Shown here piece after piece: positions 1 to 34,245 of a stretch of DNA of 34,245 nt. Below the pieces are notes generated by a model. It made no database searches and was not told the origin of the DNA. It saw only the letters and a list, made by a program, of their open reading frames with translations. Where the stretch lies: contig NZ_SMKL01000067.1 in assembly GCF_004348545.1 (NCBI RefSeq), forward strand, positions 1-34,245. The letters run 5' to 3'. The stretch comes from Jiangella ureilytica (GTDB lineage: Bacteria > Actinomycetota > Actinomycetes > Jiangellales > Jiangellaceae). The position numbers and the translations under genes are program-made. The first letter of the stretch is position 1. The number at the start of each line of letters is the position of its first letter.

Positions 1-58
1 TCGTGTGATGTGTCCTTCCGCGAGAACCATTGGCGTGGTCTCGCTGACCATCACACGA
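1..58. repeat. Hairpin with 10-bp inverted repeat at the window edge
   Basis: TCGTGTGATG at 1-10 is the exact reverse complement of CATCACACGA at 49-58. Inside it a second, bulged arm pair (GCGAGAACCA near 20-29 and TGGTCTCGC near 36-44) continues the palindrome, so the whole 58 bases can fold on itself. On the minus strand a GGAAGGA purine run lies about 10 bases before the window edge, so a minus-strand gene may start just outside. Confidence 0.5.
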
Positions 59-131
59 TGGCCTCCACACGCGTGGTCACCCACGCCGTCAGGCCCGACG
101 AGTTACACCACAAGCGGGGACATCACCGCCT
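1..131 (-). mobile_element. Possible outer end of an insertion sequence (minus strand, cut by the window edge)
   Basis: Read on the minus strand, 131 down to 98 begins GTGATGTCCCCGCTTGTGG and continues TGTAACTCG, which resembles the terminal repeats of some actinobacterial IS256-type elements as I remember them. It is followed by about 100 noncoding bases, the hairpin at 1-58 and a ribosome-site-like GGAAGGA close to the edge. No transposase is visible because the window ends. The alternative is an ordinary intergenic palindrome. This is inference. Confidence 0.25.
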
Positions 132-349
132 TCTGGCGGCGCCGAAGACGGTTGGCGATAGTGAAGACGGCCGGCGGCAGTGAGGTGGGCCGGGCGGCGG
201 GCGGCTGCTATCGCGAGGAGGCACGTTCAGCGCCAGAGCGGGGGCAACTCCCTCCTGACGCTGCGCCGTCGGCGGGTCACTGCCGCCCTGGCCGTAGCAC
301 TCGCCCTCGACACCCGGCGAACGCCGCATCACGAGGCGTTGCCGCTCTT
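132..349. other. Intergenic stretch with no recognisable gene
   Basis: Open frames here are GC-rich shadows with Arg/Pro/Ala-rich composition and no recognisable domain or convincing ribosome site. I see no tRNA or clear promoter. A CATCACGAGGC motif near 327 echoes the CTCGTGA/TCACGAG modules of the D/E/F repeats, which is the only notable feature. Confidence 0.5.
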
Positions 350-484
350 CCCCCGTCCTCCGTGATAGCTGCCCGTCAGGCCGTGTGCGTGCGGGTCAAG
401 CGGTCCTCGATGGCGCGCAGCGCCCACTCGTCCGCTCGAGGCGCGCGTACGCGGCTCAGAGCATGGGGCAGCAGAGGGACGGGC
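350..484 (-). repeat. Family-1 structured repeat, copy A (about 135 bp, diverged)
   Basis: The ends are CCCCCGTCCTCCGTG (from 350) and CAGAGGGACGGGC (to 484), imperfect terminal inverted repeats. Read on the minus strand it aligns end to end with copy B (19567-19703): both share the subterminal CTGCCC/GGGCAG arms, the TCAAGCGG/CCGCT stem (396-403 with 432-439, one mismatch here) and a GC-rich central hairpin. It is the most diverged of the three copies. It carries no transposase, so it is a non-autonomous or structural element. Confidence 0.65.
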
Positions 485-582
485 AGCCCCGGCCAACTCG
501 GCACGAGCACGGCCTCGGGCCCCCGGCGCAGGACGTCGGCTGCCAAGGTGGTGAGCCAGTCGGCCACGACCTGGGCCGTCAC
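376..582 (-). CDS. Hypothetical short ORF after holA, ending inside repeat A
   Basis: A GTG at 582, preceded by AGGGG five bases upstream, opens a 68-codon ORF (VTAQVVADWLTTLAADVL...). It starts 27 bases after the holA stop. Its last 35 or so codons lie in repeat A. The same peptide pattern (LSRV..P.AD.WALRA.E.RLTR) is readable in copy B, but the differences between A and B are not mainly in third codon positions. The peptide is therefore probably a by-product of the repeat rather than a selected protein. No domain recognised. Probably a relic or not expressed. Confidence 0.2.
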   Translation of the reverse strand: MTAQVVADWLTTLAADVLRRGPEAVLVPSWPGLPVPLLPHALSRVRAPRADEWALRAIEDRLTRTHTA

Positions 583-608
583 CGATCCCCTGCGGACCAG
601 TGCGTCCG

Positions 609-1586
609 TCAGGCGGCGCGGGCGGTGCCGATGGCGACCAGTGCGGTGGTCAGGGCGAGCGCGGAGTCGTTGCCGCCGCCCTTGACCGCGAGGTCGGCCT
701 CGGCGACCGCCCGGATGGCCTGGGACAGGCCGTTCGGCGTCCAGCCGCGCAGCTGGCCGCGGAGCACCCGGACCTTCCACGGCGGGATCCCCAGGTCGCG
801 GGCGACGTCGGCGTCGCGCATACCGCGGGGGGCGCCGGCCAGACGGGCCAGCGACCGGAGCGACGTCGCGAGCGCACCGGTGACCAGCACGGGATCGGTG
901 CCGGTCCCGAGGGCCCAGCGCAGCTGTTCGACCGCCTCGCCGGTCCTGCCTTCGACGGCGCGGTCGGCGACCACCCAGCCCTTGACTTCGGCCCGGCCCT
1001 CGAAGTACATCGACACCACCTGGCCGGTGACCTGGCCGTCCGGCGCGTCGGCCGCCAGCTGGCCGGCGGCCGAGGCGAGGCCGCGCAGGTCGCCGCCCAC
1101 CGACTCGACCAGTTGCCGGGCTGCGTGCTCGTCGATGCGTCCGCCGCTGCGGCGCACCTCGGCCCGCACGAACGCGACCTGGTCGTCGGGGCGGGTGAGG
1201 CGCTCGGCGGCGACCTCGTGCACGCCGGCCTTGCGCAGCGCGGTGAGCAGCTTCTTGCCCTTGACGCCGCCCGGGTGCAGCAGCACGACGTGGATGTCCT
1301 CGATGGGCGACCTCACGTAGCCCACCAGGATGTCGCCGACCGCTTCGGTGACGTCTTGCACGTCGTTGACGATCAGGACCCGGCGGGTGGCGAACAGCGA
1401 CGGGCTCACGTGCTCGGCCAGGCCGCCGGCGGTCAGCTCGGAGCCGGCGACCTGGGACACGTCGGCATCGGCGTCGGCGGCGCGCGCCGCCCGCACGACG
1501 GCGCCCGCGGCACGCTCGGCCAGCAGCAGCTCAGGGCCGAAGACGAGCGTGACCGGGACGAGGGGGTCGGTGGAGAGCGCAGCCAT
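609..1586 (-). CDS. holA: DNA polymerase III subunit delta
   Basis: 325 residues, the usual length for HolA. Delta is the clamp-loader subunit that opens the beta sliding clamp so that DNA polymerase III can be loaded on primed DNA. Visible family features are the N-terminal VTLVFGPELLLAERA stretch (about residues 12-26), an AAA+-like fold without a working ATPase site, and the C-terminal IPPWKVRVLRGQLRGWT segment that packs in the clamp-loader collar. It is the last gene of the comEA-comEC-holA block, a common actinobacterial arrangement. The ATG at 1586 gives the expected N-terminus. The longest upstream comEC frame runs 154 bases into it, which is suspicious (see comEC). Confidence 0.93.
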   Translation of the reverse strand: MAALSTDPLVPVTLVFGPELLLAERAAGAVVRAARAADADADVSQVAGSELTAGGLAEHVSPSLFATRRVLIVNDVQDVTEAVGDILVGYVRSPIEDIHVVLLHPGGVKGKKLLTALRKAGVHEVAAERLTRPDDQVAFVRAEVRRSGGRIDEHAARQLVESVGGDLRGLASAAGQLAADAPDGQVTGQVVSMYFEGRAEVKGWVVADRAVEGRTGEAVEQLRWALGTGTDPVLVTGALATSLRSLARLAGAPRGMRDADVARDLGIPPWKVRVLRGQLRGWTPNGLSQAIRAVAEADLAVKGGGNDSALALTTALVAIGTARAA

Positions 1587-4072
1587 GTCGCGTCACAGCA
1601 TGACACGTCCCACCGACACGGTCGCCGTCCGTTCGCCGATCGTCTCGGCACCGGTCGCGACCGCGGCCCGCCGGTCGCCACGCCCAGCCCGCCGTCGCCG
1701 GTGCGCAGGACGGCGATGCTGCCGTGCTCGTCGGTGCGGTAGACCCGCACGCCGTCCGCCTGGAGGGCGTCGAGCACCCGCCGCGACGGGTGTCCGTAGG
1801 TGTTCTCGCCGACGCTGACCAGGGCCAGGCGGGCGTCGACGCCGGTGAGGAGCTCGGTCTCCTGGTGCGGCGAACCGTGGTGCGCGACCTTGAGCACGTC
1901 GGCATCGAGCGCCGGCTCGGCCCGCAACAGCGCGCGTTGCGCCGACGGCTCGATGTCGCCGGTCAGCAGGATGCTGACGCCGTCGACGTCGGCCTCGATG
2001 ACCAGGCTGCTGTTGTTGGACTCGGACTCCGGCGTCTCGGTGAGCCGCACCGGCCCGAGCACGTCGAGCGTCAGCCGCTCCCCCACGCGCAGCAGGTCGC
2101 CGGCGCGCGGCACCGTCACCGGGACGCCGGCCGCGGCGAGGCGACGGCGGACACCGTCGGCGGCCGCGGGCGGATCGTCGAGCGGCGACACCAGCGTGCG
2201 GCCGATCTCGCGACCGGCGAGGACGCCGGGCAGGCCGCCGACGTGGTCGGCGTGGAAGTGCGTGAGGACCAGCAGCGGCACCTGTCGCACGCCGAGGTCG
2301 TCGAGGCAGCGGCGGACGAACCGCGGCTCCGGCCCGGTGTCGACGACGACGGCGGACCGGTGGCCCGCGCGCAGGACGAGCGCGTCGCCCTGCCCGACGT
2401 CGCAGGCCACGACCAGCCAGCCGGCCGGCGGCCAGCCCGGGGTCGGGACCGTCTTGAGCAGGCCGACCACCAGCACCGTCCCGGCCGCGACCGTGACGAG
2501 CGGGCGGCGCAGCACCAGCGGGACGGCCAGCAGCGCGACGACCGCGAGCACGACGGCGATCACCACGCCCTCCGCGCCCGGCGGCCACGGGAGGACGGCG
2601 CCGGGCTGGCCGGCGAACCAGCGCGCGACGGCGGCGATCCACCACGCCGGCAGGGCCGCGAGCCAGGCCAGCACCGTCGCGACCGGCGCCGCGGCCGGGC
2701 TCACCACCGCGGCGGCCGCGCCGAACACCGTCGCCGGCGCCACCGCGGGAGCGGCCAGCAGGTTCGCCGGCAGCGCGGCGAGGCTGAGCTGCCCGGACAA
2801 CCCGAGGACGATCGGCGTGCAGGCGACCTGCGCCGCCAGCGGCACCGCGACGGCGAGCGCCAGCGGCCGTGGCAGCCACGACAGCGACCGGGTCCACACC
2901 GGCACCAGCAGCAGGATGCCCGCCGTCGCCAGCACCGAGAGCGCGAACCCGGCGCTGCGGGCCAGCCACGGATCGACGAGCACGAGCGCGACGACCGCCG
3001 CGGCCAGCGACGGCAGCCCGCGCCGTCGCCCGGCCACCGCCAGCCCGACGACGGCGACCACGCCCATGGCGGCGGCCCGCAGGACGCTCGGCTCCGGCCG
3101 CGCGAGCAGGACGAACGCGAGGACGCAGACGATGCCGACGACCGGCAGGACGAAGCCGCGTACGCCGAGCAGACGGGCCAGTGCGAGCACGGCGATGAGG
3201 ATCAGCGTGATGTTCGTGCCGGACACCGCGGTCAGGTGGGTCAACCCGGCGACCGTCATGGCGTCGCGGAGGTCGTCGGCGAGCAGCGATTCGTCGCCGA
3301 TGACCAGGCCGGGCACCAGGCCGCGCGGGTCGGGCGGGACACCGGCGACCGCGTCGCGCAGCCCGGCCCGGAACGGCTCGGTGGCGCGGCTGGCAGCGCT
3401 CGGCGGGCCGGTCGCCTGCTTGTCCGGCCCGGTGTACGGGCGGAAGACGGCGGCGACGTCGTCGCGGGGATGGTCGGTGGACTCGAGACGGCCCTCGACC
3501 CGCACGTGCTGGCCGGGCAGGAGACCGGCCCAGGCGCGGTCGCCGCTCACCAGGAGGACGGGCACGCCGACGCGGTGGGTGGCGCCGCGGCCGGTGACCT
3601 GGCCGACCCGGATGCGCCCGACGACGTATTCGGTGGCGGCGGCCTCCTCGCCGGCCGGCCCGCCGCTGCGCAGGACCGGGTCGCGCTCGACGACGCCCTC
3701 GAGCTCGACGTGGGCTCCCGCGGCGGCGAGGTCGGTGACCGGGCCGTCCCAGACCGGGGCCGCCCTGGCCGCGCCGACGGCGAACCCGGCGACGAGGCAG
3801 AGGCTCGCGGCGACGAGCGCGCGGCGGCCGCTGGGTGTGAGCGGGGCACGGAGCAGGACGATGCCCGCGACGACGGATGCCGCCACGCAGCCGGCGAGCC
3901 CGCTGCGCCACGGAACGAGGACGCCCGCGAGCGCGCCGAGCCAGAGTCCGAGAGCGGCTGGGACCAGCCGCAGGTCCGGGCGCTCGGCCGGCTCCGGGGC
4001 GGGCGTGGGCGAGGTGGCGGCCGGCTCTGGGGCAGCACGCGCTGGGGCAGCAGGCGCTGGGGCGGTGGTCAT
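1433..4072 (-). CDS. comEC: ComEC/Rec2-family DNA-uptake channel protein (3' end probably frameshifted)
   Basis: Membrane channel that moves single-stranded DNA across the cytoplasmic membrane in competence. The start at 4072 overlaps the comEA stop as ATGA. Hydrophobic segments begin near residue 30, followed by a soluble OB-like region, the competence core with GLTHLTAVSGTNITLIL, several further membrane spans (LSVLATAGILLLVPV), and a C-terminal metallo-beta-lactamase-like domain with LTHFHADHVGG and AHHGS. Oddity: after ...GSIAVLRTGDGGLGVATGG this frame becomes Arg/Ser/Pro/Cys-rich and overlaps holA by 154 bases. One other frame instead reads ...AVATGAETIGERTATVSVGR then VML-stop, ending at 1593, seven bases before holA. 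A one-base indel near 1670-1700 (real or an assembly error) is the simplest explanation, so the true end may be 1593. The frame also stays open upstream to 4789, but that part is a comEA shadow. Confidence 0.88.
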   Translation of the reverse strand: MTTAPAPAAPARAAPEPAATSPTPAPEPAERPDLRLVPAALGLWLGALAGVLVPWRSGLAGCVAASVVAGIVLLRAPLTPSGRRALVAASLCLVAGFAVGAARAAPVWDGPVTDLAAAGAHVELEGVVERDPVLRSGGPAGEEAAATEYVVGRIRVGQVTGRGATHRVGVPVLLVSGDRAWAGLLPGQHVRVEGRLESTDHPRDDVAAVFRPYTGPDKQATGPPSAASRATEPFRAGLRDAVAGVPPDPRGLVPGLVIGDESLLADDLRDAMTVAGLTHLTAVSGTNITLILIAVLALARLLGVRGFVLPVVGIVCVLAFVLLARPEPSVLRAAAMGVVAVVGLAVAGRRRGLPSLAAAVVALVLVDPWLARSAGFALSVLATAGILLLVPVWTRSLSWLPRPLALAVAVPLAAQVACTPIVLGLSGQLSLAALPANLLAAPAVAPATVFGAAAAVVSPAAAPVATVLAWLAALPAWWIAAVARWFAGQPGAVLPWPPGAEGVVIAVVLAVVALLAVPLVLRRPLVTVAAGTVLVVGLLKTVPTPGWPPAGWLVVACDVGQGDALVLRAGHRSAVVVDTGPEPRFVRRCLDDLGVRQVPLLVLTHFHADHVGGLPGVLAGREIGRTLVSPLDDPPAAADGVRRRLAAAGVPVTVPRAGDLLRVGERLTLDVLGPVRLTETPESESNNSSLVIEADVDGVSILLTGDIEPSAQRALLRAEPALDADVLKVAHHGSPHQETELLTGVDARLALVSVGENTYGHPSRRVLDALQADGVRVYRTDEHGSIAVLRTGDGGLGVATGGPRSRPVPRRSANGRRPCRWDVSCCDATWLRSPPTPSSRSRSSSALSCCWPSVPRAPSCGRRAPPTPMPTCPRSPAPS

Positions 4073-5151
4073 ACGGTGACCAGGGGCTCGAGCTGGGCGA
4101 ACCGCTGCTCGCCGATGCCGGCGACCTCGCGCAGCTCGTCGACGGTGGTGAAGCGGCCGTTCTCGGCCCGCCAGGCGAGGATCCGGCCGGCGAGGGCGGG
4201 GCCGATGCCGGGCAGGGTCTCGAGCTCGGGGGCGGTCGCGGTGTTGAGGTTGATCGGCCCCGTCGGGGTGGGAGCCGGGGAGCCTGAGCCCGGTGGAGCA
4301 GCCGGCGGCGCGGCCTGGGGCGGCGGGTCGGCGGTGACGAGCACCTGCTCGCCGTCGGTGAGGACGCGGGCGAGGTTGATCGGCGTCAGGTCGGCCTCGG
4401 GCGTCGCTCCGCCGGCCGCCTCGATGGCGTCGACCACGCGGGAGCCGGCCGGCAGTTCGACGATGCCGGGACGCGCGACCAGCCCGGCCACGTGCACGAC
4501 GATGGCGACGGCTGTGGTCGGCGTGGTCGGGTCGGGCGCGCCCGGGGTGCTCGGCGTGCCCGGCTCGTCCGGAGTGCCGGGCGGTGCGGACCCGGTAGCG
4601 ACGGGGGTGCCGGTGGCGACCACCTCGGGCTCGATCGGGACGACCTCGGGGCGGGCGAGGAGGAAGAGCACGGTGGCGCCGATGAGGCCGACCAGCACCA
4701 CGAGCACGATGACCGCGAGATGGGTGCGTTCGAGCCCCATGCGCGGCCGGACGGCGAGCGGCATGCGGTCCTTCAGCGCGTCGAGCCACTCCGGCGACCG
4801 AGCGGAGTCGCCCCCGCCGGCCGCCTCATCGGCCCGACGGGCGTCCGGTGCCGGCTCGTCCCACGGCGCCGGTTCGGTGGGCTCGGCGTCGCCGGGTGAC
4901 GCCGCCTCCCGGCGCTGCCGCCGGGAGGCGGCGTGCCGCGGCCGGCCGGGCTCACTCCACGCATCGCCGGCCCCATCGGGCGGCGCGCTCGCCCAGCTAC
5001 CGCCACCACCTGAGCCGCCCTCGATCCAGACACCGGTGTCGGCATCGGGCCCGCCCGGGCCACGCGGAGCGGCGCCCGTCAGCTGCGCCACCCGGGCGCG
5101 CGCGAGCGCCGCCGTCCGGTCGTCGGCGGGGCGGGAGCGCAGCGATCGCAT
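4069..5151 (-). CDS. comEA: ComEA-family helix-hairpin-helix DNA-binding protein
   Basis: Membrane-anchored DNA receptor that hands DNA to ComEC. About 360 residues: a long Gly/Ala/Pro/acidic cytoplasmic N-terminal region, one membrane span (HLAVIVLVVLVGLIGATVLF), a Pro/Thr-rich linker, an SLBB-type domain (VHVAGLVARPGIVELPAGSR onward), and two C-terminal HhH motifs (INLNTATAPELETLPGIGPA, then the VDELREVAGIGEQRF turn). I chose the ATG at 5151 (MRSLRSRPADD) over 5175 because TAGCGT sits exactly seven bases upstream, the spacing of a leaderless -10 box. The stop overlaps the comEC start (ATGA), implying translational coupling. No other competence-pilus genes are in view, so function in uptake is inferred. 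Confidence 0.88.
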   Translation of the reverse strand: MRSLRSRPADDRTAALARARVAQLTGAAPRGPGGPDADTGVWIEGGSGGGGSWASAPPDGAGDAWSEPGRPRHAASRRQRREAASPGDAEPTEPAPWDEPAPDARRADEAAGGGDSARSPEWLDALKDRMPLAVRPRMGLERTHLAVIVLVVLVGLIGATVLFLLARPEVVPIEPEVVATGTPVATGSAPPGTPDEPGTPSTPGAPDPTTPTTAVAIVVHVAGLVARPGIVELPAGSRVVDAIEAAGGATPEADLTPINLARVLTDGEQVLVTADPPPQAAPPAAPPGSGSPAPTPTGPINLNTATAPELETLPGIGPALAGRILAWRAENGRFTTVDELREVAGIGEQRFAQLEPLVTV

Positions 5152-5158
5152 GCCAGGG

Positions 5159-5164
5159 ACGCTA
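5159..5164 (-). promoter_or_regulatory. -10 box of a leaderless promoter for comEA
   Basis: TAGCGT on the minus strand, seven bases before the ATG at 5151. It fits TAnnnT at the distance that places the transcript start on the start codon. There is no good ribosome site upstream of this ATG. Confidence 0.4.
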
Positions 5165-5367
5165 GGCGGCACCACCGCCCGCCGCGACCGCCGGAACCGC
5201 CTTCTGTGGACAAGTGAACGAACTGGTCAGCGCTGTGGACAAGCGCTCAGGCCGACCCGGAGAGGGTGAGTTCGGCGACCGAGGGCGCGGCTCTCGGGCG
5301 CGTCCTGGGCCTGGGCCGCGTTGCCTCCCGACGCGGAGTCGGGGGTGTCGCTCCTCACGCCGGCCGC

Positions 5368-5851
5368 TCAGGTCACGCAGAACTCGTTGACCTCGGGTCG
5401 AGCAGGACCGTCCGAGCGTTCTCGGACTCGGTGACGGAGCCGGCCACCGTCGCGCCGGCGCCACCAGTTCGGCGGCCGTCGCCTCGGCCGCGGCGCGACG
5501 CTCCGCCGCGGCGCGACGCTCCGCCGCGGCGCGGGGCCCCGGGCGGCACCGCGCCGCCAGAGCCGTAACGCCGGGCCGCGGACGTCGAGGTGGGCGCGGT
5601 TTCGTGGCGCTCTTCGGCTCGGGCATCTTCTGGAACAGCATCCTCGGCAGCACGCCGCCCGGGTCGATGATGGGCGCCGGCGGTCTGTCACAGGTCCTCG
5701 GGAACTCCCAGGCCGCCAGCGCCTCCCAGGAGTCGAACCCGTCGGGCGGCGGCTCGAGCCGATACCGGAGCGCGAGCGCCCAGAACTCGGCCAGCCGCCG
5801 CACGTCGCGGCGCCGCACCGCGATGTCGAAGACCTCGCAAGCACGCGGCAT
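5368..5851 (-). pseudogene. Decayed glyoxalase/VOC-superfamily gene with several frameshifts
   Basis: Three reading frames together spell one glyoxalase-like protein. The first frame starts at 5851 with FDIAVRRRDVRRLAEFWALA and continues through PPPDGFDSWEALAAW, IIDPGGVLPRMLFQKMPEPK. The next frame gives NRAHLDV; the first frame again gives AAAEATAAELVA; a third gives GATVAGSVTESENARTVLLD; the end NEFCVT-stop (5368) is back in the second frame. These are the VOC family's usual N-terminal, metal-site (RAHLDV) and C-terminal (NEFCVT) motifs, so at least three indels have accumulated. A run of 18-bp repeats (5489-5534) lies in the middle. It begins 30 bp after degV and may once have been the last gene of the leuS-degV operon. 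Confidence 0.75.
5489..5534. repeat. 18-bp tandem repeat inside the VOC pseudogene
   Basis: CGCGGCGCGACGCTCCGC occurs twice back to back (5489-5506, 5507-5524), with ten more bases of a third copy. On the minus strand it encodes repeated AAERRA. Slippage here could have helped destroy the gene. Confidence 0.75.
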
Positions 5852-5881
5852 GCCCGCACTTCCCGTCCGCCACCGACAAGG

Positions 5882-6754
5882 TCAGCGGGGACTGATCACC
5901 GCGGCCAGCATGCCAGGCCCCACATGAGCGCCGATGACCGCCCCGACCTCGGTCACCACCACCGACCCGGCCGACGGAAGCCGCTCGGCCAGGCGGGTGG
6001 CGAGCTCGTCGGCGCGGCGGGCGTTGTCGAGATGATGCACCGCCACATCCACACGGCCGCCACCGCTCGACGCGGACGCATCGAGCGCCCGCTCGACCGC
6101 CAGGTCTTCCAGCCGCGACCGTGCCCGCGCCGACGTGCGGACCTTCTCGAGCAGGTCGACCCAGCCGTCGCTCAGATGGAGCAGCGGCTTGATCGCCAGC
6201 GCCGTCCCCACCATGGCCGATGCCGCGCCCACCCGCCCGCCACGCCGCAGGTACTCCAGCGTGTCCACGTAGAAGAACGCCGACGACCGCACGGCCCGGT
6301 CGAGCGCCAGCGCCGCCACCTCGTCCGCCGTCAGCCCGCGCGAAGCCGCGTCGGCGGCCACCAGGACCGCGAACCCGAGCCCCATGCCGAGCGACCGGGA
6401 GTCGACCACGTGCACCGGGACCGGGGCGTCGCGCGCCGCCAGCCGGGCCGCGTCCGCCGTCCCCGAGAGGCTGCCGGACAGGTGCACCGACACGACGGCG
6501 GTACACCCGGACGCGGCGCAGGACTCATAGACGTCCAGGAACGTCCGCGGGCTCGGCCGCGACGTCGTCACCGGCACGTGCGCCCGCAGCGCCGCGGTGA
6601 CCTCACGCGGCCCGAACGACGAGCCCGGCCCCTCCGACACCGCGACACCGTCGACGACCACCTGCAGCGGCACGACCCGGAGGCCCTGCGACTCCACGTC
6701 GCCGGCCGCCAGGTGTGCCGTCGAGTCGGTGACGACCGCGACCCGCCCCGTCAA
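5882..6754 (-). CDS. DegV-family protein (fatty-acid-binding, FakB-like)
   Basis: 290 residues, normal for the family. DegV proteins bind a single long-chain fatty acid; FakB members present it to a kinase (FakA) for acyl-phosphate formation. Seen here: VAVVTDSTAHL at the N-terminus, the VTTSRPSP loop (about 62-69), SVHLSGSLSGTADAARLA (about 89-106), VDSRSLGMGLGF (about 118-128) and the FFYVDTLEYLRRGGRVG motif. All are hallmarks of the DegV fold and its lipid headgroup site. It starts six bases after the leuS stop and so probably shares its transcript and the leucine-responsive leader. No fakA partner lies in the window. Lipid specificity cannot be read from sequence. Confidence 0.9.
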   Translation of the reverse strand: MTGRVAVVTDSTAHLAAGDVESQGLRVVPLQVVVDGVAVSEGPGSSFGPREVTAALRAHVPVTTSRPSPRTFLDVYESCAASGCTAVVSVHLSGSLSGTADAARLAARDAPVPVHVVDSRSLGMGLGFAVLVAADAASRGLTADEVAALALDRAVRSSAFFYVDTLEYLRRGGRVGAASAMVGTALAIKPLLHLSDGWVDLLEKVRTSARARSRLEDLAVERALDASASSGGGRVDVAVHHLDNARRADELATRLAERLPSAGSVVVTEVGAVIGAHVGPGMLAAVISPR

Positions 6755-6760
6755 GGGACG

Positions 6761-9625
<2,865 letters not shown>

Positions 9626-9685
9626 CGGAATTCGTCCCTCATCTGTGGATGTCAGGCCCGGAACACCAGGCCCCCAACAAGAAGA

Positions 9686-9707
9686 GACCCCTCACGCAGG
9701 AGGGGTC
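9686..9707 (-). terminator. Intrinsic terminator in the leuS leader (attenuator)
   Basis: A perfect 8-bp stem, GACCCCTC (minus-strand 9707-9700) with GAGGGGTC (9693-9686), has a six-base loop and is followed on the minus strand by TCTTCTTGTT. This is a textbook Rho-independent terminator 61 bases before the leuS start codon, downstream of the leader peptide. Its position makes sense only as a conditional stop inside the leuS transcript. Confidence 0.75.
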
Positions 9708-9708
9708 A

Positions 9709-9759
9709 GCCGCGCCGACGTGACGCCGCTGGAGGGCGTCCGCTACCAGTCAGCGCGGC
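9709..9759 (-). promoter_or_regulatory. Alternative leader stems between leader peptide and terminator
   Basis: GCCGCGC (minus-strand 9759-9753, at the end of the leader peptide) is complementary to GCGCGGC (9715-9709), enclosing an inner hairpin GACGCC/GGCGTC (9740-9735 with 9727-9722). The outer stem touches the leader-peptide codons and ends just before the terminator arm. A ribosome stalled at the Leu codons would therefore block it and change downstream folding. The exact antiterminator pairing is not obvious by eye. Confidence 0.5.
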
Positions 9760-9803
9760 CCGATAAGGAGCAGCAGGCCTCGCACAAGGTCAGGATAGCG
9801 CAC
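9750..9803 (-). CDS. leuS leader peptide with four consecutive Leu codons
   Basis: A 17-codon ORF: GTG start at 9803, peptide MRYPDLVRGLLLLIGPR, stop TGA at 9752-9750. AGGAG lies four bases before the GTG. It contains CTG CTG CTC CTT in a row (plus one earlier CTT), far above chance for so short an ORF, and is followed by the terminator at 9686-9707. Low charged tRNA-Leu should stall the ribosome on this run. Classical attenuators of this kind have been predicted for leuS in some Streptomyces. A shorter start at the in-frame GTG 9785 is possible. Confidence 0.7.
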   Translation of the reverse strand: MRYPDLVRGLLLLIGPR

Positions 9804-9834
9804 TCGTCTCCTACCGGCCCTGAGAAGCCGCCCC

Positions 9835-9840
9835 TAAGGT
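9835..9840 (+). promoter_or_regulatory. -10 box / ribosome-site overlap before terC
   Basis: TAAGGT ends six bases before the terC ATG, fitting a leaderless promoter. The same bases plus GG (AAGGTGG) also look like a ribosome site, so the two readings compete. Confidence 0.3.
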
Positions 9841-9846
9841 GGCGCC

Positions 9847-11058
9847 ATGGACGTCCCGGGCTGGGTATGGGTGCCGACGGTGGCGGGGATCGTCGCGCTG
9901 CTGGTGTTCGACTACGTGTTCCACGTGCGCCGGGCGCACGTGCCGACGCTGCGCGAGGCGGCGGTGTGGTCGGCGCTGTACGTCGGCATCGCCGTGGCGT
10001 TCGGCGTGGGTGTGCTGGTCGTCGGCGGCACCACCATGGGCGCGGAGTACTTCGCCGGCTACATCACCGAGAAGGCGCTGTCGGTCGACAACCTCTTCGT
10101 GTTCCTGGTCATCCTGCACAGCTTCCGCGTGCCCCGCGAGCACCAGCAGAAGGCGCTGCTGTTCGGCATCACGTTCTCGCTGATCGCGCGGACGGGCCTG
10201 ATCTTCGTCGGGTCGGCGCTGATCAACACGTTCGCCTGGGTGTTCTACCTGTTCGGGCTGATCCTGCTGATCACCGCGGGCAACACGCTCAAGCCCCGCG
10301 GCGGCGAACCCGACGAGGGCGAGAACATCGCCGTCCGCACGGCTCGGCGGCTCTTCCACACCAGCGAGTCCTACGACGGCGGCCGGCTGTACACCGAGCG
10401 CGACGGCCGCCGGGCGATGACCCCGATGCTGCTCGTCATGGTGGCGCTGGCCGGCACCGACGTGCTGTTCGCGCTGGACTCGATCCCGGCGATCTTCGGC
10501 CTCACCCAGAACGTGTACCTGGTCTTCACCGCCGTCGCGTTCTCGCTGCTCGGACTGCGCCAGCTGTACTTCCTCATCGACGGCCTGCTCGACCGGCTGA
10601 TCTACCTGGCGTACGGGCTGGCCGCGATCCTGGCCTTCATCGGCGTGCGGCTCATCCTGCACGCGCTGCACGAGAACAACCTGCCGTTCGTCAACAACGG
10701 CCAGCCCGTCGAGGTGGCCGAGATCACTACCGGGCTGTCGCTGACGGTGATCGTGTCGGTCCTCGTCGTGACGGTGCTCGCGTCGCTGTTCAGCCACACC
10801 GGCCGGGCGCAGACGGCGATCGCCAACGCCCGCCGGCACGCGACGGCCTATCTCGACTCCGAGTACACCGCCGACCCCGCCGAGCGGGAGCGGATCTTCC
10901 AGTGCCTCGTGGACGAGAAGGTCGAGATCGTGAAGCTCGGACCGAAGTACAAGCAGATGGCCCGCGACGCCGACGGCCTGCTCGACCTGGTGGAGCAGGC
11001 GCACGCGCGCCACGACGCCGCGGTCGCCCGGGGTGAGGCCCCCGCCGCCCGCAGCTGA
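9847..11058 (+). CDS. TerC-family integral membrane protein (Alx-like)
   Basis: 403 residues with about eight or nine membrane spans. TerC/Alx proteins are linked to tellurite resistance, and recent work on the family points to manganese export; the exact ion is not readable here. The two family signatures with conserved acidic residues in membrane helices are present: EKALSVDNLFVF (Asp81) and ALAGTDVLFALDSIPAIFG (Asp205, Asp211). Between them is a charged cytoplasmic loop (about 150-190). The C-terminal 80 or so residues form a charged soluble tail (YTADPAERERIFQ...). The gene diverges from leuS and shares its 221-bp upstream region, where I see no yybP-ykoY riboswitch. The ATG at 9847 is supported by AAGGTGG four bases upstream. 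Confidence 0.92.
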   Translation: MDVPGWVWVPTVAGIVALLVFDYVFHVRRAHVPTLREAAVWSALYVGIAVAFGVGVLVVGGTTMGAEYFAGYITEKALSVDNLFVFLVILHSFRVPREHQQKALLFGITFSLIARTGLIFVGSALINTFAWVFYLFGLILLITAGNTLKPRGGEPDEGENIAVRTARRLFHTSESYDGGRLYTERDGRRAMTPMLLVMVALAGTDVLFALDSIPAIFGLTQNVYLVFTAVAFSLLGLRQLYFLIDGLLDRLIYLAYGLAAILAFIGVRLILHALHENNLPFVNNGQPVEVAEITTGLSLTVIVSVLVVTVLASLFSHTGRAQTAIANARRHATAYLDSEYTADPAERERIFQCLVDEKVEIVKLGPKYKQMARDADGLLDLVEQAHARHDAAVARGEAPAARS

Positions 11059-11081
11059 CGCCGTCGCCGATCGGTCGCCGG

Positions 11082-11717
11082 TCAGAAGACGAGGTACCAG
11101 CGGTCCCAGAACTCGATGGTGATGAGGATCGCGATGATGAGGAACCAGACGGTGACGATGAGGCCGCGGCTCTCGACGACGGCCCGGCGCAGCCACCCGG
11201 GCGCCTTGAGGTGTCCCTCGGAGAGGGTATAGCCCGTCGTGTAGACGAAGATCGGGATGGTGACGACCCACACGACCATGCAGTAGGGGCACAGCGCGCC
11301 GATGTAGTACGTGGTCTGGGTGAACAGCCAGGTGACGAACGTGGCGCCGGCCAGCGCGCCGGCGTTGAGGCCGAGCCAGAACCAGCGCGGCAGCGTCGCG
11401 CCCGTGAGCGCGACCACGCCGGCCGTGACGACGACGGGGAACGCCGCGACGCCGATGACGGGGTTGGGGAAGCCGAACAGCGACCCCTGCCAGCTGTCCA
11501 TGACCGTGCCGCAGGTGAGGACGGGATTGAAGCTGCACGACGGCGTGTAGCCGGGGTCCTGCAGGACCCGGACGCGCTCGATGATCAGCATCGCCGAGGC
11601 CCAGACGCCGATCGCTCCGCCGATGGTGAGCAGCCAGCCGAGGACCTTGATCGAGGCCCGCGTCTCAGGCAGCTCGAACTCGGTGTCCTCGAGGTGTTCC
11701 TTCTCCTGCACGGCCAT
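11082..11717 (-). CDS. Vitamin K epoxide reductase (VKOR) family protein
   Basis: 211 residues. Bacterial VKOR passes electrons from a periplasmic DsbA-like thiol oxidase to quinone, so it drives disulfide formation in exported proteins. The four functional cysteines are visible: C61 and C69 in the external loop (SCSFNPVLTCGTVMDS) and the CPYC active site (C143, C146). Four or five membrane helices surround them, including LGWLLTIGGAIGVWASAMLI. The C-terminus adds a further span ending IEFWDRWYLVF. It faces terC tail to tail with a 23-base gap. The DsbA partner is not in this window. The ATG at 11717 follows a leader with a TACGAT candidate -10 about 16 bases upstream. Confidence 0.9.
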   Translation of the reverse strand: MAVQEKEHLEDTEFELPETRASIKVLGWLLTIGGAIGVWASAMLIIERVRVLQDPGYTPSCSFNPVLTCGTVMDSWQGSLFGFPNPVIGVAAFPVVVTAGVVALTGATLPRWFWLGLNAGALAGATFVTWLFTQTTYYIGALCPYCMVVWVVTIPIFVYTTGYTLSEGHLKAPGWLRRAVVESRGLIVTVWFLIIAILITIEFWDRWYLVF

Positions 11718-11822
11718 GAGTCACCCGGTGATGATCGTAGGTATCCAACGGACCATCAACGTACGCTACCCGCCTGGCGTGCCCGACGACAGATCACGAA
11801 TCGGTCCCGCACCGCCGGTGGT

Positions 11823-12056
11823 ATGCGAAGATTGCGCCAATCCACCGGTCCGGGCGACATCGATCGGACAGCCCGCCCGCGGCCGCCGTCGGCCGCCGTC
11901 GTGACCGTGGCCGCATTGCTCGTGGTGCTGGCGCCGGCCGCCGGCCCGGTCGACGTCCAGGAGCCCGGCTGGCCCGGCAGTGGGCGCTCACCCGACCCCG
12001 GACTGATCACGTTCACCACCCGATTCCCTGCCCCACCAGGCCTGCAGCCCTCATGA
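11823..12056 (+). CDS. Possible small secreted or membrane peptide running into repeat D
   Basis: A 77-codon ORF from ATG 11823: basic start (MRRLRQSTGPGDIDRTAR), a hydrophobic stretch (SAAVVTVAALLVVLAPAAG), then a Pro/Gly-rich tail. The last 17 codons (LITFTTRFPAPPGLQPS) are encoded by repeat D, which also supplies the stop. This layout looks like a signal peptide or single membrane span plus a tail donated by an inserted element. The ribosome site is weak (GGTGG) and no family is recognised, so it may be a remnant or a chance ORF. Confidence 0.3.
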   Translation: MRRLRQSTGPGDIDRTARPRPPSAAVVTVAALLVVLAPAAGPVDVQEPGWPGSGRSPDPGLITFTTRFPAPPGLQPS

Positions 12057-12188
12057 TGCTAGGGCGATCCTCGTGACGCCGTCAGGATTCGGCGGAAAGC
12101 GATTGCCGCCCTACACCACGAGGATCACCCGAGCGTCACCACGGCTGCAGGCCTGGTGCGACACGGGATTCCGTGGTGAACGTGATCA
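12004..12188. repeat. Palindromic repeat D (family 2, about 185 bp)
   Basis: Bounded by a perfect 16-bp terminal inverted repeat, TGATCACGTTCACCAC (12004-12019) and GTGGTGAACGTGATCA (12173-12188). After a short mismatch the arms continue as TTCCC/GGGAT. Internal modules include CACCAGGCCTGCAG, CTCGTGACG, CACGAGGATCAC and GCAGGCCTGGTG, themselves mutually complementary. Copy E at 33926-34088 has the same ends. No coding capacity. Confidence 0.75.
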
Positions 12189-12209
12189 TTCCGGGGGCGG
12201 CGGGCGGGG

Positions 12210-13937
12210 TCAGGGATGGGCGCAGCGGTCGTCGACCAGGACCTCGACCGAGGTGTCGGCGGTGACGACGCACGACGGCGGCAGGACGAACCAGCGCAGC
12301 GCCTCGAAGTCCGCGGACAGCCCGGTCGGCCCTTCCTCGAGGACGTCGGGCCGCGACGCCAGCACCGTCCGCGCGTCGTCGAGGTGGGTGGCCAGCATCT
12401 CCTCGCCCACCCGCTCGTGCCGCTCGGCGCCGACCAGCAGGCCCTGCGCGTCGTAGTGCAGCCCGGTGAGCCGGACCGGCGGGCGCGACGTGCCCTCGCG
12501 GTGCCGCCAGAGGCCGGTGTGCGGGTCGAACCCGTAGTCGGGCAGCAGCCGGTACCCGTCGGCGGCGATCAGCGCGACCGCGTCGACCAGGTAGTCGCGC
12601 ACGGTGTCGGAGATGAAGTAGTTGAAGTTCAGCCGGGTCCAGCCGGGCTTGATGCCCTCGCAGCCGACGCCGACCACGTCGCGGAACCCGCGGGACTCCG
12701 CCGGGCCGACCGACAGCAGCCGGTGGCCGTACGGCCCCGCGCACGAGCAGCCGCCGCGGGCCTGGATGCCGAAGAGGTCGTTGAGCAGGGCGACGACGAA
12801 GTTGTGGTGCAGGAACCGCTCTCCGTGGCGGATGCGGAAGGACACGATTGGCAGCCGCGGCACGTCGCGGTTGCCGAGCACGTCGATCTGCGGCACGTCC
12901 TGCCAGCGCCGCAGCGCGTGCCGCCACAGGGCCTCTTCACGCTCCTGGATGAGGTCGGTGCCGACGGCGTCCTTGAGCCCGAACACCAGACCGGCGCGGA
13001 TCGACTCGACGATGGCCGGGGTGCCGCCCTCTTCGCGGGCGACGGGGTCGTCGAGGTAGCGGTGCTCGTCAGGACTGACGAACTCGACGGTGCCGCCGCC
13101 GGGCACCGTCGGGACCTGGTTCTGCACCAGCGCGGCGTCGACGACGAGCACGCCGGGGGTCTGCGGGCCGCCGACGAACTTGTGCGGCGACAGGAAGATC
13201 GCGTCCTTGTGGTCGCCGGCGCCGGCGGCGCTCTCGGCCATGCGGATCGGGACGTAGGGCGCGGCGGCGGCATAGTCCCAGAACGACAGCGCGCCGTGCT
13301 CGTGCAGCAACGCCGCGATGGGCTCGGTGTTCGTCAGCACGCCGGTGACGTTGGACGCGGCGGAGAAGCTGCCGATGCGCAGCGGTCGGTCGGCGTGGGC
13401 GCGCAGCAACCGGTCCAGCTGCGCGAGGTCGATGTGGCCGTCGGCGTCGGTGTCGACGGCGACGACGTCGGCGATGGTCTCGCGCCAGGGCAGCTCGTTG
13501 GAGTGGTGCTCGTACGGCCCGACGAACACGACCGGCCGGCTCGCCGGGACGTCGTAGACGACGCCGTGACGCTTGGGCGCGCCGGCCGGGATCCGCAGCT
13601 CGAGGATGGCGATGAGCTTGTTGACGGCGGACGTGGCGCCGGACCCGGTGAATATCACGAGGTGGTCCTCGGTGCCGCCGACCGACGTGCGGATGGTGCG
13701 CCGGGCGTCCTCGCGCAGCAGCGTCGTCTGCAGCCCGGTGCCGGAGCTCTCGGTGTGGGTGTTGGCGTAGAGCGGGAGCACCTGCTCGCGGACGAAGTCC
13801 TCGATGAAGTCGAGCGACCGCCCCGACGCGGTGTAGTCGGCGTAGGTCATGCGGCGGGCACCGTAAGGCCCGTGCAGCACCTCGCCCTCGCCGATGATGC
13901 CGCTGCGGATCCGCTCGATCAGCGACGTCGCGACCAT
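12210..13937 (-). CDS. Aminotransferase class V-fold, PLP-dependent enzyme (cysteine desulfurase-like)
   Basis: 575 residues from the ATG at 13937, about 150 longer than a plain SufS/CsdA. The fold core is clear: GSGATSAVNKLI (98-109, phosphate-binding turn), EHHSNELPWR (143-152), the PLP Asp in FWDYAAAAPY (Asp221), and the Schiff-base Lys in LSPHKFVGG (Lys253). A QARGGCSCAGPYGHRLL segment carries Cys397 and Cys399 where desulfurases keep their active-site cysteine region, so sulfur chemistry is plausible but unproven. The C-terminal third (from about 450) is an added domain I do not recognise. GGGGGA upstream of 13937 is the ribosome site; the frame extends to 14036 but that part is not protein-like. 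Transcribed away from phoX1; the two share a 161-bp promoter region. Confidence 0.83.
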   Translation of the reverse strand: MVATSLIERIRSGIIGEGEVLHGPYGARRMTYADYTASGRSLDFIEDFVREQVLPLYANTHTESSGTGLQTTLLREDARRTIRTSVGGTEDHLVIFTGSGATSAVNKLIAILELRIPAGAPKRHGVVYDVPASRPVVFVGPYEHHSNELPWRETIADVVAVDTDADGHIDLAQLDRLLRAHADRPLRIGSFSAASNVTGVLTNTEPIAALLHEHGALSFWDYAAAAPYVPIRMAESAAGAGDHKDAIFLSPHKFVGGPQTPGVLVVDAALVQNQVPTVPGGGTVEFVSPDEHRYLDDPVAREEGGTPAIVESIRAGLVFGLKDAVGTDLIQEREEALWRHALRRWQDVPQIDVLGNRDVPRLPIVSFRIRHGERFLHHNFVVALLNDLFGIQARGGCSCAGPYGHRLLSVGPAESRGFRDVVGVGCEGIKPGWTRLNFNYFISDTVRDYLVDAVALIAADGYRLLPDYGFDPHTGLWRHREGTSRPPVRLTGLHYDAQGLLVGAERHERVGEEMLATHLDDARTVLASRPDVLEEGPTGLSADFEALRWFVLPPSCVVTADTSVEVLVDDRCAHP

Positions 13938-14098
13938 CCGGTCCCCCTCTCCCCGTCGGTCCAGCATGCACCCTCGACGCCCCGTCCGGCACCCGAGAGG
14001 GCCATGCCATACGTTTCGTGACTTCTTGGTGGCCAACGGGCGAATGTTTACCTACGCTGTGACACCACGTTCGTGCCCCCTGGCGGAGGGAGCCACCG

Positions 14099-16243
14099 AT
14101 GCCCGACCACGACGACGGCCCCGGCCCGCGGCGGTTGCTCCCGCTGCTCGACAGCGCGCGTGGCGGCCGCAGCGCCATGACGTGCCGGTACCGCTGCGCC
14201 GATGCCTGCGCCCACGAGCCGCCCAACACCAGCGACAACGCCTACTTCGGCGACGTGGTCGAGGCCGCCGTCAGCCGGCGAGGACTGCTCCGCGGCGGTG
14301 CCGCCGCTGCCGCCGTCGTCGTCGGATCGGGGGCCGCGAGCACGCTCGCCGCCGGCACGCTCGCCGCCGCGTCGGAGGATTCCGCCGCCGCCACCCGGCC
14401 GCCCAGTCAGCCCAGGCCGGACCACCCCGGCGGACCCGAGTACGGCCGCCCGGTCGGCTTCCGTCCGGTCGGCGACAACACGGTCGACGCCGTCGTCGTC
14501 CCGAACGGCTACGACTGGTCGGTGACCATCGCATGGGGCGAGCCCGTGCTGCGCGGCGCGCCGGAGTTCGACTTCGACCACCAGACCGCGGCAGCCCAGC
14601 GCGAGCAGTTCGGCTACAACTGCGACTTCGTGGCCGTCTACCCGCTGGACCGCCGCTTCGACCGCGCCCTGCTCTGGGTCAACCACGAGTACACCAACGA
14701 GGAGCTGATGTTCCGCGGCTGGACCGGCGCGGCCGGCGCCACCGTGGAGCAGTTGCGCATCGCCATGGCCGCGCACGGCGGGTCGATCGTCGAGATCGAG
14801 CGGGCCGGCGACACCGGCGAGTGGCGTCCGGCCGGCGGCAGCCGGCGGCACAACCGGCGCATCCACACCGGCACCCGGTTCCGCGTCACCGGACCGGCGG
14901 CGGGCAGCCCGTTGCTGCGCACCAGCGCCGATCCCGCGGGCACCACCGTCCTCGGCATGCTGAACAACTGCGCCGGCGGCACCACGCCGTGGGGCACCGT
15001 CCTCACCGGCGAAGAGAACGTCAACCAGTACTTCGGCGCGTCGGCGCCGGTCACGGACCCGACCGTCGCGGCCCGCTACGCCCGCTACGGCATCCGCACC
15101 ACCGCGGGCACCGAGCGCGCCTGGGAGCGCGCCGACCCGCGCTTCGACGTCGCCCGCGAGCCGAACGAGCCGAACCGGTTCGGCTGGGTCTGCCAGATCG
15201 ACCCGTACGACCCGCGATCGACCCCGCAGAAGCTCACCGCCCTGGGCCGGTTCAAGCACGAGGGCGCGACGACGGCACTGACGGCGGACGGGCGGGTCGC
15301 GGTCTACATGGGCGACGACGAGCGGTTCGAGTACGTGTACAAGTTCGTGTCGTCCGGCCGGTTCCGCACCGGCGGCTCGACCCGTGATCGGCGGCACAAC
15401 CTGGCCTTGCTCGAGGACGGCGATCTCTACGTGGCGCGGTTCACCGGCGACAGCCCGCCCGCGGAGATCGACGGCTCCGGCCGGCTGCCCTCCGACGGGC
15501 TGTTCGACGGCACCGGCCAATGGCTGCCGCTGGTCGTCGGCGGCGAGAGCACGATCGACGGCATGAGCGTCGAGGAGGTGCTGGTCCTCACTCGGCTGGC
15601 CGCCGACCGCGCCGGCGCCACCAAGATGGACCGCCCCGAGGACGTCGAGCCGCATCCCGTCACCGGCACCGTGTTCATGGCGCTGACCAACAATGACCGC
15701 CGCACCCCCGCCCAGGCCGACGAGGCCAACCCGCGGGCCACCAATCGGTGGGGCCACGTCCTCGCGCTCGACGAGGACGGCGGCGACGCGGCGGCCCTGG
15801 CCTTCACGTGGTCGCTCGTGCTGGTGGCCGGCGACCCCGACGACCCGTCGACCTACTACGCGGGGTTCGACAAGTCGCAGGTCAGCATGATCAGCTGCCC
15901 CGACAACGTCGCGTTCGACCCGTCCGGCCGGCTCTGGCTCGCCACCGACGGCATGCCCGCCTCGGTCGGCGTCAACGACGGCATGTTCGTCCTCCCCCTC
16001 GACGGCGACGACGCCGGCCACCTGCGCCGCTTCGCCTCCGTCCCGGTGGGCGCGGAGTGCTGCGGCCCCTGCATCACGCCCGACGGCCGCACCGCGCTGA
16101 TCGCCGTCCAGCACCCCGGCGAGGAGGACGGCGCCACGCCCGACAACCCCGCCTCGACCTTCCCCTACGGCGACCAGCCGCGGCCGTCCGTCGTCACCGT
16201 CTGGCGGACCAGTCCCACGGGTGGGCCCTTCATCGGCGACTGA
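14099..16243 (+). CDS. PhoX-family alkaline phosphatase, Tat-exported (first copy)
   Basis: 714 residues, DUF839/PhoX family. PhoX enzymes are secreted phosphomonoesterases using an iron-calcium cofactor. A twin-arginine signal (SRRGLLRGGAAAAAVVVGS, from residue 59) follows a conserved 58-residue N-terminal extension with C-x3-C-x3-C (Cys29, 33, 37; TCRYRCADAC) and PNTSDNAYFGDVVE. Mature-part signatures are FGYNCDF, LWVNHEYTNEELMF, LTGEENVNQYF, YMGDDERFEYVYKF, KMDRPEDVE, CPDNVAFDPSGRLWLATDG and ECCGPCITPDGRT. These supply the Cys/Glu/Asp residues that bind the metals in known PhoX. The ATG at 14099 lies after GGCGGAGGGAG. The next gene is a close paralogue; most aligned residues are identical. 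Confidence 0.9.
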   Translation: MPDHDDGPGPRRLLPLLDSARGGRSAMTCRYRCADACAHEPPNTSDNAYFGDVVEAAVSRRGLLRGGAAAAAVVVGSGAASTLAAGTLAAASEDSAAATRPPSQPRPDHPGGPEYGRPVGFRPVGDNTVDAVVVPNGYDWSVTIAWGEPVLRGAPEFDFDHQTAAAQREQFGYNCDFVAVYPLDRRFDRALLWVNHEYTNEELMFRGWTGAAGATVEQLRIAMAAHGGSIVEIERAGDTGEWRPAGGSRRHNRRIHTGTRFRVTGPAAGSPLLRTSADPAGTTVLGMLNNCAGGTTPWGTVLTGEENVNQYFGASAPVTDPTVAARYARYGIRTTAGTERAWERADPRFDVAREPNEPNRFGWVCQIDPYDPRSTPQKLTALGRFKHEGATTALTADGRVAVYMGDDERFEYVYKFVSSGRFRTGGSTRDRRHNLALLEDGDLYVARFTGDSPPAEIDGSGRLPSDGLFDGTGQWLPLVVGGESTIDGMSVEEVLVLTRLAADRAGATKMDRPEDVEPHPVTGTVFMALTNNDRRTPAQADEANPRATNRWGHVLALDEDGGDAAALAFTWSLVLVAGDPDDPSTYYAGFDKSQVSMISCPDNVAFDPSGRLWLATDGMPASVGVNDGMFVLPLDGDDAGHLRRFASVPVGAECCGPCITPDGRTALIAVQHPGEEDGATPDNPASTFPYGDQPRPSVVTVWRTSPTGGPFIGD

Positions 16244-16277
16244 GCGGCGCACGAACCCAGGAGCCCGGGGTGGGAGG

Positions 16278-16311
16278 GGGGCCGGCGCCCCTCGTCCGCG
16301 GCGCCGGCCCC
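16278..16311 (+). terminator. Strong GC hairpin after phoX1
   Basis: A perfect 12-bp stem, GGGGCCGGCGCC with GGCGCCGGCCCC, has a ten-base loop and lies 35 bases past the phoX1 stop. There is no U-tract, as is common in high-GC actinomycetes, so it probably ends or protects the first phoX transcript and separates it from the second copy. Confidence 0.55.
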
Positions 16312-16411
16312 GTCCCGCCCCGGCGCGGGCTCCAGCCGGTGGCCGGCGCCCGCCGGCTACGAGGACGCCAGTCATGGCCGATCACTCTCGGCAAACATGC
16401 TGGTCAGCGGC

Positions 16412-16430
16412 TTAGCGAAGGCTTGCCTAA
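16412..16430. promoter_or_regulatory. IdeR/DmdR-type iron box upstream of phoX2
   Basis: TTAGCGAAGGCTTGCCTAA matches the 19-base actinobacterial iron-box consensus TTAGGTTAGGCTAACCTAA at 14 positions, including both outer TTAG/CTAA arms and the central AGGCT. It lies about 105 bases before the phoX2 start. Such boxes bind the iron-loaded repressor (IdeR/DmdR1). PhoX enzymes contain iron, so iron control of this gene is chemically sensible. No comparable box was seen before phoX1. Confidence 0.5.
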
Positions 16431-16440
16431 CTCATGCGCC

Positions 16441-16458
16441 CTTTACCTTCTGTTCGTT
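16441..16458 (+). promoter_or_regulatory. Weak PHO-box-like direct repeat before phoX2
   Basis: CTTTACC and GTTCGTT are spaced 11 bases start to start, as in the PhoP direct repeats (consensus GTTCACC) of streptomycetes, but match it at only five and four of seven positions. They lie about 33-50 bases before TAGGTT (16491-16496), a candidate -10 box, which is where PhoP activates. Suggestive only. Confidence 0.22.
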
Positions 16459-16535
16459 CTCAGGTGGTGGCTCCCGAGCAGCCCGGTTCCTAGGTTCTGG
16501 TGGAGAACGTGCCGGAGAGTGACGAAGGGACTCCC

Positions 16536-18668
16536 ATGCCCGAACCCGAAGGTGGCCCGCGCCGCCGCCTGCTGCCCGTCCTGGGCGGTGTGCACGGTGG
16601 CCGCAGCGCCATGACGTGCAAGTACCGCTGCGCCGACGCCTGCTTCCACCCGGTGCCGAACACCAGCGACAACGAGTACTTCGGCGACGTGGTCGAGAAG
16701 GCGATGTCGCGTCGTGGCCTGCTGCGCAGCGGCGCCGTCGCCGCCCTGGTCGTCGGCTCGGGCGTCGGTGGCAGCGCGCTCGCTGCCGCCTCGTCGTCAC
16801 GTCCGGACGTCACCGCGTCGGGCCCGAAGCCGCCGACGCCGAGCTTCCCGGACGTGCCCGAGCGCGGCCGTCCCGTCGGCTTCCGCTCCGTCGGCGACAA
16901 CACGCTCGACACCATCGTGGTGCCGAACGGCTACGACTGGTCGGTGACGATGGCGTGGGGTGACCCGGTCCTGCCTGGCGCGCCGGAGTTCGACTTCGAC
17001 CACCAGACCGAGGCCGCGCAGCTGAAGCAGTTCGGCTACAACTGCGACTTCGTGGCGATCCTCCCGCTGAACCGCGAGTTCACCAAGGGCCTGCTCTGGG
17101 TGAACCACGAGTACACCAACGAGGAGCTCATGTTCCGCGGCTGGACCGGCGTCGGCGGCGTCACCGTGGACCAGCTGAAGGTCGTCCAGGCCGCGCACGG
17201 CGGCTCGGTCGTCGAGCTCGAGCGGGTCGGCGACACCGGTGAGTGGCTGCCGGTCGGCGGCCGCCGCCGCTACAACCGACGCATCCACACCAAGACCGAG
17301 TTCCTGGTGACGGGCCCGGCGGCCGGCAGCGACCTGCTGAAGACCAGCGCCGACCGCACCGGCAAGAAGGTCCTCGGCATGCTGAACAACTGCGCCGGCG
17401 GCACGACCCCGTGGGGCACCATCCTCTCGGGCGAGGAGAACTTCAACCAGTACTTCGGTTCGTCGGCGGCCATCACCGACCCGACGATCGCCGCCCGAAA
17501 CGCTCGCTACGGGCTGCGCACCACTGCCGGCACCGAGCGCGCCTGGGAGAAGACGGACAAGCGCTTCGACCTCGCGCAGGAGCCGAACGAGCCGAACCGC
17601 TTCGGCTGGATCGTCGAGGTCGACCCGTTCGACCCCGACTCCACGCCCCGCAAGCACACCGCGCTGGGCCGCATGAAGCACGAGGGCGCCACCATCTCGC
17701 TCGCCAAGGACGGCCGCGCCGTCGCCTACATGGGCGACGACGAGCGCTTCGACTACGTCTACAAGTTCATCTCGAAGAACAAGTTCCGTCCGGGCGACAG
17801 CAAGCGCGACCGCGACTCGAACCTGCGCCTGCTCGAGGAGGGCGACCTCTACGTCGCCAAGTTCACCGGCGACAGCCCGGCCGCCGAGATCGACGGCACC
17901 GGCAAGGTACCCGCGGACGGCGCCTTCGACGGCACCGGCCAGTGGATCCCGCTCGTGGTCGCAGGCCAGAGCAAGGTCCAGGGCATGACGGTCGCCGAGG
18001 TCCTCACCTTCACGCGCCTCGCGGGCGACCGCGTCGGCGCCACGAAGATGGATCGCCCCGAGGACGTCGAGCGCAACCCCGTCACCGGCACCATCGTGAT
18101 CGCGCTGACGAACAACACCTCGCGCAACGCTGCCAGCGGCGTCGACGAGACCAACCCCCGGTTCGCCAACAAGTGGGGCCACGTCGTCGGCATCGACGAG
18201 ACCGGCAACGACGCGGCGGCGCTCACCTTCACCTGGAACGTCATCATGCTCGCCGGCGACCCGGCCGACCCGTCGACCTACTACGGCGGCTTCGACAAGT
18301 CGCAGGTCAGCCACCTGTCCTGCCCGGACAACGTGGCCTTCGACGCGGCCGGCCGGCTGTGGATCTCCACCGACGGCATGCCCAGCGCCAGCGGCATCGC
18401 CGACGGCCTGTTCGTCGTGCCGGTCGAGGGTCCCGACAAGGGCCACGTCCGCCGGTTCGCCTCGGTGCCCCGCAACGCCGAGTGCTGCGGCCCGTTCATC
18501 ACGCCCGACGGCCGCACCGCCACCATCGCGGTGCAGCACCCGGGTGAGGGCAGCGGCGCCTCGCCGGACAACCCGATCTCGACGTTCCCGTACGGCGACC
18601 AGCCGCGGCCGTCGGTGGTCACCATCTGGCGCAAGAGCCCCGGCAACGGTCCGTTCATCGGCGACTGA
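16536..18668 (+). CDS. PhoX-family alkaline phosphatase, Tat-exported (second copy)
   Basis: 710 residues, a tandem paralogue of the gene at 14099. The ATG at 16536 is preferred over the GTG at 16500 because GAAGGGA precedes it and the N-terminus then aligns with copy 1 (MPEPEGGPRRRLLPVL). It repeats the C-x3-C-x3-C leader (Cys28, 32, 36; TCKYRCADAC), the PNTSDNEYFGDVVE block, the twin-arginine motif (SRRGLLRSG, from 58), and the catalytic signatures LSGEENFNQYF, YMGDDERFDYVYKF, KMDRPEDVE and CPDNVAFDAAGRLW. Its upstream region differs from copy 1: an iron box at 16412 and a weak PHO-like repeat. More Lys (AAG) codons than copy 1 suggest it is not a very recent duplicate. A strong terminator follows. 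Role: phosphate scavenging outside the membrane (family knowledge). Confidence 0.9.
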   Translation: MPEPEGGPRRRLLPVLGGVHGGRSAMTCKYRCADACFHPVPNTSDNEYFGDVVEKAMSRRGLLRSGAVAALVVGSGVGGSALAAASSSRPDVTASGPKPPTPSFPDVPERGRPVGFRSVGDNTLDTIVVPNGYDWSVTMAWGDPVLPGAPEFDFDHQTEAAQLKQFGYNCDFVAILPLNREFTKGLLWVNHEYTNEELMFRGWTGVGGVTVDQLKVVQAAHGGSVVELERVGDTGEWLPVGGRRRYNRRIHTKTEFLVTGPAAGSDLLKTSADRTGKKVLGMLNNCAGGTTPWGTILSGEENFNQYFGSSAAITDPTIAARNARYGLRTTAGTERAWEKTDKRFDLAQEPNEPNRFGWIVEVDPFDPDSTPRKHTALGRMKHEGATISLAKDGRAVAYMGDDERFDYVYKFISKNKFRPGDSKRDRDSNLRLLEEGDLYVAKFTGDSPAAEIDGTGKVPADGAFDGTGQWIPLVVAGQSKVQGMTVAEVLTFTRLAGDRVGATKMDRPEDVERNPVTGTIVIALTNNTSRNAASGVDETNPRFANKWGHVVGIDETGNDAAALTFTWNVIMLAGDPADPSTYYGGFDKSQVSHLSCPDNVAFDAAGRLWISTDGMPSASGIADGLFVVPVEGPDKGHVRRFASVPRNAECCGPFITPDGRTATIAVQHPGEGSGASPDNPISTFPYGDQPRPSVVTIWRKSPGNGPFIGD

Positions 18669-18707
18669 CGTACGGAGCTGATCCGCAGGAACCATCCGCA
18701 GGCAGAG

Positions 18708-18738
18708 GGGTCCCGGTGCCAGCCAGGCACCGGGGCCC
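18708..18738 (+). terminator. Intrinsic terminator after phoX2
   Basis: A 13-bp stem (GGGTCCCGGTGCC with GGCACCGGGGCCC, one G-T pair), loop AGCCA, followed by TTTCGCGT, 40 bases past the phoX2 stop. Confidence 0.75.
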
Positions 18739-18768
18739 TTTCGCGTCCGGCCGGCCGCGAGTAGGCTG

Positions 18769-18782
18769 GGATAACGCTTTCC
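18769..18782. promoter_or_regulatory. LacI-family-like operator before the cupin gene
   Basis: GGATAACGCTTTCC has the central CG and GGA/TCC ends typical of LacI-family operators, with four of six arm positions symmetric. It lies 24 bases before the cupin start. No LacI-type regulator is nearby, so this is a pattern match only. Confidence 0.25.
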
Positions 18783-18806
18783 AATGACGACGGCGGGAGC
18801 TTGCGG

Positions 18807-19523
18807 ATGCGTGCTGGGCGGCCGGGATTCCCCGGCGGGACGGCGGTCAGCCACCTCACCGTCTACGACTGGCCGACGCCCGACGGGCTGGCCGGCGGCT
18901 CCCCGCACCTGCACACGGCGTCGAGCGAGGGCTACGTCGTCGTCGGCGGACAGGGCCGGCTGCAGACCCTGAGCCCCGCCGGAGTTGCGGAGCACCCACT
19001 GGCTGCCGGCGCCGTGCTGTGGTTCACGCCGGGCACGGTGCACCGACTGGTCAACGACGGCGGCCTCGAGATCGTCGTCGTCATGCAGAACGCGGGGCTG
19101 CCCGAAGCCGGCGACGCCGTCTTCACCTTCCCCGACGAGGTCCTGGCCTCGCCGGATCGCTATGCGGCGGCCGCCGCCCTCCCCGACGGCGACGAGGACG
19201 CGGTCGCCACGGCGGCCCGGCGGCGGCGCGACCTCGCGCTCGAAGGGTACGCGTCGCTGCGCGCCGGTGGCCCGGCGGCGTTGGAGCGGTTGTACTCACG
19301 GGCCGGTGCGCTGGTGGCGGCGAAGGCCACCGGCTGGCGGACCACGTGGGAGCAGGCCGTCCGGGCGGGAGTCGACGAGACGGATCGTGCGCTGACGGCG
19401 CTGGGCCGCGGCGATGCGGCGCACCTTCACTCGGCGTCGGTGCACGTGGGTGAGCGGCAGGAGCGGACCTACCGGTACGGCATGTGCGGCCGTCTTCGCA
19501 CCTGGGACGTCGCTGCCCTTTGA
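18807..19523 (+). CDS. Cupin-domain protein of unknown function
   Basis: 238 residues. The first half is a single cupin barrel: motif 1 HLHTASSEGYVVVGGQGRL (residues about 34-52, two His and a Glu for metal) and motif 2 PGTVHRLVNDGG (about 75-86, third His). The second half is helical and Ala/Arg-rich with a conserved-looking QERTYRYGMCGRLRTWDV end. Bare metal-binding cupins range from sugar isomerases to sensors, and nothing here decides between them. The ATG at 18807 follows GGGAG at seven bases; an upstream LacI-like operator hints at sugar-linked control. The gene stands alone between the phoX terminator and the repeat cluster. Confidence 0.75.
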   Translation: MRAGRPGFPGGTAVSHLTVYDWPTPDGLAGGSPHLHTASSEGYVVVGGQGRLQTLSPAGVAEHPLAAGAVLWFTPGTVHRLVNDGGLEIVVVMQNAGLPEAGDAVFTFPDEVLASPDRYAAAAALPDGDEDAVATAARRRRDLALEGYASLRAGGPAALERLYSRAGALVAAKATGWRTTWEQAVRAGVDETDRALTALGRGDAAHLHSASVHVGERQERTYRYGMCGRLRTWDVAAL

Positions 19524-19566
19524 GGTTGGCCGGGGGTTCGGGGTTGGCCGGAGGCTCGGGGTTGGC
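19524..19566. repeat. 18-bp tandem repeat
   Basis: GGTTGGCCGGGGGTTCGG (19524-19541) is followed by a copy with two changes (19542-19559) and seven bases of a third. It runs directly from the cupin stop codon into repeat B. Confidence 0.75.
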
Positions 19567-19703
19567 TCCCCGTCCCCCTGCTGCCCATTCTCTTAGCCGC
19601 GTGCACCCGCCTCAAGCGGACCGGTGGGCGCTGCGCGCCCTTGAGGTCCGCTTGACCCGTGCACCCGCGGCCTAAGAACGGGCAGCTATCAGGGGGACGG
19701 GGA
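19567..19703 (+). repeat. Family-1 structured repeat, copy B (137 bp)
   Basis: Perfect 14-bp terminal inverted repeats, TCCCCGTCCCCCTG (19567-19580) and CAGGGGGACGGGGA (19690-19703). Inside are subterminal CTGCCC...CTTAG/CTAAG...GGGCAG arms and an 11-bp stem TCAAGCGGACC (19612-19622) with GGTCCGCTTGA (19645-19655), closing on GGGCGC/GCGCCC. The whole unit can fold into one long hairpin. It aligns end to end with copy A (minus) and copy C (minus). Confidence 0.8.
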
Positions 19704-19792
19704 GAACCTGGGCACGCCTCACCGCTTCGCGTGCCCGTTTCACCCCGGTTCGCCGGACTCTGCACCGCGATGATCATCGGCGATCCGCTACA
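19704..19792. other. Spacer between repeats with no gene seen
   Basis: Short spacer with TGATCATCGG, similar to the start of repeats D and E (TGATCACG). No open frame with protein-like composition and no RNA gene recognised. Confidence 0.5.
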
Positions 19793-19856
19793 TCACCAGG
19801 CCTTCTGCCACATCACCAGGCATGCATGCCTCGTGAAGCGGCAGAAAACCTCGTGA
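19793..19856. repeat. Nested palindrome F (family-2 relative)
   Basis: Outer arms TCACCAGGCCTTCTGCC (from 19793) and GGCAGAAAACCTCGTGA (to 19856) pair with three mismatches. Inside lies a near-perfect 24-bp palindrome, TCACCAGGCATG followed by CATGCCTCGTGA. The CACCAGG/CCTCGTGA modules are those of repeats D and E. Confidence 0.65.
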
Positions 19857-19932
19857 CGGCCCCGCGAAACGCGCCAAATCCCACATCGCGGACGCACCAA
19901 GGCCCGCCGACCCCGCACCCGTCGCCAGACTC

Positions 19933-20080
19933 CCCCCGTCCCCCTGATAACTGCCCGTTCTTAGGCCGCGCGGGTGCGGTCAAGTCCAAGCCCCCCAACC
20001 CCACGGGCAAGCAACCACAGAGGGCGCGGACTTGAGGGCACCCGCGCGGCTTAAGAGAATGGGCAGCAGGGGGACGGGGG
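19933..20080 (-). repeat. Family-1 structured repeat, copy C (148 bp)
   Basis: Perfect 14-bp terminal inverted repeats CCCCCGTCCCCCTG (19933-19946) and CAGGGGGACGGGGG (20067-20080), inverted relative to copy B. The internal stem is TCAAGTCC (19980-19987) with GGACTTGA (20028-20035). The sequence differs from copy B but pairing is kept, and the loop is a different sequence. It ends 29 bases from the PAC2 gene stop. Confidence 0.8.
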
Positions 20081-20108
20081 AACCCCGCCCACCCCACGCA
20101 CCCGACAA

Positions 20109-21056
20109 CTAACGGTCGCCCGCGTCCTCGTCGTCATCCTCGTCCGACCCGTCATGGCCGGAGTCGTCGAGGTCGGCGAGGAACTGCTCCAGCTCGGCGC
20201 CGATCTCGTCGGCGCTGGGCACGGCGCGCTGCTCGGCGATCAGGCTCCCGCGAGTGTCGCCGCCGGCGAAGGCGTCGTACTGGTTCTCCAAGGCGTGGAC
20301 GACCTTGGCGACCTGGTCGTTGCCCTCGACCTGCTCGCGCACGAGCTCGTCGGTGCGTCGCGCCGCCTCGGCCAGCTCGCCCGACGGCAGCAGGAGCCCT
20401 GTCGTGGCGCTCAGCGCGCGGAGCAGCGTCAGGGACGACTGCGGGTACTCGGACTCGGCGAGGTAGTGCGGGACGCGCGCCACCAGGCCGATGGCGTCGT
20501 GGCCGGTCTGGCCGAGACGGTACTCGAGCAGCGAGGCCATGTTGCCGGGGACCCGCAGCTCGACGTCGACGAGGGCGGAGTCGTCGAGGAGGCCGGGGCG
20601 GTTGGCGTGGGTGAGCACGCTCAGCGGGCGGGTGTGCGGCACCGGGTTCGGGATGCCGTGCACCCCGATGGACAGCCGCACGCCGAGCCGTTCGATGAGG
20701 TCGGTGACGGCGGAGATGAACGCCTCCCAGCGCACGTCGGGCTCGGGGCCGGACAGCAGCAGGAACGGCGAGCCGACGTCGTCGCGGACCAGGCGGAGCG
20801 TGAGCTCAGGGGCGTCGTAGTGCTGGAACGAGCCGTCGGCGAAGCGCATCTCGGGGCGTCGGGACCGGTAGTCGATGAGGGAGTCGACGTCGAACCTGGC
20901 CACGACCTCGGTGTCGAGGGTGGCGAGCAGGTGGTCGACGAGCCCCCCGCCGGCGCGCCCTGCGTCGACGAAACCGTCGAACCAGTAGACGAGCACCGGC
21001 GAATCGAGCTCGGCCGGCTCGTCCACGAGCTCGTACAGATCACTGCGGCTCGACAT
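20109..21056 (-). CDS. PAC2-family protein
   Basis: 315 residues, the PAC2 (proteasome assembly chaperone 2) fold found in nearly all actinobacteria with a proteasome; its role in bacteria is not settled. Seen: PVLVYWFDGFVDAGRAGGGLVDHLL near the N-terminus, the central FLLLSGPEPDVRWEAFISAV, SIGVHGIPNPVPHTRP, PGNMASLLEYRL and VARVPHYLAESEYPQSSLTLLRAL segments, all typical of the family. A charged helical C-terminus ends in a run of Asp/Glu (SDEDDDEDAGDR). The start at 21056 (MSSRSDLYELV) has GGGAG seven bases upstream; the frame opens 11 codons earlier without a ribosome site. Monocistronic by context, with repeat C close behind its stop. Confidence 0.88.
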   Translation of the reverse strand: MSSRSDLYELVDEPAELDSPVLVYWFDGFVDAGRAGGGLVDHLLATLDTEVVARFDVDSLIDYRSRRPEMRFADGSFQHYDAPELTLRLVRDDVGSPFLLLSGPEPDVRWEAFISAVTDLIERLGVRLSIGVHGIPNPVPHTRPLSVLTHANRPGLLDDSALVDVELRVPGNMASLLEYRLGQTGHDAIGLVARVPHYLAESEYPQSSLTLLRALSATTGLLLPSGELAEAARRTDELVREQVEGNDQVAKVVHALENQYDAFAGGDTRGSLIAEQRAVPSADEIGAELEQFLADLDDSGHDGSDEDDDEDAGDR

Positions 21057-21145
21057 GGCGGAACTCCCGACATCGGACAGACAAGACATCCGTCATAACG
21101 CCGCAACCCCTCGAAGCCTTCCCGGGCGTCGCGGCGCCGCGAGGA

Positions 21146-21652
21146 TCAGGCCGCGCCGGGGGTCAGCGCCACCACCGGGCCGTCGAGCGGCTCCTGGTAC
21201 GGCAGCCCGAGCTGCACGCACACCAGGCCGAGGAACGCGTCGGCCTCGCGCAGGAGGTCGTCGGCCTCGCGCGGGGTGACCGCGCCGGGCAGCCCGGCCT
21301 GTGCGGCGGCCCGCTTGCCGGCGTTGCCCCCGAAGAACGCGGCCCACTCGGCCAGCTCGGGCGCGACGCCGGGCAGCAGCTCCCACACGTTGCGCGGGCC
21401 GTGACCACGCCGCCCCCTGCCCCGGCCCGAATCGGCCGGACGGGCCTTCGCCGCCAGCACGGCCGCCGCGGCCCGCAGCGCCGCCAGGTGGGCGGCGGCG
21501 AACCGGTCGCCCGCGTGCCCGGCGGACGCCGCCTCGGCGAGGCAGAGACGCGCGTGCTCGATGAGGTCGAGCGCCGCGTGCCCCATGGGCGGACGCGACC
21601 GCCGGGGCATGCCGGTCGCCACCCTGCTGTAGTGCTGCATCTCGACAGTCAT
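21146..21652 (-). CDS. SAV_6107-type HEPN-domain protein under a LexA box
   Basis: 168 residues. HEPN domains are four-helix bundles, some of them RNases with an R-x4-6-H motif. Here the helical core runs MGHAALDLIEHARLCLAEAASAGHAGDRFAAAHLAALRAAAAVL (23-66), then a Gly/Arg-rich loop, then NVWELLPGVAPELAEWAAFFGGNAGKRA (88-114). R50-F-A-A-A-H55 fits the spacing of a HEPN catalytic motif, but activity is inference. From memory, relatives are often near DinB-type polymerases; none is in view. The start at 21652 is set by GGAGG five bases upstream. The LexA box at 21672-21687, 20 bp before the start, implies induction by DNA damage. Confidence 0.8.
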   Translation of the reverse strand: MTVEMQHYSRVATGMPRRSRPPMGHAALDLIEHARLCLAEAASAGHAGDRFAAAHLAALRAAAAVLAAKARPADSGRGRGRRGHGPRNVWELLPGVAPELAEWAAFFGGNAGKRAAAQAGLPGAVTPREADDLLREADAFLGLVCVQLGLPYQEPLDGPVVALTPGAA

Positions 21653-21671
21653 TGCCGCCTCCGCTTCGTGT

Positions 21672-21687
21672 TCGAACGACTGTTCGA
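21672..21687. promoter_or_regulatory. LexA (SOS) box
   Basis: TCGAACGACTGTTCGA: both six-base arms match the actinobacterial SOS consensus TCGAAC-n4-GTTCGA exactly. It lies 20 bp upstream of the HEPN gene start (minus) and 73 bp upstream of the YbaK gene, so it fits best as the operator of the former. Confidence 0.75.
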
Positions 21688-21746
21688 CCTCACTCAGCAA
21701 TGTACACCCCACCACCGACAACGTGTCGAACCTGAAGGGGAGGCGG

Positions 21747-21752
21747 TAAGGT
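21747..21752 (+). promoter_or_regulatory. -10 box before the YbaK-family gene
   Basis: TAAGGT ends eight bases before the GTG at 21761, as in a leaderless transcript. There is no well-spaced ribosome site (AAGG overlaps the box itself). Confidence 0.35.
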
Positions 21753-21760
21753 CGACCCCT

Positions 21761-22261
21761 GTGACCAGCCCCGACAGCCATGACAAGGTCCTCGGCCACC
21801 CGAACGTCCAGCGCGTCCGCGCCGCCCTCGCCGAGGCCGGCGCGAACCCCGAGATCGTCGCCCTCTCCGACTCCGCGCCCACCGCCGCGGCGGCGGCCGA
21901 GCAGCTCGGCTGCGAGGTCGGCGCCATCGCCAACTCGCTGATCTTCGACTGCGACGGCGCTCCCCTGCTCGTCCTCACCAGCGGCGCCCACCGGGCCGAC
22001 GTCGCGGTGCTCGCCCGCGCGGCCGGCGCCGACACTGTCGGCCGGGCCGACCCCACGTTCGTCCGCACCCACACCGGGCAGCCCATCGGCGGCGTCGCCC
22101 CGGTCGGACACCCGGAGCCGGTCCGCACGCTCGTCGACGTCTGGCTGGCCAAGTACGACCAGGTCTGGGCCGCGGCCGGCCATCCGCACACCGTCTTCCC
22201 CACCACGTTCGACGAGCTGGTCCGCGTCACCGGCGGCACCCCCGTCGACGTCACGGCCTGA
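21761..22261 (+). CDS. YbaK/EbsC-family aminoacyl-tRNA deacylase-like protein
   Basis: 166 residues, usual family length. These proteins hydrolyse mischarged tRNAs such as Cys-tRNA-Pro or Ala-tRNA-Pro. The fold is seen in NVQRVRAALAEAGANPEIVAL, TAAAAAEQLGCEVGAIANSLIFDCDG, PLLVLTSGAHRADVAVLA and the TGQPIGGVAPVGHPEPVRTLVD motif around the active-site cleft. The catalytic Lys of Haemophilus YbaK (in an I.KTL context) is replaced here by Asn in IANSLIF, so the substrate or mechanism may differ. The GTG at 21761 is the only start that gives the right N-terminus; the open frame upstream to 21401 is a shadow of the HEPN gene. The next gene starts seven bases after its stop, so they form an operon. 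Confidence 0.85.
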   Translation: MTSPDSHDKVLGHPNVQRVRAALAEAGANPEIVALSDSAPTAAAAAEQLGCEVGAIANSLIFDCDGAPLLVLTSGAHRADVAVLARAAGADTVGRADPTFVRTHTGQPIGGVAPVGHPEPVRTLVDVWLAKYDQVWAAAGHPHTVFPTTFDELVRVTGGTPVDVTA

Positions 22262-22268
22262 CGGCGCC

Positions 22269-23567
22269 ATGGCGCGCGTCGTCGTCGTCGGTGCCGGCCT
22301 GGCCGGGCTCTGTTCCGCGCTCGCGCTGGCCGACTTCGGCCACGACGTGACGGTGCTCGAAGCCGCCGGGCGGCCCGGCGGCCAGCTCGCCCACGGGCCG
22401 CAGCCGTTCACGCTGCCGGCCGTGCTGCGCGACCTGTTCCGCAAGACCGGCCGGCCGCTGGAGAAGGAGCTCGACGTCGTCCCGGTCGACCCCGCGGTCC
22501 GCTGGGTGCTCGCCGACGGCACCGAGATCACCGTCCCCAACGCCAGCCCGTCCGGCGCTCGGCGGGCGTTCGACGAGGCGCTCGGCCGGGGCGCGGGCGC
22601 GCAGTGGGACGCCGTCGTCGCCCACGGCGACCGGTCCTGGCGCGACCTGCGAGCCCTCGTCCTCGGGCAGGCCGGCGGCCGGCCCGCGCCGTCGGCCGGC
22701 ACGCTGCGCGACGTCGCCGCCTCGCTGCCCGAACCCCGGTTGCGGCCCCTCCTCGAGTCGTACGCCACCCGCTACGGCGCCGACGCGGCGACGGCGCCGG
22801 CCGCACTCACCGTCCTGCCCTACCTCGAGCAGACGTTCGGGGTCTGGGCGGTCGCCGACGGCGTCGGCTCACTCGCCGCCGTGCTGGCGGCCCGGACGGC
22901 CGAACGCGGCGCGACGTTCCGGTACGAGACGCCGGTCGCCGGCCCGGTCGTCGACGGCGGCCGGGTCACCGGGGTGCAGCCGGCCGGCGGCGCCGCCGTC
23001 GCCGCCGACATCGTGGTCTGGACGGCGCAGCCGCGCCTGCTGCCGCCGGAGCTCGCCGGCGACCCGCCGCGCCTGCTCGGCCGTCTCAGGCGCGGCTCGC
23101 GCGACGACGGCGACGCCGTCCGCACCAGCCGGTCGCTGCTCACCGTCGCCACCCAGGCGATCGCCCAGCCGTCGGCGACGCCCACCGTCGTGATCCTTGG
23201 CGACCGCGGCCCGGTCGTCACCGCGTACCAGACCCCTGAAGGCCGGTTCCGGCACGTCACCTGCGAGGCGCAGGGCGCTGTCGACTGGACCGTCCCCGGC
23301 GTCACGGACGGGTTCCTCGCCCGGGTCACCGGCGAACAGCCGCACGACGTCCGCACCCCGGCCGACCTCGAGCGCGACCTCGGCGCTCCCGGCGGGCTGG
23401 TGCACGGCGTCGCGGCCGGCCGCGTCACCGCGATCTTCCGCCGTCCGGGCAACGTCACCCGGGTGCGCGGGCTCTACCTGGCCGGCTCCGGAGCGCACCC
23501 CGGCCCGGGCATCCCGCTGGTCGCGGTGTCGGCCGCCATCGTCACCGACCACATCGGCCGGGCCTGA
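22269..23567 (+). CDS. FAD/NAD(P)-dependent oxidoreductase, phytoene desaturase (CrtI)-like
   Basis: 432 residues, somewhat short for CrtI (about 490-510). The N-terminal FAD-binding Rossmann motif VVVVGAGLAGLCSALALADFGHDVTVLEAAGRPGG (4-38) is intact. The C-terminal GLYLAGSGAHPGPGIPLVAVSAAIVTDHI closely matches the carotenoid desaturase signature. The middle (LPEPRLRPLLESYATRYGADAATAPA) fits CrtI/protoporphyrinogen-oxidase-like amine oxidases. A polyprenyl diphosphate synthase is encoded 1 kb away (24598), which supports isoprenoid chemistry, but no phytoene synthase (crtB) is present, so the substrate is open. Co-transcribed with the YbaK gene (seven-base gap) and convergent with metF (five-base gap). 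Confidence 0.8.
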   Translation: MARVVVVGAGLAGLCSALALADFGHDVTVLEAAGRPGGQLAHGPQPFTLPAVLRDLFRKTGRPLEKELDVVPVDPAVRWVLADGTEITVPNASPSGARRAFDEALGRGAGAQWDAVVAHGDRSWRDLRALVLGQAGGRPAPSAGTLRDVAASLPEPRLRPLLESYATRYGADAATAPAALTVLPYLEQTFGVWAVADGVGSLAAVLAARTAERGATFRYETPVAGPVVDGGRVTGVQPAGGAAVAADIVVWTAQPRLLPPELAGDPPRLLGRLRRGSRDDGDAVRTSRSLLTVATQAIAQPSATPTVVILGDRGPVVTAYQTPEGRFRHVTCEAQGAVDWTVPGVTDGFLARVTGEQPHDVRTPADLERDLGAPGGLVHGVAAGRVTAIFRRPGNVTRVRGLYLAGSGAHPGPGIPLVAVSAAIVTDHIGRA

Positions 23568-23572
23568 GGCGC

Positions 23573-24490
23573 TCAGGACAGCGCCGCGACCCCGAGGTTC
23601 TGGTAGATCTCGCGCGTCGCCGTCGACCGGTTGAGCGTGATGAAGTGCAGGCCGGGCGCGCCCTCGGCGAGCAGCCGCTCGCACAGGTCAGTCGCCACCT
23701 CGACACCGATGGCCCGCACGGCCTCGGGGTCGTCCTCGACGGCGAGCAGCCGCTCGGCCAGCGGCCGCGGGAAGTCCATGCCTGACAGCACGGCGAACCG
23801 CTCGATCTGCCGCACGTTCGTGACCGGCATGACGCCCGGGATGATCGGCGCCTCTCCCCCGGCGGCCGCGACGCGGTCGCGCAGCCGCAGGTAGTCGTCG
23901 GCGTCGAAGAACATCTGCGTGATCGCATAGTCGGCGCCGGCCCGGAACTTGCGGACCAGGAACCGGGCGTCGGTCTCGACGTCGGGCGAGCGCGGATGCT
24001 TCTCGGGGAAGGCCGCGACGCCGACGCAGAAGTCGCCGGTCGAGCGGAGCAGGCGGACCAGCTCTTCGGAGTACTCGTAGCCCTCGGGGTGCTTCACCCA
24101 CTCGCCGCGCGGGTCGCCGGGCGGGTCGCCGCGCACGGCGAGGAAGTTGCGCACCCCGGCATCGGCGTACTGGCCGATGACGTTGCGCAGCTCGGCGACC
24201 GAGTGGTCGACGGCGGCGAGGTGCCCGACGACGGTGAGCGTGGTGTCGCGGGCGATCCCCTCGGTGACGCGCACCGTGCTGTCGCGCGTGGTGCCGCCGG
24301 CGCCGTAGGTGACCGAGACGAACGTCGGCTGCAGCCGTTCGAGGTCGCGCATGGTCTGCCAGAACACCGTCTCGGCCCGCTCGTTCTTGGGCGCGAAGAA
24401 CTCGAACGAGAACGACCTTCCGCCCGACGCCAGCAGCTCCCGGATGGTGCGTGCACCACCGGGCATCGTCGACGGAAGACCCAGAGCCAT
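23573..24490 (-). CDS. metF: 5,10-methylenetetrahydrofolate reductase
   Basis: 305 residues, typical bacterial MetF. Reduces methylene-THF to methyl-THF with NAD(P)H, feeding methionine synthesis. Visible: [13 protein letters not shown] with the catalytic Glu (Glu30), [13 protein letters not shown] (59-70), [20 protein letters not shown] (Asp122 contacts FAD), and [16 protein letters not shown] in the folate-binding part. The ATG at 24490 is preceded six bases upstream by TAGGGT, a leaderless -10, with no ribosome site. Transcribed away from the polyprenyl synthase; their 107-bp shared region holds no riboswitch I can recognise. The polyprenyl synthase-metF neighbourhood is common in actinomycetes. 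Confidence 0.95.
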
Positions 24491-24496
24491 TCACCC

Positions 24497-24502
24497 ACCC
24501 TA
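24497..24502 (-). promoter_or_regulatory. -10 box of a leaderless promoter for metF
   Basis: TAGGGT on the minus strand, six bases before the metF ATG at 24490. Confidence 0.4.
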
Positions 24503-24584
24503 CCGATCTTTGTCCAACCCCCGGACACCTTGTCTCAGGGACCGGACGGCCGCCCTGACCGGAGCGGACACCGTCGTCACCCCC

Positions 24585-24590
24585 TAGCCT
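24585..24590 (+). promoter_or_regulatory. -10 box of a leaderless promoter for the polyprenyl synthase
   Basis: TAGCCT, seven bases before the GTG at 24598, which has no ribosome site. Confidence 0.45.
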
Positions 24591-24597
24591 TACGGAC

Positions 24598-25698
24598 GTG
24601 GCACAACCCGAGCCCCTGGCGGGCCCCGACGACCCGGTCGGCCTCCTGCGGCCGCTCATCCAGCGCGCCCTCGACACGTTCCTCGACGGCCAGCGCGACC
24701 TGCTCGCCGAGGCCAGCCCGCAGACGCTGCCGCTGATCGACGCCGCGGCCGCGTTCCTGTCCGGCGGCAAGCGGCTGCGCCCGACGTTCTGCTACTGGGG
24801 CTGGCGGGCCGCCGGCGGCGACCCCGCGGACGAGGCACTGGTCACCGTCGGGGCGGCGCTGGAGCTGTTCCAGGCGTCCGCGCTGGTGCACGATGACATC
24901 ATCGACGGCTCGGACACCCGGCGCGGGCTGCCGTCGGTGCACCGGCGGTTCGCGACGCTGCACCGCGACTCCGGCTGGCAGGGCGACCCCGACGCGTTCG
25001 GCGCGGCGGCGGCGATCCTGCTCGGCGACATGCTGCTGGCCTGGAGCGCGGAGCTGTTCGACCTCGCCGCCGTCGACGGCGTCAGGCTGCGGTCGGCGCG
25101 GACGGTGTTCGACCGCATGCGCACCGAGGTCGGCGGCGGACAGTACCTCGACATGCTCGAGCAGGTCAGCGGCGCGGGCGCGCCGTCCGGTCAGGCCGAG
25201 CGGGCGCGGACGGTGATCCGTTACAAGTCCGCCCGCTACTCCGTCGAGCATCCGCTCGTCATCGGCGGCCTGCTGGCCGGTGCGCCCGAGCCGCTGCTCG
25301 ACGACTACCGGCGGTTCGGGTCGACGCTCGGCGAGGCGTTCCAGCTCCGTGACGACGAGCTCGGCGTCTTCGGCGACCCCGCCCAGACCGGCAAGCCCAC
25401 CGGTGACGACCTGCGCGAGGGCAAGCGGACGCTGCTCATCGCCTACGCCCTCGAGCGGGCGACGGCGTCGCAGGCCGCTCTGGTCGGGTCGCTGCTCGGC
25501 GACCCGGCCCTGGACCTCGACGGTGTGACGGCGTTGCGCGAGGTCCTGGTCGAGACCGGTGCGCTGACCCGGGTCGAGACCCTGGTCACCGAGCTCGTGG
25601 CCGGCGCCCGCGCCACCCTCGACGGCGCCGACGTCACCGACGACGGCCGCAAGGCGCTGACGCACCTCATCGAGCTGACCACCGAGCGCACCACCTGA
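24598..25698 (+). CDS. Polyprenyl diphosphate synthase (trans-isoprenyl, probably C20 or longer)
   Basis: 366 residues. Condenses isopentenyl diphosphate onto an allylic primer to make a chain for menaquinone, carotenoids or similar lipids. The family motifs are GGKRLRP (57-63), the first aspartate-rich motif HDDIIDGSD (Asp99, Asp100, Asp103), GLPSVHRR, the QYLDM region, and the second motif LRDDELGVFGD (252-260). The residues four and five before the first Asp are Ala and Ser, small side chains that in characterised enzymes allow chains of C20 or longer, so it is not a plain farnesyl synthase (inference). GTG start at 24598 with TAGCCT seven bases upstream suggests a leaderless mRNA. The CrtI-like gene nearby may use its product. 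Confidence 0.92.
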   Translation: MAQPEPLAGPDDPVGLLRPLIQRALDTFLDGQRDLLAEASPQTLPLIDAAAAFLSGGKRLRPTFCYWGWRAAGGDPADEALVTVGAALELFQASALVHDDIIDGSDTRRGLPSVHRRFATLHRDSGWQGDPDAFGAAAAILLGDMLLAWSAELFDLAAVDGVRLRSARTVFDRMRTEVGGGQYLDMLEQVSGAGAPSGQAERARTVIRYKSARYSVEHPLVIGGLLAGAPEPLLDDYRRFGSTLGEAFQLRDDELGVFGDPAQTGKPTGDDLREGKRTLLIAYALERATASQAALVGSLLGDPALDLDGVTALREVLVETGALTRVETLVTELVAGARATLDGADVTDDGRKALTHLIELTTERTT

Positions 25699-25706
25699 GT
25701 TCCTCG

Positions 25707-25721
25707 GGCCGCGACGCGGCC
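25707..25721. terminator. GC hairpin between convergent genes
   Basis: GGCCGCGACGCGGCC, a perfect seven-base inverted repeat around a single A, lies nine bases after the polyprenyl synthase stop and just past the convergent micro-DivIVA ORF. It may act in both directions. No U-tract. Confidence 0.35.
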
Positions 25722-25734
25722 GGACGGACGGCGT

Positions 25735-25848
25735 TCAGCGAGTCCTGTCAGTACCCGCCCGTAGGTGGGCCGCCCGGCCGCGCACCAAGGCCTCGACCTC
25801 GCGGTGGTAGCCGCGCGCCGCGACGGCGAAGCGGGGTGCCGCCGTCAC
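25735..25848 (-). CDS. Micro-protein with a DivIVA-type N-terminal motif, coupled to the hydrolase gene
   Basis: A 37-codon ORF starting with GTG at 25848 whose start overlaps the upstream stop as GTGA. A near-perfect ribosome site, GGAGGTGAG, lies inside the last codons of the hydrolase gene. Peptide: MTAAPRFAVAARGYHREVEA then LVRGRAAHLRAGTDRTR. F-x-V-x-x-RGY-x-x-E-V-x-x-L is the short DivIVA/DivI1A domain signature of actinobacterial polar-growth proteins. It lacks the long coiled coil, so it could be a truncated gene or a genuine micro-protein. It is absent from most gene calls because of its size. Operon partner of fabG-fabI and the hydrolase. Confidence 0.5.
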   Translation of the reverse strand: MTAAPRFAVAARGYHREVEALVRGRAAHLRAGTDRTR

Positions 25849-27131
25849 AGCTCACCTCCGTTCATGCGGATCAGCCGGTCGACGACGTCCTCGGTCTCGC
25901 GCAGGCCGTCGTGCTCGTGGGCGTTGGTCTCCCAGGCACGCAGCCCGCGCACCCGCGTCACCGTGTCGCGCGACAGGCCGGCGTCGACGTACATGTCCTC
26001 GGTGTAGAGGGCGGCCGCGACCGGAACCTCATTGGCGGCCAGCCGGTCCAGGTCGTACAGCGGCCCCCACTCGCGCGAGGCGAGCAGCTCCGCCGTCTCG
26101 CGCAGCGGCACCAGCGCCGGGTCGTGCTCGAACATCCAGGGGTAGATCATCTCACCGGTGAGCAGCAGCGGGTCGGCGTCCGGCCCGAACTGGGGCAGCC
26201 GGCCGCCCACTCGAGCGGCCGACCACCGCGTCGCGGTCTCGTGCGCGTAGCAGGCCTCGTGCAGGACGGCGTACAGCGGCCCGCTCGCGAACGACAGCGT
26301 CTCCCACGCCCCGGCGAGGAAGGTGTCGGACAGCACGCCGTCGGCGGCGAACGCCTCTTCCAGCAGGTAGGCCAGCCCGGGAATGGCCGAATTGGCGCCC
26401 AGGCCGTGCCCCAGCGCCTGCAGCCGCGGCACCGTCAGCCGCGACCCGTCGGGCAGCCGCACGTCGTGCGCCCGCACATGATCGGCGACGGCGGCAAGCT
26501 GCGCCCGGGCGGCCGGGAACGCGGCGTGGAACCGCTCGTTCTTCTGCTCGACGGTGCGGTAGGTGGCGGCGTACACCTCGTCGGCGCCGACGGCGACCGG
26601 GGCCAGCCCGCCGGTCAGCATGACCGACGCGAGCCCCTCGGGCGCGAACGACAGGTAGGTGAGCGAGCAGAACCCGCCGTAGGACTGTCCCAGCACGTGC
26701 CACCGGCCGTCGTCGCCCACCAGCCGGCGGCGGATCAGCTCCGAGTCGGCCACGATCGCGTCGGCCCGGAAGTGCGCCAGGTAGTCCGCCTGCGCGGCGG
26801 CGGAGCCGCGACGAGCCAGCGTCGCCGCCGTGGCCGGAGTGGACCGGCCGGTGCCGCGCTGGTCGAGCAGCAGCACCCGGAAGTCCTTGACCGCACGGCC
26901 CACCCAGCCCGACGCGCCCGCCGGCCGGGTCGCCTTGCCGCCCGGCCCGCCCTGCAGGAACAGCAGCCACGGCAGGTCGCGGTCCGGCTCGGCCGCGGAG
27001 ACGACCTCCCGCGCGTACAGCCGGATCGACTCACCCGACGGGTCGGCATGCGAGAGCGGCGCGTCGAACCAGTGGTCGCGCAGGACCAGCCCACCCAGGC
27101 GGACCGAACCGTCGCGCCCGGCCGGGATCAC
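25845..27131 (-). CDS. Alpha/beta-hydrolase, proline iminopeptidase-like (S33 family)
   Basis: 428 residues. The oxyanion loop LQGGPGGKA (about 59-67), DQRGTGRS (90-97) and the nucleophile elbow GQSYGG (Ser150) are the hallmarks of prolyl aminopeptidases; a helical cap follows (about 200-330). The last catalytic His is likely in TNAHEHDGLRET near the C-terminus, and the Asp in LYTEDMYVDAG. These cytoplasmic enzymes remove N-terminal Pro or other residues from peptides, but related esterases share the motifs, so substrate is uncertain. Starts with GTG (27131) overlapping the fabI stop as GTGA, so it is translationally coupled to the fatty-acid operon; in mycobacteria the third gene there is hemZ instead. 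Confidence 0.85.
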   Translation of the reverse strand: MIPAGRDGSVRLGGLVLRDHWFDAPLSHADPSGESIRLYAREVVSAAEPDRDLPWLLFLQGGPGGKATRPAGASGWVGRAVKDFRVLLLDQRGTGRSTPATAATLARRGSAAAQADYLAHFRADAIVADSELIRRRLVGDDGRWHVLGQSYGGFCSLTYLSFAPEGLASVMLTGGLAPVAVGADEVYAATYRTVEQKNERFHAAFPAARAQLAAVADHVRAHDVRLPDGSRLTVPRLQALGHGLGANSAIPGLAYLLEEAFAADGVLSDTFLAGAWETLSFASGPLYAVLHEACYAHETATRWSAARVGGRLPQFGPDADPLLLTGEMIYPWMFEHDPALVPLRETAELLASREWGPLYDLDRLAANEVPVAAALYTEDMYVDAGLSRDTVTRVRGLRAWETNAHEHDGLRETEDVVDRLIRMNGGEL

Positions 27132-27892
27132 GCGCCCACCGCGTGCACACCGCCGTCGACGTGGATGACCTCACCGGTGGTCTTCGGGAACCAGTCCGAC
27201 AGCAGCGCCACGACGCCACGGGCGCCGGGCTCGGGGTCGGAAAGATCCCAGCCGAGCGGCGCGCGGTCGTTCCACACGCCCTCGAAGTCGGAGAAGCCGG
27301 GGATCGACCGCGCGGCCATCGTCTTCACCGGGCCGGCCGAGATGAGATTGACCCGCACGTTCTGCGGACCCAGGTACTTGGCGAGGTAGCGCGACGTCGC
27401 CTCGAGGCCCGCCTTCGCCACGCCCATCCAGTCGTAGCCGGGCCAGGCCACCTGGGCGTCGAAGTCCATGCCGACGACGGAGCCGCCGTCGGGCATGAGC
27501 GGCAGCGCGGCCATGGTGAGCGACTTCAGCGAGTACGTCGACGCGTGGACCGCGGTCGCGACGTCCTCGAACGGCGTCTCGAGGAACGAGCCCCCGAGCG
27601 CCGTCTGCGGGGCGAACCCGACCGAGTGCACCACGCCGTCGAGCCCGTCGACGTGCTCGCCGACCCGGGCGGCCAGCGAGTCGAGCTGCTCGGTGTTCGT
27701 CACGTCCAGCTCCACGACCGGCGCGGGCGACGGCAGCCGCTTGGCGATCCGCTCGACCAGACTCATGCGGCCGAAGCCGGTCAGCACGACGGTGGCGCCC
27801 TCCTGCTGCGCCAGCCGAGCCACGTGGAAGGCGAACGACGCCTCCGTCAGGACCCCGGTGACCAGGATCCGCTTGCCCTCGAGAATGCCCAT
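27128..27892 (-). CDS. fabI: Enoyl-[acyl-carrier-protein] reductase, InhA/FabI type
   Basis: 254 residues. Last reduction of each type-II fatty-acid elongation round, using NADH. Features: GILEGKRILVTGVLTEASFAFHVA (the variant cofactor loop with no GxxxGxG), LDGVVHSVGFAPQTALGG (Ser90 corresponds to InhA Ser94), SVVGMDFDAQ (Phe144, InhA Phe149) and the catalytic Tyr153-x6-Lys160 pair in YDWMGVAK. This is closer to mycobacterial InhA than to Escherichia coli FabI. The ATG at 27892 overlaps the fabG stop (TGATG), and its stop overlaps the hydrolase start, so the three are coupled. Confidence 0.94.
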   Translation of the reverse strand: MGILEGKRILVTGVLTEASFAFHVARLAQQEGATVVLTGFGRMSLVERIAKRLPSPAPVVELDVTNTEQLDSLAARVGEHVDGLDGVVHSVGFAPQTALGGSFLETPFEDVATAVHASTYSLKSLTMAALPLMPDGGSVVGMDFDAQVAWPGYDWMGVAKAGLEATSRYLAKYLGPQNVRVNLISAGPVKTMAARSIPGFSDFEGVWNDRAPLGWDLSDPEPGARGVVALLSDWFPKTTGEVIHVDGGVHAVGA

Positions 27893-28596
27893 CAGTGACC
27901 CATCCCCAATCCGCCGTCCACCGGAATGACCGCGCCCGTCACGTAGGCCGCGTCGTCGCTGGCCACCCAGCGCACCACGCGCGCCACCTCGTCCGCGGCG
28001 GCGTACCGCCCGAGCGGGATGCCCGACAGGATCTCCTTACGCCGGTCGTCGGTGAGCTCGGCCGTCATGTCCGACTCGACGAACCCGGGCGCGACGACGT
28101 TGGCGGTGATGTTGCGGCTGCCCAGCTCGCGGGCCATGGACCGGGCCAGGCCGACCAGGCCGGCCTTGCTCGCGGCGTAGTTCGTCTGCCCCGGCGAGCC
28201 GAGCAGGCCCACCACGCTGGAGATGAACACGACCCGGCCCTTGCGCGCGCGCAGCATGCCCCTGGCGGCCCGCTTGGCGACGCGGAACGCGCCGGTCAGG
28301 TTGGTGTCGAGCACGTCGGTGAAGTCGGACTCGCTCATGCGCAGCAGCAGGGTGTCGCGGGTGATGCCGGCGTTGGCCACCAGCACCTCGACCGGCCCTT
28401 GCGCGGCCTCGACCTCGGTGAACGCCGCGTCGACCGACTCGGCGTCGGTGACGTCGCAGCGCACCCCCGCCAGTCCCTCGGGCGGCTCACCGCTGCGGTG
28501 GGTGATGGTGACGTCGTCACCGGCCTGCGCGAACGAGCGCGCGATGGCCAACCCGATGCCGCGGTTCCCACCGGTCACCAGTACCGACCGACCCAC
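27892..28596 (-). CDS. fabG: 3-oxoacyl-[acyl-carrier-protein] reductase
   Basis: 234 residues, classical short-chain dehydrogenase (MabA/FabG). Reduces beta-ketoacyl-ACP with NADPH. Visible: TGGNRGIG cofactor motif (8-15), NAG (75-77), FISSVVG with the catalytic Ser (Ser127), Tyr140 and Lys144 in NYAASKAGLVGL, and the C-terminal YVTGAVIPVDGGLGMGH. The GTG at 28596 has GAGGAG nine bases upstream. It is first in the fabG-fabI-hydrolase-DivIVA-motif operon; TAGGTT at 28636-28641 (minus) is a candidate -10 box giving a 33-base leader. Confidence 0.95.
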   Translation of the reverse strand: MGRSVLVTGGNRGIGLAIARSFAQAGDDVTITHRSGEPPEGLAGVRCDVTDAESVDAAFTEVEAAQGPVEVLVANAGITRDTLLLRMSESDFTDVLDTNLTGAFRVAKRAARGMLRARKGRVVFISSVVGLLGSPGQTNYAASKAGLVGLARSMARELGSRNITANVVAPGFVESDMTAELTDDRRKEILSGIPLGRYAAADEVARVVRWVASDDAAYVTGAVIPVDGGLGMGH

Positions 28597-28635
28597 GTCT
28601 CGTACTCCTCACTCTGCGTGGCAACGTCCGCGCCG

Positions 28636-28641
28636 AACCTA
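28636..28641 (-). promoter_or_regulatory. Candidate -10 box of the fabG operon
   Basis: TAGGTT on the minus strand, 40 bases before the GTG start of fabG, leaving room for the GAGGAG ribosome site. The -35 is not obvious. Confidence 0.3.
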
Positions 28642-28648
28642 CCGGATA

Positions 28649-28668
28649 CCGGACGGTCCCCCGTCCGG
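28649..28668 (-). terminator. Hairpin terminator after the dodecin gene
   Basis: A perfect 8-bp stem CCGGACGG/CCGTCCGG with a four-base loop, five bases past the dodecin stop and just upstream of the fabG promoter region. No U-tract. Confidence 0.5.
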
Positions 28669-28673
28669 CGGCG

Positions 28674-28883
28674 TCAGGCGTCCTCGAGGCGGAAGCCGAC
28701 CTTCATGCCGACCTGGAAGTGCTGCACCTCGCCGTCGACGATCTGGCCGCGGACCTCGGTGACCTCGAACCAGTCGAGGTGGCGCAGGGTCTGGGCGGCT
28801 CGGCCGATGCCGTTGCGGACTGCTTCGTCGATCCCCTCGGTGGACGTGCCGACGATCTCGGTCACCCGGTAGGTGCGGTTCAT
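28674..28883 (-). CDS. Dodecin family flavin-binding protein
   Basis: 69 residues. Dodecins form hollow dodecamers that store and protect flavins (FMN in actinobacterial members). Seen: YRVTEIVGTSTEGIDEAVRN at the N-terminus, the flavin-stacking Trp in LRHLDWFEVTEVRGQIVDG, and the C-terminal VQHFQVGMKVGFRLEDA strand pair. The ATG at 28883 has GGAG eight bases upstream; an upstream ATG six codons earlier is less likely. Monocistronic, with its own hairpin terminator. Confidence 0.93.
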   Translation of the reverse strand: MNRTYRVTEIVGTSTEGIDEAVRNGIGRAAQTLRHLDWFEVTEVRGQIVDGEVQHFQVGMKVGFRLEDA

Positions 28884-28951
28884 GAGCCTCTCCTCTTCCA
28901 CACGACGCCGGACGATGGCGGCCCGGCTGCATTGATCGCACGATTCTGGCC

Positions 28952-28957
28952 TACCGT
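28952..28957 (+). promoter_or_regulatory. -10 box of a leaderless promoter for the DUF3099 gene
   Basis: TACCGT, six bases before the GTG at 28964, with a weak -35-like TTGATC at 28932-28937 (spacer 14). Confidence 0.4.
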
Positions 28958-28963
28958 GGAAGA

Positions 28964-29299
28964 GTGAATGGGACGGGTCGACACCACGGTCAACGCCGGA
29001 GTGATCCTGTGCCGTCGGTCACTACTGCGGCGGCGCCACGTAGTGACGATCTCGCCAGCCGGCAACGCCGATATCTGATCATGATGGGTATCCGAGTCGC
29101 CTGTCTCCCGCTCGCCGTCGTCACTCAGGGTTGGCTTCGCTGGGTGTTCATCCTGGGTGCGGTGGTGCTGCCCTACGTCGCCGTCGTCATCGCCAATGCC
29201 GCCCGCCAGCCGGCCCGCAGCGCGCTCTCACCAGTGGTTCCGCCGACGCGGCCGGCGCTTCCTCCCGCGGCTCCGCCCAAAGATCGAATCGAACATTGA
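28964..29299 (+). CDS. DUF3099-family small membrane protein
   Basis: 111 residues if begun at GTG 28964, where TACCGT stands six bases upstream (leaderless); or 96 residues from GTG 29009, which has GGAG seven bases upstream. The conserved part is SRQRRYLIMMGIRVACLPLA, then VVTQGWLRWVFILGAVVLPYVAVVIANAARQ: two membrane helices with the family's RxR..YLIMMG and GW.RW.F....VVLPY pattern. The Pro-rich tail (PPTRPALPPAAPPKDR) is probably cytoplasmic. No function is known for the family. Convergent with moaA. Confidence 0.8.
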   Translation: MNGTGRHHGQRRSDPVPSVTTAAAPRSDDLASRQRRYLIMMGIRVACLPLAVVTQGWLRWVFILGAVVLPYVAVVIANAARQPARSALSPVVPPTRPALPPAAPPKDRIEH

Positions 29300-29321
29300 C
29301 AGGGCCTTCCGAAGTGGTTGT

Positions 29322-29353
29322 GGAACGTGCAATACTCCCCAGGCGCACGTTCC
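29322..29353. repeat. 9-bp perfect inverted repeat between convergent genes
   Basis: GGAACGTGC (29322-29330) and GCACGTTCC (29345-29353), loop 14 bases, 23 bases after the DUF3099 stop. The surrounding bases are less GC-rich than the rest of the window. It could be a transcript-end hairpin or a protein-binding site. Confidence 0.45.
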
Positions 29354-29460
29354 GTATTCCCCCGTCGGTGCGTTGCGTACCGGCGACGTCGGGCGGCTTC
29401 CCCCGTGGCTGCCCGGCGTCGTCCTAATCTGCGACCAAATGTGTCGAATCTCACCTGGTC

Positions 29461-29479
29461 AACCGCTGATTTTGCGGTT
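29461..29479 (+). terminator. Terminator hairpin downstream of the DUF3099 gene
   Basis: AACCGC/GCGGTT (six pairs, seven-base loop), followed on the plus strand by a short T run, ending one base before the moaA stop codon. It works best as the end of the plus-strand DUF3099 transcript. Confidence 0.5.
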
Positions 29480-29480
29480 T

Positions 29481-30470
29481 TCACCCGCCGATTGCAGACA
29501 TCGGCCGCGACGGCTGCAGAAACCCCGGGTCATCGATGCCGTGACCGGCCGCCTTGCCCGCCATGGCGACCTCCCAGCGACGCGCCAGCTCGGCATCGTC
29601 GGCACCACTTCGCATGGCCCCGCGCAGGTCCGATTCGTCGCGCGCGAAGAGGCAGTTGCGCACCTGTCCCTCGGCCGTGATGCGGGTGCGGTCGCAGGCG
29701 CCGCAGAACGGCCGGGTGACCGACGCGATGACGCCGACCCGGGCCGGGCCGCCACCCACGAGCCAGGTCTCCGCGGGTGCACTGCCCCGTTCGACGTCGC
29801 CGATCGGCGTGAGGTCGAACACGCTGCGTAGCGACGCCAGGATCTCTTCGGCCGTCACCATGGTGGCGCGGTCCCAGCCGTGCTGTGCGTCGAGCGGCAT
29901 CTGCTCGATGAAGCGCAGCTCGTACCCGTGCTCGAGCGCCCAGGCGAGCAGCTCGGGCGCCTCGTCGTCGTTGACGCCCCGCATGAGGACGGCGTTGATC
30001 TTGACCGGGTCGAGCCCGGCTGCGCTCGCCGCAACCAGGCCGGCCAGGACGTCGTCGAGCCGGCGGCGGTGGGTCAGCGCCTCGAACCGGTCGGCGCGCA
30101 GGGTGTCGAGCGAGCCGTTGACGCGGTCGAGGCCGGCCTCGGCCAGCGCGCCGGCCACCCGGGCCAGCCCGACGGCGTTCGTGGTGAGCGACAGCTCCGG
30201 CCGCGGCTCGAGCCGGGCGCAGGCGGCGACGATGTCGACCAGCCCGCGGCGCAGCAGTGGCTCGCCGCCGGTGAACCGGACCTCGCGCACGCCCAGCCGC
30301 TCGACGCCGATGCGGACCAGCCGCACGACCTCGTCGTCGGTGAGGACGTCCTGGCGAGGCAGCCAGGCCAGGCCCTCTTCGGGCATGCAGTAGGTGCAGC
30401 GCAGGTTGCACCGATCGGTCAGCGACACCCGCAGGTCGGTGGCCACGCGTCCATATCGGTCTACCAGCAC
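29481..30470 (-). CDS. moaA: GTP 3',8-cyclase (molybdenum cofactor biosynthesis)
   Basis: 329 residues. Radical-SAM enzyme that starts molybdopterin synthesis by cyclising GTP, with MoaC. The radical-SAM cluster motif is C21-x3-C25-x2-C28 ([15 protein letters not shown]), followed by [13 protein letters not shown]. The second [4Fe-4S] site near the C-terminus has [21 protein letters not shown], and the protein ends in the essential Gly-Gly. The normally conserved VNVSLDTL reads VNGSLDTL here, a small oddity. GTG start at 30470, with TAGGCT six bases upstream (leaderless) and GGAG just before it. No other mo genes are nearby. Divergent from SURF1. Confidence 0.95.
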
Positions 30471-30476
30471 CGCTCC

Positions 30477-30482
30477 AGCCTA
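30477..30482 (-). promoter_or_regulatory. -10 box before moaA
   Basis: TAGGCT on the minus strand, six bases before the GTG at 30470; the intervening GGAGCG could also serve as a ribosome site. Confidence 0.35.
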
Positions 30483-30525
30483 AGCCCCGGCGCGCCCCGA
30501 TGCCGCCGCCGTCCGCCACCCGGCG

Positions 30526-30531
30526 TACCGT
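30526..30531 (+). promoter_or_regulatory. -10 box of a leaderless promoter for the SURF1 gene
   Basis: TACCGT, seven bases before the GTG at 30539. It supports that start over the ATG at 30500. Confidence 0.4.
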
Positions 30532-30538
30532 CGAGGAC

Positions 30539-31315
30539 GTGTACAGGTTCCTGGCGTCGAGGCGCTGGCTGGTGCGCACGGTCGCCGGAGTGCTGCTCGT
30601 GCTGCTCTGCGTCCGGCTCGGACTGTGGCAGCTCGACCGCAACGAGCAGCGGCAGGAGCGCAACGCCGTCATCGAGGCCAACGTCGACGGCGATCCCGTG
30701 CCGGCCGCGCAGCTGGTCGCGCCGGGCCGGCCGCTGGCCGACGGCGACGAGTGGAGCACCGTCCAGGTCACCGGCCGGTGGGACACCGGGAACGAGCTCG
30801 CGCTGCGGCTGCGCCCGGTCGACGGCACCCGCGGCGTGCACGCGCTGACGCCGCTCGTCACCGACGACGGCGTCGCCCTGCTCGTCGACCGCGGGTTCGT
30901 GGCCGCCGACGGCCGCGACGACGACCGGATCGACCTGCCCGCGCCGCCGGACGGCGAGGTCACCGTCACCGCGCGGGTCCGGCACAGCGAGACCGGCCAC
31001 GACGTCGACCCGTCGTCGGGGTCGGTGCGGTTCGTCGACGTCGAGGCGATCGGCGCCGGGCTCCCCTACCCGCTCTACGGCGCCTGGGCCGAGCTGATCA
31101 CGCAGGAACCGGAGCCGGCCACCGCGCTGCAGCTCATCGACCCGCCCGCGACGGAGTCCGGGCCGCACCTGTCCTACGCCATCCAGTGGTTCCTGTTCGC
31201 CGTCGTCGGCGTGGGCGGGTTCGTCCTGCTCATCCGCGCCGAGGCGAAGGGACGTGACGAGACACACGACGACTCCGGCGCGCAGACCCCGGCGCGGGCG
31301 GGACCCGTCGGGTAG
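30539..31315 (+). CDS. SURF1-family cytochrome oxidase assembly protein
   Basis: 258 residues from GTG 30539 (MYRFLASRRWLVRTVAG), the usual SURF1 start; the frame also opens at ATG 30500 but without a ribosome site. SURF1 helps insert haem a/copper centres into cytochrome c oxidase. Two membrane helices flank a periplasmic domain: RTVAGVLLVLLCVRLGLWQL (followed by DRNEQRQERNA) at the N-terminus and SYAIQWFLFAVVGVGGFVLL near the end. LVDRGFVAADG and LPYPLYGAWAEL are further family motifs. A charged tail (ETHDDSGAQT) follows. The next gene, GH15, starts nine bases after its stop, so they are probably co-transcribed. Confidence 0.88.
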   Translation: MYRFLASRRWLVRTVAGVLLVLLCVRLGLWQLDRNEQRQERNAVIEANVDGDPVPAAQLVAPGRPLADGDEWSTVQVTGRWDTGNELALRLRPVDGTRGVHALTPLVTDDGVALLVDRGFVAADGRDDDRIDLPAPPDGEVTVTARVRHSETGHDVDPSSGSVRFVDVEAIGAGLPYPLYGAWAELITQEPEPATALQLIDPPATESGPHLSYAIQWFLFAVVGVGGFVLLIRAEAKGRDETHDDSGAQTPARAGPVG

Positions 31316-31324
31316 TAATGAGCC

Positions 31325-33112
31325 ATGACGGGTCTGATCGAGGACCACGGCATCATCGGCGACCTGCACACCGCTGCGCTCGTCGACCGTGACGGCACCA
31401 TCGACTGGCTCTGCCTGCCCCGATTCGACTCCGCGGCCTGCTTCGCCGCGCTGCTCGGCACGTCCAAGCACGGGTTCTGGCGCATCGCGCCCATCGGCGC
31501 CGGCCCGGCCGACCGCCGCTGGTACCGCGGCGACACGCTGATCCTCGAGCACGTCTGGGACACCCCGGACGGCAGCGTGAAGGTCATCGACTTCATGCCG
31601 CAGAGCACCGGCCAGCACGACGTCGTCCGCATCGTCGAAGGGCTGTCCGGCCGGGTGCCCGTGCACAGCGAGCTGCGGCTGCGCTTCGACTACGGGCGCT
31701 CGGTGCCCTGGGTGCACCGCGAGAACGGCCTGATCGTCGGCGTGGCCGGGCCCGACTCCGTCGCCTTGCACTGCGAGGTGCCGACGTACGGGCGGGCGCT
31801 GACGACGCACTCGGACTTCACGGTCGGCGAGGGCGAGACGGTCAGCTTCGTGCTCTCGTGGGGGCCGTCGCACGACCCGCCCCAGACACCCGTCGACGCG
31901 GCGCAGGCGCTGGACGCCACGGAGAAGTTCTGGACCGACTGGGCGGCCCGGTGCAGCTACGACGGGCCGTACCGCGAGGCCGTCATGCGCTCGCTGCTGA
32001 CCCTCAAGGCGCTGACGTACCAGCCGACCGGCGGCATCGTCGCCGCCCCCACCACGTCGCTGCCCGAGGGCATCGGCGGCGTGCGCAACTGGGACTACCG
32101 GTACTGCTGGCTGCGCGACTCCGCGTTCACGCTGGACGCGCTGATCCGCAGCGGCTACGTCGACGAGGCGCGGGCCTGGCGCGACTGGCTGATCCGCGCC
32201 ATCGGCGGCGATCCCGGCGACCTGCAGATCATGTACGGCATCGGTGGCGAGCGGCGGCTGCAGGAGTACGAGATCGACTGGCTGCCCGGCTACGAGGGCT
32301 CCAGCCCGGTGCGCGTGGGCAACGCCGCGGCGGAACAGCTGCAGATCGACGTCTACGGCGAGGTCATCGACACGCTGGCCCGGGCGCACCAGCACGGGCT
32401 GACGCTGGAGCGGCACGTCTGGGCGCTGCAGGAGAAGCTGCTGCAGCACCTCGAGAGCGCCTGGACCCAGCCCGACGAGGGCATCTGGGAGATCCGCGGG
32501 CCGCGCCGGCACTTCACCCACTCGAAGGTCTTGGCATGGGTGGCCGCCGACCGCGCCGTCGCCGCATTGGAGGGCGACGGCGCCGCCGGGCAGCCGGACC
32601 GGTGGAGGGCGCTGCGGGCGACGATCATGAACGACGTCGTCACGAACGCCTACGACGCTCAGCGCAACACCTTCACGCAGTCCTACGGCCACCCGGCGCT
32701 CGACGCCGCGCTGCTGCAGATCCCCATCGTGGGCTTCCTGCCGCCCGACGACCCCCGGGTCGTCGGCACCGTCGACGCCGTCGCCAAGGAGCTGTCCACC
32801 GACTCCGGGCTGGTGTTGCGCTACCGCACCGAGCACGACGTCGACGGCCTGCCCGGCGACGAGGGCGCGTTCCTCGCCTGCTCGTTCTGGCTGGTCGAGG
32901 CGCTGCACCTGACCGGCCGCACGGAGCGTGCGCGCGACCTGTTCGAGCACCTGCTGAGCCTGCGCAACGACCTCGGGCTGCTGGCCGAGGAGTTCGACCC
33001 GCGCATCGGGCGCATGGTCGGCAACTTCCCGCAGGCGCTCAGCCACATCCCGCTGGTGACGGCCGCCTACCTGCTGTCCGAGATGGGACGGCCCGCCACC
33101 GGCCACGCCTGA
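31325..33112 (+). CDS. Glycoside hydrolase family 15 (glucoamylase/trehalase-like)
   Basis: 595 residues. GH15 enzymes invert anomeric configuration; actinobacterial members of this layout include glucoamylases and trehalases. An N-terminal beta-sandwich (IEDHGIIGDLHTAALVDRDGTIDWLCLPRFDS onward) precedes an (alpha/alpha)6 barrel with NWDYRYCWLRDSAFTLDALI. Catalytic acid and base are likely Glu389 in DEGIWEIRG and Glu555 or Glu556 in LLAEEFDP. No signal peptide, so it acts in the cytoplasm; trehalose or maltodextrin use cannot be told apart from sequence. It lies nine bases after SURF1 and before an SDR gene with its own -10 box. Confidence 0.92.
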   Translation: MTGLIEDHGIIGDLHTAALVDRDGTIDWLCLPRFDSAACFAALLGTSKHGFWRIAPIGAGPADRRWYRGDTLILEHVWDTPDGSVKVIDFMPQSTGQHDVVRIVEGLSGRVPVHSELRLRFDYGRSVPWVHRENGLIVGVAGPDSVALHCEVPTYGRALTTHSDFTVGEGETVSFVLSWGPSHDPPQTPVDAAQALDATEKFWTDWAARCSYDGPYREAVMRSLLTLKALTYQPTGGIVAAPTTSLPEGIGGVRNWDYRYCWLRDSAFTLDALIRSGYVDEARAWRDWLIRAIGGDPGDLQIMYGIGGERRLQEYEIDWLPGYEGSSPVRVGNAAAEQLQIDVYGEVIDTLARAHQHGLTLERHVWALQEKLLQHLESAWTQPDEGIWEIRGPRRHFTHSKVLAWVAADRAVAALEGDGAAGQPDRWRALRATIMNDVVTNAYDAQRNTFTQSYGHPALDAALLQIPIVGFLPPDDPRVVGTVDAVAKELSTDSGLVLRYRTEHDVDGLPGDEGAFLACSFWLVEALHLTGRTERARDLFEHLLSLRNDLGLLAEEFDPRIGRMVGNFPQALSHIPLVTAAYLLSEMGRPATGHA

Positions 33113-33118
33113 CACCCC

Positions 33119-33124
33119 TAGGAT
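33119..33124 (+). promoter_or_regulatory. -10 box of a leaderless promoter for the SDR gene
   Basis: TAGGAT, eight bases before the ATG at 33133, which has no ribosome site. Confidence 0.4.
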
Positions 33125-33132
33125 CGACGACC

Positions 33133-33897
33133 ATGGATCTCGGGCTGCAGGATCGCGTCTACATCGTCACCGGCGGCACCCGCGGGCTCGGCCGGGCGAG
33201 CGCCGAGGCGCTGGTGGCCGACGGCGCCCGGCTCGTGCTGGCGTCGCGCTCGCAGGAGTCGGTCGACGCGGCCGTCTCCGACCTGGGCGGTGCCGGCGTG
33301 GTCGCCGGGGTGGCCGCCGACAACGCCGACCCGTCGACGCCGGAGCGGCTGGCCGACGTCGCGCTGGAGCGGTTCGGCCGGCTCGACGGCGCCCTGGTCA
33401 GCGTCGGCGGGCCGCCAGCGGGCCGCGTGGTCGACATCGACGACGACCAGTGGCGGGCCGCCTTCGAGAGCGTCTTCCTCGGCGCGGTGCGGCTGGCCCG
33501 GGTGGTGGCCTCGCGGCTCACCGGCGGCGGGGCGCTGGCGTTCGTGCTGTCCAGCTCCGTGAAGTCGCCCATCGCGGGCCTGGCGGCGTCGAACGGGCTG
33601 CGCCCCGGCCTGGCGATGGTCGTCAAGCAGCTGGCCGACGAGCTGGGTCCCGACGGCGTCCGCGCGGTCGGGCTGCTCCCGGGCGGCGTCGAGACCGACC
33701 GGCTGCGCGAGCTCGCGGCGGCGTCGGGCCGCGACCCCGAGGAGGTCAAGGCGGCCGCCTCGAAGACCATCCCGCTGCGCCGCTACGGCCGACCCGAGGA
33801 GTTCGGCCGCGTGGCGGCCTTCGTCCTCTCCCCCGCCGCCTCGTACGTCACCGGCTCCGTCATCGCCGTCGACGGCGGCGCGATCCGCTCCCTGTGA
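33133..33897 (+). CDS. Short-chain dehydrogenase/reductase family protein without the catalytic Tyr/Lys
   Basis: 254 residues. The cofactor-binding part is classical: VYIVTGGTRGLGRASAEALV (9-28) with ASRSQES, and the C-terminal RPEEFGRVAAFVLSPAASYVTGSVIAVDGG. The catalytic region is altered: after FVLSSSVKSPIAGL the expected Tyr and Lys (13 and 17 residues after the Ser) are Asn154 and Pro158, in ASNGLRPGLAM. A group of SDR-fold proteins shares an SN.LR pattern here, so this looks like an established subgroup rather than a mutation; classical Tyr/Lys dehydrogenase chemistry is unlikely. GGPPAGR (about 92-98) replaces NNAG. Own -10 box; the next feature is repeat E. Confidence 0.86.
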   Translation: MDLGLQDRVYIVTGGTRGLGRASAEALVADGARLVLASRSQESVDAAVSDLGGAGVVAGVAADNADPSTPERLADVALERFGRLDGALVSVGGPPAGRVVDIDDDQWRAAFESVFLGAVRLARVVASRLTGGGALAFVLSSSVKSPIAGLAASNGLRPGLAMVVKQLADELGPDGVRAVGLLPGGVETDRLRELAAASGRDPEEVKAAASKTIPLRRYGRPEEFGRVAAFVLSPAASYVTGSVIAVDGGAIRSL

Positions 33898-33925
33898 CCA
33901 ACCCCGCCCGCCTCCCGCCTCGGAA

Positions 33926-34088
33926 TGATCACGTTCACCACCCGATCCCCTGCCACACCAGGCTCCCAGGCCTGGTGAAGCGCAGGGAATCCTCGTGACG
34001 TGCGGGCGCCGCGCATCACGAGGACTTCTCGTGCTTCACGAGCTCCGCAGGCCTCGTGAGGCAGGGATTCCGGTGGTGAACGTGATCT
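33926..34088. repeat. Palindromic repeat E (family 2, about 163 bp)
   Basis: Ends are TGATCACGTTCACCAC (33926-33941) and GTGGTGAACGTGATCT (34073-34088), 15 of 16 paired, the same as repeat D. The next bases (CCGATCCCCTGCC / GCAGGGATTCC) also pair. Inside are complementary CACCAGGC, CAGGCCTGGTGAAG, CCTCGTGACG, CATCACGAGGA and GCTTCACGAG modules. It is shorter and internally different from D. Noncoding. Confidence 0.75.
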
Positions 34089-34245
34089 CTCTGTCAGGGT
34101 TCTGCTACCGGGCGCTGTTCGACGGGGCGGGGCCTGGCGTGGTCGCCGGGTGACTCCAACGTGATCTGCCCGCTGTGTGTGGCTTCGGTAATGACGTGTC
34201 CATGGTGATCACGGGTGAGAGCCCGGCCGGGAGTGACTTGATAGA
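34089..34245. other. Terminal stretch without a gene; possible start of a mobile element
   Basis: No protein-like frame. The GGTGATCACGGGTGAGAGCC and GGCCGGGAGTGACTTGATAG segments at the end look like the noncoding leaders found before IS110-type transposases, but nothing in view proves it. The window ends before any coding region. Confidence 0.2.

Follow-up and report, generated by a model that had tools for sequence, protein, structure and literature searches.

The region upstream of leuS in Jiangella ureilytica raises the question whether this leucyl-tRNA synthetase gene is controlled by a leader-peptide attenuator and, if so, by one of which design. In textbook attenuation, two hairpins compete for one strand. 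The stretch of DNA analyzed here, designated the window (34,245 nt; GCF_004348545.1, contig NZ_SMKL01000067.1, positions 1 to 34,245), carries on its minus strand a leader of ~100 nt, which is located between leuS and a divergently oriented terC-like gene (Table 1). A first-pass annotation made from the sequence alone had drawn this leader as an attenuator, in which an alternative stem serves as classical antiterminator. A leucine leader and a terminator between the likely promoter and leuS are indeed present, but the architecture drawn there did not stand. Instead, we regard it as fairly likely that leuS and degV are preceded by a ribosome-mediated attenuator with a leaderless peptide, in which a helix flush with the terminator (helix A) blocks closure of the latter.

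Table 1. Features of the leuS leader and neighboring genes in the window. Positions are those of the window; the leader features lie on the minus strand and therefore run from high to low numbers.
Feature	Position	Strand	Remarks
TerC/Alx-family membrane protein gene	9847-11058	+	divergent from leuS
-10 box TATCCT, predicted leuS promoter	9792..9797	-	6 nt before the leader start codon; from sequence
Leader ORF GTG..TGA, VRGLLLLIGPR, 11 codons plus stop, predicted leaderless	9750..9785	-	kept in 22/22 same-family loci
Control codons CTG CTG CTC CTT (four Leu)	9765..9776	-	from sequence
Helix A 5' arm GGCCGCGCTGAC	9749..9760	-	includes leader stop codon; outermost pair G-U
Inner hairpin 5' arm GACGCC	9735..9740	-	in helix A loop; minimum-energy fold
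Inner hairpin 3' arm GGCGTC	9722..9727	-	minimum-energy fold
Helix A 3' arm GTCGGCGCGGCT	9708..9719	-	abuts terminator, 0 nt gap
Intrinsic terminator hairpin GACCCCTC-CTGCGT-GAGGGGTC	9686..9707	-	8 bp; covarying; termination predicted
T-rich tail TCTTCTTGTT	9676..9685	-	from sequence
leuS, leucyl-tRNA synthetase (954 aa)	6761..9625	-	NCBIfam TIGR00396, 889.5 bits
degV, DegV-family protein (290 aa)	5882..6754	-	TIGR00762; 6 bp behind leuS

Read from 5' to 3', the leader consists of a -10 box, 6 nt, a short ORF, helix A enclosing a small hairpin, the 8-bp terminator and a T-rich tail. The assignment of leuS and degV and their spacing, as given in the first-pass annotation, were confirmed by NCBIfam. 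In this study, "same family" refers to 22 genomes of the Jiangellaceae including the source genome. A degV match is found at most 1.5 kb behind leuS in 22/22 same-family loci, and in 20 of these the distance is no more than 70 nt. The two genes are presumably co-transcribed, judging from their arrangement, and as degV follows leuS this closely in the family, read-through would probably serve both. The additional proposal that leucine charging is thereby linked to a fatty-acid-binding protein has gene order as its sole basis, and a physiological fatty-acid link is not supported. In several loci of the same genus, the start of the same TerC/Alx-family gene seems by eye to lie opposite the leuS promoter.

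Leaders of this type were collected using a finder, which calls for neighboring Leu codons in a short ORF, preceded by a TAnnnT box and followed by a G+C-rich hairpin with a T/C tail. It scored 74 of 101 leuS upstream regions, i.e. 22/22 from the same family and 52/79 other actinobacterial loci, the latter taken from the best 80 of 584 candidate loci and thus nearest rather than random (L032 was dropped, as it resides on the same contig as L013). Nothing was scored on the reverse strand (0/101) or in 20 rounds of dinucleotide shuffles. Loss of the Leu codons or of the terminator in close relatives had been named beforehand as evidence against attenuation; both are kept in 22/22 same-family loci. 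For alignment A1, 24 near-identical leaders were dropped, reducing the 74 sequences to 50, and covariance model R1 was built from A1. The Streptomyces leaders and the window fall into this one covarying alignment and this one covariance model and accordingly share a common RNA structure. The window matches R1 with 89 bits (E 3.6e-17), a score that includes the benefit of its own sequence in the training set. At E 0.01, R1 has matches in 126 of the 246 class genomes searched. Sampling 296 genomes across the phylum yielded 16 with a match at E 1e-4, 14 of them from the class. The statement that leuS attenuators occur in some Streptomyces understated their spread, even though not all of the matching leaders precede leuS.

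The leader frame itself had to be redefined. The GTG at 9803 proposed previously does open a 17-codon frame (MRYPDLVRGLLLLIGPR, GTG read as M), and GGAG is present four bases upstream. As a leader this frame fails: a start codon in frame 18 nt ahead of the conserved one is kept in 11/22 same-family loci and in 17/74 leaders overall, the first six codons represent the -10 promoter box plus flanks, and two loci (L019, L020) have an in-frame stop there, namely the TAA of their -10 box. The conserved frame starts at 9785 (GTG CGA GGC CTG CTG CTC CTT ATC GGG CCG CGC TGA, 9785-9750) and has a counterpart of 10 or 11 codons in 22/22 same-family loci. The GGAG thereby loses its role as ribosome site, all the more as no Shine-Dalgarno-like sequence precedes the conserved leader start in 71/74 leaders. 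The run of four Leu codons is present as first described.

The distance between -10 box and leader start is 6 nt in 51/74, 7 nt in 22/74 and 8 nt in 1/74 leaders, with TAnnnT demanded and 4-9 nt permitted by the finder. No sigma-70 promoter with both hexamers was detected by scanning, and a -35 box is not recognizable in the window. The position of the -10 box, 6 or 7 nt from the start in 73/74 leaders, together with the lack of a Shine-Dalgarno-like sequence in 71/74, points to a leaderless ORF, which is probably transcribed from the GTG at 9785 or a position next to it. According to the accessible part of the report on S. lividans, the leuS leader of this species (leuL2, MRAVRLLLSEPR) is leaderless as judged from RNA-seq, and the -10 box is separated from the start site by 6.3 nt on average (PMC8079986). 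The window shares with leuL2-type leaders the Leu run and the position upstream of leuS; that its leader is leaderless, too, is predicted from the -10 box 6 nt upstream and the lack of a Shine-Dalgarno-like sequence. In two loci in which the leader was not found (L033, L034; lineages such as Actinotalea and Cellulomonas), leuS seems by eye to begin a few bases past a -10-like box, and leuS itself may be leaderless in such lineages.

What structure lies between this ORF and leuS? The alternative stem drawn in the first-pass annotation (9753-9759 with 9709-9715) does pair, but as part of the longer helix A, in which 12 bp are formed between 9760-9749 and 9719-9708 and the 11-bp core covaries over 50 sequences. 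A hairpin with changed bases recurs at the place of the inner hairpin in most same-family folds, as inspected by eye. The 8-bp terminator with its T-rich tail is present as annotated and has the most pairs of five terminator-like sites in 4 kb, where shuffled sequences yield 0.7. In the 50-sequence alignment, 95.2% of the cells in helix A and terminator are paired and 8/19 pairs changed on both sides, counts that lean on relatedness, since changes are shared within clades and one of the 50 sequences served as template for the structure. The covariation score was 0.229 as compared to 0.140 in shuffles (0/500 as high) and at most 0.091 when partner columns were slid. One pair (columns 67-121) changes from C-G to U-A in 10/50 leaders, which by eye converts an Arg codon to Cys in eight of these ten, while the stop codon lies upstream in the other two. 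Since the change alters a residue of the peptide, it is the pairing that is kept and not the residue.

Several other elements were considered. Neither the T-box covariance model nor any other Rfam family attained its gathering score when the window and eight loci, among them the window's own, were searched, and a T-box or other Rfam element at the leuS leader was accordingly rejected. A 5' pause hairpin of the window (GCG-A-GGCC/GGCC-G-CGC) was rejected as a general feature, as it is inconsistent by eye in Micromonospora and Streptomyces leaders. The codons CTC CTT could pair with the 3' arm of the terminator, but this possibility was likewise discarded, as the pairing looks weak by eye in Streptomyces.

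Control codons and helix A usually stand at a fixed distance. In 45/47 scored leaders, the helix A core (GCCG or GCTG) begins 8 nt after the first base of the codon that closes the Leu run. The exceptions are L087 (6 nt) and L051, in which the Leu run is far off and a single Leu codon is found at 8 nt. Three leaders left out of this scoring because the motif was unmatched (L043, L044, L092) each show 8 nt by eye. When scored automatically, long-type leuS leaders have 8 nt in 39/60 and 7 nt in 19/60 cases, and 8 nt was obtained for 28/42 leaders of the shorter LeuS type, 11/22 cimA and 3/7 ilvB leaders; this scoring comprised one leuS leader without a control-codon run, and some cimA leaders received 4-5 nt from counting Val after the Ile codons. 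In the window the distance is 7 nt, if the G-U pair is counted. Codon-to-helix spacing is thus usually, although not always, 8 nt. In all 11 leaders whose peptides comprise at most eight codons as read (G030 among them is cut by the contig end), the helix core is located at +8, and in ten of these the UAG stop codon overlaps the first base of the core only. As the short-peptide leaders keep the core at +8, it is the RNA that is conserved and not the tail of the peptide.

This spacing would place helix A under control of the translating ribosome. Assuming the ribosome edge to lie 13 nt from the first A-site base, the full helix A can form in the window when the ribosome resides on Leu codon 4 or 5. 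With the ribosome at codon 6 the two outermost core pairs are lost, and at codon 7 pair probabilities are 0.06 or less.

The second recurring feature is the junction of helix A with the terminator. A gap of 0 nt was scored for 46/60 long-type and 25/40 short-type leuS leaders (two further short-type leaders are without a scored terminator), 21/22 cimA and 5/7 ilvB leaders; in this scoring both helices are maximally extended by script, which favors small gaps but not 0 in particular. An overlap of one to four bases between the two helices is possible in 9/129 leaders, whereas no base is shared in 120/129 or in the window. An earlier tally on the 50 aligned leuS leaders gave about 33/50 at 0 nt and is slightly off, as the automatic helix is wrong for L065 and L069 (gaps of 0 and about 3 by eye). 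In the 50 leuS leaders of alignment A1, helix A has outer spans between 26 and 67 nt. Thus, the length of the helix is free to vary while its junction to the terminator is kept tight.

A classical antiterminator should hide the 5' arm of the terminator when the ribosome stalls. For this test, the RNA between the ribosome edge and the last base ahead of the terminator 3' arm was folded, and the paired share of the 5' arm was measured. Six E. coli attenuators (trp, leu, thr, his, phe, ilv) served as controls, and a difference of more than 0.3 between starved and fed states was scored as a switch. At an edge of 13 nt, the E. coli leaders had a starved median of 0.83 (6/6 above 0.5) and a fed median of 0.03, and 5/6 switched, hisL being the control that did not. 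For the leuS leaders, the starved median was 0.04 and the fed median 0.35, and 0/50 switched. Edges of 9, 11 and 15 nt yielded 0, 0 and 2 switching leaders out of 50, respectively. Among cimA leaders 0/21 switched (one was skipped in the test), and the same was true for 0/7 ilvB leaders at edge 13. By this computed test, the ribosome-gated helix is not a strand-sharing antiterminator. The role of classical antiterminator that had been assigned to the alternative stem is hence not borne out: the stem has no base in common with the terminator and, unlike in E. coli, a stall leaves the 5' arm of the terminator unhidden. Once complete, the terminator is paired with a mean probability of 0.94 in the starved state (stall on the first Leu codon) and of 0.91 in the fed state. 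The complete terminator is paired in both states for the trp, leu and thr controls as well; therefore, only the earlier folding step discriminates.

The mechanism we propose for the window supposes, on top of the features described, translation of the leader, an exact start site, a direction of the response and a steric step. Transcription would begin with the GTG at 9785 or right beside it, and ribosomes would load straight onto the 5' end of the RNA. With ample charged leucyl-tRNA, the ribosome would clear the four Leu codons, reach the UGA and cover the 5' arm of helix A, which could then not form; the terminator would close and transcription would halt ahead of leuS. Under a shortage of charged leucyl-tRNA, the ribosome would wait on an early Leu codon with its leading edge just before helix A, and the helix would form while RNA polymerase moves on. 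The closed duplex, flush with the foot of the terminator, would block the last terminator pairs inside the RNA exit channel and thereby cause read-through. During intrinsic termination the foot of the terminator closes inside the polymerase, where a flush 5' duplex should not fit. The steric step follows from two considerations. If more synthetase is expected to be made when charged leucyl-tRNA is short, helix A must oppose the terminator, and as it does not compete for a strand, a steric effect is the likely way to do so. The main weakness of this explanation is the sign of the response. Since helix A and terminator coexist at equilibrium, folding alone predicts no antitermination. In the sequestration test, the terminator arm is even freer in the starved than in the fed state, and on folding alone the sign is open or could even be reversed. 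A literature search recognized no precedent for antitermination by an adjacent hairpin through steric hindrance, most subscription papers being outside its reach. Support for the sign comes from the ilvB1 leader of M. tuberculosis, in which exchange of the LVVI control codons for AAAA resulted in low, unresponsive reporter expression according to the accessible part of the report (PMC13236596). The authors describe mutually exclusive structures (hairpins) in the same text (PMC13236596).

Three other readings were weighed against the steric model. The leader could be a classical attenuator after all, with helix A or a longer alternative stem taking the 5' strand of the terminator by pairing. 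The leuS elements of Streptomyces were called classical, with antiterminator and terminator hairpins, in the part of the 2005 study by Seliverstov accessible to us (PMC1262725), adjacent hairpins overlapping at a GCC trinucleotide were modeled for ilvBNC of C. glutamicum (PMC11857589, in part), and the nine leaders with potentially shared bases would fit as well. Against these stand the folding data, in which no leuS leader at edge 13 hides the terminator arm more (by 0.3) upon stalling than when fed, as compared to 5/6 E. coli controls, the nearly identical outcome at the other edges and the absence of any common base in the window. We therefore rate strand competition as rather improbable. 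Still less probable appears the opposite possibility that helix A aids the terminator, by stacking or by freeing its 5' arm, in which case stalling of the ribosome would lower leuS expression. Coexistence of both helices in folding and the lower degree of mispairing of the terminator arm when helix A can form would agree with such a role, but it would cut the synthetase at leucine shortage and, at ilvB and cimA, biosynthesis when the product is short, and it conflicts with the ilvB1 codon exchange.

A switch outside secondary structure, namely a triplex or pseudoknot, a pause through ribosome-polymerase coupling or a protein, is to our mind equally unlikely. There is a case in its favor in S. 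venezuelae, where the tryptophan response of trpE was missed by a model unless triplexes were included, as stated in the accessible part of Korolev 2016 (PMC4833913), and an extra 5' hairpin folds in several of our leaders. No conserved extra element was identified, though; the features that recur are the ruler, helix A and a terminator flush with it.

How does the element compare to known systems? With the E. coli trp, leu, thr, his, phe and ilv attenuators it shares a peptide with control codons and an intrinsic terminator before the regulated genes. It differs in that the stem formed upon starvation hides the terminator 5' arm in 6/6 E. coli leaders tested, which is not so here. E. coli attenuator leaders are not leaderless. 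As judged by these traits, the window contains a control-codon ORF and an intrinsic terminator but, according to the computed folding, no strand-sharing antiterminator. In the model, the element is thus a member of a known functional kind that lacks the classical strand-sharing feature.

A close published relative is leuL2 of S. lividans (2021), which likewise combines a leaderless short Leu-run peptide with an intrinsic terminator upstream of leuS in the accessible account (PMC8079986). The peptide MRAVRLLLSEPR occurs among the Streptomyces loci examined here, which are part of the same RNA alignment as the window; the peptide of the window, VRGLLLLIGPR, differs and has four Leu codons. The part of the leuL2 account available describes a hairpin and a U stretch, and neither a flush helix nor a ruler appears in it (PMC8079986). 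The leuS attenuators predicted for S. avermitilis and S. coelicolor resemble the element in having a Leu-codon peptide and two hairpins upstream of leuS (Seliverstov 2005, PMC1262725, in part). They were called classical in that portion of the study, whereas our sequestration test on 50 leuS leaders does not support strand sharing, and they were predicted there for two Streptomyces species, whereas the matches obtained here extend across many families of the class (PMC1262725). The LEU element upstream of leuA in Actinobacteria, which includes S. lividans leuL1, is also connected to leucine metabolism and has a Leu-run peptide, but is distinguished by a pseudoknot, the lack of a typical terminator and a different gene downstream, as far as the accessible parts of both reports go (PMC1262725, PMC8079986). 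leuS is not named in the main text of a Term-seq paper on S. clavuligerus, in the accessible part of PMC4833913 or in PMC2965389.

The nearest published idea that we found to a switch controlled at the junction is the GCC competition in C. glutamicum ilvBNC, described in a report available in part (PMC11857589). There, the start site, worded with 'translation' for 'transcription', lies one base from the leader start codon, and bases of antiterminator and terminator are adjacent (PMC11857589). The hairpins of ilvBNC overlap at the GCC trinucleotide, which is the point of difference to our leaders, where usually no base is shared. A degenerate pattern of the C. glutamicum ilvL peptide matched 0/393 genomes.

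Model R1 is not restricted to leuS. Its 138 matches, 136 from the class search and two from the phylum draw, are followed by leuS in 103 cases, cimA in 22 (one assignment, G293, at 28% identity only) and ilvB in seven, and six are without a gene call. Of the latter, three are located at contig ends, one beside an apparent tRNA by eye, which is probably a false match, and two elsewhere. The leuS matches divide into 61 of the long type present in the window and 42 of the shorter LeuS type. In G017, a same-family genome, a second leuS is present, which is of the short type and has its own leader, MRAALLLSQPR (L155, G017:C30:34668-34772). This case and the matches at both types indicate that the leader accompanies both types of LeuS.

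The flush layout also precedes ilvB and cimA, the source genome included. In the same Jiangella genome, a leader with the peptide MTFCLIIT (Ile-Ile codons) and a helix directly before the terminator (L113 1501-1588; G000:C100:6716-6808) precedes a citramalate synthase gene (TIGR00977, 560.8 bits). cimA leaders elsewhere encode peptides such as MFYGLLIIGRRAG. No report of an attenuator at cimA (citramalate synthase) was recognized in a literature search whose reach did not extend to most subscription papers. The ilvB leader of the same genome (L245 1402-1431, upstream of G000:C105:21434-23230) encodes VRFGILVLH and ends with TAG, and by eye this stop codon lies inside the helix directly before the terminator.

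Tentatively, and with less assurance than for the window itself, we suggest that Actinobacteria possess a distinct class of attenuators for leuS, ilvB and cimA, characterized by a leaderless peptide, a ruler of ~8 nt, a helix at the stop codon that is flush with the terminator, and steric exclusion with no strand taken. If gating helix and terminator usually share no strand, antitermination would be determined by the position of the helix end rather than by the pairing partner. This would provide a rule for recognizing attenuators that searches based on strand competition may miss, such as the cimA leaders. Two weak matches of the model, L242 (G038:C171:34909-35020) and L241 (G177:C53:72297-72391), encode the peptides VAQHLMIISWAREPA and MRTVLLLLSGRDETSF, respectively.
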